45,667 bases of DNA. It comes from Clostridiales bacterium. GTDB taxonomy: Bacteria; Bacillota; Clostridia; Peptostreptococcales; Acidaminobacteraceae. The DNA is taken from positions 1-45,667 of the forward strand of contig JAIOSU010000044.1 of NCBI GenBank assembly GCA_021107455.1, read 5' to 3'. The position numbers and the translations under genes are program-made. Shown here piece by piece: positions 1-45,667 of this stretch. Every line of letters begins with the position of its first letter. Within the stretch, counting starts at the first letter, position 1. The notes under the pieces are model-generated. The model was not told the origin of the DNA and did not search any database. It worked only from the letters and a program-made list of their open reading frames with translations.

Positions 1-361
1 CACGTTCTTCAATCATCAGTTTCTTTAGTTCCAGATCACTAAATTCTTTGATAATTCCACAACTTTGACACTGAAAATGAATATGCATTTTTTTACCACT
101 ATATATTTCCAGTTCATAATATCTCTCGTTGTGTATCGGCAATTCTTTGATTACACCTGTTTCCTTGAAAATTTCTATATTTCTATAAACAGTCGGTAAA
201 CTGATTCTATCTTTCCTCAGAATTTGATAAACATCATCGGGTTTCAAATGCTTCTCAGAATCAACAAAAATCTTAATCATCAATTTTCTTGACCCAGTAA
301 GCTTATAGCCATTATCTTTCAATATTTTCTCTATATCAAGGATTTTTTGATTGTGATCCAT
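1..361 (-). CDS. Fur-family metal or peroxide-responsive repressor, C-terminus beyond window
   Basis: A reading frame starts at ATG 361 behind AAGGAGG and runs off the left edge after about 120 residues; Fur proteins are usually 135-160 long, so only the C-terminal end is missing. The N-terminal half is a winged helix with the family-typical recognition segment SLPTVYRNIEIF. It is followed by HIHFQCQSCG, which holds the first CxxC pair of the structural zinc site and histidines usual in the metal-sensing region. Fur, PerR and Zur cannot be separated from this part. PerR would be attractive because a peroxiredoxin gene lies 3.6 kb away, but that is only context. The gene has its own promoter with an inverted repeat over the -10 region, suggesting autoregulation. 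Confidence 0.9.
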   Translation of the reverse strand, partial: MDHNQKILDIEKILKDNGYKLTGSRKLMIKIFVDSEKHLKPDDVYQILRKDRISLPTVYRNIEIFKETGVIKELPIHNERYYELEIYSGKKMHIHFQCQSCGIIKEFSDLELKKLMIEER

Positions 362-382
362 ATTATCCTCCTTCTGAGTCAG

Positions 383-420
383 TATATTTATAATATAACC
401 TCATAATGAACATATGTCAA
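383..420 (-). promoter_or_regulatory. Promoter of the Fur-family gene with overlapping inverted repeat
   Basis: On the minus strand TTGACA (420-415) and TATATT (397-392) are separated by exactly 17 bases, a near-consensus sigma-A promoter. A perfect 15-base inverted repeat, arms TATATT and AATATA around three bases, covers 383-397 and so overlaps the -10 box. This is where a Fur-family repressor would bind to control itself. It does not match the Fur or PerR consensus closely, so operator function is inference. Confidence 0.65.
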
Positions 421-1634
421 TTAACTTTGTAAATCATGTCCATAATTTCTCTAGACCAAGCTAGTGCGACTTTATAATCATCGACTACTTCGTCTTCATT
501 TATTCCAAGCTCTTGAATGATTGTATGTGCTTTCTTCCAATCTGCTTTTTCATAAGCTTGGACCAACTGACTGATTGGGTAAAGTTCCCCTTTGTGGTGT
601 ACGAGCACATCTATGATTGAGGATGGTAATGATATATCTTTCAATGCGTGATCCATGCTCTGATCCAACATCGCATCAATCATGCTGAATAAACCCATCA
701 TAGAGGCTTCATATTTCATTTTATTGAATTTTGTATGCATTGCGATTCGTTCAGCGAATTTTGTTCTGATTAATGACATTCTCATAAGTTCTTCTGGTTT
801 TTTATCAGATAGATCCCTTAGCATGAGTATATTGATCCAACGCTGGATTTCTTTTAATCCCATATAAGTTAATGCTCTTTTTATGGAATATAAAATATCA
901 TCTCCAGATCTGGATTTAACGACACGCATTAACCTATATGCCAAATGTATATCTTTTTCAATGATTTCAGCCAGCACTTGGTATGAGGGCTCTTCTTTCA
1001 TTAGTTCACTGATCATTCTTCCATATTGTGCTTTTGTTGTGGTTTTATCACTTGATCTGCCAACAATGCTCGGCTTACTGAAAAAGAAACCCTGAAACAA
1101 TGAAAATCCCATATCTTTTGCTTCATTGAACTCCACTTCATTCTCAACTTTTTCAGCCAGAAGAATTTTATTGTCCTTAAGTGCTCTGGCGACATCTATT
1201 TTGAGTGTAGAAAGGGGTGTAGCCATCAAATCAAACTTGATGATATTGGCCATAGGTACCAACGGATATTGATTGTATGATTCCACAAAATCATCAAGTG
1301 CAAGCATATACCCCTTGTTTTTAAGTTCCTGTAGTCGGACCATAAGATCAATATCCACATGAACATCTTCTAGAATCTCAATGACAAGTTTCTCTGGTTC
1401 AATCAATTCAGTTAAATCGAGATGAAGGAAAACCGTATCAAAATTTACGAAAGCTTTTTTTCCATCAACCAAATCATCTATCCCCGATTCGAATAGACCG
1501 TTTATTACTGTCGCAGTCGCCTGAATAGGTGAACTCCCATCAAAAATTTTACTGTCTGAATTGAATCTATAAAGTAGCTCGTATCCATATACATCCATTT
1601 TAGTATTAAATATCGGTTGTCTTGCAATATACAT
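417..1634 (-). CDS. EAL-HDOD signalling protein (YuxH-like)
   Basis: 405 residues, the usual size for the EAL-HDOD family. The N-terminal half (about 1-195) is an EAL fold beginning IARQPIFN with ELL in place of EAL near residue 20. The later acidic positions are mostly retained (IEILED, LALDDF, LLAEKVE, FQGFFFSKP). However, the loop after DDF, normally GTGYSS, reads VESYN, which argues against efficient c-di-GMP hydrolysis. Residues about 200-400 are an HDOD domain, an HD-like fold without the catalytic HD pair that is used as a protein-interaction module. It lies 55 bases upstream of the Fur-family gene in the same direction, but that gene has its own promoter. Likely a c-di-GMP binding or scaffold regulator; the output partner is unknown. 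Confidence 0.85.
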   Translation of the reverse strand: MYIARQPIFNTKMDVYGYELLYRFNSDSKIFDGSSPIQATATVINGLFESGIDDLVDGKKAFVNFDTVFLHLDLTELIEPEKLVIEILEDVHVDIDLMVRLQELKNKGYMLALDDFVESYNQYPLVPMANIIKFDLMATPLSTLKIDVARALKDNKILLAEKVENEVEFNEAKDMGFSLFQGFFFSKPSIVGRSSDKTTTKAQYGRMISELMKEEPSYQVLAEIIEKDIHLAYRLMRVVKSRSGDDILYSIKRALTYMGLKEIQRWINILMLRDLSDKKPEELMRMSLIRTKFAERIAMHTKFNKMKYEASMMGLFSMIDAMLDQSMDHALKDISLPSSIIDVLVHHKGELYPISQLVQAYEKADWKKAHTIIQELGINEDEVVDDYKVALAWSREIMDMIYKVN

Positions 1635-1689
1635 AGGACCACACCCCTAGTTTTTTTTAGACTAATACCCATTTAATTATGTTTATCAA

Positions 1690-1718
1690 TTGTAAATGAA
1701 TAAAAAAAATGTTTTAAT
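1690..1718 (+). promoter_or_regulatory. Possible promoter of the PAS-GGDEF-HD-GYP gene
   Basis: TTGTAA (1690-1695) and TTTAAT (1713-1718) are 17 bases apart on the plus strand, 41 bases before the chosen start. The divergent intergenic region 1635-1744 is very AT-rich, so such matches arise easily by chance. Confidence 0.35.
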
Positions 1719-1759
1719 ATATACAACTATATTAATATTTTGTAATGAAAGGTGTGCTT

Positions 1760-3895
1760 ATGAGTAATTCCAACAATTTTGAACTATTATTTCATTCATC
1801 TATGGATGCAATCGTAAAAGTTGATGCTCATTTCAACATTCTTGAAATCAATCGTAAATTTGAAGAACTTTTCAGATATAAAAATGAGCATGTAATCCAT
1901 AAGAATATCGATGAACTGTTTCATGACATCAATGATTCTGAAAAAATAAAGCTCAATTCACTAAAATTGTTACATGGTGAAAGGATTTTTGATGAGGGGA
2001 AACGAAAAGATTCAGATGGAAACCTCCATGATGTTGTCATGACTGGAATTCCAATTATTGAAGACGACGTAATCAAAGGTGCGTTTATCATTTATAAAGA
2101 TGTCACAAAAGAAAAGCAAGCTATTGACGCATTAAATCGGCAGAAAATGATATTCGAATCACTCTTTAGCAACTCATCTGATGCCATTATTCGAATCGAT
2201 AAAGAACAGCGAATCATTGAGTTCAATGAAAACTATGAAAGATTTTTTGGATACAATCTCGATGAAGTCAAAGGTAAACTTCCAGACCCTTTGATTTCGA
2301 GTAGCGAACAACTCAGCGAGAACACTGAAATCACCCATCGGCTGTTAAATGGCGAAAAAGTCGTTCGAGAAGGCCTGAGATATTCAAAGGACGGGACCTC
2401 CAGAGCATTTTTGATACAAGGCGTTCCTATCATACTGGGCACAGAAGTCATAGGAGGTTATGGCATTTATACCGATATATCTGAACAAAAGAATGCCAAC
2501 AAGAAATTATCTACTCAGAAGAATATTTTTGAAGCACTTTTTAAGAATTCATCAGACGCCATAGTTCGACTCGATTCAGGTCAAAACATCATAGAAATCA
2601 ATGATGTCTTTACCGATTTGTTTGGTTTTTATTTGTCAGAAATCAAAGGAAGAAAAATTGATGAGGTCATTTCAACACCTGATATTCTCACATTGACCTC
2701 GGATTTGACCGATCGTATGTATTCAGGTGAAAAAATCATTCTAGAAGGTGTAAGATTTGGTAAAAACAATCAGCCGGTGGATGTTTTGATCAAAGGCATT
2801 CCAATTCTTGAAGGTGATCAGGTCATTGGTGGTTATGGTATATATACGGACATCTCCGACAGAAAAAAAGCAGAGCGTGAGATCATGTTCATCAGTTATC
2901 ACGATCAATTGACGGGTCTATATAATCGAAGGTTTTTTGAAGAGGAACTTAGACGGCTCGATCGTTCACGAAACATCCCTATAGCCTTGATCATGGCAGA
3001 TGTCAATGGATTGAAACTTACAAATGATGCTTTTGGTCACAACGTTGGAGATCAGCTTTTAGAGAGAATTGCTGCGATTATCGTTGAAAATTGTAGAAAA
3101 GATGAGATCATCGCAAGGCTTGGTGGAGATGAATTCGTCATTTTATTGCCTCACACCGAACTTAGAACTGCTGAGGAGATTGTTCATAGAATAAAAAACG
3201 CTTGCGAAAATGAAATTTTTAATGGTCTGGCATTTTCTCTTTCATTTGGATGTGACACAAAATCCTCACTCGATGAACCCATTGCTGAATTATTCAAACG
3301 CGTCGAAAATCATATGTATCGAAATAAGTTAATTGAAAGTCCTAGTTTCAGAAGTAGAATGTTTGATACAATCATAAAAACCCTACATGATCAAAATGAT
3401 AGTGAAAGAAGTCATTCTCAAAACGTCAGTATGATCTGTGAAAAAATTGGAATCGCTCTCAATTTCAACCAGCACGAACTTGATGATTTAAAATCTGCTG
3501 GATGGCTTCATGATATTGGGAAAATTGCCATTCCACAAAATATACTCAACAAGCAGTATCCCTACTCTGCATCAGATTGGATAGAGATGAAAAAACATCC
3601 TGAGATCGGTTATAGAATTCTGAGTGCGCTCAATGAGATGAGTGAACTTGCAAATGTTGTACTTGCACATCATGAAAAATATGATGGAACTGGATACCCT
3701 AAAGGTTTGGTTGGAGAAGAAATCCCTTTGTTTTCAAGAATCATATGTATTGCTGATGCCTATGACGCCATGACACATCCACGTGGATATCTTCCACAAC
3801 TATCACAAGCTGAAGTTATAGAGGAGTTTAAAACTCATTCTGGAAATCAATTTGATCCAGATTTGGTAAAACTATTTATTGATTTAATTAATTGA
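1760..3895 (+). CDS. Triple-PAS GGDEF / HD-GYP cyclic-di-GMP enzyme
   Basis: 711 residues from ATG 1760, chosen over ATG 1745 because GAAAGGTG sits correctly before 1760. There is no signal peptide or membrane helix, so it is cytoplasmic. Three PAS domains follow one another (about 1-120, 125-245, 247-365); the second and third are strikingly alike, both ending GGYGIYTDIS. A GGDEF domain with intact GGDEF (near residue 455) comes next; the inhibitory site reads RKDE rather than RxxD, so product inhibition may be weak. The HD-GYP domain has HDIGK (near 584) and HHEKYDGTGYPKGL, so both synthesis and hydrolysis of c-di-GMP look possible. It is transcribed divergently from the EAL-HDOD gene and followed by a terminator. 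Confidence 0.92.
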   Translation: MSNSNNFELLFHSSMDAIVKVDAHFNILEINRKFEELFRYKNEHVIHKNIDELFHDINDSEKIKLNSLKLLHGERIFDEGKRKDSDGNLHDVVMTGIPIIEDDVIKGAFIIYKDVTKEKQAIDALNRQKMIFESLFSNSSDAIIRIDKEQRIIEFNENYERFFGYNLDEVKGKLPDPLISSSEQLSENTEITHRLLNGEKVVREGLRYSKDGTSRAFLIQGVPIILGTEVIGGYGIYTDISEQKNANKKLSTQKNIFEALFKNSSDAIVRLDSGQNIIEINDVFTDLFGFYLSEIKGRKIDEVISTPDILTLTSDLTDRMYSGEKIILEGVRFGKNNQPVDVLIKGIPILEGDQVIGGYGIYTDISDRKKAEREIMFISYHDQLTGLYNRRFFEEELRRLDRSRNIPIALIMADVNGLKLTNDAFGHNVGDQLLERIAAIIVENCRKDEIIARLGGDEFVILLPHTELRTAEEIVHRIKNACENEIFNGLAFSLSFGCDTKSSLDEPIAELFKRVENHMYRNKLIESPSFRSRMFDTIIKTLHDQNDSERSHSQNVSMICEKIGIALNFNQHELDDLKSAGWLHDIGKIAIPQNILNKQYPYSASDWIEMKKHPEIGYRILSALNEMSELANVVLAHHEKYDGTGYPKGLVGEEIPLFSRIICIADAYDAMTHPRGYLPQLSQAEVIEEFKTHSGNQFDPDLVKLFIDLIN

Positions 3896-3915
3896 CATAT
3901 GTTATTTATTGATTG

Positions 3916-3945
3916 CCCCGTTTATAAACGGGGTATATTTTTTTT
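3916..3945 (+). terminator. Rho-independent terminator after the PAS-GGDEF-HD-GYP gene
   Basis: A perfect 18-base palindrome CCCCGTTTATAAACGGGG (3916-3933) is followed by TATA and a run of eight T. It lies 20 bases after the stop codon and 46 bases before the peroxiredoxin ribosome binding site. Confidence 0.8.
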
Positions 3946-3961
3946 AGGTACAAACCTAAAA
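3942..3961 (+). promoter_or_regulatory. Leader hairpin in front of the peroxiredoxin gene
   Basis: TTTTAGGT (3942-3949) and ACCTAAAA (3954-3961) form a perfect eight-base inverted repeat with an ACAA loop, ending four bases before the GGAGGTG ribosome binding site. It could be an operator or an mRNA structure modulating translation. I cannot identify a convincing promoter between it and the preceding terminator. Confidence 0.45.
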
Positions 3962-3979
3962 TATTGGAGGTGATTATCT

Positions 3980-4693
3980 ATGCCAACAGATTTCAAGCCC
4001 GGTTGCGCACGTCCGAAATCAACAATTTCTACGACAAACTCGGAAGTGAACAATCACTCAACTGAAACTAAGGAGGTAGTGAACATGATCAAAGTCGGTG
4101 GACCTGCACCAGATTTCGAACTTGCAGGTTATTACAAAGGTGGGTTCAAGAATTTTAAACTTTCGGAATACAAAGGAAAATGGGTCGTCCTCTGTTTTTA
4201 TCCAGGTGACTTCACATTCGTCTGAGCGACTGAAGTATCTGCAGTTGCAGATAGATTCAATGCTTTTCAAGAACTTGATGTCGAAGTTTTATCAGTAAGT
4301 GTGGACAGTATCTTTGTTCACAAAATGTGGAATGATTTCGAATTATCTAAAATGGTTGAGGGTGGGATTCCATTTCCTATGCTCTCCGATGCCGGTGGCG
4401 GCGTAGGTACCCTTTATGGCGTCTATGATTCTGAAGCTGGTGTAGAAAACCGTGGGCGTTTTATTATAGATCCCGATGGCATAATTCAAGGTTATGAAGT
4501 ATTAACACCTCCCGTTGGTAGAAATGTTTCCGAAACAATCAGACAAGTACAGGCATATCAACTCGTTAGAAATTCTGGCGGAACCGAAGCTACACCGTCA
4601 GGTTGGAAACCAGGAAAAACAACTCTCAAACCAGGTCCTGATTTAGTAGGTAACGTCTGGAAAGTATGGAGTGTCAAAGAAGAATACGAATAA
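3980..4693 (+). CDS. Selenocysteine-containing peroxiredoxin (AhpC/Prx family), TGA-recoded
   Basis: Two open frames separated only by TGA at 4223-4225 are in the same frame and join into one peroxiredoxin. Before it lies FYPGDFTFV and after it [11 protein letters not shown], so TGA falls exactly on the peroxidatic cysteine of the PGDFTFVCPTE motif; decoded as selenocysteine, it reduces peroxides. From ATG 3980 the protein has 237 residues with Sec at 82; from ATG 4085, which fits the usual family N-terminus, 202 with Sec at 47. Both ATGs have perfectly spaced GGAGG sites. The 35-residue extension contains one Cys (PGCARP). The C-terminal resolving site, CPAGW in typical 2-Cys enzymes, reads TPSGW, so the short form would be 1-Cys-like. 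Recoding genes (selA, selB, selC, selD) are not in this window. Clostridial selenocysteine peroxiredoxins are known, which supports the reading. Confidence 0.9.
4231..4259 (+). promoter_or_regulatory. SECIS-like stem-loop behind the in-frame TGA
   Basis: TATCTGC (4236-4242), loop AGTT and GCAGATA (4247-4253) form a perfect seven-pair stem, extended by TGAA (4231-4234) with TTCA (4256-4259) across a small internal loop. The loop G at 4244 lies 18 bases after the TGA, inside the distance reported for bacterial SECIS elements, and it occupies an early loop position as expected. It lies wholly within coding sequence, as in bacterial selenoprotein mRNAs. Confidence 0.8.
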
Positions 4694-4695
4694 TA

Positions 4696-4725
4696 AAAAT
4701 AGCTTGGGAAGTCCCAAGCTATTTT
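4696..4725. terminator. Bidirectional terminator between convergent genes
   Basis: AATAGCTTGGGA and TCCCAAGCTATT pair around a two-base loop, with A-rich sequence on one side and T on the other. It lies between the peroxiredoxin stop and the stop of the convergent ABC permease, so it can serve both. Confidence 0.85.
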
Positions 4726-5519
4726 CATGCTCTTAAATCACGTTTATTATAAACGATAAATGTTAAAGCTGTAAATGATATTGCCCAAATAAATGACAAA
4801 ATCAAATAGGTTCCTTCAATGCCATTGTTCTGAAGCAATTTTGAAGCTTCATAGTATTTGAAAGGCGTCACATATTTCAGGAAATCAATTTTATCGCTGA
4901 GTGCGACCAACACAGATAGAACATAAAGTGAAAAGAGTATACCTAACCCTACTCCACTCGACAACTTATATCGTTTTACCGATGATGCCAAAAATAGTCC
5001 CAGACTCAAAAACATGATTTCAAATATCCCGGTTGTCACTGCTACCAACCAAAGAAATCTATAGAAATCTTGATCCGGATTGTATTTTAAAGTGAAAAGA
5101 TAAAGTGATCCAATCACAACAACAAGAACAATCAGACAATTTATAGCTGCTGCAATAATTTTACCAATCAAAATCTTTGTACGAGTAACTGGCATGGTCA
5201 TTAGAAATCCAGCAGTTTTATCACGTTCTTCTTTTGCAATGATGGAATTCCCTAGCAACACTGCAAATATACCCAGCATCAGGTTGACATATACTACAGT
5301 GATACTTACATAACCACTTACTGTTGTAAGATTAGCATTGCTCATACTGAAGGCATCCATCAATGCTTTGGGCATTGAATTCATTATTTGAGCCATATCC
5401 GGATTATTGTAATATGCTGAAAACTCACTGAGCATCATCACAATAACAGCGATGAGGCTTCCACTCCAGATCAGTAGAGATTTTAGATTTGATCTCAATT
5501 CTCTTGCTACTATATTCAT
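4725..5519 (-). CDS. ABC-2 type transporter permease
   Basis: 264 residues with about six hydrophobic segments: one near the N-terminus (about 15-35), a long soluble stretch, then helices near 70-90, 105-130, 140-160, 170-200 and 235-255. The conserved tract around residues 90-115 (IAKEERDKTAGFLMTMPVTR) is the cytoplasmic coupling region typical of ABC-2 permeases. It is the last gene of a three-gene unit, 11 bases after the second permease. With the ATPase it should form an exporter, but the substrate cannot be told. Antibiotic, peptide and lantibiotic self-protection exporters share this layout. Confidence 0.85.
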   Translation of the reverse strand: MNIVARELRSNLKSLLIWSGSLIAVIVMMLSEFSAYYNNPDMAQIMNSMPKALMDAFSMSNANLTTVSGYVSITVVYVNLMLGIFAVLLGNSIIAKEERDKTAGFLMTMPVTRTKILIGKIIAAAINCLIVLVVVIGSLYLFTLKYNPDQDFYRFLWLVAVTTGIFEIMFLSLGLFLASSVKRYKLSSGVGLGILFSLYVLSVLVALSDKIDFLKYVTPFKYYEASKLLQNNGIEGTYLILSFIWAISFTALTFIVYNKRDLRA

Positions 5520-5530
5520 CTTTTGCCCCC

Positions 5531-6334
5531 TTACAAAGAATGGATGTTTCTTTTCAGATACAAGCGATAGCCAATAATATTCGATATTAGGATTATAGTA
5601 ACAGCAATCATTGTCAATTTTAAATTCAACTTACCATGCATCAAAATATAACCTGGTTCAAAGTAATAATATGGTGAGATCATACCAAGCAACTCTCCGC
5701 CGACGATACTTCTAATGGCATTCAAAATATATAGACCGAAAGAAAGTGCCATCGCATAGCTGATTACACTGCTTATTTTCTTTGAAAGTGTGGTTACAAT
5801 TAAACCAACACTAAAAAAGAAGACTTGAAAAATTGGAATAGATGCCAGTAAGATCAAGAGATTATTTATTTCATACGAGTTGTCTCCTCTGAATATTTCA
5901 ATGGCTAGGAAACTGCCAATCCAAACTGCGATGTCTGAGATTAAAAGAGCAGTAGCCGCAGCAAAATATTTCTGGAAGAAAATACTCCGTCTTGTGACTG
6001 GTTTGCTATAAAGAAAATCTGCTGTAAGTTCTCGTTCTTCGACTGATAAAAAATTAAATCCATAATATGCGCTTTGGACAGCTAGACAGAGCTGAACAAA
6101 AACAAATGTGAAAGTAAAATATCCCAGGACAGTCGCAAATGAAATGCTCTCCCCCATTCCAAATGCCTTTAACAACTCTTCAGGGTAATGTTCCAAAATT
6201 TTATCCATCATCATCGCATCTTCAGACATTATAGGATAAAAGGCCATATACATGAACAAAAGGGCAAACAATGAGAGGACCCAAATCCACAACGTTCTAA
6301 AATACCCCTTAATTTCAAATTTATATATATTCAT
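5531..6334 (-). CDS. ABC-2 type transporter permease
   Basis: 267 residues, hydrophobic throughout, with the first helix near 12-32 and five more between about 75 and 262. VEERELTADFLYSKPVTRR matches the coupling motif of its neighbour, so the two permeases are distant paralogues and probably form a heterodimer. It starts eight bases after the ATPase stop, implying co-translation. Nothing here identifies the substrate. Confidence 0.85.
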   Translation of the reverse strand: MNIYKFEIKGYFRTLWIWVLSLFALLFMYMAFYPIMSEDAMMMDKILEHYPEELLKAFGMGESISFATVLGYFTFTFVFVQLCLAVQSAYYGFNFLSVEERELTADFLYSKPVTRRSIFFQKYFAAATALLISDIAVWIGSFLAIEIFRGDNSYEINNLLILLASIPIFQVFFFSVGLIVTTLSKKISSVISYAMALSFGLYILNAIRSIVGGELLGMISPYYYFEPGYILMHGKLNLKLTMIAVTIILISNIIGYRLYLKRNIHSL

Positions 6335-6342
6335 GATTTCAC

Positions 6343-7215
6343 CTACTTATAGTAATGCATGAAGATTTCTTCCAGCGATGGATCTTCAATCAAAATATCT
6401 TGAACCTTCTGCTTACCTATTGTCTCAATTAAAAAATTAACGTCTCCTTTGTAGAAAAAGTTTAACATATGATCAAAGCTGGTCAACTGTGACACGCCTT
6501 CGAAACTGTAAAGGTTGCTATCGAGAGATTCACCTTTTACTGTGACTTTCTTGTAATTGTCCTCGCGTAAAGTTTTAATATCCTCCACTTTAATCACATG
6601 TCCATCTTTTATGATGGCCACTCTGTTGCATAGATGTTGAACTTCAGATAATATATGTGAAGAGAAAAAAACAGTTGAACCTTTTTTATTCTCTTCGGAT
6701 ATAATATCAAAAAACTTTTGCTGCATAAGAGGATCTAGCCCACTTGTAGGTTCATCGAGCATAATCAATTTTGGTTCATGTAACAAACCTTGGACAATAC
6801 CGACTTTCTTCTTGTTTCCATATGACAGATCCTCTATACGTCTATTAAGATTGAGCTCCATAATCTCAGATAACTCATTGATTCGTTTTGTACAGTCTTT
6901 CTTATAGAAACTTGCGGAATATTTCAAAAGATCTTTTACTTTCATTTTCTCATAATAAAAAACTTCAGAAGGCAAATAACCAATCTCGCTTCTTATTTTA
7001 CTACCAAACTCAATGCAGTCCTTACCAAATAATTTCGCTGAGCCTGATGTAGGAAAAATAAGGCCAAGTAAAGTACGAATAGTTGTAGATTTACCCGCGC
7101 CGTTTGGACCAATAAAACCAAATATTTCACCTTCTTTTACATTGAAACTGACATTCTCTATACCTTTAACTTTTCCGTAAAATTTAGTGAGTTGATTTAT
7201 TTCAATAATGTTCAT
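6343..7215 (-). CDS. ABC transporter ATP-binding protein
   Basis: 290 residues. Walker A is GPNGAGKST (near 35-43), Walker B LIMLDEPTSGLDP, and the H-loop FFSSHIL. The signature reads LSYGN instead of LSGGQ, a variant seen in ABC-2 exporters. The C-terminal 75 residues are the extra domain found in BcrA/NatA-like drug-export ATPases. It is first in its operon, with an extended -10 promoter 24 bases upstream and a terminator from the preceding gene beyond that. It powers the two permeases encoded after it. Confidence 0.92.
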   Translation of the reverse strand: MNIIEINQLTKFYGKVKGIENVSFNVKEGEIFGFIGPNGAGKSTTIRTLLGLIFPTSGSAKLFGKDCIEFGSKIRSEIGYLPSEVFYYEKMKVKDLLKYSASFYKKDCTKRINELSEIMELNLNRRIEDLSYGNKKKVGIVQGLLHEPKLIMLDEPTSGLDPLMQQKFFDIISEENKKGSTVFFSSHILSEVQHLCNRVAIIKDGHVIKVEDIKTLREDNYKKVTVKGESLDSNLYSFEGVSQLTSFDHMLNFFYKGDVNFLIETIGKQKVQDILIEDPSLEEIFMHYYK

Positions 7216-7238
7216 TTTAACACCCCCAATATATAAAT

Positions 7239-7247
7239 ATTATACCA
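7239..7247 (-). promoter_or_regulatory. Extended -10 promoter of the ABC exporter operon
   Basis: On the minus strand TGGTATAAT gives a perfect TATAAT with the TG extension. The -35 region is poor (TTGTTT at 18-base spacing). It lies between the bL25 terminator and the ATPase start. Confidence 0.6.
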
Positions 7248-7262
7248 TGATAATCTATTTCA

Positions 7263-7293
7263 AAACAAAAAAACACCAAGAATTAACTTGGCG
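7263..7293 (-). terminator. Terminator after the bL25/Ctc gene
   Basis: On the minus strand CGCCAAG, a six-base loop and CTTGGTG pair (one G-T) and run into seven T. It starts 17 bases after the stop codon of the ribosomal protein gene. Confidence 0.8.
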
Positions 7294-7309
7294 CTTTCAC
7301 TTTGAATCA

Positions 7310-7912
7310 TTAAGCTTCTTCTTCCTCTTCTGAACCAATCAACACAGGTTCTCTGACTTCTTCAGTCTCTTCAACTTCTTCTTTCACTTTTTGATGTACA
7401 ACAGACAGCACAACCAAATTTAAATCCGTGTGAACGTCGATAAAATCAGGGATGCTAATCTCTTCTAATTTTATAATGGCACCAACCTCCAAATTCGCAA
7501 CATCAAATTCGATAGGTTCAGGGGTTTCTTCGACAGAATAATGAGCATCGATTTCTTGTACATTCTGTTGAACGATGAAACCTTTGCTTTCAAGCAATTC
7601 TTTGTTTAGGAGATGAATCGGCAATTTTGCATGGATTTTGTCTTTTGCAGACACTTTTAGCAAATCGAAATTCAATATCTTCTCAGGCAACATTACATCT
7701 CTTTGCAAATCTTTGATATAGACCTTATGTGTTTCACCATTGAACTCACAAGGGAATACCGATACCTGTCCATGTTCTTGGAAATTGTGGAAGAATTCTT
7801 TTCTTTCGACCATTACTTTGACTGGATCAATTCCTTTTCCATATAAAACACCCGCAATCATATCCTGGTTTCTTACTTCTTTTAGTTTTTGATCTCTTAC
7901 TAGTACTTTCAT
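7310..7912 (-). CDS. rplY: Ribosomal protein bL25 / general stress protein Ctc
   Basis: 200 residues from ATG 7912, preceded by AAAGGAG; the open frame extends 22 codons further but has no ribosome binding site there. The N-terminal domain (1-90), with IAGVLYGKGIDP and KVYIKDLQRDV, is the 5S rRNA-binding L25 fold. The C-terminal TL5/Ctc domain follows and ends in a very acidic tail (SEEEEEA). It binds 5S rRNA in the large subunit; Ctc forms are often stress-induced. It follows the dgkA-like gene by 66 bases and is closed by a terminator. Confidence 0.92.
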   Translation of the reverse strand: MKVLVRDQKLKEVRNQDMIAGVLYGKGIDPVKVMVERKEFFHNFQEHGQVSVFPCEFNGETHKVYIKDLQRDVMLPEKILNFDLLKVSAKDKIHAKLPIHLLNKELLESKGFIVQQNVQEIDAHYSVEETPEPIEFDVANLEVGAIIKLEEISIPDFIDVHTDLNLVVLSVVHQKVKEEVEETEEVREPVLIGSEEEEEA

Positions 7913-7978
7913 GTTTATTCTCCTTTCAATTCGTAGGTACCTAATAGATGATACCCAATTTGTGAGGCATATAACCAT

Positions 7979-8323
7979 TTATTGTTTTAAATATGGAATA
8001 AATACAATTAAGCCTATAATCACACTGAATATTGCTGTAACCAAAACAGCACCCGCCGATAAATCTTTGATTCGTTCAGTCATGACATGATAATCCGGGG
8101 AGATCATATCCATCATATTCTCAATGGTCGTATTGAACAATTCTGCAACTAGTACAATTCCACTGGTTAACAATATCATCATCCAGTCCACTTTTTCCAG
8201 CCTGAAGTAACCCCCCAAAAAAACAACCACAATAAAAGTAATTAGCATGATTCTGAAATTGCGTTCTTCTTTGATGGCTAGTTTTATGCCTTTTAGGGCA
8301 AATCCAAATGACTTGATCAGCAT
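7979..8323 (-). CDS. dgkA: DgkA-family lipid kinase (diacylglycerol or undecaprenol kinase)
   Basis: 114 residues with three membrane helices (about 27-43, 48-66, 90-110), the standard size of the family. Conserved parts are EERNFR near the N-terminus, AELFNTTIENMMD in the active site, and KDLSAGAVL before the last helix. Gram-positive members phosphorylate undecaprenol to supply the cell-wall lipid carrier. It begins 22 bases after the hydrolase gene and precedes the bL25 gene. Confidence 0.93.
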   Translation of the reverse strand: MLIKSFGFALKGIKLAIKEERNFRIMLITFIVVVFLGGYFRLEKVDWMMILLTSGIVLVAELFNTTIENMMDMISPDYHVMTERIKDLSAGAVLVTAIFSVIIGLIVFIPYLKQ

Positions 8324-8345
8324 ATCTGGTTCCTTTCAGTGTTTA

Positions 8346-9086
8346 TTAATTTGCACTTATCCAGTTTTTGAAAATATCGTAGACTTGATTATGTTGCTCA
8401 ATCCTTGAAATAGTGGCCTCCCCATCTCCTCTTTGAAATCCATAGTAGCCAAATCCGGAATGATTACCTCCTATAATTGTTTCAAAAGTAGTCTCATTTG
8501 GAAGGAATTTCTTACCTAATTCAAATTGATCCCAACTCAGAATCTCATCTTGATCCGCAACAATTGAAAGAACCTTGAGCTCCAAATCAGAGATATCGGC
8601 ACTTTCTGTGCCATATGAACCGAGAAGAACCAATGCATCAAGATCTGGGTTTGATTTTGACAGATGGATTATGGCACTGGTTCCACCAAGTGAATGCCCC
8701 ATAATATACCACCCGCCTTCACTAGGATATTCTTCTCTGATTTCAGAATAGACATCCGAATTGAGGATAGCAAGATTCAATGGCATTTCAGGCAAAAAAA
8801 CTCTATAACCATTTTGAGCGAAAATCTGGGCAATAACAGAATAGCTTGAAGTTTCAACAAAGCCTCCCTGATAAAAGACCAAATTCCCAACTGGCTCGCC
8901 CCGAGGTTCAAACAAGATCATGTTGCGTTCAAAATGTACATTGTCACCGCCAAGTGCTTCTATCGCTTCTTGTGTGGGCATATAAGTGTTCCATTTTAAG
9001 TAGATCAGTGCAAGGAGTACCAATCCGATCAAAAAAGTTATTGTAAAATAAGTTGATTTTTTCATTGTATTATTTCTTGATTTCAT
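8346..9086 (-). CDS. Membrane-anchored alpha/beta hydrolase
   Basis: 246 residues. Residues about 12-30 form one membrane anchor, so the catalytic domain is probably outside the membrane. The nucleophile elbow is GHSLGG (Ser132), an acid is likely in VADQDE (178-180) and the base in GGNHSGFG (His209), giving a complete triad. YQGGFVET may form the oxyanion hole. This matches a family of small extracytoplasmic hydrolases whose substrates are unknown. The start is supported by GGAGA nine bases upstream. It heads the hydrolase-dgkA-bL25 group. Confidence 0.85.
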   Translation of the reverse strand: MKSRNNTMKKSTYFTITFLIGLVLLALIYLKWNTYMPTQEAIEALGGDNVHFERNMILFEPRGEPVGNLVFYQGGFVETSSYSVIAQIFAQNGYRVFLPEMPLNLAILNSDVYSEIREEYPSEGGWYIMGHSLGGTSAIIHLSKSNPDLDALVLLGSYGTESADISDLELKVLSIVADQDEILSWDQFELGKKFLPNETTFETIIGGNHSGFGYYGFQRGDGEATISRIEQHNQVYDIFKNWISAN

Positions 9087-9153
9087 ATATGTTCTCCATT
9101 CTACTCATGTTGTCATACTAATATTACCCATTTCACTCGAAGAATATACAATT

Positions 9154-9189
9154 AAAAAAAAGAGTGATCCAATAAATTGGATCCTCTTT
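9154..9189 (-). terminator. Terminator of the seven-gene operon
   Basis: On the minus strand AAAGAG-ATCCAA pairs with TTGGATC-CTCTTT (one mismatched position) around a short loop, followed by an unbroken T run. It starts seven bases after the oxidoreductase stop. Confidence 0.82.
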
Positions 9190-9195
9190 GCTCAT

Positions 9196-10245
9196 TTATA
9201 CTGCGATTCTTTTTTTCTGTCTATTACTTTCTATAGCAGCCTCAATTATTTTTATGACATTGAGTCCATCCTTGGGTTCGACCAATAATGGTTCTCCAAA
9301 TTGTATGGCTCCATAAATGTTTCTGTAATACGTTCGATAATCACCTTTTAAAGTTTCAATTCGCTTACATTCATCTATAGTATTGAGTTTTCCCCAAAAC
9401 GCTTCGGGTTCACTGCCCCAACCATCGTCAAAAGGATCATCAGAAGGTAAAAGGCCAGCTTTTAGGTCATCCTCTTGGACATCGAGTCCAAATTTGACAA
9501 ATGCTCCTTTGGTTCCTTGAAGAATAAATCGTGGCAATGGTTCTTTGACAAGACTTCCTGACTTAAGTGTCACTTTGAGTCCATCATAATAAAGAATCAA
9601 TTCAAACTGATCATCGACTTTTCCGAACCTCTGAGCTGCAATATCCGCATAAATCTCATTTGGCATCCCAAATTTATGAACCACTTGATCGATCAGATGT
9701 GATCCAAGGTCATATAAAACACCAGAACCGGGTAGATTGTCTTCTCTCCAAGCCTCCGCTTTAAGTTCAGTTCTAAATCGATCAAAATGAGATTCAAGTT
9801 CGACCAGTCTTCCAAGTGTACCAGAATCTATAATTTTAAGTATAGTCTTGTAATCGCCATCAAACCTACGGTTATGATATACAGATAAAACCACATCAAA
9901 GTTTTTTGCCAATTTTGTCAAGTACTCCGCTTCTTTAGATGTGACAGTAAATGGCTTTTCAACTATCACATGTTTTTTGTTCTTAATGGCCATTTCAGCA
10001 ATTTTGACATGACTCGTGTTTGGAGTGGAAATTACAATCAAATGAATATCCGGGTCATGTATGACGTCATCCATCGATTGAACCACAACCACATTTTCTA
10101 TATCTTTTTTTGCTAGTGACTCCTTGACTGGATCTGTTGTAACTACTTTAGTAATGTTGAATCCCTCAACAGATCTGATGATGGTGCTATGAAATACACG
10201 TCCTGATAAACCATACCCGATTATAGCAACGTTAATTATGTCCAT
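9196..10245 (-). CDS. Gfo/Idh/MocA family oxidoreductase
   Basis: 349 residues from ATG 10245, chosen because AAAGGAG sits ten bases before it. The N-terminal Rossmann domain has VAIIGYGLSGRVFH as dinucleotide-binding loop and EKPF, the family-typical lysine motif, near residue 95. The C-terminal domain (130-340) carries the substrate pocket with DLGSHLIDQ. These enzymes oxidise or reduce sugars, inositols or related compounds with NAD(P); this one resembles the YdgJ/YhhX subgroup, but the substrate is unknown. The start overlaps the preceding permease gene by 14 bases, so it is the last gene of the long operon despite no obvious functional link. Confidence 0.9.
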   Translation of the reverse strand: MDIINVAIIGYGLSGRVFHSTIIRSVEGFNITKVVTTDPVKESLAKKDIENVVVVQSMDDVIHDPDIHLIVISTPNTSHVKIAEMAIKNKKHVIVEKPFTVTSKEAEYLTKLAKNFDVVLSVYHNRRFDGDYKTILKIIDSGTLGRLVELESHFDRFRTELKAEAWREDNLPGSGVLYDLGSHLIDQVVHKFGMPNEIYADIAAQRFGKVDDQFELILYYDGLKVTLKSGSLVKEPLPRFILQGTKGAFVKFGLDVQEDDLKAGLLPSDDPFDDGWGSEPEAFWGKLNTIDECKRIETLKGDYRTYYRNIYGAIQFGEPLLVEPKDGLNVIKIIEAAIESNRQKKRIAV

Positions 10246-10960
10246 AACTACTCCTTTTCTTATAACCCATTCCACTTTTATATAATATCAAAAACCACAC
10301 AAGTACCACGATTCCTGAAATAATATAGTTTTCCACAACGCCAGGATCAGTAATCAATCTGGTAATCCAAAATGTCGGGAATAGACCAGCGACATATAAA
10401 AACCACTCTGCTTTTATGAAATCAGCAAACACGAAAATGATTACAAAATTTAAAATCTTGGCATAAGTCAATCCGATAATTTTATCGCTAGCAATCCTAA
10501 AAAACAAAAGACCAATGGAAGCGGCAAAAACTGACAATAAGATAGAAATATAAAGTAAACTGAAAATGTTCAGATCGACCAGGTTCAAAATCACATCATT
10601 GACCATTGAGTATAAAAACGTGAATATAGATATAAAAATGATCCTATTCAGTAGATATCCTCTTCGTCCATAAGGCGTAACGAGAACCAGATCTATGATA
10701 TTGCCATCCTTATCATCGAGCATCATAAACCCCATTACCACACCAAGCATATATGGAGTCATAAGTAATGTCATCGACAACAAATAAGGCTCAAGTGGTA
10801 ATGAAAATTCAACATATTCAAGAGCTAAAGGCAGCAAAAAGTGAATCATAAGTTTAAATATGATCCCAATCATAAGAGGAACGAAAAAAAGCAGTGCCAT
10901 AATCGGATCCCTCATAATCATTTTCAGGTCACTCACCATAATACGAAGAAAACTCATCAT
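10232..10960 (-). CDS. ABC-2 type permease, second exporter
   Basis: 242 residues, about six hydrophobic helices, starting MMSFLRIMVSDLKMIMRDP, where the RDP motif precedes the first helix. DDKDGNIIDLVLVTPYGRRGYLL is the coupling region. It overlaps the preceding permease by four bases (ATGA). The layout of ATPase plus two permeases of about 240 residues resembles the fluoroquinolone-export type, but that is only a likeness. Confidence 0.82.
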   Translation of the reverse strand: MMSFLRIMVSDLKMIMRDPIMALLFFVPLMIGIIFKLMIHFLLPLALEYVEFSLPLEPYLLSMTLLMTPYMLGVVMGFMMLDDKDGNIIDLVLVTPYGRRGYLLNRIIFISIFTFLYSMVNDVILNLVDLNIFSLLYISILLSVFAASIGLLFFRIASDKIIGLTYAKILNFVIIFVFADFIKAEWFLYVAGLFPTFWITRLITDPGVVENYIISGIVVLVWFLILYKSGMGYKKRSSYGHN

Positions 10961-11673
10961 AATCCCCCATAAATCATATGTTTTTCAAACATAATAATTG
11001 CCTTTTTAAAAAGAAATAAATTGGAAATGATCAAGACCGTCACAGATAAAGAAGCTTCAGCAAATGAAATACCATGATAAGCTCCATACACCAATTTCAA
11101 ACTTGCTATAGATGGGTAAACACTTAAAAACCATTCTTTGGGGAAGAATACCAATAGCACACATGGAAGAACAAGTATAATCATCCAAGGTATCATTTTT
11201 ACAAAGAAGGCATTTAAATGTCTTGATTTCGTGGTGATCATGATCCCTATCAGCGTAAAAAAGACAGATGTCAAAATGACCCCAACAATCAAAAACAGAT
11301 AATTCACACTACCAATATCAGATAAAGCTGTGATCAATAAAACAGCCAATACTGATATTAAACATAATGAGATCAACTTTGAAATCAAATATTCTTTTGT
11401 TTTAAGAGGTGTAACGGAAAGTGTTTGAATGATGCCTTGATCTTTTTCGAGCATGAGAATTCCACCAATAAAGAAAAGTCCTAAAACTGAAGGATCAGAA
11501 AAGACTATGATCGGCAACGCAATGTCCGCAAAATCAAAGGGCAATTGACCAAGTATCAATAAATAAATAAATGATATGAGTAGATATATGAAATAAAAAC
11601 CCTGCTTAAATTGAAACAACATATCAGAAAACAAGGCTTTCCTAATTCTTATAAGCGACTGTCGATCATTCAT
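10957..11673 (-). CDS. ABC-2 type permease, second exporter
   Basis: 238 residues with six probable helices (first about 25-42, last about 210-228). LEKDQGIIQTLSVTPLKTKEYL is the coupling motif parallel to that of the next permease. It overlaps the ATPase stop by four bases and the next gene by four, so all three are translationally coupled. Confidence 0.82.
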   Translation of the reverse strand: MNDRQSLIRIRKALFSDMLFQFKQGFYFIYLLISFIYLLILGQLPFDFADIALPIIVFSDPSVLGLFFIGGILMLEKDQGIIQTLSVTPLKTKEYLISKLISLCLISVLAVLLITALSDIGSVNYLFLIVGVILTSVFFTLIGIMITTKSRHLNAFFVKMIPWMIILVLPCVLLVFFPKEWFLSVYPSIASLKLVYGAYHGISFAEASLSVTVLIISNLFLFKKAIIMFEKHMIYGGL

Positions 11674-12524
11674 ATGAGGGCTCTCCCATTCAGTAAAATA
11701 AAAACTTCTTCCAGTGTCGCTTCTTGTGAATGGATAGTCAATATTCTATGATTTCTTAAAATATCTTCAAAAATCGGATTGTCTTTCAAATTTTCAAGTG
11801 GTAATTTTTCTGATTGAACCTCACCAAATTTTTCAAATTCTACTGTAACCATCGGCTTGCCATATTGAACCATCAAATTCTTAGGGCGATCAATTGCTGA
11901 AATCAGACCTTCATTGATAAATGCAACACGGTCACAGAGTTGTTCAGCGACGTCCATATGATGCGTGGTCAAAAAAATGGTTTTACCATTATTTTTCAGT
12001 TCAACAATGATATCCTTTATAATTTTCGCATTCACTGGATCCAGTCCAGATGTAGGCTCATCAAAAAAAAGAATGTCTGGATCATGCATGATTGCTCTTA
12101 TAAAATTAAGGCGCATCTTCATACCTTTTGAGTAATCTTCAACTTTCTTATTTCGCTCCCCTTCGAGACCAACCCTTACAAGTAAACCTTCTATGTCCTT
12201 AGGAGCAGATCTATAATAAGATCCTATCAGTTTAAGATTTTCTCTGGCAGTCAATTTTTTATATAAATTAGGGAAATCAAAAGCCACACCTATTTTTTCA
12301 TAAAAATTATAATCCCACATGCTTCTTTCTTTGCCCATGATTTCTATACTACCACCATAACCTCTGAGCAAACCTATAATCAAACGTTGTGTCGTTGTCT
12401 TTCCAGCACCGCTTGGTCCTAAGAAGCCGAAGACTTCTCCCTTGGCAATACTAAAACTCAAATCTTTGATTGCCTCTTTTGAAGATTTAGGATATGAAAA
12501 CTGAAGATTACGAACATTGATCAT
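11670..12524 (-). CDS. ABC transporter ATP-binding protein, second exporter
   Basis: 284 residues from ATG 12524 with GGAG eight bases upstream; the frame is open 20 codons further without a site. Walker A is GPSGAGKTTT, the signature is degenerate (YSKGM), Walker B is ILFFDEPTSGLDP and the H-loop LTTHH. The C-terminal 70 residues are the regulatory extension of drug-export ATPases. It begins 19 bases after mgtC and is coupled to two permeases by four-base overlaps. Confidence 0.9.
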   Translation of the reverse strand: MINVRNLQFSYPKSSKEAIKDLSFSIAKGEVFGFLGPSGAGKTTTQRLIIGLLRGYGGSIEIMGKERSMWDYNFYEKIGVAFDFPNLYKKLTARENLKLIGSYYRSAPKDIEGLLVRVGLEGERNKKVEDYSKGMKMRLNFIRAIMHDPDILFFDEPTSGLDPVNAKIIKDIIVELKNNGKTIFLTTHHMDVAEQLCDRVAFINEGLISAIDRPKNLMVQYGKPMVTVEFEKFGEVQSEKLPLENLKDNPIFEDILRNHRILTIHSQEATLEEVFILLNGRALI

Positions 12525-12543
12525 TTTCAGTGTCTCCTTTGGA

Positions 12544-12981
12544 TCAGATTCTTTTTCTTTTTGATTTGTTAATTCTAGTTTCAAAGCGGCTGAAAACCTT
12601 TAGTGTGATCCACATGATGACAACTGCGAACAGTGCAAGCATGTAATATCCAGCACCAATTACAAGCCCCAAACACGCCACTGACCAAAGTCCTGCAGCA
12701 GTAGTCAGACCTTTGACAGTAACACCCTCTTTGATAATTGTTCCAGCTCCCAGAAATCCCATACCACTGATAACTTGAGCTCCCATCCTCACCGGATCGG
12801 CATTGACATAACCAACTATCAGCTTGATATTGACATCCATAATCAGAGCGGATGCAACACAAACCAAAATATGAGTTCTGAGACCAGCTGGTCTGTTGAT
12901 GGCTTCACGTTCCAGTCCGATTACACCACCAATAAAGACTGCTAATAATATTTTTATGATTGAATCCAGCTCTAAGAACAT
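12544..12981 (-). CDS. MgtC/SapB family membrane protein
   Basis: 145 residues from ATG 12981 behind GGAGGAG. Four to five helices; conserved motifs are GGVIGLEREAINRPAGLRTH at the start, MGAQVISGMGFLGAGTI in the middle and GLTTAAGLWS. This is the compact form without the C-terminal cytoplasmic domain of MgtC. Family members affect Mg2+ homeostasis or bind F-ATPase in some pathogens; for short bacterial forms the role is unclear. It lies 10 bases after cobO and 19 before the ABC ATPase. Confidence 0.9.
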   Translation of the reverse strand: MFLELDSIIKILLAVFIGGVIGLEREAINRPAGLRTHILVCVASALIMDVNIKLIVGYVNADPVRMGAQVISGMGFLGAGTIIKEGVTVKGLTTAAGLWSVACLGLVIGAGYYMLALFAVVIMWITLKVFSRFETRINKSKRKRI

Positions 12982-12991
12982 ATTTCTCCTC

Positions 12992-13507
12992 CTAACAATC
13001 AAAACCTTCCCTGGATAGGACACCTTGAGTGTAATAATGCTTTATTTCTTTCATTTCAGTGACCAAATCTGCTAGTGCAATCAGCTTTTCAGGTGCATAC
13101 CTTCCTGTAAGCACAACTTCAATGGATTTCTTTCTATGCTCTAGAGCAGCGATCACTTCATTTACATCAATAAGGTTATAGCATAGTGCGATATTGATCT
13201 CATCTAGGATTACTAGATCATACTGCTCAGACTCTAAAATGGTCGCACATTTTTGAAGAGCTTCTCTCGCAACCAAACGATCCTGTTCAGTAGGATCCTT
13301 GCTGATGAAGCAACCTTGGCCCAACTGTTCTATAACAATGTTTGGTAAAAAGTCCACAATTTTAGTCTCGCTGTACTTCATATCTTTGACGAATTGACCG
13401 ATGTATACTTTCTTGCCTGCACATGCAGCTCTTATGGCCAGACCAAAGGCTGCAGTAGTTTTTCCTTTCCCATTTCCTGTGTATATATGCATAAATCCCT
13501 TACTCAT
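12992..13507 (-). CDS. cobO: Cob(I)yrinic acid a,c-diamide adenosyltransferase (CobO/BtuR type)
   Basis: 171 residues from ATG 13507, which overlaps the end of the channel gene by eight bases. The P-loop is TGNGKGKTTA (residues 10-19), then LVILDEINIALCYN as Walker B. The CobO family attaches the adenosyl group to corrinoids to make coenzyme B12. No other cobalamin gene is near, so it probably serves salvage. The C-terminus EIKHYYTQGVLSREGFDC is the usual family ending. The ribosome binding site is weak, fitting coupling to the upstream gene. Confidence 0.92.
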   Translation of the reverse strand: MSKGFMHIYTGNGKGKTTAAFGLAIRAACAGKKVYIGQFVKDMKYSETKIVDFLPNIVIEQLGQGCFISKDPTEQDRLVAREALQKCATILESEQYDLVILDEINIALCYNLIDVNEVIAALEHRKKSIEVVLTGRYAPEKLIALADLVTEMKEIKHYYTQGVLSREGFDC

Positions 13508-14531
13508 AGAATTCCGCCAAACGCTCACCGTCATCAAGAGCAATTTTTCTGAGTTCGTTGACTTGTGCCTGTGTGCCTAGAACCATAAGTATATCTCCTA
13601 CTTCAATCATAGTTTCTGAATGTGGATTGAAAAATATTTCTTTTTCTCCTCGTTTTCTAATCGCAAGTACAATAAGTCCAATCAATTCAGGTATTCTTAA
13701 TTCCTTCAATGTCTGATTGCTCATCGGTGCACCTTTACGAACGATTATGTCTTCTAAATCATATTCTCGATCACCAACGTGAGTTATAACATCCAAAAAT
13801 GAGATGACAGATGGTCTCATCATCAATGTAGCTATTCTCCTGCCTCCTATTTCATTAGTGGAAATAGTGTTGTTTGCACCTGCTTTTTTTAGTTTGGATG
13901 GAGAAGATTTATCGATAGCTCTTGAAATGATATATAATCCACTGTTCAATTGTCTGGCGGATAATACCGTATAGACGTTGTCAACATCTTTTGAAAGTGC
14001 GCTGATCAATCCTTTTGCACTGCTGATATTGGCTTGTTTTAAAACGTTCTCTTCAGTTGCATCTCCAACGATAGTGAGTATGTTTCTTTTGATCAATTGA
14101 TTGGCCACGTCCTCATTGTTCTCAATGACGACAAATTGATAGCCTTTATTGATGAATTGCTCCACGACAACTTCACCTGTCTCGCCTGCTCCACAAAGTA
14201 TATAATGATTGCTCAAATCTGCAATTTTTTTATCCATTTTCCTATTCCTCCATATATCTTTGATGCCGCCCTCAATTAGTGCGACCACGATGCTTGTGAA
14301 TGTGTAACCTGCTGTACCGACCCCAAGAAAAATTACTGCCATCGTAAAAAATTTCGCTTGATCACTCATGACACCTACTTCACCGTAACCTACAGTTGAA
14401 ATGGTGATGATTGTCATATATAATCCATCTATCAACGAGACGTCAAGCAAGAAGGAATATCCTATGGCTCCAACAGCCAGTAGTACAATGAACATAGCCA
14501 GTATAATAAACAATCGATTGAATTCCTTCAT
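13500..14531 (-). CDS. Potassium channel with RCK (TrkA-N/TrkA-C) domains
   Basis: 343 residues. Two helices (6-28 and about 60-85) flank a pore loop with selectivity filter TVGYG (46-50). A Rossmann-type RCK-N domain follows (109-230, ILCGAGETGEVVVE) and then a TrkA-C domain (about 255-335). The same order is found in MthK, where Ca2+ or nucleotides gate K+ flow from the cytoplasmic ring. There is no voltage sensor. It is the first gene of the seven-gene operon and overlaps cobO. Confidence 0.93.
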   Translation of the reverse strand: MKEFNRLFIILAMFIVLLAVGAIGYSFLLDVSLIDGLYMTIITISTVGYGEVGVMSDQAKFFTMAVIFLGVGTAGYTFTSIVVALIEGGIKDIWRNRKMDKKIADLSNHYILCGAGETGEVVVEQFINKGYQFVVIENNEDVANQLIKRNILTIVGDATEENVLKQANISSAKGLISALSKDVDNVYTVLSARQLNSGLYIISRAIDKSSPSKLKKAGANNTISTNEIGGRRIATLMMRPSVISFLDVITHVGDREYDLEDIIVRKGAPMSNQTLKELRIPELIGLIVLAIRKRGEKEIFFNPHSETMIEVGDILMVLGTQAQVNELRKIALDDGERLAEFYE

Positions 14532-14564
14532 TTGGACCTCCTTTCTGAGATAATATCAATTATA

Positions 14565-14573
14565 ATTATACCA
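14565..14573 (-). promoter_or_regulatory. Extended -10 promoter of the K+ channel operon
   Basis: TGGTATAAT on the minus strand, 33 bases before the start codon and just after the previous gene's terminator. No good -35 box is visible. Confidence 0.55.
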
Positions 14574-14582
14574 TTAAAATAC

Positions 14583-14607
14583 AAAAAAGACGCGATGTTA
14601 ACGCGTC
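14583..14607 (-). terminator. Terminator overlapping the GGDEF stop codon
   Basis: GACGCG and CGCGTC form the stem, with the TAA stop inside the seven-base loop, and six T follow on the minus strand. Confidence 0.8.
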
Positions 14608-15626
14608 TGGTCAGTTTTTTTATCCTTGTACAAATCTAAATCAGCAATTTTAATAATGTCATCAAGAGGCAAATCCTGACTTTGAGAAAAACCGAATCCA
14701 ATAGACAAATCTATGGCTTTGTACTGATCAGCAGTTGGCTTGAAGAACTCTATAATCCGAGATTTGACTTTAATGTAATCATCATAATCAGCTCCTGGTA
14801 AGACCACCACAAATTCATCACCACCATAACGTGCGACGACATCGGTTTTTCTCGATGCCTCTTTAAGAGCAAGTGCAAATGCTTTAAGTACATGATCTCC
14901 CTCAGTATGACCATAAACATCATTGACCCTTTTGAAATGATTCAAATCCATCATGACAAACGCAAATTCCTGTGTAGGGACCATATGTCTATAGTTTTCA
15001 ATGATATGAAACAAATAATGTCTGTTATATAATCCTGTGAGCTGATCAGTCACGGAAACATTGTATATACGGTGATGCTCATAATCGAAGTAACGATTCA
15101 AAGTGACAACAATTACAAAGAAAATCCCCGCTACGACCAAAAAGTTCATGATCAGATCAATGGAACGCATCTCAGGTGCTGAGTATATGGTGTATTGATC
15201 GGGATAAAGGGGTTCAAATTTCAGTAGAATAATCATTTCCACCACAATCGATATCGGAAAAATATATTCCCACCTTGTGTTAACCAAAATGATTGATATG
15301 AACAAAATCAGCACCGCATAAAAACTCATCGCACTATAGGATCCTGGTGAAGTCAACCAAGCAAGTGGCAAATAAATATTGCACAACAAAAGCAAGTAGC
15401 TGTTTTTTATCAGATTTTTGTTCTTTCCTTTTCTAAAAAGGAAATACATCAGATAAATCACAATCGCAGCTGTAACCGGATATATTATATTCACTATGGG
15501 TCTACTGTTTATTGTGTTGACCAGAGCCACTATTCCAAATGCAGAAATGCTTATGATCAATATCATTTGAAATATTTTGCTTTTGAGATCAACTAAAAAT
15601 TTGTTTTCAGAATACACTTTTTTCAT
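14598..15626 (-). CDS. Membrane diguanylate cyclase
   Basis: 342 residues from ATG 15626 behind AAGGTG; GTG 15635 is less likely since it overlaps that site. The first 185 residues hold about six membrane helices with short loops, an unnamed membrane sensor of the MASE type. The GGDEF domain (about 190-340) has TDQLTGLYNRHYL, the active loop RYGGDEF and an inhibitory site RKTD exactly five residues before it, so a working and product-inhibited c-di-GMP synthase is likely. It is divergent from the amidohydrolase and has its own terminator. Confidence 0.92.
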   Translation of the reverse strand: MKKVYSENKFLVDLKSKIFQMILIISISAFGIVALVNTINSRPIVNIIYPVTAAIVIYLMYFLFRKGKNKNLIKNSYLLLLCNIYLPLAWLTSPGSYSAMSFYAVLILFISIILVNTRWEYIFPISIVVEMIILLKFEPLYPDQYTIYSAPEMRSIDLIMNFLVVAGIFFVIVVTLNRYFDYEHHRIYNVSVTDQLTGLYNRHYLFHIIENYRHMVPTQEFAFVMMDLNHFKRVNDVYGHTEGDHVLKAFALALKEASRKTDVVARYGGDEFVVVLPGADYDDYIKVKSRIIEFFKPTADQYKAIDLSIGFGFSQSQDLPLDDIIKIADLDLYKDKKTDQTR

Positions 15627-15750
15627 AACAATCACCTTAAATTATAATAACATTGAAATGTAAATTCGTATAGATTCAAATTAACTGGTCATAAACTTAA
15701 ATTCTATGATATCCTATTATTAATTCTGAAGAAACGAGGAAATTTCCACT

Positions 15751-17349
15751 GTGAAAACCATAATAAAAAACGCAAAAATATATATTAACACAGGTCAATT
15801 TACTGAGGCTTTATGCATCGAAGATGGCATTATTAATCAGATAGGAAACTTTGAAGACCTTGATCAAACCAATATTGATGAGATCATCGACATTAAAGGC
15901 AAGACTATCTTGCCTGGTCTAAATGACAGTCATTTGCATCTCGCTTCTTTGGGGGAGTTCATCTTATCTTGTGATCTAACCACTGCAACATCCATCGATG
16001 ATGTTATCAAAATAGGCAAAACTTTTCTTGAGGCAAATGCCCCTCAAATTCTCGTTGGCAGGGGATGGAATCAAGATTTTTTCGGACCAACTGATAAAAG
16101 AATGATCAACAAAAATGACCTAGACCGTATTTCAACTGAAATTCCCATCATATTCAGCAGGGTATGCGGTCATGTTTCTGTTGGCAATTCAAAAGCCATT
16201 GAGATGATAGGGCTCGATGACAATTCATTAGTTGATGGCGGAGAAATCTTGCTTGGCCCTGATGGAACTCCTAACGGGATCTTTACTGAGAATGCAGTTT
16301 ACGCACTGTATTCCATTATTCCGGAAAAATCGTCCGAAGTTTTGGAAGGCGATATTGAAAGAGGAATGGAATACGCAATCAGTGTTGGTCTTACATCTGT
16401 CCAATCGTGTGATATCATGGGAACCAATTCGAAAATGGTGTTCAGCACCCTTCACAGGATGTATCGTGAAGGAAAGCTGAAGCTTCGGTATGGTCACCAA
16501 TTCAACTATCAGAATATTGATGATTTCAAAGAATACCTTATGACCGAACATGTGACCGGTATATATGATGAACGCTTTTTATCAAAAGGAGCCCTCAAAT
16601 TATTCAAAGACGGTTCACTCGGTGCTCGTACAGCCCTCATGTCAAGACCTTATGACGATGATCCCACTACTTGCGGCGTTGCCGCCTTAAGTGACGACCA
16701 GCTCTTTGAGATCTGTAACCTCGCTACTGCTAATAATGTCAGAATACTTACACATGCGATTGGTGATGCAGCTATCGAGAGCGTAATAAACGCTTATGAA
16801 AACACCTTTTCTGGTGAAACCAATCCATTGCGCCTCGGTATTGTCCACTGTCAGATCACTACACCAGAACAGCTCAAACGCATTTCTAAATTGGGTCTAA
16901 CAGTAATGGCACAACCCATTTTTATAGATTATGACATGAACATCGTAAAATCGCGCGTTGGTTCTGAACTGGCAAGTACATCATATGCTTTCAAATCCTT
17001 GTTGGATTTGGGAGCACCTCTAAATTTAAGTACTGATGCTCCTGTGGAAAATTGCAATCCATTCCCAAACATTTACTCGGCAGTCACAAGACAATCCGTA
17101 AAAAATCCATCAGGCGAATGTTATCTAGAAAATGAAAGGCTGACAGTTGAAGAAGCGGTCGACGCATACACTATAGGAAGCGCTTACAATGAATTTAAAG
17201 AACACTTTAAAGGACGTCTCCTACCTGGATATGTTGCCGATCTAATCGTCCTTGATCAGGATATTTTCACTATTGAACCCAACAAAATCAAAGATATCAA
17301 AGTGAAAATGACCATGATTGACGGCAAATTAGTATATGAATCAAAATAA
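15751..17349 (+). CDS. YtcJ-like metal-dependent amidohydrolase
   Basis: 532 residues from GTG 15751 with GAGG 11 bases upstream. The N-terminal beta-sandwich leads to the first metal motif HLHLA (61-65) after LPGLNDS. The TIM barrel follows, with further expected ligands in THAIGDA and GIVHCQ and the aspartate in LSTDAPVENCNPFPN. The C-terminus returns to the sandwich (LLPGYVADLIVLD). Amidohydro_3 proteins hydrolyse N-acyl, formamide or cyclic amide bonds; the substrate is not predictable. It stands alone between its own promoter region and a bidirectional terminator. Confidence 0.92.
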   Translation: MKTIIKNAKIYINTGQFTEALCIEDGIINQIGNFEDLDQTNIDEIIDIKGKTILPGLNDSHLHLASLGEFILSCDLTTATSIDDVIKIGKTFLEANAPQILVGRGWNQDFFGPTDKRMINKNDLDRISTEIPIIFSRVCGHVSVGNSKAIEMIGLDDNSLVDGGEILLGPDGTPNGIFTENAVYALYSIIPEKSSEVLEGDIERGMEYAISVGLTSVQSCDIMGTNSKMVFSTLHRMYREGKLKLRYGHQFNYQNIDDFKEYLMTEHVTGIYDERFLSKGALKLFKDGSLGARTALMSRPYDDDPTTCGVAALSDDQLFEICNLATANNVRILTHAIGDAAIESVINAYENTFSGETNPLRLGIVHCQITTPEQLKRISKLGLTVMAQPIFIDYDMNIVKSRVGSELASTSYAFKSLLDLGAPLNLSTDAPVENCNPFPNIYSAVTRQSVKNPSGECYLENERLTVEEAVDAYTIGSAYNEFKEHFKGRLLPGYVADLIVLDQDIFTIEPNKIKDIKVKMTMIDGKLVYESK

Positions 17350-17354
17350 TCAAC

Positions 17355-17405
17355 AAAAGTCGATGTACCCATGATACACAATCATAGCAACATCGACTTT
17401 TTTTT
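17355..17405. terminator. Bidirectional terminator between amidohydrolase and pirin genes
   Basis: AAAAGTCGATGT (17355-17366) pairs fully with ACATCGACTTTT (17390-17401), followed by more T. It lies between convergent stops. Confidence 0.85.
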
Positions 17406-17410
17406 AGCAA

Positions 17411-18253
17411 TTATAATATAACGTCTTTACGTATGAAGTTACCATCCTCTAAATCTTGAAATGCTTGATTCAATTCTTCTCTAGTGTTCATGACAATCGG
17501 CCCGCCCCAGGCAATCGGCTCTTTTATAGGTTTCCCTGCAAACAGAAGAAATCTCAGCCCATCTTCTAGCGCAGTCAATTTAAAATGATCTCCGGCTTCA
17601 AACAATACTCCACTCTTTGCATCAACTGTATTTTCATTTACTAAACCACTGCCATATATAGTATAGATGAACAAGTTGTCTTCCGAATTGGTGACAAGAT
17701 CAAATTCGATGTTTTTTTCCAGTTCAACATCCAAAAATGTCATTTTGACATAATCTCCATGGACAGCTCCAGAGATTCCATCATACTCGCCTGAAATCAC
17801 CCCTACTGTTGATCCGTCTTTTACGACTTTAGGAACATTATCAGATACTATATCCCGATACTGTGGTCTGGTCATCTTATCTTTTGCTGGCAAATTAAGC
17901 CACAATTGAACACCAAGCATATGTTCACATGCTTGCGGCATCTCTTGATGCAAAATTCCTCCACCTGCAGTCATCCACTGGCATCCACCATCAAGTATAC
18001 TGCCTTTGTTACCCAGACTGTCACCATGTTCAATATCACCTTGAATCAAATAAGTGACTGTTTCTATCCCTCTATGCGGATGCCATGGAAATCCTTTGAT
18101 ATAATCCTCAGGATTATATGAATCAAATGCATCCAGCATCAAGAAAGGATCGAAATCCACCACATCTGGTCTACTGATCACCCTTACTAGATGAACGCCA
18201 GCTCCATCTTGTGTTTTTTGACCTTTCACGATTTTTTTTACCCCTCTTAACAT
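17411..18253 (-). CDS. Pirin family protein
   Basis: 280 residues from ATG 18253; GGAGGAG stands four bases before it, and ATG 18256 is almost as good. The N-terminal cupin contains HPHRGIETVTY and HQEMP, giving metal ligands His58, His60, His102 and Glu104 as in human pirin. The C-terminal cupin follows. Bacterial pirins include quercetin 2,3-dioxygenases and redox-responsive regulators; which applies cannot be decided. Single-gene unit, convergent with the amidohydrolase. Confidence 0.9.
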   Translation of the reverse strand: MLRGVKKIVKGQKTQDGAGVHLVRVISRPDVVDFDPFLMLDAFDSYNPEDYIKGFPWHPHRGIETVTYLIQGDIEHGDSLGNKGSILDGGCQWMTAGGGILHQEMPQACEHMLGVQLWLNLPAKDKMTRPQYRDIVSDNVPKVVKDGSTVGVISGEYDGISGAVHGDYVKMTFLDVELEKNIEFDLVTNSEDNLFIYTIYGSGLVNENTVDAKSGVLFEAGDHFKLTALEDGLRFLLFAGKPIKEPIAWGGPIVMNTREELNQAFQDLEDGNFIRKDVIL

Positions 18254-18346
18254 CATACTCCTCCTAATACAACGATATAAGTCCATGATACCCAATATAT
18301 CTCACAAATAATAATTAATATAATATGCAATTTTAATGCCAATCGC

Positions 18347-18376
18347 TTGAAATGGGACAAAATGGGTAAATATAAT
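18347..18376 (+). promoter_or_regulatory. Promoter of the HesB-like gene
   Basis: TTGAAA (18347-18352) and TATAAT (18371-18376) are 18 bases apart, 30 bases before the start codon. A near-consensus sigma-A promoter. Confidence 0.75.
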
Positions 18377-18406
18377 ATAGCTGAAAGGGCTTGAAAGGAA
18401 GTGATT

Positions 18407-18718
18407 ATGATGTTAAATATCGTCCTTCAGGATAATCTAAAAGCTTATCTTAAGAAACACCATCATGATACAATTTCTCTAAGACTCGTTCATAACGACT
18501 ATGCTACTGGGAATATCAATACAATCAATCCGGAAATTCATTTTAAAAAGCCATATTCACCAGAAAACTACAACGAATACCATATTGATGATGTAACAAT
18601 TTATATTGACAAAGAAGCAGAAGCTTATGACGATACTTTGGAATTTGTAGAAGAAAAAGCACTTGCTTTACATCACTGTCATGTTAAAGGTCTCAAACTG
18701 GACAAGGTTGAGATGTAA
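18407..18718 (+). CDS. Small HesB/IscA-like protein lacking the usual cysteines
   Basis: 103 residues from ATG 18407 (ATG 18410 is equally possible) behind AAAGGAAG. The pattern of an N-terminal helix, ISLRLVHNDYATGNI, and later VTIYIDKEAEAYDD resembles the HesB/IscA fold, where the first segment normally carries a Cys or selenocysteine in a G-C-G-type loop; here it is DYATG. The C-terminus has HHCH instead of CGCG, and HHHD occurs near residue 20. It may bind metal in another way or be a structural relative. No partner is adjacent. The assignment is tentative. Confidence 0.6.
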   Translation: MMLNIVLQDNLKAYLKKHHHDTISLRLVHNDYATGNINTINPEIHFKKPYSPENYNEYHIDDVTIYIDKEAEAYDDTLEFVEEKALALHHCHVKGLKLDKVEM

Positions 18719-18725
18719 CGGAACG

Positions 18726-18766
18726 AAAAAAGATGCGTATACTGATTTTGTATACGCATCTTTTTT
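18726..18766. terminator. Bidirectional terminator between HesB-like and dCache-GGDEF-HD-GYP genes
   Basis: A 17-pair stem (18726-18742 with 18750-18766) includes GATGCGTATAC and GTATACGCATC, flanked by A and T runs. It ends two bases before the convergent stop. Confidence 0.88.
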
Positions 18767-18767
18767 T

Positions 18768-21449
18768 CTATTGTCCTAATACAATGTGTTCAAGAATTCT
18801 TACAATCGCGGGATCATAAGATTGTCCACCATCTTTTTTTACGACTTCTATAGCTTCTTTGGGGTCCATCATAACTTTATTGTATTTGTTGGTTAATTCA
18901 TCATAAGACTCAGCCACAGTGATTATTCTTGAATAAAGTGGAATATCCTCACGAGACAAGCCCTTGGGATACCCAGAACCATCCCATTTTTCATGATGCA
19001 TCAGTATGATCTCAGCCAAATCAGTTGTTTCATCAAATGCATTCAATATTCTATATCCCATGATGACGTGATTTTTGACCTCTTCATTTTCATAATCCAT
19101 TGGGACTTCATCATTTTGAACCAGAAGATCGTCAAGAGTGATTTTTCCGATATCATGATAATATCCTGCTTCTTTCAATCGTTTACACTCATCTTGGGTC
19201 AATCCCAACTTCATTCCAATTTGCATCGAAAGTTCACTCACATTTTTAGAGTGTTCCAGTTCTCTATTGCTTGTATTATGAAGTTTAGAGATCAAATGTT
19301 TAATTGTATCTGTGTTCAGCTTCTTGCTATTGAGTGTCTTATCGATATACATATGTTCTTCAGCCAATTTCATAACTTCAATGATACTTTGATTTGAATT
19401 GTACATGACTGCACATCCGATCGAAATACTGCCTTTAAATGCTGAGAATTGAACATTCGAAAATTCTTCTTTAATTCTGGATGCAATATTTTTCGCATTA
19501 TCTATATCAGTTTGTTTGAGTACCAATGAAAATTCATCTCCACCTGTCCTTGCAATGAGATCATCCGCTCTACATATTTTGACAAATGATTCAGCAGCCG
19601 TCTTAATCAACAAATCGCCTTCACTATGTCCAAATATGTCATTGGTCAATTTTAGACCATCGACGTCTCCGATTAATATTGAAATCGGAAAATTGTCCAC
19701 ATGATTGATCACCTTCAATTGGTTTTCAAAATACATCCGATTGTAAAGCCCAGTCAATGAATCATGATTACTTAAAAACTCGATGTGATTCTCATTAAGC
19801 TTTCTTTTCGTGATGTCCATGAACGTCACAACAGTTCCAACAACTTCCCCATTTTTCTTCTGAGGGTATGAATAATACTCTACTTCGAAGGTTGTGCCAT
19901 CAGCTTTCCAGAACACCTCGTCATTTGAATGGATCCCCTCACCTTTTATTGCTGCTTGCCTGATTTTACACTCTATAAGGTTCATCTCAGATCCATCACG
20001 GTTTTTATGAATCAAAGTATGCATATCCTTCCCAATGAGTTCATCTTGATGTGAATATCCAAGAAATTCGATGCAACTTTCATTGCAAAATGTACACACG
20101 CCTTCAATGTCGATACCATAAATACCTTCGGCAGTGGAATCCAGCAGTAGTCTCAGCTGTTCTTTATTGTCGTTTAACTCTGCTGTTCTTTCACTGACTC
20201 TTTCCTCTAAAGTATTAATCATCAGCTGAAGTGAATCTGCCATCTTGTTGAATGCCAGTGACAATTTTCCTACTTCATCATCCTTTTGGAATTTTACTCT
20301 ATTATTGAATTCACCTCTAGAGAATTTTTCAGTGACATCAATCAATTCATAAAATGGTGTCAAATAGTTTTGTGTGATTTTTATGTAAATTATGATGGAA
20401 GAAATCAAAGCAATTGCGGTTAGAATTATCGTGAAGTACATATTTTGAAAAATATTATCTGTAAACAGTTCCTCAGGAATAGCTGTGACAATGACCCACT
20501 CAAGGCCTTTGTTATCATACTCAGTAAAATGAATATGTAATTTTCCATATTCCGTATTGACTCTTTGGTCGTTTTCTCCTAACGACATATAATCATCAAA
20601 TGCCTTTGCAACAACTTTTTGATTGATGTCTTCAATCTTGAGCCTTTCTACCTCGCCTGAATCATTTGAGATAAAGTTGTTCCTTCTCAGCGAGTTGGCG
20701 ACAACAAGTCCTGACTTATCAACGATATATGCGACCGATTCACCATCGCCGATGACTTCACGAAGATAATCGTTCATTTTGGATAAAGTGACATGAGTTC
20801 CCATCACTCCTATAAACTCATTATTCTTGTCATAGACTGGATGAGCTGCAGATACTGCTAAATCATCCATGACGAAGTGTTTATATACAGGCGAAAAATA
20901 TGCGGTCTCCTTTTCTTTTGCGACTTCATACCACGCTCTGGTTCTGGGATCGAAGATACCTGCATCCACCACTTGTTTGCCAGTTGTCAAATCATCATTG
21001 ACAGCATAGTAGATAGAATGTCCTGCAGTCTCCAAATTGTTTTTCATTATCTCGATTTTCTCGTCACCATTTCTTCGAGCACCATAATAATAGCCCGATT
21101 CATCACCGTAACTGAAGCTATACAAGGCGTCTTTATTAAACGATAGTAATACATTCATAAAAAAGAAATCACGTTCCGCGTCATTCTCCAGGTCAATGAT
21201 GCCCTCTTCAATCATTTTGTGGTTGTGCTCATTGATATGTAACGGAACACTGATGAATGCATCGATTTTGGAATAAATGTCATCACTCATATTGGAAGAC
21301 ATCTCAAGAATCAAATTCTGAGTGGAATCATACCAATTTGAAAAGACAAAGTAACCGATGGAAGCGACAGTAATCAATGTAGTTGTGACAAACGTGATGA
21401 TTATTATGCTTCTAAGTCTGGTTTGTTTTTTTATTTTCTTTGGCGACAT
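18768..21449 (-). CDS. dCache-HAMP-PAS-GGDEF-HD-GYP transmembrane cyclic-di-GMP enzyme
   Basis: 893 residues from ATG 21449 (GGAG ten bases upstream; GTG 21473 has no site). Membrane helices near 14-36 and 335-357 enclose a 300-residue extracellular dCache-like ligand domain containing DPRTRAWYEVAKEK, typical of dCache_1. Next are HAMP (about 358-412), a PAS domain (about 430-550) and GGDEF (about 560-715) with RTGGDEF and inhibitory site RADD. Last is HD-GYP (about 720-893) with HDIGK and HHEKWDGSGYPKGL. Both enzyme activities look intact. It is last in a run with YwbE, MATE and a UvsE-like gene and shares its C-terminal order with the PAS protein at 1760. Confidence 0.93.
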   Translation of the reverse strand: MSPKKIKKQTRLRSIIIITFVTTTLITVASIGYFVFSNWYDSTQNLILEMSSNMSDDIYSKIDAFISVPLHINEHNHKMIEEGIIDLENDAERDFFFMNVLLSFNKDALYSFSYGDESGYYYGARRNGDEKIEIMKNNLETAGHSIYYAVNDDLTTGKQVVDAGIFDPRTRAWYEVAKEKETAYFSPVYKHFVMDDLAVSAAHPVYDKNNEFIGVMGTHVTLSKMNDYLREVIGDGESVAYIVDKSGLVVANSLRRNNFISNDSGEVERLKIEDINQKVVAKAFDDYMSLGENDQRVNTEYGKLHIHFTEYDNKGLEWVIVTAIPEELFTDNIFQNMYFTIILTAIALISSIIIYIKITQNYLTPFYELIDVTEKFSRGEFNNRVKFQKDDEVGKLSLAFNKMADSLQLMINTLEERVSERTAELNDNKEQLRLLLDSTAEGIYGIDIEGVCTFCNESCIEFLGYSHQDELIGKDMHTLIHKNRDGSEMNLIECKIRQAAIKGEGIHSNDEVFWKADGTTFEVEYYSYPQKKNGEVVGTVVTFMDITKRKLNENHIEFLSNHDSLTGLYNRMYFENQLKVINHVDNFPISILIGDVDGLKLTNDIFGHSEGDLLIKTAAESFVKICRADDLIARTGGDEFSLVLKQTDIDNAKNIASRIKEEFSNVQFSAFKGSISIGCAVMYNSNQSIIEVMKLAEEHMYIDKTLNSKKLNTDTIKHLISKLHNTSNRELEHSKNVSELSMQIGMKLGLTQDECKRLKEAGYYHDIGKITLDDLLVQNDEVPMDYENEEVKNHVIMGYRILNAFDETTDLAEIILMHHEKWDGSGYPKGLSREDIPLYSRIITVAESYDELTNKYNKVMMDPKEAIEVVKKDGGQSYDPAIVRILEHIVLGQ

Positions 21450-21474
21450 CAATCGTTCACTCCTTTGAACCACA

Positions 21475-21666
21475 CTAAAGTATAACTTTGACTCTTCCTA
21501 CACTTCCAGATTCCAACATGACTTTTATGCCATGAGGGTGATTAGGTGAGTTGGTCAAAATTTTTTTTACGATTCCTTCAGTCAACTTACCGCTACTCTG
21601 GTCTTGCTTTTGAACTATCATAACTTTTGAACCTATTTTTATGTCAGTTCTTATGGATCCATTCAT
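21475..21666 (-). CDS. YwbE family protein
   Basis: 63 residues, nearly all matching the YwbE/DUF2196 pattern: IGSKVMIVQKQDQ, GIVKKILTNS, HPHGIKVMLESG and GRVK. The fold is probably a small beta barrel; the function is unknown. It lies four bases after the MATE gene and 25 before the signalling gene, so it is co-transcribed with both. Confidence 0.88.
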   Translation of the reverse strand: MNGSIRTDIKIGSKVMIVQKQDQSSGKLTEGIVKKILTNSPNHPHGIKVMLESGSVGRVKVIL

Positions 21667-21670
21667 TTGT

Positions 21671-23023
21671 TTACCTCACATCTATAATCTTATTCAGTTC
21701 ATAACGGGTTATGAATAGTGTCAATATGGCCGCTGACCATGTCGTTGTGACAATTCCAATCCAAATGCCCACCAGCCCCATGCCAAGAATACTTCCAAGC
21801 AATGTAAACAAAGCAAATGGCATCAAAAGCTGTCGATAAACACCAATCAAAATGGCATAACGTGGTTTTTTTATAGCCTGTAATATGGAAAGGCAAACAT
21901 TTAAGATAATATATGCATTGAATGCAAGAAAGTCGATTCTTAAGTATCTAGCCCCCTCAAAAACAACTTCTTTCTCTTGATTGAAAACACCTACAAGAAT
22001 AGGTGCCAATGGAAATACTACAATCATAGCAACCGTCATGATTATGGCCCCAACTTTTATGGCTTCATGGTAAGTCGCTCTAACCCGCTCAATATGGCCA
22101 GCACCGAAATTTTGACCTGCGATGGTCATCGCAGCTGTGTTTAATCCAAGTGCAGGCAAAAGCGCAATCTGTTCAATCCGCATTGCGGCACCATATCCTG
22201 CGATACTGGCATCGTTGCCATGTTTGTATATAAAGTAGTTGATCATAAAAATTCCAATAGCAATTGTCATGAGGTTTAATGATGCCGGTATGCCTTGGGA
22301 CAAGATATCGGTTTGCACTTCAACAGTATAAGTTTTCCTATCAAATATTCCTACATCCAATTTTAAAAGTTTTATACATTTATATCCCAAATAAATATTG
22401 CCAACAATTTGAACTACTACTGTCGCAATTGCAACTCCAAGCGTTCCAAGTCTCGGCAGTCCAAATGGGCCATATATGAAAAGCGGGTCCAAAATCAGAT
22501 TCAAAAAAAAGCCGATAATCAAGAAATTCCTATACGGTTTGGTTATGCCTCTTGAGGAAAGCAAAGCGTTCATTGCTGAATTGAGACCAAAGAACAATGT
22601 ACCGGCGTAAATGCCTCTGACATACCTGGTACCTTCTGCAAGCGTTTCATTTTCAGCACCTAAAAGTCTCAGTAAATCAGGTGAAAAAACAAAACCGATT
22701 ATAGTTAGAATAAGACTTATAAGTATCGTCAAAAAAATACCATTTGAAGTGAGTGAACCCACGAGTCCATAATCTTTTTTGCCATGTGCAATGGAAAGTA
22801 ATGCCGATAAACCTGTACTTATACCTGATACTATAGCAATCAGTATGAAAAATATTGAAAACGACAGGGACATCCCAGCTAAAGATGCAGTACTAAGACG
22901 TCCTGCATAAAAAGTGTCCACAACATTAAACATTGTATTGAAGAACAGACCCACGCTGACTGGTATCGCCATGGTCAAAAGTTGTTTTTTTATGTTCCCT
23001 GAAGTAAAATCATCATTAATCAC
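21671..23023 (-). CDS. MATE family efflux transporter
   Basis: 450 residues with twelve hydrophobic segments in two halves, the standard size for MATE. SVGLFFNTMFNVVDTFYAGR in helix 1 and the matching second-half region IEQIALLPALGLNTAAMTIAGQNFGAG are family motifs. It should export drugs or metabolites using Na+ or H+. It begins with GTG behind AGGAG; no in-frame ATG is close. It is 10 bases from the UvsE-like gene and 4 from YwbE. Confidence 0.92.
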   Translation of the reverse strand: MINDDFTSGNIKKQLLTMAIPVSVGLFFNTMFNVVDTFYAGRLSTASLAGMSLSFSIFFILIAIVSGISTGLSALLSIAHGKKDYGLVGSLTSNGIFLTILISLILTIIGFVFSPDLLRLLGAENETLAEGTRYVRGIYAGTLFFGLNSAMNALLSSRGITKPYRNFLIIGFFLNLILDPLFIYGPFGLPRLGTLGVAIATVVVQIVGNIYLGYKCIKLLKLDVGIFDRKTYTVEVQTDILSQGIPASLNLMTIAIGIFMINYFIYKHGNDASIAGYGAAMRIEQIALLPALGLNTAAMTIAGQNFGAGHIERVRATYHEAIKVGAIIMTVAMIVVFPLAPILVGVFNQEKEVVFEGARYLRIDFLAFNAYIILNVCLSILQAIKKPRYAILIGVYRQLLMPFALFTLLGSILGMGLVGIWIGIVTTTWSAAILTLFITRYELNKIIDVR

Positions 23024-23033
23024 ATTTACACTC

Positions 23034-23747
23034 CTATCCTTTCAGATGTTTGTCCATATGGTCATGATCTGGATTAAACCAGACTTCCTTTTCACTTTTT
23101 CTCAACTTGCTGTCGACCATATCCAAAAAATCAGCTCTAAGGCGCTCGTGCTCCATATATTCAATAATTCTAAGAATTGAAACGTTGTATTCAGTTGATG
23201 CAACAATTATATTGATCCTCTTTTTCAAGTGCTCAACTTTATGACGGAGGTCACTTATTGATTCTTCTATTTCTGAGACTACAAAATCAAGATCATCTGA
23301 CAAATGCAGTTTGCTGATCCTATCGATGGATTCCTGCAATGGTGTCGATGAGAATATCTTATCATTGTGAAGATTGATGATAATAGGAATACCTGCCTTC
23401 TCGGAAAAGTTAATTACATCAGAAAGTGAAAAAGCACTTACATCATTCTCCAGTTTTAGCACATCTTTCACACGTTGTGGCAAAGTATTCAGCACTTCGG
23501 ATGAATCACCTGTTGACCGATCCAAATTGATGATTATATTAGTTATTGGAATCGTATCAAAACATCTCATAAAATTATCCCACCACTCTGCTGAATGTTT
23601 TGGATCATAATATCCGAGGTGCAAAGAGAACTGGATATCATGAGCTAAGCAAAGCTCAGAAGCCGTCTTGATAATATGAAAAGTCCGTTCAAAATCATCA
23701 CCATTCAATGATGGGAGAATATATGCATACCCAAATTCGCATTCCAT
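23034..23747 (-). CDS. UV-endonuclease (UvsE)-like TIM barrel protein, function uncertain
   Basis: 237 residues from ATG 23747 with GGAGATGAT before it; the longer open frame crosses a terminator and has no site. FGYAYILPSLN at the start and LKLENDVSAFSLSDVI then GIPIIINLHND in the middle resemble the UvdE/UvsE repair endonuclease barrel (GYA and LENDD motifs, then a His-containing strand). It is about 60 residues shorter than usual UvsE and several metal-ligand positions are not obvious. So it may be a diverged relative or another xylose-isomerase-like barrel. It is transcribed with the MATE gene. Confidence 0.7.
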   Translation of the reverse strand: MECEFGYAYILPSLNGDDFERTFHIIKTASELCLAHDIQFSLHLGYYDPKHSAEWWDNFMRCFDTIPITNIIINLDRSTGDSSEVLNTLPQRVKDVLKLENDVSAFSLSDVINFSEKAGIPIIINLHNDKIFSSTPLQESIDRISKLHLSDDLDFVVSEIEESISDLRHKVEHLKKRINIIVASTEYNVSILRIIEYMEHERLRADFLDMVDSKLRKSEKEVWFNPDHDHMDKHLKG

Positions 23748-23770
23748 AAGATCATCTCCATAACCCGCCG

Positions 23771-23801
23771 ATTTAAAAAAGAACCCAAAAACTGGGTTCT
23801 T
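23771..23801 (-). terminator. Terminator after the CNNM/CorC gene
   Basis: AAGAACCCA and TGGGTTCTT pair around five bases, followed by TTTTTT on the minus strand. Only 31 bases remain before the UvsE-like start, leaving little room for a separate promoter. Confidence 0.8.
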
Positions 23802-23808
23802 AAGAATT

Positions 23809-25053
23809 CTAAGTATGAATACGAAGTTTTTCAATCCGATTTCGATCGACCTCTTCCACTACAAATCTGACACCTTCATATTCAATAAATTCATGCGGTT
23901 CAGGTAGATAACCGAATGTACCGACAATAAATCCACCAATGGAATCGAAGTCCTCTGATTCGATATGGATCCCAATCAGATCATTGACGTCATCTATTCG
24001 AGTACTGCCTTCAACCACATACTCATCTTCCTTAATCACTTCAATATCTTTTTCATGGTCATCATATTCATCGCGGATGTCACCAACGATCTCTTCAATC
24101 AGGTCTTCCATTGTGACTACTCCAGCAGTTCCACCGTATTCATCCAGTACAATTGCTATCGGTAATCGTTTGACTCTGAGTTCTTGGAACAATTCCGTGA
24201 TTCTTTTGAATTCAAATGTTAGAAAAGGTTCTCTCATGTAATCGTGTATATTGAACTCCGCATTTTCCGAAGCTTTGAAGATAAGGTCCTTGATGTATAG
24301 TATTCCGACAATATTGTCTGGAGTTTCCACATATATCGGTATTCGTGAAAATTGTTCTTCTCTAAAGGTCTCAATTATTTTGTCATAAGATGAACTGATT
24401 TCAAGAGCGACCATATCGGCACGTGGCGTCATGACATCCCTCACTTGGGAATCACCGAACTCAAAAACATTATGAATCATTTGTTTCTCGTCGACTTCCA
24501 GTACACCTTCTTCGTGACTCACGTTGACCATGGTACGAAGTTCATCTTCAGTGATAAACGGTTGTGATTCTGCGGGTTTCCCACCAAGCAAGCGAATAAA
24601 CCCTTTGGTTACAAAAAGTAAAATTGTTACGATCGGACTCAAGACCACAGTCAGAAAAGTTATAAATCTGGCAATCTTCAGTGAAAAATACTCCGAATGT
24701 TGCGCCGCTAGAGATTTTGGAGTGATTTCTCCAAATACCAAAATGAGCAGTGTCATCATTCCAGTTGCGATTCCAATACCTGCACTACCCAAATAATGAA
24801 TGGCAAGCGATGTCGCAAGCGCAGATGCACCTATATTCACCACATTGTTTCCAACTAAAATTGATCCCAATAACTTACTTGGATTTTCAACCAACTTACT
24901 GACTACATCGGCATTTTTGACTTGTTCTTCCACCAAATGTCTGATCCTGATTTTACTGAGTGACATTAATGCTGTTTCAGTTGCCGAGAAGAATGAGGAC
25001 ATTCCAATCAACACCACTAAAAGTATAAATTGCCAACCCGTTTCTGCATCCAA
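23809..25053 (-). CDS. CNNM/CorC (hemolysin C) family membrane transporter
   Basis: 414 residues. The DUF21 membrane domain (about 1-190) has four hydrophobic segments and FFSATETALMSLSK. Two CBS domains follow (about 205-325: MTPRADMVAL, LDEYGGTAGVVTMEDLIEEIVGDI) and a C-terminal CorC/HlyC domain. Relatives move Mg2+, Co2+ or Na+. The start must be TTG 25053, because the frame closes just upstream and no in-frame ATG is nearby; AGGAG stands 11 bases before it. It follows the YjdM gene by 79 bases and has its own promoter. Confidence 0.9.
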   Translation of the reverse strand: MDAETGWQFILLVVLIGMSSFFSATETALMSLSKIRIRHLVEEQVKNADVVSKLVENPSKLLGSILVGNNVVNIGASALATSLAIHYLGSAGIGIATGMMTLLILVFGEITPKSLAAQHSEYFSLKIARFITFLTVVLSPIVTILLFVTKGFIRLLGGKPAESQPFITEDELRTMVNVSHEEGVLEVDEKQMIHNVFEFGDSQVRDVMTPRADMVALEISSSYDKIIETFREEQFSRIPIYVETPDNIVGILYIKDLIFKASENAEFNIHDYMREPFLTFEFKRITELFQELRVKRLPIAIVLDEYGGTAGVVTMEDLIEEIVGDIRDEYDDHEKDIEVIKEDEYVVEGSTRIDDVNDLIGIHIESEDFDSIGGFIVGTFGYLPEPHEFIEYEGVRFVVEEVDRNRIEKLRIHT

Positions 25054-25101
25054 AGAAAACCACGCTCCTAATTATTTAATTATTTACACTTAATACCCAA
25101 A

Positions 25102-25110
25102 ATTATATCA
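25102..25110 (-). promoter_or_regulatory. Extended -10 promoter of the CNNM/CorC gene
   Basis: TGATATAAT on the minus strand, 48 bases before the TTG start. A weak hairpin (AACG with CGTT) followed by T lies just upstream and may end the YjdM transcript. Confidence 0.55.
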
Positions 25111-25132
25111 CAAAAACGTTAACCGTTCCACG

Positions 25133-25471
25133 CTAGATTTTCTTAACAAATTCAGATTTGAGTTTCATGGCTCCAAACCCATCAATTTTGCAATCGATGT
25201 CATGATCTCCATCGACTAAACGGATATTTTTGACACGGGTTCCCATTTTGAGAACTGATGAACTCCCCTTAACTTTCAAATCTTTAATGACCGTTATAGT
25301 ATCGCCATCGCTGAGTAGGTTGCCATTAGAATCTCTGACAACTTTCTCTTCAGATCCTTCAGAGCCCAGATCCAACGACCATTCATGACCACAATCGGGA
25401 CAAACCAATATACCATCCATTTCGTAAGTATACTCTGAATGACATTTTGGACAATTTGGTAATTTATACAT
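25133..25471 (-). CDS. YjdM (PhnA-like) zinc-ribbon protein
   Basis: 112 residues. The N-terminus is a zinc ribbon with C-x2-C (CPKC) and C-x2-C (CPDC) pairs 14 residues apart. The C-terminal domain with [22 protein letters not shown] and [13 protein letters not shown] matches YjdM, once called PhnA. It is not a phosphonoacetate hydrolase; the cellular role is unsettled. The ribosome binding site AGGAGG is near ideal. Confidence 0.9.
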
Positions 25472-25527
25472 TAATACTTCCTCCTAAATATTGGTAATTT
25501 CTTTTTTAAAATCCACTCAAGAGATTC

Positions 25528-25556
25528 TAAAAAAAACCTCGAACTTCCACTCGAGG
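25528..25556 (-). terminator. Terminator after the glycosyltransferase pair
   Basis: CCTCGA and TCGAGG pair around eight bases and are followed by eight T on the minus strand, 74 bases after the stop. Confidence 0.78.
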
Positions 25557-25629
25557 CTACTCATACATATGAAAATGCTCCTGATAATAATTATAAGATA
25601 TTTCCAAAGTTATATCAATGTAAACCGTA

Positions 25630-26934
25630 TTAATCAATTCCAAGAAGTATTCTCACTGCATAATCAACTCCCCTTTTTCTAGAAAGATTTCTCCAATGAT
25701 TCAATTGATTCTTAGACCGGTTTTGAGTTCTTACAATGGCTTTTGACAAGTCTTCTTCATTAAAACTATTCGGATCTAATATTTCAGCCAAACCATTACT
25801 CTCAGCATCAAAAGCAACATTAAATTGGTCACTTGAAAAAGGAAGGATCACCATAGGTGTTCCATAATAAAGAGCTTCGGTAAAGGTATTGTTACCTCCA
25901 TGATGAATTACTAAATCCATGTATGGCATCAGACCAATCTGAGGTAAAAATTCTTCAATAACATCATCAGACGAGAGAAAGGATCTAAGTATCTCGACAT
26001 TTTTTCCTGCTGACACATATAGAACTGCTTCTGGATGATACATCTTACAACCAATGACTAGTTTTTTCATAACATCTTCTCTAGCGGACAGAAAAGTACC
26101 TAGTGAAATCATTATTTTCATTTTGGGGTGTTTGACTTGCTCTAACCACTTAGTACTTAAAGACATTTCATCAAAGGAATGACCAATAAAAATTTTGGAT
26201 GGTTTCTCATTGAGTTCTTCTTGATTTCCTCTAAAATCCAAATAGTTGTAAACCACCGCAATATCTGAAACCAATCTGAATGCATTACTTATCTTTTCAT
26301 GACCTTCCTTGTACCTTAAAAGAATCTGATTAAAGACATCGGTAAACATAATCTGTGTCTCCGTCAAAGTCTTCTCAATCAATTCCAACTTTTTAGCACT
26401 TAGTTGTATAGATGACGGCCATTTTTTTGGAATACCATATACACTATTCACATCAGGAATAGTCTGAGGATGAGGTGGGCAAAATGTGATAAATGGTTTA
26501 TTACTTGCATGCAAAGCAATGGTGACACCATATGAGAGAATATCAGCAACATACACATCAATCTTCATTTCATGATCAATCCGCAAAATTGATTCAATCA
26601 ACAATTCCGGATTGTAAAGCATATCCGCTTTACGATGTTTTGATTGTGTAATCAACGTTTCCGCCGGACCGAATTTGGTCGAATGAAAAAAAGCTTCTAG
26701 TCTATTTTGCTCTTCTACAGGTTGTGAAGTTCTTTCAGCAGTTCCTAAGTTCTTGTTGTTGCTTATATCCAGTTCATAAAAATCCATACCTGAATTTAAG
26801 ATCAAGTCCTTAAACTCAATGCTGCAAGCGAAAGTAACCTTACAACCATACTTCAAAAACCCCATTGCAAAGTACAACAATGGATTGAAATGAGAATAAA
26901 AAGGTGGACTAATGAAAAAAAGATGATTGTACAT
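25630..26934 (-). CDS. UGT/MGT-like glycosyltransferase (GT1 type)
   Basis: 434 residues with a GT-B fold. The N-terminus FISPPFYSHFNPLLYFAMGF and the donor-site motif HHGGNNTFTEALYYGTPMVI (about 350-370) followed by PFSSDQ are characteristic of UDP-glycosyltransferases acting on small hydrophobic acceptors. There is no signal peptide or membrane helix. Its ATG overlaps the stop of the upstream glycosyltransferase (TAATG), so the two are made together. The acceptor is unknown; glycolipid or secondary-metabolite glycosylation is possible. Confidence 0.88.
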   Translation of the reverse strand: MYNHLFFISPPFYSHFNPLLYFAMGFLKYGCKVTFACSIEFKDLILNSGMDFYELDISNNKNLGTAERTSQPVEEQNRLEAFFHSTKFGPAETLITQSKHRKADMLYNPELLIESILRIDHEMKIDVYVADILSYGVTIALHASNKPFITFCPPHPQTIPDVNSVYGIPKKWPSSIQLSAKKLELIEKTLTETQIMFTDVFNQILLRYKEGHEKISNAFRLVSDIAVVYNYLDFRGNQEELNEKPSKIFIGHSFDEMSLSTKWLEQVKHPKMKIMISLGTFLSAREDVMKKLVIGCKMYHPEAVLYVSAGKNVEILRSFLSSDDVIEEFLPQIGLMPYMDLVIHHGGNNTFTEALYYGTPMVILPFSSDQFNVAFDAESNGLAEILDPNSFNEEDLSKAIVRTQNRSKNQLNHWRNLSRKRGVDYAVRILLGID

Positions 26935-28961
26935 TATCTTTTACTCCCTTCCAAAGACAAATAAAAGGTTAACATTTCTTGGGAAACTTTGTCCATTGTA
27001 TAATGATTCAGAACAGTTTCCTTACCATTTTCTTGAATTTTACAAAACCTTTTTTTCGTTATATCCGACTTGTAAATAATTTTTTCTGACTCATTGGCTA
27101 TAGACGACCATGATTTGGTATTAATCAAAAATCCATTGATTCCTTGTTTTATATAACTTTTCACACCACCATTTAACGGTGCTATGACTAAATACCCCTC
27201 TGATAGTGCTTCCAAAATCGCTATTCCAAATTCTTCCTTTTGACTTGAACATAGATAAATATTAGGAATATTATAGCTTTTACTCATGATTTTCTTCTCG
27301 ATGATTCTAATTTCGTTGTTGGAAAGAGCACCAATGTGACAAAATCTATTTCTTAAATAAGGGTTTGCTTTCAAGTAATGCTCGAAAGTATCCATCATTC
27401 TTTTTTCTTCTTCATTGGGGTTGTCCTTGTTTCCACCAATAATTAGTAAACGATAATCATTGGAAAATCTACTGTTTCCCCAAGCTTTAATTAAGTTATC
27501 TTGTCCTTTCATCTGATTCAAACGCCCTACATTCAATATTACTGGATTTTCGAAAAATGCCTCAGGAATTCCAAAAGTCATTATTTTTTCGTTGCAATAA
27601 TCTTCATCGTAGTCGTCTGGACTCACTGGTGTAGACTCTATTGCTTCATCGATCATACTGAATTTACTAGCTATAACTGTATCCATCAACTGCGGGAAAT
27701 ACTCTTCAAGCTCTTTTTTAACTTGTGCTTTTCCTATTCCAAGTATGCCATCACTTTTAAAAATCAATTCATCACCAATACTTATTCTATTTAGGCGAGA
27801 AAGGCATTCCAATTGATCAAAATTTTTCAGTCGTCCACGTTCATCAGACATACTTCTATGTGGATCTGGCGTTAAGGTAAATACAAGTTTTTTCCCCAAG
27901 CGTTCGCTCAACAATGCGATGGCTTTTGAAGCATTATCAAGATATCTGATATGAAAAATATCCGGATTAATTTGAGTTCTTTCAAAGAATCTTTTAAAGA
28001 ACCTCATTATAAAATGCTCTTTTTTAACAAAAGGGTCTGCGATAGAATCATTGATATAAATTGGCATTCTAATTGATAAGTGATTGTCTGAGTAGCTATA
28101 AATCATAGGTTTATCATTAGACCATTCATTATTGATACTAATTGAAATAACCATAGAAACTTTCTCATCCTTAGATAAAGCGTTTCCTAAACTCTTTAGT
28201 AATACAGCTATACCACCATTGTTCCCTTTGCCATCATTATCAAACTCACCTTGGAACATTGACTGTATTAATACAAGTCCCTTCTTATTGAATTCAATTT
28301 TATTTTCAAAGATTTTTACAAAGTCTTCAAAAATTTTTTTTCTCTTTACAAAAGCAATTATAGGTTCTTGGCTTAATAAGTCTTTTGAATAAACATCTGC
28401 CAGCAAACTCAAAATTTGAATCTTAATGTTATCAGGTAAATCCATATTCATACAATTAAAAAGAAAATCTTGGTATCCGTTGATTTTAAAATGATACATA
28501 TAATCAATTAAGATAGATACTATGTCATAATCGTTTTTATGGATAGAAAAAAGTACTGTTAAATCATAATTTTTAAATACATTTATATCACATTCAATGC
28601 ATATGTCAATAAGACTAAACATTGCTGCTTTATTAATCGTTTTAGTCGTCATAAACTTCAGTATTTCTTGCTCAAATATTTTTTTAGAGATTTGATTCCG
28701 ATTATAAATGAAAAAATCAACGATTATTTTGTCCAAATAATCGTTTTCTCCTAATGACATCATGGCATTAATTAATTCACTCTGTGAAGGTATTGATTTC
28801 ATACTAAGGTTTAAGATTCTTTCTACACTTTTTAGCAGTGATATATCTTTTATATTATGAACTTTATCGTGTTTCATGTATGTCTCTAAAAAACGCAAAG
28901 AAAAAGTTGTTGATTCTCCATCTTGAATAAGTGTTTTTCTTAATTTAATAAATTCGTTCAT
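26934..28961 (-). CDS. Two-domain glycosyltransferase with N-terminal helical domain (GT4 type)
   Basis: 675 residues, nearly twice the normal GT4 length. The first 225 or so residues are helix-rich without clear family motifs and look like a repeat or HEAT-like interaction domain. The GT-B part begins at GGIAVLLKSLGNAL (about 250) and continues to LNVGRLNQMKGQDNLIKAWG (near 480) and the donor motif EEFGIAILEALSEGYLVIAP (near 595). This arrangement recalls sucrose-synthase-like GT4 enzymes. AT content, especially in the first third, is higher than in neighbouring genes, so acquisition by transfer is possible. It is followed at once by a second glycosyltransferase. Confidence 0.85.
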   Translation of the reverse strand: MNEFIKLRKTLIQDGESTTFSLRFLETYMKHDKVHNIKDISLLKSVERILNLSMKSIPSQSELINAMMSLGENDYLDKIIVDFFIYNRNQISKKIFEQEILKFMTTKTINKAAMFSLIDICIECDINVFKNYDLTVLFSIHKNDYDIVSILIDYMYHFKINGYQDFLFNCMNMDLPDNIKIQILSLLADVYSKDLLSQEPIIAFVKRKKIFEDFVKIFENKIEFNKKGLVLIQSMFQGEFDNDGKGNNGGIAVLLKSLGNALSKDEKVSMVISISINNEWSNDKPMIYSYSDNHLSIRMPIYINDSIADPFVKKEHFIMRFFKRFFERTQINPDIFHIRYLDNASKAIALLSERLGKKLVFTLTPDPHRSMSDERGRLKNFDQLECLSRLNRISIGDELIFKSDGILGIGKAQVKKELEEYFPQLMDTVIASKFSMIDEAIESTPVSPDDYDEDYCNEKIMTFGIPEAFFENPVILNVGRLNQMKGQDNLIKAWGNSRFSNDYRLLIIGGNKDNPNEEEKRMMDTFEHYLKANPYLRNRFCHIGALSNNEIRIIEKKIMSKSYNIPNIYLCSSQKEEFGIAILEALSEGYLVIAPLNGGVKSYIKQGINGFLINTKSWSSIANESEKIIYKSDITKKRFCKIQENGKETVLNHYTMDKVSQEMLTFYLSLEGSKR

Positions 28962-28992
28962 TATGTCACCTCTTGTTTCTTAGTCGGGGTAT

Positions 28993-29011
28993 ACAATGAT
29001 TATTTAATCAT
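28993..29011. repeat. Inverted repeat in the glycosyltransferase leader
   Basis: ATGATTA and TAATCAT flank two bases, with further partial pairing outside. It lies between the promoter and the ribosome binding site and might be an operator or leader hairpin; no T run follows. The rest of 28962-29180 holds only the promoter, the palindrome TTACTTTAAGTAA near 29088 and the RlmD terminator. Confidence 0.4.
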
Positions 29012-29030
29012 GTATGATGTTTACGAATAA

Positions 29031-29059
29031 ATTATATCACATTACGTGATTTAAATCAA
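29031..29059 (-). promoter_or_regulatory. Promoter of the glycosyltransferase pair
   Basis: TTGATT (29059-29054) and TATAAT (29036-29031) are exactly 17 bases apart on the minus strand, with TGA directly before TATAAT as -10 extension. The strongest promoter match in the window; the start codon is 70 bases downstream. Confidence 0.8.
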
Positions 29060-29123
29060 ACGCTTATCCTTTGGAATTTTAATTAAATTACTTTAAGTAA
29101 TATTATTTGTACATAACACATGC

Positions 29124-29161
29124 AAAAGCCCTTGAGTATTTATTGCTATACTCAAGGGCTT
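29124..29161 (-). terminator. Terminator after the RlmD-type gene
   Basis: AAGCCCTTGAGTA (29126-29138) pairs with TACTCAAGGGCTT (29149-29161), a 13-pair stem. The T run on the minus strand is short (four). Confidence 0.72.
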
Positions 29162-29180
29162 ACTTCTTACATTATTCTAG

Positions 29181-30557
29181 TTATTTATTTTTGCGCTTCT
29201 CTAACTTTACTACCGTCTCCACATGCATACTGTGTCCAAATAGATCCACAGGCTGAACTTCCATAACTTCGTATAGATTGTCAGAACAAAGTGTTTTAAG
29301 GTCCCTGGCCAATGTCGATGGTTTACAGGAAACATATACGATTCGCTCTGGCATCATTTTAAGAATGCTCTCAAGCACTTCTGGTTCACAACCGCTTCTC
29401 GGTGGATCAACAACAACCACATTCGGTAAAATACCCTCTTCCAAAAGATTAGGTGTGATTTCCTCAGCTGTACCAATTATGAACTCTGCATTTTTTATGC
29501 CGTTCATTTCAGCATTTTGAATTGCATCATTTACCGCATCCGCATAACTCTCGACACCATATACCTTTTTCGCCTTTTCAGCCAGGAACAAAGACAAGGT
29601 TCCTGTACCTGAATAGAGGTCCATTACAGTTTCCTCACCAGTAAGTACAGCAAACTCAAGAGCGGTTTCATACAGTTTTAAAGCCTGTTCACTATTAACC
29701 TGGAAGAAAGATAAAGGAGATATTCTAAAATCAAGATTGCCGAGATGATCCACAATGGAATCCGCACCGTAAAGAATCTTATTTTCTGTTCCAAACACAC
29801 TTGGTCCCAGATCCAGATTGATATTTTGTACTACAGATACAATCTTAGGATTGGCTTTGATCAACAAATCAACGAGTGCTTTGGTCATAGTCAAAGATTT
29901 CTTATATGTGACTACAATTACCATAACAGATTGACCATCATCAGATTGTCTGATTGCAAGATGTCTGATCATACCTTTTTTTGTTCTCTCATCAAATGCA
30001 GGCACTTTAAAATCATTCATATAATGCTTGAATGCTTTGATTATGCTGGAATGTCCTTCATGTTGAATCAAACAATCCGCGATATCCACAACACGATGAG
30101 ATTTTTTTTCATAGAATCCGATTTGCACTTTACCGTTTTGTTCTTTGACCGGATAAATTCCTTTGTTACGATAACGATATGGTGATTCCATGCCTATGGC
30201 CGGTTTGACAATTGTGCCATCAAAGCCTCCAATTCTGGTCAGTGCATCCGATACCCATTTGCTTTTGAGCAAAAGTTGCTGATCGTAGTCTATATTTTGA
30301 ATCTGGCAACCACCACATTTATCAAAATATGGACAAGGTGCGTCAACTTTGATACTGGAATGCTTTACCCATTCGGTGGCACGCGCCCATCCATAACTCT
30401 TCTTTTTTTCTCCAGGGATGCAAAATACGCGATCTCCTGGAACCGTGTTCGGTATAAACCATGTGAAGCCTTCATGTTTTCCAACGCCTTCGCCATCTTC
30501 ATTGAGATCGACAATATCAATTTCCAATGGCTTAACGCTAATTTTTTCGTTTTTCAA
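29181..30557 (-). CDS. rlmD: RNA uracil-C5 methyltransferase (RlmD/RlmCD type)
   Basis: 458 residues. An N-terminal TRAM domain (about 5-65) precedes cysteines 75, 81 and 84 (CPYFDKCGGC), three of the four [4Fe-4S] ligands. The SAM-binding motif VMDLYSGTGTLSLF, the acidic VVDPPRSG and the catalytic cysteine in VYVSCKPSTLARDL are all present. It methylates uridines in 23S rRNA; Gram-positive members may modify two sites. The start is TTG 30557 with AGGAGG eight bases before it. Single-gene unit between two terminators. Confidence 0.93.
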   Translation of the reverse strand: MKNEKISVKPLEIDIVDLNEDGEGVGKHEGFTWFIPNTVPGDRVFCIPGEKKKSYGWARATEWVKHSSIKVDAPCPYFDKCGGCQIQNIDYDQQLLLKSKWVSDALTRIGGFDGTIVKPAIGMESPYRYRNKGIYPVKEQNGKVQIGFYEKKSHRVVDIADCLIQHEGHSSIIKAFKHYMNDFKVPAFDERTKKGMIRHLAIRQSDDGQSVMVIVVTYKKSLTMTKALVDLLIKANPKIVSVVQNINLDLGPSVFGTENKILYGADSIVDHLGNLDFRISPLSFFQVNSEQALKLYETALEFAVLTGEETVMDLYSGTGTLSLFLAEKAKKVYGVESYADAVNDAIQNAEMNGIKNAEFIIGTAEEITPNLLEEGILPNVVVVDPPRSGCEPEVLESILKMMPERIVYVSCKPSTLARDLKTLCSDNLYEVMEVQPVDLFGHSMHVETVVKLEKRKNK

Positions 30558-30591
30558 ACGTATTCCTCCTGAGTTTCTTATTATTCAATAC

Positions 30592-30600
30592 AGTATACCA
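30592..30600 (-). promoter_or_regulatory. Extended -10 promoter of the RlmD-type gene
   Basis: TGGTATACT on the minus strand, 35 bases before the TTG start and just behind the htrA terminator. Confidence 0.5.
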
Positions 30601-30610
30601 CTTTTTTAAA

Positions 30611-30639
30611 CAATAAAAAACCAGACATTTGTCTGGTTT
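30611..30639 (-). terminator. Terminator after htrA
   Basis: AAACCAGACA and TGTCTGGTTT form a perfect ten-pair stem followed by TTTATTG on the minus strand. Confidence 0.85.
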
Positions 30640-30656
30640 AATAATAAGCTTTCGTA

Positions 30657-31931
30657 TCAATTGGAATTTCTGTTGCCCAGAATTACAGGGATAACCAATT
30701 TTTCCTCACCGTTACGTATGATTTTCACTTCTATCTTGTCACCAGGTTTAAGCCCTCCAAGATACTCCGTCAAATCAGCCATATTGTATATTTTAACATC
30801 ATCTATGCCTATGATAAGATCTGCCTCTTTAAGTCCAGCTTCAGCAGCAGGTGAGTTTTCATAAACGTATCTGATCATAACACCCATTGGAATCTCATAG
30901 AGCTCTGAATCATCCTCATTGATGTCCACACCACCAATACCAATAAATGGTCTGGCGACATATCCATTCTTGATGATTTCTTCAACAATCGGCATCATAG
31001 CGTTGGAAGGTATTGCAAATCCAATTCCTTCAACTAGAGTATCCGCTATTTTTGAAGTGTTGATCCCAACAAGTTCACCCTTTCGGTTGACCAGTGCGCC
31101 ACCTGAATTACCAGGATTGATTGCTGCATCAATCTGAATATATTTCATACTGTTCTCATCTTGAACGTCGCGATCAACCGCACTGACAAAACCGGCAGTC
31201 AATGTTCTGTCATAACCAAGTGGATTCCCAATGGCAATTGCAGGTTCTCCTACTTTCAGTTCATCAGAATCACCAACGCCAATTGGCTTAAGCGCTGATA
31301 ACATCAACTCAGGAATATCGTTTTTCTTGATGGACAAAACAGCAAGATCAGTATCTGAATCATGTCCTACTAATACAGCATCCACAACAAGACCATCTGA
31401 AACATCCACAACAACTTCAGTAGCACCGTCAATTACATGAAAATTTGTTACTATATGGAATAAGTCCTTGGTCTCACCTATGATAACGCCTGACCCGGAA
31501 CCATCAGCAGTTCTTTCTACATTGAACCAATCATAGTAAGTCTTCTTACTGGTGATTCCAACAATCGATCCACTCACATTGTCATATATCTCAGAATAGC
31601 CAACTTCAGATGATCCAAACTGTCCAGGTTTTTCATCCATATAATCAACCACTGATGTATAAATTTCAGAACGGTAATTTGATTTTAAGAGTTCATCGAT
31701 TTTTTCGTCAAGTGCAGCTTCATTGATATTGATCTGTCCATAATAATAACCGATGGTATAGGTACTTCCACCTACGAGTGTTAGAATCAATAAAAAAGCC
31801 ACGACCTGTTTCCATCTTTTCTTCTTTTTTATCGGTACTACGAGTTCTTCTTCAGGTTCACTATTTATTACAGTTCTTTCCTCTTCAATTATTTCTTCTT
31901 CACCAAACTCTTCAAATTGCTTGTCATCCAT
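30657..31931 (-). CDS. htrA: HtrA/DegP-like membrane-anchored serine protease
   Basis: 424 residues from ATG 31931 (AGGAG eight bases upstream). An acidic cytoplasmic N-terminus of about 35 residues is followed by one membrane helix (about 40-60). The trypsin-like domain then has the triad His165 (TNFHVIDG), Asp195 (DTDLAVL) and Ser276 (NPGNSGGAL). One PDZ domain occupies the last 95 residues. It degrades or refolds damaged proteins outside the membrane. It lies 22 bases after hsp20, downstream of a two-component system, as in Gram-positive secretion-stress loci. Confidence 0.95.
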   Translation of the reverse strand: MDDKQFEEFGEEEIIEEERTVINSEPEEELVVPIKKKKRWKQVVAFLLILTLVGGSTYTIGYYYGQININEAALDEKIDELLKSNYRSEIYTSVVDYMDEKPGQFGSSEVGYSEIYDNVSGSIVGITSKKTYYDWFNVERTADGSGSGVIIGETKDLFHIVTNFHVIDGATEVVVDVSDGLVVDAVLVGHDSDTDLAVLSIKKNDIPELMLSALKPIGVGDSDELKVGEPAIAIGNPLGYDRTLTAGFVSAVDRDVQDENSMKYIQIDAAINPGNSGGALVNRKGELVGINTSKIADTLVEGIGFAIPSNAMMPIVEEIIKNGYVARPFIGIGGVDINEDDSELYEIPMGVMIRYVYENSPAAEAGLKEADLIIGIDDVKIYNMADLTEYLGGLKPGDKIEVKIIRNGEEKLVIPVILGNRNSN

Positions 31932-31953
31932 TTTGATCACTCCTCATAAATAA

Positions 31954-32373
31954 CTAAAACATTGTGTGAGAAATTTTCGGCAATTCCACTTTTAAGACTC
32001 CATTTTTAAGTGTCGCCCTAATATTTTCCTTGTCCACCCGTTCCACTAGAAAATTGCGTCTGAACGCTCCATATCTTCTTTCCCGGCGTATAAAATCATA
32101 ATCGTCAACTTCATTGACCTCATGTTTTTGTGCTATGATGCTCAAAAAATTGTTTTCATATTCGATTGTAATATTATCAATGGAAAAACCAGGCAGTTCA
32201 GCTTCTACTACAAAACGTGTCTCATTCTCACGAACATCCACATCGAAAGTATTGATAACACTTTCACCTTTTTTGACTACACAGCTGACCTTTTCTTCCA
32301 TTACATCGTAAAACAGTTGATCCAGTGCTTGTCTATGCTTGGAACTGAGTTTATCCGGATTCATTTTCAACAA
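31954..32373 (-). CDS. Small heat shock protein (Hsp20/alpha-crystallin)
   Basis: 139 residues. The alpha-crystallin domain (about 45-135) shows VEAELPGFSIDNITIEYEN and ends with the strand NGVLKVELPK; FIRRERRYGAFRRNF is the family's dimer-loop region. It holds unfolded proteins without ATP. The start is most likely TTG 32373, seven bases after AGGAGGTG; ATG 32364 is 16 bases away from it. No CIRCE element is seen upstream, so control by the neighbouring two-component system or another route is more likely than by HrcA. Confidence 0.9.
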   Translation of the reverse strand: MLKMNPDKLSSKHRQALDQLFYDVMEEKVSCVVKKGESVINTFDVDVRENETRFVVEAELPGFSIDNITIEYENNFLSIIAQKHEVNEVDDYDFIRRERRYGAFRRNFLVERVDKENIRATLKNGVLKVELPKISHTMF

Positions 32374-32442
32374 TTTTACACACCTCCTACACTACAAATC
32401 TTATTCTATTTTTTTTAACAGAGTATGAATAATTAATAAATC

Positions 32443-33858
32443 TTATTTGAAAATTTGAGTTGATACAGTGAATATAAACGCTACACCGATGTCTTCATTA
32501 CTATAGACCTCAATTTTTTCATGATGTGCTTTCACGATTTCCTTGACAATGGATAGTCCAAGTCCCGAAGATGCTTTCTCAAGTCCTCTTGATTTGTCAA
32601 GTTTCGTAAACCGATCCCAGATGGCCTCAAGTTCTTTTGGCGAGAGTACCCTTCCAGTATTGCTTATACCAACGAAGTACTTGTCTCCTTTAAGCTCTGT
32701 CCTGATACTGATGGTGCCATCCATATCCACAAATTTTGTGGCATTGTCAAGTAAGTTGAATATAACACGCTGTATGGATGCATAATCTCCATGTGCTTTC
32801 ATTTTGTCGTGAGAAAGATCAATTGTAAGTTTGATTCTTTTCTCAATAATGCTTTGTTCAAAACTGTCCAGTACATTGATGATCATCTCATTCAGATCGA
32901 AATCAGTCTTATTCAAAACGAGCGCTCCACTTTCCATCTTCGAGAGATCAAGGAGGTCGTTGATCATTTTGATCAGTCGATCACTTTCATTGAGTACGAT
33001 CTTAAGATAACGCTCTTTCTTATCTTCTTCAATTGTTCCATCCAGCATTCCTCTTGTATAACCTTTGATGTTGGTGAGTGGTGATCTAAGGTCGTGTGAA
33101 AGACTGGATATAAACATTCTTTTTGTCTGTTCCTGTTGATTGAGTTCATCGGCCATTAGGTTGAAACTCTCTGCCAATTGTCCAAGTTCATCTTTTCTGT
33201 TTATGATGATCTTTTTTTCGAAGTTGCCTTCAGAAATGTATCTTGCGGCATCGTTGATGACTTTTATTTCGTAACCCATCCGTTCAGTTATCAAAAATAT
33301 CAGGATTACAGCCAAAATTCCGGAAAAAGAAAGTGAAATGAATATTATGACAGACACCTTTGAAATGGTATCCTCAATTTCAGGCATGGGAATATTCACG
33401 AACATGGCGTATCTAGTTTCTCCCACAGTAAAGGGATAACCCACTCTAAGTATTCTTTCGGTGTAAAGATCTTTATAAAAGACTTCTCTACTGGTTGTAG
33501 ATCCAGAGAACACGGTTTTAATATCCTCCGTGAGTTCCTGGTACTTGTCTGGATCAATCGAAACGCGGTCTTCTTCAGTAGTGTAAAGCGCCCCTGACTC
33601 TGTGAAGAGCCAAATATTGGCGCCAGTATACCCATCGAGCAGCATAATCTGCTCTTGCAGTAAGTTCAAACTGATTGAATTAAGATATCTACTATTTACA
33701 AGTTCCTCATAATTGGAAATCCTTTTGACAATCAGGTCCGTTTCATGACTCACAAAATAGATGTCCAGAACTGACCGCACACCTATGATAATCAAAATGA
33801 AAGATATGAGAAAAATAAGAATATAAACAAATGCAAATTTATGAAATATCGTCTTCAT
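32443..33858 (-). CDS. Sensor histidine kinase, HAMP type
   Basis: 471 residues. Membrane helices at about 10-30 and 167-190 enclose a 135-residue extracellular sensor. HAMP follows (about 190-240), then HisKA with phospho-acceptor His255 (SSLSHDLRSPL) and an ATPase domain with NLLDNATKF and GLGLSIVKEI. It starts 11 bases after the response regulator gene stop and is followed by hsp20 and htrA, so its signal is plausibly protein misfolding at the envelope. Confidence 0.93.
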   Translation of the reverse strand: MKTIFHKFAFVYILIFLISFILIIIGVRSVLDIYFVSHETDLIVKRISNYEELVNSRYLNSISLNLLQEQIMLLDGYTGANIWLFTESGALYTTEEDRVSIDPDKYQELTEDIKTVFSGSTTSREVFYKDLYTERILRVGYPFTVGETRYAMFVNIPMPEIEDTISKVSVIIFISLSFSGILAVILIFLITERMGYEIKVINDAARYISEGNFEKKIIINRKDELGQLAESFNLMADELNQQEQTKRMFISSLSHDLRSPLTNIKGYTRGMLDGTIEEDKKERYLKIVLNESDRLIKMINDLLDLSKMESGALVLNKTDFDLNEMIINVLDSFEQSIIEKRIKLTIDLSHDKMKAHGDYASIQRVIFNLLDNATKFVDMDGTISIRTELKGDKYFVGISNTGRVLSPKELEAIWDRFTKLDKSRGLEKASSGLGLSIVKEIVKAHHEKIEVYSNEDIGVAFIFTVSTQIFK

Positions 33859-33869
33859 TACATGTCCTC

Positions 33870-34556
33870 TTAATCCAGTTTAAATTTGTATCCTACACCC
33901 CATACTGTTTTAATTTCCCAGCCATTGTTCTCTCTTTCAAATTTCTCGCGCAATCTTTTGATATGGACATCGACGGATTTCGTTTCACCGAAGCAATCAT
34001 AACCCCAGTTTAGATCGAGCAGTTGCTCTCTTGTGAAGACTCTGTTGGGATTATTCACAAGATAATTCAGCAGTTCGATTTCCTTAGGGGGCAATTCGAG
34101 AACAGTGTCAAAATAAGTGACATTGTAATCGATCATATTAATCGTCAGATTCGGTACGGAAACAATACCTTCGGTATCCGGTTTATCGTTGCTCATAAAT
34201 CTTCTGATGACCGCTTTCACACGTGCAGTCATTTCTTTGGGTTCAAATGGTTTTACTATATAATCGTCCGCACCAAGTTCTAGTCCGAGCACTTTATCAA
34301 ACGTCTCGTCTTTGGCTGTCACCATGATTACGGGTGTCTTTCCTAACTTTCTGATTTCTTTAAGAGTGTCATAACCATCCATACCTGGCATCATGATATC
34401 CAGCATGATCAAATCAGGTGTACTTGTCTTTAATGCTTGAACGCCTTTTTCGCCACTCTCATATTGCTCAACAACATAACCTTCTTTGACGAGATATAAC
34501 GAGATCAATTCTCTGATGTTCTCATCGTCATCAATGACAAATATTTTCTTATTCAC
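33870..34556 (-). CDS. OmpR/PhoB-family response regulator
   Basis: 228 residues from GTG 34556 (AGGAGG about eight bases upstream); the frame is open 28 codons further through a terminator hairpin and is not used there. The receiver has Asp9-Asp10, phospho-acceptor Asp53 (IMLDIMMPG) and Lys in IVKPF. The winged-helix output domain (about 125-228) includes KEIELLNYL and VDVHIKRLREKFE. It partners the kinase encoded immediately after it. Confidence 0.94.
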   Translation of the reverse strand: MNKKIFVIDDDENIRELISLYLVKEGYVVEQYESGEKGVQALKTSTPDLIMLDIMMPGMDGYDTLKEIRKLGKTPVIMVTAKDETFDKVLGLELGADDYIVKPFEPKEMTARVKAVIRRFMSNDKPDTEGIVSVPNLTINMIDYNVTYFDTVLELPPKEIELLNYLVNNPNRVFTREQLLDLNWGYDCFGETKSVDVHIKRLREKFERENNGWEIKTVWGVGYKFKLD

Positions 34557-34579
34557 AGCAACCCCTCCTAAATGAATCA

Positions 34580-34637
34580 ATATAAAAAAGAGCATTATAT
34601 GAATAATGCTCCATTTTGTCTTACAAATACTATTATA
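34580..34637 (-). promoter_or_regulatory. Promoter-like element and terminator hairpin before the response regulator
   Basis: On the minus strand TATAAT (34637-34632) is followed by GAGCATTAT, a four-base loop, ATAATGCTC (34611-34590) and TTTTTT. The hairpin ends about 30 bases before the GTG start. It closes the aminopeptidase unit but could also attenuate a transcript started at this -10 box. The -35 region is poor. Confidence 0.6.
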
Positions 34638-34698
34638 CAATATTTATTATCAGATATCTATTTCTTATCATGAATGAAATTTGAACAAATTGTGTCCA

Positions 34699-36126
34699 TC
34701 AACGGTTAAGGAATGCTTTGTAAGCTTTAAACGTCATGTATACATCTACCTTGCTGACAATCTCATATGGCGCATGCATGCTAAGAACCGGCACTCCACA
34801 ATCCACTACTTCAGCGTTGGAATTTGCCAGTATATAGGCAATAGTACCACCACCACCTTGATCCACTTTTCCAAGTTCACCAATTTGCCATACCACATCA
34901 TTGTCGTTGAATATTTTTCTCACTTCTCCTAAGAATTCAGCGTTCGCGTCATTACAACCACCTTTGCCTCTAGCCCCGGTATATTTAACGAGTTGAACAC
35001 CTTTTCCTATATGAGCTGAATTGCGTTTTTCGTAAGCTGCAGCAAAATTTGGATCATATGCGGCACCAACATCACCTGACAACACTTTAGTATTTGAAAT
35101 TGCTCTTCTAAGATAAAGATCATTGTAGTTTGGCTCTTGAAGCGCGATCAATTCAGCAACAATATTCTCAAAATATCTGGATTGCGATCCAGTATTTCCT
35201 TGACTGCCAACTTCCTCTTTATCCATGAACATTCCACATGCGGTAGTTGCCACATCTTCCAGTTCAAATATTGCCATGACGCCAGTGTAGCTACAAACTC
35301 TATCATCATGACCGTATGCTGAAATCATGCTTCTGTCGAATCCTAAATCTTTAGCTTTGCCGGCTGGAACAACCTCAAATTCTGCACTCAGGAAATCTTC
35401 TTCCAATAGCCCATATTTGTCTTTTAAAATCTTAAGAATATGAAGTTTCACTTTATCCTTTGTTTTGTCATCACCCATTGGCATGTGTCCAACGAGAACA
35501 TTGAGGGTCTCTCCATCGATACCTTCAGAAAGGGTTTTTGAAGATTGATCTTTAGCAAGGTGTGGTAATAAATCAGTTATAGCAAAGATAGGATCTGCTT
35601 CGTCTTCACCGATGACCACTTCGATTTTCTCATTGTTCTTATTATATGCCACTCCATGAATAGCGAGCGGTGTCGCAGTCCATTGATATTTCTTGATTCC
35701 ACCATAATAATGTGTTTTTAGGAAAGCCATATCGCTGTCTTCATAAAGTGGGAACGGCTTCAAATCAATTCTTGGTACGTCAATATGTGCTCCAACGATG
35801 TTCATGCCATCCTTAAGAGGTTTCTCACCCATCAAAAACAGTATGATTGATTTGTCTCTGTTGACCGCATATATTTTTGAGCCTTTTTGTAGTTTTTCTT
35901 TTCCATTTAAATAATCATCGATATTTTTATAACCTTTTTCAATGGCAAGTCTTTTGATTTCATTAGCGCTTTCACGTTCAGTTTTACCTGCATCAAGAAA
36001 TGACTTGTAACCTTCACTAAATTCGAAGCAAGATTTCGTTTCATCTTCATTCATTGCTTCCCATGCATTTTTAAAAGTATGAGACAGTTCTTTCGATAAT
36101 TCCTCAAATTGATTCTTCTTTTCCAT
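34699..36126 (-). CDS. M18 family zinc aminopeptidase
   Basis: 475 residues, normal for M18. Metal and catalytic regions are GAHIDVPRID near 105, GHDDRVCSYTG, DKEEVGSQGNTGSQS and the C-terminal SMHAPYEIV. These enzymes are cytosolic, form large tetrahedral complexes and remove N-terminal residues from peptides. No signal peptide. It lies alone between two terminators, behind GGGGGATGAA as ribosome binding site. Confidence 0.93.
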   Translation of the reverse strand: MEKKNQFEELSKELSHTFKNAWEAMNEDETKSCFEFSEGYKSFLDAGKTERESANEIKRLAIEKGYKNIDDYLNGKEKLQKGSKIYAVNRDKSIILFLMGEKPLKDGMNIVGAHIDVPRIDLKPFPLYEDSDMAFLKTHYYGGIKKYQWTATPLAIHGVAYNKNNEKIEVVIGEDEADPIFAITDLLPHLAKDQSSKTLSEGIDGETLNVLVGHMPMGDDKTKDKVKLHILKILKDKYGLLEEDFLSAEFEVVPAGKAKDLGFDRSMISAYGHDDRVCSYTGVMAIFELEDVATTACGMFMDKEEVGSQGNTGSQSRYFENIVAELIALQEPNYNDLYLRRAISNTKVLSGDVGAAYDPNFAAAYEKRNSAHIGKGVQLVKYTGARGKGGCNDANAEFLGEVRKIFNDNDVVWQIGELGKVDQGGGGTIAYILANSNAEVVDCGVPVLSMHAPYEIVSKVDVYMTFKAYKAFLNR

Positions 36127-36149
36127 TTCATCCCCCTGATCTAATTCAT

Positions 36150-36180
36150 TAATAAAAATATTCTGTCAATTACAGGATAT
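36150..36180 (-). terminator. Probable terminator after degU
   Basis: ATATCCTGT and ACAGAATAT pair with one mismatch around a five-base loop, then TTTTTATT on the minus strand. Weaker than the others in the window. Confidence 0.55.
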
Positions 36181-36207
36181 AAAAAAATTTATACGAGTTC
36201 AAGAGAA

Positions 36208-36858
36208 TTAAATTTTCGTAACATTATGTTTAATGGCATAAAGCGCCGCTTGAGTTCGATCGTTCACATTGAGTTTTCTGAAAATGCTGGAAATATGATT
36301 TTTAACCGTTTTTTCACTTATGAAAAGTGCTTCGGAGATTTCTTTGTTGTTTAAACCACTAGCAAGCAATTTCAATACATCTAGTTCCCTCTTAGTAAGC
36401 CTTCTCTTGCTCAAGTCGTTATATGAGGACTCTTTGCGCTTGTATTCGCGCACTAAAACACCAGAAAGCGAGGGATGAATATAGACCTCTCCTTGCATGA
36501 CCCTGTGTATGGCATCAATCAATTGAGAGACATCCGCATCTTTGAGTACATAGCCCTCAGCTCCCATATTGATGGTTTCTATCAAATATTCTGCATCCTC
36601 ATGGATCGTCAGCATGATGGTCTTTACATCATCATAGTCTTTCTTTATTTGATGCAGACAATCAATACCATTCATGTTTGGCATATTGATATCAAGCAGG
36701 ACAATATCCGGTTGTTTGTCATCAATGGCTACAAGTGCTTCAATACCATCTCCAGCAAGAGCAACAACTTCAATGGTTTCCTCAAGTTCCAAAAGCTTTT
36801 TTAGTCCTTCTCTGATCAATGCGTGGTCATCTACAATTGCAACTTTGATTTTGCGCAT
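36208..36858 (-). CDS. degU: DegU-like NarL/LuxR response regulator
   Basis: 216 residues from ATG 36858 with GGAGG six bases upstream; ATG 36870 overlaps the kinase stop (TAATG) and is an alternative. The receiver has Asp10-Asp11 and phospho-acceptor Asp56 (VLLDINMPNM). The LuxR-type helix-turn-helix (about 148-210) shows LTKRELDVLKLLASGLNNKEIS and VKNHISSIFRKL. DegU governs the choice between motility, exoenzymes and biofilm in Bacillus; the same here is inference. Confidence 0.92.
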   Translation of the reverse strand: MRKIKVAIVDDHALIREGLKKLLELEETIEVVALAGDGIEALVAIDDKQPDIVLLDINMPNMNGIDCLHQIKKDYDDVKTIMLTIHEDAEYLIETINMGAEGYVLKDADVSQLIDAIHRVMQGEVYIHPSLSGVLVREYKRKESSYNDLSKRRLTKRELDVLKLLASGLNNKEISEALFISEKTVKNHISSIFRKLNVNDRTQAALYAIKHNVTKI

Positions 36859-36869
36859 ATTTTCCTCCA

Positions 36870-37988
36870 TTACTTGTTTGGAATACTGACTCTTATATGT
36901 GTACCTTTTTTGGGCTCCGATGAAATGTTGAATAATCCATTTACAATATCTATTCTTTCCTTCATATTGTATAATCCATAACCGTTTGCATTCTCCATGA
37001 CTTCCAACACATCAAAGCCTTTGCCGTTGTCGATTATGTCCATTTCAATAGTTTCTTGATTGATTTCGATTGAAAACAATACCTTCTTGCATTCAGAATG
37101 CTTCACAATATTATTGAAACTCTCTTGGATGACTCTGAAAGCCATCAGATTTACTAATGAATTTTCGATTACACTATCCTGCTGAACCTTTAAGTCCACA
37201 TGAATTTTGGTAGTGTCCATTATATTGGATACCATTTTCTTGACAGTTGGTACAAGACCAAGATCGTCAAGTGACATGGGCATCAAATCATAAATAATTT
37301 TTCTGATATCTTTAAGTATATTTCTGACATCATCCTGTAAAAAAGAGATTTCTTTTTTAGCCTTATTAGGTGATGAATCAATGACCTTGGATGCATATTC
37401 CGCTTTATAAATGACATTGGCTAGCGATTGCGCCGGTCCATCGTGAATATCCCTGGATATTCGTTTCTTTTCCTTTTCTTGAGCTTCGATGATTTTCAGT
37501 CCTACATCTTTTTTTTCCTTGATTTGCTCCATAACGTTACCTGTCAGATATTCTAGAGCGACACTTACTTTCATTTCTAGTATCTCTGCCTTTTTAAGGA
37601 CTTCCATACTGTTTCGTAGCATGCGTTCCAGTGTGCTTCTTCTTTCAATCAACTCTTTTTCTTCTTGAGTTTTGAACGAAAGTTGGACTTGCACTTTTTG
37701 AGACAATTCATAAGCTTCTTTGATATCATTTTCAGTGAATTCATCGAAATGTTCGTTGATTGTCTTAATCATGTTTTTTGCCATTTGGGACCGGATCTGC
37801 AATTTATCCACTTCATTTATTGTTATGGAAATTTGTGCTTTCACTGTTATGAGCTCTTGCTCATAAGAGATATACTCATGACGGATTTGTTCTGAAATAT
37901 CGAAAATTTCTTTTTTCCCGTCTTCTATAGCAAAAGCGGTCTTCTGAATGATCTGATCCAACTTCTTGAAATTAATAGTCTTATCCAT
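36870..37988 (-). CDS. degS: DegS-like cytoplasmic histidine kinase
   Basis: 372 residues from ATG 37988 (GGAG seven bases upstream; GTG 37994 is too close to it). No membrane helix. Residues 1-160 are the long DegS-type coiled coil. The HisKA_3 site RISRDIHDGPAQSLAN gives phospho-acceptor His182, and the HATPase has VIQESFNNIVKHS and NGYGLYNMKERI. It phosphorylates the DegU-like regulator encoded directly behind it. Confidence 0.93.
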   Translation of the reverse strand: MDKTINFKKLDQIIQKTAFAIEDGKKEIFDISEQIRHEYISYEQELITVKAQISITINEVDKLQIRSQMAKNMIKTINEHFDEFTENDIKEAYELSQKVQVQLSFKTQEEKELIERRSTLERMLRNSMEVLKKAEILEMKVSVALEYLTGNVMEQIKEKKDVGLKIIEAQEKEKKRISRDIHDGPAQSLANVIYKAEYASKVIDSSPNKAKKEISFLQDDVRNILKDIRKIIYDLMPMSLDDLGLVPTVKKMVSNIMDTTKIHVDLKVQQDSVIENSLVNLMAFRVIQESFNNIVKHSECKKVLFSIEINQETIEMDIIDNGKGFDVLEVMENANGYGLYNMKERIDIVNGLFNISSEPKKGTHIRVSIPNK

Positions 37989-38006
37989 ATACACACTCCG
38001 GTGTTT

Positions 38007-38015
38007 ATTATATCA
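38007..38015 (-). promoter_or_regulatory. Extended -10 promoter of degSU
   Basis: TGATATAAT on the minus strand, 18 bases before the ATG, directly after the terminator stem. The -35 position falls in the terminator loop (TTTATG). Confidence 0.55.
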
Positions 38016-38017
38016 CA

Positions 38018-38051
38018 AAAGCCCACGCTCATAAATAAGGTGGGCTTTTTT
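38018..38051 (-). terminator. Terminator after cheW
   Basis: AAAGCCCAC and GTGGGCTTT form a nine-pair stem; on the minus strand TTTTG follows, on the other side six T. Confidence 0.78.
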
Positions 38052-38093
38052 GAATATTTGGTCCTAATTTAATCATCCAAAAACCGGGATTTT

Positions 38094-38543
38094 TTAGCTT
38101 AGATCCAACAACTCCTCTATTTCGTCATCGCTTAGTACTTTATCCAGATCAATGACTATGATCAGTTCATTATCATGGATGCAAACTTCAGAAATGTATT
38201 CAGTGTTTTTTTTGATGGCAATCTTGGGTGGTGGCAAAATTTGAGATTCATCAACATTCATCGACTGTGAGGCATCGTCAACCAAAAAACCAATTTGAAC
38301 ATCGTTTTTATTCGCGATTATGATTCTTTTTTCTTTCATCTGACTATCGGCCATTTTGAATCTTTTCTTCAAATTGATTACCGGTATGATGTCACCTCTT
38401 AAATTAAGCAGTCCGTCCACATATGGAGGTCCGCTGGGAACAGGTGTGATCGATGAATACTCCGTTATGGATGCGATGTGGTTTATGCTGGTTGCGAATT
38501 TTTCATTGTTGAGTTTGAAAATGATATACTGCTTATCTGCCAC
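38094..38543 (-). CDS. cheW: CheW-like chemotaxis coupling protein
   Basis: 149 residues forming one CheW domain: YIIFKLNNEKFATSINHIASI, VPSGPPYVDGLLNLRGDIIPVINLKKRF and GFLVDDASQSM. It links receptors to CheA. No cheA, receptor or other chemotaxis gene is in the window, so it may serve a distant array or a separate pathway. The start is GTG 38543 behind an unusual all-G ribosome binding site (GGGGGGGAT). It is the last gene of the downstream operon. Confidence 0.93.
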   Translation of the reverse strand: MADKQYIIFKLNNEKFATSINHIASITEYSSITPVPSGPPYVDGLLNLRGDIIPVINLKKRFKMADSQMKEKRIIIANKNDVQIGFLVDDASQSMNVDESQILPPPKIAIKKNTEYISEVCIHDNELIIVIDLDKVLSDDEIEELLDLS

Positions 38544-38557
38544 TTGAATCCCCCCCG

Positions 38558-38734
38558 CTAATCTTTATAGATGAAGTCTGTATGGTCCAGTTGATTTTTG
38601 AAACTGTTCCTGAAAGCCTTGACGTATGCATCTCTAAGTTCTTTTTGTTCTGTTGCTTCTTCCTCAGTCAGACCTTCTGTTTTCTTCTTGTTGGCTAAAT
38701 AATTGATTCTATCGAGCTTCTCTTGTCCTAACAC
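38558..38734 (-). CDS. DUF896 (YnzC-like) small protein
   Basis: 58 residues starting at GTG 38734 (AAAGG seven bases before; an in-frame stop lies just upstream). The sequence begins VLGQEKLDRINYLANKKK and continues GLTEEEATEQKELRDAY and FRNSF, the DUF896 pattern of a small helical protein. The cellular role is not established; some members are linked to the SOS response. It lies 29 bases after hutH and 14 before cheW. Confidence 0.88.
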   Translation of the reverse strand: MLGQEKLDRINYLANKKKTEGLTEEEATEQKELRDAYVKAFRNSFKNQLDHTDFIYKD

Positions 38735-38763
38735 TTTAATACCTTTCTAATGCCATTTGGCAA

Positions 38764-40296
38764 CTAAATTTTCAATTTACCGACAGCTGATTCAACCGCC
38801 TCTAAAATTTTATTTGTTTTAATTATACCATATATTTTGTTAAAATCTATATTCATTACACGGTCGTATTCCAGTTTTTCAACATTTGCTCTAACTACGT
38901 CATAAGCTTCTTTCGAACCTTTTCCGAGTTTACCTGTGGTTTCAAAATCAATGGCTTGTGCTGCGCACAATAGTTCTATAGCAATTACATTTTGAGCATT
39001 AAAAAGTATTTCTTTCGCTTTACGGGCAGCAATGGTACCCATGCTGACATGATCTTCCTGGTTCGCTGAAGAAGGTATGGAATCCACACTCGCAGGATGC
39101 GCATACACCTTGTTTTCTGAAACCAGTGCAGCAGCAGCATATTGTGCAATCATGAACCCTGAATGCAATCCACCATAAGGCGTCAAAAATGCTGGCAAGT
39201 TACTAAGCTGTGGATTGACAAGTCTTTCAATTCTTCTTTCAGCTACGTTGGCTATTTCCGCTAATGCTATTCCAAGAAAATCAAATGGCAATGCCATTGG
39301 TTGACCATGGAAGTTTCCACCTGAGAAGACTACACCGTCTTCTGGGAACAAAATTGGATTGTCGGTTACAGAATTAATTTCTATTTGAATGCGATCCGCA
39401 ACAAACTGAATCGCATCTTTACTCGCACCATGGATTTGAGGAATACATCTGAGTGTATATGCGTCCTGGACTCTGATTTCACCTTGTTTGGTAGTTCTTT
39501 CGCTGCCCTCTAAGATTGTTCTTAAATTTTCAGCAGTTTGAATTTGACCCGGATGTGGTCTGACGGCATGCAATCTCGCGTCAAAAGCATCTGTGATACC
39601 CTTTAATGCCTCAACAGTAAGAGACGCACTAATGTCTGATAACTTTAATAATTGAATGGCCTCATAAGTTGTCACACATCCTACGGCAGTCATAACTTGT
39701 GTGCCATTAATCAGTGCAAGTCCTTCTTTTGATGTGAGCTCAATTGTAGGAATTTGGGCGAGTTCCATTGCTTTCTTTCCATCCATTCGTTCCCCTTTGT
39801 AAAAAGCTTCTCCCATTCCAAGCATGACAAGCACCATATGTGCTAGAGGTGCGAGGTCTCCACTTGCTCCTAGTGACCCTTTTTCAGGGATAACAGGATG
39901 TACACCCTTATTGATCATATCCACAAGTGTGTTGATCGTTGTAAGTCTGACTCCACTATGACCTTTGACCAAATTGTTGACTCTAAGGAGCATGATCGCT
40001 CTGACGATTTCCTCATCAAATGGATTACCGACTCCACATGCATGGCTAATGATCAGATTGGTCTGCAAATCTGTTGTTTCCTCTTTGGAGATCACTATAT
40101 CTGAAAACTTTCCAAAGCCGGTAGTAATCCCGTATACCACTTTTTTTGAATCTACGAGTTCATCAACAAATTTTCTTGCGATATGAACTTTTTCTACAGA
40201 TTCAGGTGACAATTCGATGATGCTTCCAAATCTAGCGACATCCATTACAAGATCCAGCGTTAGACTTTTTCCGTCAATTATAATTTTACTATTCAT
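38764..40296 (-). CDS. hutH: Histidine ammonia-lyase
   Basis: 510 residues. The MIO cofactor triad Ala144-Ser145-Gly146 lies in GSLGASGDLAPLAHM. Active-site parts YGITTGFGKFSD and QEDHVSMGTIAARKA are intact. It deaminates histidine to urocanate. hutU, hutI and the other hut genes are absent here, so it is an orphan within an otherwise unrelated operon. Confidence 0.95.
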   Translation of the reverse strand: MNSKIIIDGKSLTLDLVMDVARFGSIIELSPESVEKVHIARKFVDELVDSKKVVYGITTGFGKFSDIVISKEETTDLQTNLIISHACGVGNPFDEEIVRAIMLLRVNNLVKGHSGVRLTTINTLVDMINKGVHPVIPEKGSLGASGDLAPLAHMVLVMLGMGEAFYKGERMDGKKAMELAQIPTIELTSKEGLALINGTQVMTAVGCVTTYEAIQLLKLSDISASLTVEALKGITDAFDARLHAVRPHPGQIQTAENLRTILEGSERTTKQGEIRVQDAYTLRCIPQIHGASKDAIQFVADRIQIEINSVTDNPILFPEDGVVFSGGNFHGQPMALPFDFLGIALAEIANVAERRIERLVNPQLSNLPAFLTPYGGLHSGFMIAQYAAAALVSENKVYAHPASVDSIPSSANQEDHVSMGTIAARKAKEILFNAQNVIAIELLCAAQAIDFETTGKLGKGSKEAYDVVRANVEKLEYDRVMNIDFNKIYGIIKTNKILEAVESAVGKLKI

Positions 40297-40337
40297 AAAT
40301 GATCCCCTCTTAAATCTTTTATTTTCAGTTTATAATA

Positions 40338-42176
40338 TTACCGTCTCTTTTGAGTCTTATAGTTCTTGGTTTTCTTCTCCGATTTTGGCCTGATCAATGC
40401 TTTTGGGTTTGTCCCGATCAAATCGTTTCTTCCTGCCAGAACAAGCGCTTCATATACAAGATCATAATTCTTAGGATTTTTGAACTGAAGCAACGCGCGC
40501 TGCATAGCCTTTTCTTTTGGAGTTTTAGGCACATAAACACTTCTCATGGTTCTTGGATCTATACCTGTATGATACATACATGTACTGAGCGTTCCAGGAG
40601 TAGGATAAAAATCTTGGACCTGTTCCGGAGTGTAATTGATATCTCTGAGGTATTCCGCCAATCTTATCGCAGATGCAATCGTGCTGCCTGGATGTGAGCT
40701 CATCAAATAAGGAATGATGTACTGATCCTTGTCGATCTCTTTATTAATGACGTTGAATGCTTCAACAAATTCACCATATAGCTTCCCGCTTGGTTTTCCC
40801 ATATAATCTAGAACGGTCTCGTCTATATGTTCCGGTGCTACTTTGAGTTGTCCGCTGACATGATGTTCACAAAGTTCATAGAAGAACTCATTTGATTCAT
40901 CATGCATAAGATAATCATAGCGAATCCCACTTCTGATAAATACTTTTTTGACATTCTCAACTTGTCTGATTTTTTGAAGCAATTCCAAATAATCAGTATG
41001 GTCAACAATTAAATGTTCACAAGGTTCTGGATACAAGCACTGTTTATTTTTACATGCCCCATATTTTAGTTGTTTTTCACATGCCGGGTTCCTGAAGTTG
41101 GCCGTAGGACCTCCTACGTCATTGATATAACCCTTGAAATCAGAATCATGAGTTATCTCTTCAGCTTCCTGTAAAATGGATTCGTGAGATCTTGAGCTGA
41201 TAATCCTGCCTTGATGAAATGCAAGCGCACAAAAAGAACAGTTTCCAAAACAACCTCTTTCACTGATTATGCTGAGCTTAACTTCCTGGATGGCTGGTAT
41301 TCCACCTAAGCTTACATAGCTTGGATGAATTTCCCGCATGTAACCAAGATTGAAAACCCAATCAAGTCGTTCTCGTTCAAGCGGCATTGTTGGAGGATTT
41401 TGAACCAGATAGTGGTCCTTGTGCCTTTGAACAATAGAACGCCCTCTAATAGGATCTTGCTCATCGTAGAGTATTTTGAAGCTTCTAGCATAGGCGGTCT
41501 TATCTGTACTTACGGTTTCAAACGCATCAATTTCAAGTGGTCTGTCCACATGATCGATACTCTCAGTCACATAGCAGGTGCCTGGAATATGAATGATATG
41601 CTTTATATCTATACCACTGTTCAAGTAATCCGCTATTTCAGTAATCTGATTTTCTCCCATACCAAACACGAGCATATCCGCATCGCTGTCAAATAGAATG
41701 GATCTTCTCACTTTGTTGTCCCAATAATCATAATGTGCAAATCTTCTAAGTGAAGCCTCAATGCCTCCAAGAATTATTGGTTTGTGCTTATATGTCTTTC
41801 GAATGAGATTGGTGTATACAATGGTCGCCCGATCAGGACGCTTTCCTATCACTCCACCCGGTGTGAAAGCATCTGTAGTCCGTCTCTTTTTTGAAACATA
41901 ATAATGGTTCACCATTGAATCCATATTTCCTGACGTGACTAAAAATCCTAGTCTTGGTTCTCCTAGAATCGAAATGCTGGATGGATCGTTCCAATCCGGT
42001 TGAGCTATTATACCGACTTTATAGCCCGCATCCAAAAGTACTCTTGCGATTACTGCCGGTCCAAAACTCGGATGGTCGACATAGGCGTCACCAGAAACCA
42101 AGACAAAATCCACACCGTCCCACTCAAGTCTTTTTAAATCTTCCCTATTGATGGGAAGAAAGTCATTTAAAATCAT
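40338..42176 (-). CDS. YgiQ-family radical SAM protein
   Basis: 612 residues. The N-terminal domain ([29 protein letters not shown]) is diagnostic of YgiQ (UPF0313). The radical SAM site is CFGNCSFC (C-x3-C-x2-C) near residue 310, and a cysteine-rich insert near 375-395 ([15 protein letters not shown], then PEPC) may hold a second cluster. The C-terminal tail is basic. The reaction is unknown. Its start lies three bases after the GAF-like gene. Confidence 0.93.
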
Positions 42177-42179
42177 TTG

Positions 42180-42644
42180 TTAACCTTTCTGAATGAATAA
42201 TACATGCTCTAAAACTGGTTTTAAAGCATCTACAAAATTGTAATTGCTAAATTCAAATTCCTTATCTTTTATATCTACTGCTATGGAAAGTATACCACTT
42301 GTTGTGCCTGTTAGGAAAGTGATGATAATGTAAGATTTCCAGTTTGGTACCTTGAGGTTCGCATCGTAAGCAATGACTTCTTCCCAATCGATGAAATAAC
42401 CGGAGTTGTTTGTGCCTTTGAATCTTGCGATCAACCTCTCATTCAAGACAAGCTCATCACTAATTCTCTCTTGTCCTTTTTTCTTATAGATCACTTCTTC
42501 TATATTTTGATTTTCGTCGAACATGATAAACTGAATCTCTTCACCTTCCGTAATATCCAAAAGTGATATGAAGGTATTTCGAATACTCTCTTCACGGGTG
42601 TAGCTGTGTTCCAACTGATTGAGAATATCAATCAAAGCCTTCAC
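42180..42644 (-). CDS. Probable single GAF-like domain protein
   Basis: 154 residues. The layout of an N-terminal helix, strand IQFIMFDENQNIEEVIY, mid-region WEEVIAYDANL, strands WKSYIIITFLTGTTSGILSIAVD and a C-terminal helix resembles a lone GAF domain. No catalytic motif or membrane helix is seen. It lies 12 bases after the TPR-GAF-GGDEF gene, so it may modulate that protein or share its ligand. The family assignment is tentative. Confidence 0.6.
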   Translation of the reverse strand: MKALIDILNQLEHSYTREESIRNTFISLLDITEGEEIQFIMFDENQNIEEVIYKKKGQERISDELVLNERLIARFKGTNNSGYFIDWEEVIAYDANLKVPNWKSYIIITFLTGTTSGILSIAVDIKDKEFEFSNYNFVDALKPVLEHVLFIQKG

Positions 42645-42656
42645 AGTTCTGGTATC

Positions 42657-45600
42657 TTAAGAAATGTTTCCTGTTAATATACCTGTCAATCGGTCATATC
42701 GATGTTTTTCCTTGATCAGTTTATGGTCCCAGCTTGTTGATTGATTTCTGCCATTGTTTTTTGAGTAATAGAGTGCTTGATCCGCTTTCTCAATCAATTC
42801 CTCTTCGTTGGCTCCATCTTTAGGATACGTCGATACACCCAAACTTACAGTCAAAAGCATATCATCTCCTAACAATTTACTGTCTTCAATGAGCGTTCTT
42901 GTCTTTTCAGCGACTTTAAACGCACTACTTGAATCAGCTTCCGGTAAGAGAATGATAAATTCTTCCCCCCCATATCTTGCCACATAATCGGTACTTCTTA
43001 CAGATTTATTGAGGATTTCACCTAAGCGAGTGAGTATCTCATCCCCTTTTCGGTGTCCATAAGTATCGTTGACGAATTTGAATTTATCAATGTCCAACAT
43101 GATTACTGATAGGTTGTAGTTGTTTTGTCTAGCAATGCTCATGTGGAGAGCGAACTTTTGCTCAATGAATTTTCTGAGATAGACACCAGTCAATTTGTCG
43201 ACGGTCGAAAGACGCTTTAGATTATAGTTGTCAATAAAGACATAAATCAAATTAATGAATGACTTCGCCTGTTCAAATGTGATTTCATCGAACCTGTTGA
43301 TCAAGTTTCTTGAATCCATAAACACATATCCAATTATTTTCTGTTTGGTTACAAGTAAATCTTCTTTTCGCTTGTCATTACCATTCTTCACTGAAGATGT
43401 CTCATAAACAGGAAAACAAATAATGCTTTTTTGATTGTCTGATAGCAACTGGATATTTGTCTTTGGATTGATTTTTGTGATCATTATGCCATCTATGTCA
43501 TTTCCGATGTTATTGATCAACCTTGATACATCATAATCCTCACAGGATTCGTCCGCTTTGATGACTTGGTTGATATTGTCATTTTCATCCAAAAGGTAAA
43601 TAAAAGCACGTTCAGCAAATGTCAGTTGTTTCAAATATTTTAATATTAATTTTAAGTTGTTGATTTCATCCTTTTCGAGATTTCTAATCAGGTCAATTGA
43701 AGTCTCAAATCGCACTTCATCTCTGATGTCGATATTTTCACTGATCAATCGATTGAATTCTTTGCTGTGATAGAGCCTATTGAGTTGGCTCAAATCAAAG
43801 AAATCCTCAACGGTCTCGAATCGCTCATCATAGATGACACTCTGAACAATGCCATCCAAACTCAATAAGCGTTTTGTTATCTTATTGATGTTATTCTTGA
43901 GTGACATTTTAGAATTGTCATAAAGGATATAGGTTTCTTTGTATTCCAACGGAACATTGTTCGAAAGATCATAGATGACGTCAAGAGCCATCAGATAATA
44001 TTTGAGTGCCTGATATAGATTGTTTCGATTAAAATTCTCATTCCCAAGGATTTTGTAAACTTTCCAAAGAAACTCCAGAGAAATAGCCTTAATCGGTTCA
44101 ATCAGGTTTTCAATTCGCTCGATGGAAAAGTCCGATAAAGCCGCTTCAATGACTTCATTTTTCAATCTGATAAATTTTGTGTTATAACGTTTTGCGAGAA
44201 TCGCATCCAATCTGAAAAGTTCCTCGGCTGACAAATAATCATAACGGTCCACGAGATCGATTAGAACATCCATTATAAATGTCCTTAAAAGCTTAACTTC
44301 AGAAGGTTTTAGAGTTATCTCAACAAGTTCACCAATGGCTTTTAGAGGAACCTCTCTTTTTTCGTTGACTATATCACTCTTTTTATATTTTAAAATCATG
44401 TCGATGACTTTAATACGATATTTTCTGTAATCATCTTCAATGCTGTGGTCGTCAAATTCATAACGCCACTTGTCGACTTTCATGATGCTTTGCATGGAAA
44501 GGAAAAAGTCAAGGTGGAGCAAATAATAATCCTGACGGTTGAAGTCACGTTTTTCAAGTGTGGCGAATTCGTGCTCCAATCGATTCATCAATGTAAAGGC
44601 TTTACCATATTTCTCAACAAGATTGTATGCGCTGCATAAGTTAAGGAGTGCCAACAAATCAACGCCTTTGTCACCGATTTTTTCAGCAATTTGATGAGAT
44701 TCCTCAAAATACTTGATTGCCATTTCATATCTGCCTTCGGTCATATAAGTTTCACCGAGGTTGTTGAGATGGATTGGTGTTGCAACGATATAGTTTCTAT
44801 TGATGGAATGTGTATAGGCTTTTCTGAAGAAATCTCTCGCAACTACATAATCTCCAAATCCGTCGAAATGAACTACTCCCATATTATTATAAGATTTTAT
44901 GATGTTTTCCTCATCTGCAAGGTTTTTGTAGCATTTGAGACTCTCCGAAAACGCACTTAGACTTTCCTCGTAATTGTTTCTGTAAAGATGGTTTACTCCA
45001 AGTTCGTTTTGAAAAACAGCTTGATAGTATTCGTTGCCTGACTCCAAACTCTTATTAAGATGTTTTCTAGTTAGTTCAATATGCTTATCCAAATCGACTG
45101 TGTTTGTGAGACATCTACACAGCATTTGAGCAGATTTGAATTCTCCATCAAAATAATTGATTTCGATAGATTTCTTAATACACTCCTCAGCTATGGAATA
45201 AGCTGCATCCACATCATTTTTATAGTAAAGAACATTGCTGAACTCAAGTTTCGCATCAACATGGCTGATCTCATCGTAAGATTTAGAAAGGTTTATGATT
45301 TCATTTGCTTTTTCAAATGCGTCTTCAAGCTTACCGAGTTTGATAAGCTGTTTGATCAACCTAAGACCTGTTTCAATCACCTTATTTTTGTCATCCATTT
45401 TTTCATAGAGATCACTTGCTCTATTTAAGAGTTCGGATGCTTTGATGTTATTGAAACGCTCGATAAAATGATCCGCAAAGATTATACAATATTTTGCGGC
45501 TAAAATCAGATCATCGCACTGGATGAGATAATCTATGATGCTTTCATTGACTTCATTGTTAGCCATGAAGCGCTGTTCATAGTAATCTGAAGCCTCCCTA

Positions 45601-45667
45601 TATAGCACCTTTTTTTCACTGATGGATAGCATGTCAAAAAATACCTTTTTGAATTCATTGTCATGAA
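42657..45667 (-). CDS. TPR-GAF-GGDEF protein, N-terminus probably beyond window
   Basis: The frame has 991 residues from ATG 45632 but stays open to the window edge (HDNEFKKVFFD precedes the ATG), and that ATG lacks a well-placed ribosome binding site. So this is probably the C-terminal part of a larger protein. Tetratricopeptide-like repeats fill about 10-600 (YNNMGVVHFDGFGDYVVARDFF, HLNNLGETYMTEGRYEMAIK). A GAF-like region (about 640-800) and a GGDEF domain (about 805-965) with RYGGEEF and inhibitory site RSTD follow. It should make c-di-GMP. Comparable proteins carry a kinase or AAA ATPase domain in front. Confidence 0.88.
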   Translation of the reverse strand, partial: HDNEFKKVFFDMLSISEKKVLYREASDYYEQRFMANNEVNESIIDYLIQCDDLILAAKYCIIFADHFIERFNNIKASELLNRASDLYEKMDDKNKVIETGLRLIKQLIKLGKLEDAFEKANEIINLSKSYDEISHVDAKLEFSNVLYYKNDVDAAYSIAEECIKKSIEINYFDGEFKSAQMLCRCLTNTVDLDKHIELTRKHLNKSLESGNEYYQAVFQNELGVNHLYRNNYEESLSAFSESLKCYKNLADEENIIKSYNNMGVVHFDGFGDYVVARDFFRKAYTHSINRNYIVATPIHLNNLGETYMTEGRYEMAIKYFEESHQIAEKIGDKGVDLLALLNLCSAYNLVEKYGKAFTLMNRLEHEFATLEKRDFNRQDYYLLHLDFFLSMQSIMKVDKWRYEFDDHSIEDDYRKYRIKVIDMILKYKKSDIVNEKREVPLKAIGELVEITLKPSEVKLLRTFIMDVLIDLVDRYDYLSAEELFRLDAILAKRYNTKFIRLKNEVIEAALSDFSIERIENLIEPIKAISLEFLWKVYKILGNENFNRNNLYQALKYYLMALDVIYDLSNNVPLEYKETYILYDNSKMSLKNNINKITKRLLSLDGIVQSVIYDERFETVEDFFDLSQLNRLYHSKEFNRLISENIDIRDEVRFETSIDLIRNLEKDEINNLKLILKYLKQLTFAERAFIYLLDENDNINQVIKADESCEDYDVSRLINNIGNDIDGIMITKINPKTNIQLLSDNQKSIICFPVYETSSVKNGNDKRKEDLLVTKQKIIGYVFMDSRNLINRFDEITFEQAKSFINLIYVFIDNYNLKRLSTVDKLTGVYLRKFIEQKFALHMSIARQNNYNLSVIMLDIDKFKFVNDTYGHRKGDEILTRLGEILNKSVRSTDYVARYGGEEFIILLPEADSSSAFKVAEKTRTLIEDSKLLGDDMLLTVSLGVSTYPKDGANEEELIEKADQALYYSKNNGRNQSTSWDHKLIKEKHRYDRLTGILTGNIS

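Follow-up and report, generated by a model that had tools for sequence, protein, structure and literature searches.

Among the described systems closest to the gene studied here is PrxU of Eubacterium acidaminophilum, which Sohling and colleagues are said to have described in 2001. Reportedly, this protein has 203 residues, was labelled with selenium, carries selenocysteine (Sec) in place of the peroxidatic Cys and has no C-terminal resolving Cys (an Ala is found there). In yeast, the resolving Cys of Ahp1 is near the N-terminus, and this may be a functional parallel to the tailed PrxU proteins considered below. In reviews the PrxU family appears as peroxiredoxins with a TxxU motif (PMC13188914, PMC9312934), and early selenoproteome surveys counted it (PMC1088965, PMC1794560). 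Other papers report PrxU as up-regulated in ore-grown Sulfobacillus thermotolerans (PMC7409299) and give PrxU of Desulfococcus multivorans as two locus tags (PMC5109826).

The window (the whole stretch of DNA that was analysed, 45,667 nt from a Clostridiales bacterium) contains a frame at 3980–4693 on the + strand that would encode 237 residues, including Sec82, and that ends at the TAA stop codon at 4691–4693. There are 81 open codons within 3980–4225 ahead of a TGA (4223–4225, + strand), after which the same frame continues to the TAA, and this TGA is the sole interruption. The UGA codon for Sec82 lies at the peroxidatic position (FTFV-U-ATE) and aligns with the peroxidatic Cys of solved 2-Cys peroxiredoxins (FTFVC). 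Each half of the protein separately matches Pfam AhpC-TSA in register, with profile positions 1–40 before the TGA and 43–122 after it. The preliminary description had claimed that two open frames are joined in phase through this TGA, that the codon falls on the invariant peroxidatic Cys and that both sides are coding, and these results confirm all of it. Scanning the whole window for frame pairs that a single TGA joins, with more than 60 codons per side, gave three: prxU and two others (TGA 30183 and TGA 40184), which are antisense to longer frames.

The joined protein scores 399.1 bits against the NCBIfam model NF040737 (peroxi_PrxU, thioredoxin-dependent peroxiredoxin; cut-off 270). Residues 7–233 match model positions 2–232, which is the whole length including most of the N-terminal tail. 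The second-best NCBIfam match is AhpC (173 bits), and a search of the genome with NF040737 gave the window gene 393 bits. By this sequence match the window gene is prxU, a member of a known Sec peroxiredoxin family, and the selenoprotein reading is an ordinary one because the family is established and has its own NCBI model. Sec at the peroxidatic site is common to the model family and the window gene, and nothing in the match distinguishes the window gene. Thioredoxin-dependent peroxidase activity of PrxU is predicted from the name of the model.

An AF2 monomer model of the window protein, built on an alignment of 48 rows (the window gene plus 47 loci out of the best 80 of 85 from the named-genome scan), has a mean pLDDT of 84, with values below 50 for residues 19–33. 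The top rows of a structure comparison are 2-Cys peroxiredoxins and AhpC, with Z scores of 23–24 over about residues 37–226, and the modelled structure thus has a peroxiredoxin fold. Typical 2-Cys peroxiredoxins and AhpC (among them PDB 1n8j, 3ztl and 5zte, with Z 23.8–24.4 over about residues 37–226) share their fold and active-site context with the window protein. In contrast with these, it has Sec for Cys, an extra N-terminal tail with a Cys and no C-terminal resolving Cys: before P-x-G-W, where typical 2-Cys peroxiredoxins have this Cys, the window gene has Thr205 (4592–4594, + strand). It also differs from PrxU of E. acidaminophilum, whose 203 residues, as reported, correspond to a tail-less form, whereas the window protein carries a tail of 35 residues with a Cys.

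A consensus scan of the region for terminators found two hairpins against 0.9 expected. One lies between the upstream gene and prxU (3914–3935, + strand); the other follows prxU (4693–4728), is near-palindromic and was scored on the − strand. Searches of the window with Rfam, at gathering scores, and with PADLOC gave no match, and a PHROGs search gave one match, of unknown function.

The first set of relatives comprised 121 loci, drawn from 391 genomes of the class, 61 relatives and a scan of named genomes (best 80 of 85), and among them are the window gene itself (L021) and some near-duplicate loci. One locus (L073) is a fragment that begins after the UGA codon, so that 120 of the 121 reach it. 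TGA is present in all 120, the window's own gene included, and also in 73/73 loci of a second set. The second set came from genomes of the order (54/393 over cut-off) and of the phylum (49/398), and some of its further loci are identical to loci of the first set. Searches for the second set were limited to E 1e-70 and could therefore hardly show Cys forms, but the search of the 391 class genomes had no such limit. It gave 14 matches over cut-off, all with TGA (the top of the list is complete), and among the matches listed below cut-off there was one more TGA form (249.9 bits), followed by frames without TGA at 219 bits or less. Tailed forms are over-represented in the first set, since the named-genome scan used the tailed window gene as query.

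Codon comparison of the window gene with a near relative (L074) gave 14 synonymous and 2 non-synonymous differences in the 46 codons for residues 36–81, and 66 synonymous and 8 non-synonymous differences in the 145 codons from residue 93 onward. The 11 codons for residues 82–92, which hold the UGA and the hairpin, have no synonymous and one non-synonymous difference. The tail (residues 1–35) has 8 synonymous and 10 non-synonymous differences in 35 codons and has thus changed fast.

According to one survey, a bacterial SECIS is a hairpin just after the UGA with a small apical loop that holds a G (PMC1088965). The window has such a hairpin at 4236–4253 (+ strand), beginning 10 nt downstream of the UGA, with a stem of 7 bp (4236–4242 with 4247–4253) and an AGUU loop (4243–4246). 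Its energy is mildly unusual (z −1.78; 8 of 200 shuffles were as good). Energy by itself is weak evidence; covariation in relatives decides whether the hairpin is real. By a letter rule that fixes columns 19, 21–24 and 26, the hairpin occurs in the same register in 112/120 loci. Columns 18 and 27, both third codon positions, form Watson–Crick pairs in 98 of 102 distinct sequences and G-U pairs in the other 4, with all four Watson–Crick types seen; the mean after shuffling, which ignores relatedness, was 39.8, and a count of 98 was not attained in any of 10,000 shuffles. Watson–Crick counts were 90/102 for columns 15:30 (shuffled mean 35) and 100/102 for 21:24 (shuffled mean 72), the last being partly set by the letter rule, of which 15:30 and 18:27 are free. 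These three are the largest excesses among 78 third-position pairs. In the second set the counts were 43/51 (15:30), 51/51 (18:27) and 49/51 (21:24). The SECIS-like hairpin of the preliminary description is therefore real. Synonymous differences are absent from the 11 codons from the UGA through the hairpin when the window gene is compared with L074 or with L059, against 66/145 and 61/143, respectively, downstream of the hairpin; two other gene pairs have 2/11 and 1/11 in the UGA-hairpin codons.

The family has two SECIS registers, because the hairpin of a tail-less clade lies about 6 nt further from the UGA (8/120 loci in the first set and 13/66 in the second), and the SECIS of the window gene is nearer to the UGA than in this short clade. 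Tail-less PrxU with a shifted SECIS were seen at L026–L032, L071, L213, L214, L216, L217, L219–L226 and L236.

The genome from which the window comes (333 contigs, 96% complete) was searched with profiles for the Sec machinery. On a single contig (C252) we found selA (573.5 bits; cut-off 268), selB (336.7 bits; cut-off 242), selD (406.6 bits; cut-off 125) and tRNA-Sec (67.3 bits; gathering score 47), all within 10 kb, so that the check for selA, selB, selC and selD proposed in the preliminary description came out positive. In 14 control genomes the cut-off was passed once for selA, twice each for selB and selD and five times for tRNA-Sec. The tRNA-Sec match alone is accordingly the weakest of the four. 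The selD gene itself (L162; 10527–11450 of contig C252 of genome G000) has one in-frame TGA, and its product is for this reason probably also a selenoprotein. A search of the genome for GrdA gave no match, but neither did the same search of the control genomes, so that this negative carries no weight.

Overall, there is strong support from these comparisons for one gene at 3980–4693 in which the UGA at 4223–4225 is read as Sec at the peroxidatic site of a peroxiredoxin. This upholds the interpretation in the preliminary description, which mentioned neither the established NCBI family nor the tail with its Cys nor the predicted internal start. The Sec peroxiredoxin itself is known. Neither the N-terminal tail with its conserved Cys nor the signs of initiation within the gene, both seen in the tailed branch, are described for PrxU in the literature searched, which took in few subscription papers.

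Of the 117 aligned rows, 105 (101 distinct) have an N-terminal tail that continues in phase into the core. Its Cys9 (TGC, 4004–4006, + strand) is Cys in 101/101 distinct long forms, partly by rule, because rows were classed as long if they had a Cys in this part of the sequence; stated without this circularity, none of the 12 rows classed as short shows a complete open tail that lacks the Cys. These 12 rows comprise the short clade of 8, two without a tail (L072 and L146), one whose tail frame is closed by stops (L151) and one in which the stretch is hidden by a run of N (L110). Around Cys9, G8 is found in 92, R11 in 88 and P12 in 97 of the 101, and the remainder of the tail varies in sequence and length. 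Cultured organisms with a tailed PrxU include Syntrophomonas wolfei (L092), Carboxydothermus islandicus (L083) and Thermodesulfovibrio sp. N1 (L084). A further Cys, Cys72 (TGT, 4193–4195, + strand), is in the strand before the active-site loop (residues 68–74 in the model) and is conserved in 101/101 long and 10/12 short rows. Stop codons interrupt the tail frame of L151 (TGA and TAA) and that of L204, and both loci keep an open core that has a start of its own. A Pfam search of two tails at E values up to 10 found no known domain. We also considered the 'GC' of the tail as a lipoprotein signal and rejected it by inspection, the PrxU tail having no hydrophobic signal. The weak family matches L154–L159, which start near the first positions of the model, are by inspection lipobox-like thioredoxin-fold proteins; L160, retrieved together with these, is at the end of a contig and yielded no sequence. 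One of them, the lipoprotein-like L159 (G428:C41), has an in-frame TGA at its active site (WVYWUPSC) and is likely to be another selenoprotein.

Position 205 is Thr in 97 of the 101 long forms, Ala in 2, Ile in 1 and Met in 1, and is never Cys. No C-terminal resolving Cys was seen in the second-set C-termini displayed (that of L227 is cut off). Tail-less PrxU are common: 23 of 66 second-set rows were classed as not tailed, a few of them being cut short (L209 by the contig end). Since the tail-less members displayed also have no C-terminal Cys, resolution inside the protein is not required in the family, and Sec can evidently be reduced without this Cys. Two tail-less sequences differ in this respect. 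L146 (UGA near 2964), a tail-less PrxU inside the tailed branch, has a C-terminal Cys (CPAGW), and L032 has a Cys two residues further on (PCDW). L146 is a candidate for a natural swap: it would agree with an exchange between two resolving Cys, without proving one.

With no C-terminal Cys available for the purpose, resolution of the oxidised Sec may fall to Cys9 in the tail. We put forward Cys9 as a resolving thiol only tentatively, at somewhat less than even confidence. Against this role stand the common tail-less members, of which those displayed have no C-terminal Cys either, and the fast evolution of the tail apart from its motif. The Cys might alternatively serve a reductase as docking or storage site, or have another function.

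The long form has a Shine–Dalgarno (SD) sequence, GGAGG (3966–3970, + strand), ahead of its ATG (3980–3982), and 90 of the 101 long forms have an SD word of at least 5 nt no more than 20 nt from the first start, spacing not being part of this test. A second SD sequence, AAGGAGG, lies inside the gene (4070–4076, + strand) within codons K31-E32-V33 and ends 8 nt upstream of an internal ATG (4085–4087, Met36). Translation from this ATG would give a predicted short form of 202 residues (4085–4693, + strand) that begins at the peroxiredoxin core, near the start of tail-less PrxU. The relatives have similar codons before the core, for Lys-Glu followed by Glu, Val or other residues, which spell AAGGAGG or a shorter form of it, mostly 8 or 11 nt before the Met. 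Exact SD runs of at least 6 nt occur in 76 of 100 distinct tails, where 16.2 are expected from synonymous resampling with the codon use of each locus. SD words of at least 5 nt at proper spacing precede the internal Met in 87/101 and other internal Met in 6/487, the internal site having been given the best of neighbouring Met and the background not; the loci are also related, and such counts are not independent of one another. Glu at column 32 is encoded by GAG in 59 of 65 cases (91%), as against 15–48% of codons ending in G at 21 further conserved Lys/Glu columns, and Lys-Glu pairs in this stretch are AAGGAG in 68/78 cases against 23% (109/467) in open frames of at least 200 codons of the same loci.

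The second set, whose tail rule also admitted one locus with an upstream frame that looks unlike a tail (L208), has an SD before the internal Met in 34/43 members and before other Met in 2/157. The internal Met is missing in 5 of these 43. Across both sets, six tailed members without the Met have GTG (L084, L194 and L234), TTG (L184), CTG (L202) or TGC (L206) there. The three GTG codons stand behind AAGGAGG and the TTG behind AAGGAG; L202 and L206 have no good start at the site. Four of the six thus have GTG or TTG start codons, suggesting that it is initiation that is kept and not methionine as a residue. Most likely, the tailed branch makes two in-frame products, one with and one without the tail.

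We made a tree by a quick method from the core only, with the Sec column blanked and with SH-aLRT support only. The 14 Cys forms in it are fully separate from the 112 PrxU rows (support 100); their C-terminal Cys is present (VCPA), and the part of the sequence displayed holds no tail of this kind. The short clade of 8 forms a group with support 97. Presence of the tail requires five changes by parsimony and is compatible with a single origin. As both the tailed L069 and L070 and the short clade lie near the base, the tail may be old and have been lost in the short clade, or it may have been gained more than once. The record of L112 is titled Bordetella parapertussis, yet its PrxU groups with rows from Planctomycetota and Krumholzibacteriota, and this metagenome bin is probably mislabelled.

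The best explanation as a whole, which we hold with good confidence, is a prxU gene with Sec at the UGA and with two starts in the tailed branch. SelB with Sec-tRNA, guided by the hairpin at 4236–4253, would insert Sec at the UGA (4223–4225), a step that the sequence comparisons strongly favour. By analogy with established peroxiredoxin chemistry, Sec82 would attack peroxide and become a selenenic acid. The mRNA of the tailed branch would have two ribosome-binding sites: the start at 3980 would give a form of 237 residues whose flexible tail carries Cys9, and that at 4085 a 202-residue form without the tail, as selection on the nucleotides suggests. In the long form the tail Cys might then resolve the oxidised Sec as a selenenylsulfide or pass electrons on, which we again suggest with some reserve, and the short form would be a one-Sec enzyme reduced by an outside thiol.

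Part of the internal-start signal could be a relic, because the site lies where tail-less PrxU begin. If so, the same selenoprotein might be made from the start at 3980 only, with the internal SD left over from a time when the core start was the sole start. Tail-less PrxU do begin close to the corresponding position, in most cases behind an SD, and 14 of the 101 tailed members of the first set have no 5-nt SD word there, both of which agree with such a relic. A relic should, however, decay at synonymous positions, yet GAG is kept at column 32 (59/65, against at most 48% at the 21 other columns), runs of at least 6 nt are kept at well over the expected number (76/100 against 16.2) and 4 of the 6 members without Met have GTG or TTG. 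We therefore consider use of the first start alone to be unlikely.

The converse, that only the internal start at 4085 is used and the upstream sequence is a leader whose tail is outside the working enzyme, would agree with the strong SD at the core start, with the stops that close the tail frame before the core in L151 and L204, with the absence of a tail from L146 and L072 and with the fast change of the tail between near relatives. Against it, tail and core share one frame in 101 long rows, G8, Cys9, R11 and P12 are conserved across phyla, the first start has its SD word in 90/101 and the NCBI model includes the tail, and we regard this reading as very improbable. Finally, Cys peroxiredoxins are common lower-scoring relatives, and the TGA might in principle be a sequencing error or a nonsense mutation in one of them. 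Since TGA is kept in every examined relative that reaches the codon (120/120 and 73/73), sequencing error is excluded for practical purposes; purifying selection acts on both sides of the TGA, the SECIS covaries and the genome has the Sec machinery. An ordinary Cys peroxiredoxin with an error was therefore rejected, its probability being negligible. The reading that we prefer remains that of a selenoprotein gene with two starts.

An internal start could make annotation programs differ on where the gene begins. If the second start is real, these genes would clearly show a bacterial selenoprotein whose isoforms are chosen through internal initiation, a widely conserved arrangement with selection at synonymous sites across several phyla. 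As a more speculative possibility, which we think rather doubtful as it stands, tailed PrxU would be dual-start genes that make a mobile Cys-tail form, with the tail as the resolving thiol, and a one-Sec form, and mixed oligomers of the two would tune the reduction of the oxidised Sec. A real second start would also offer a testable answer to how the oxidised Sec is reduced in tailed PrxU, which is without the usual resolving Cys.
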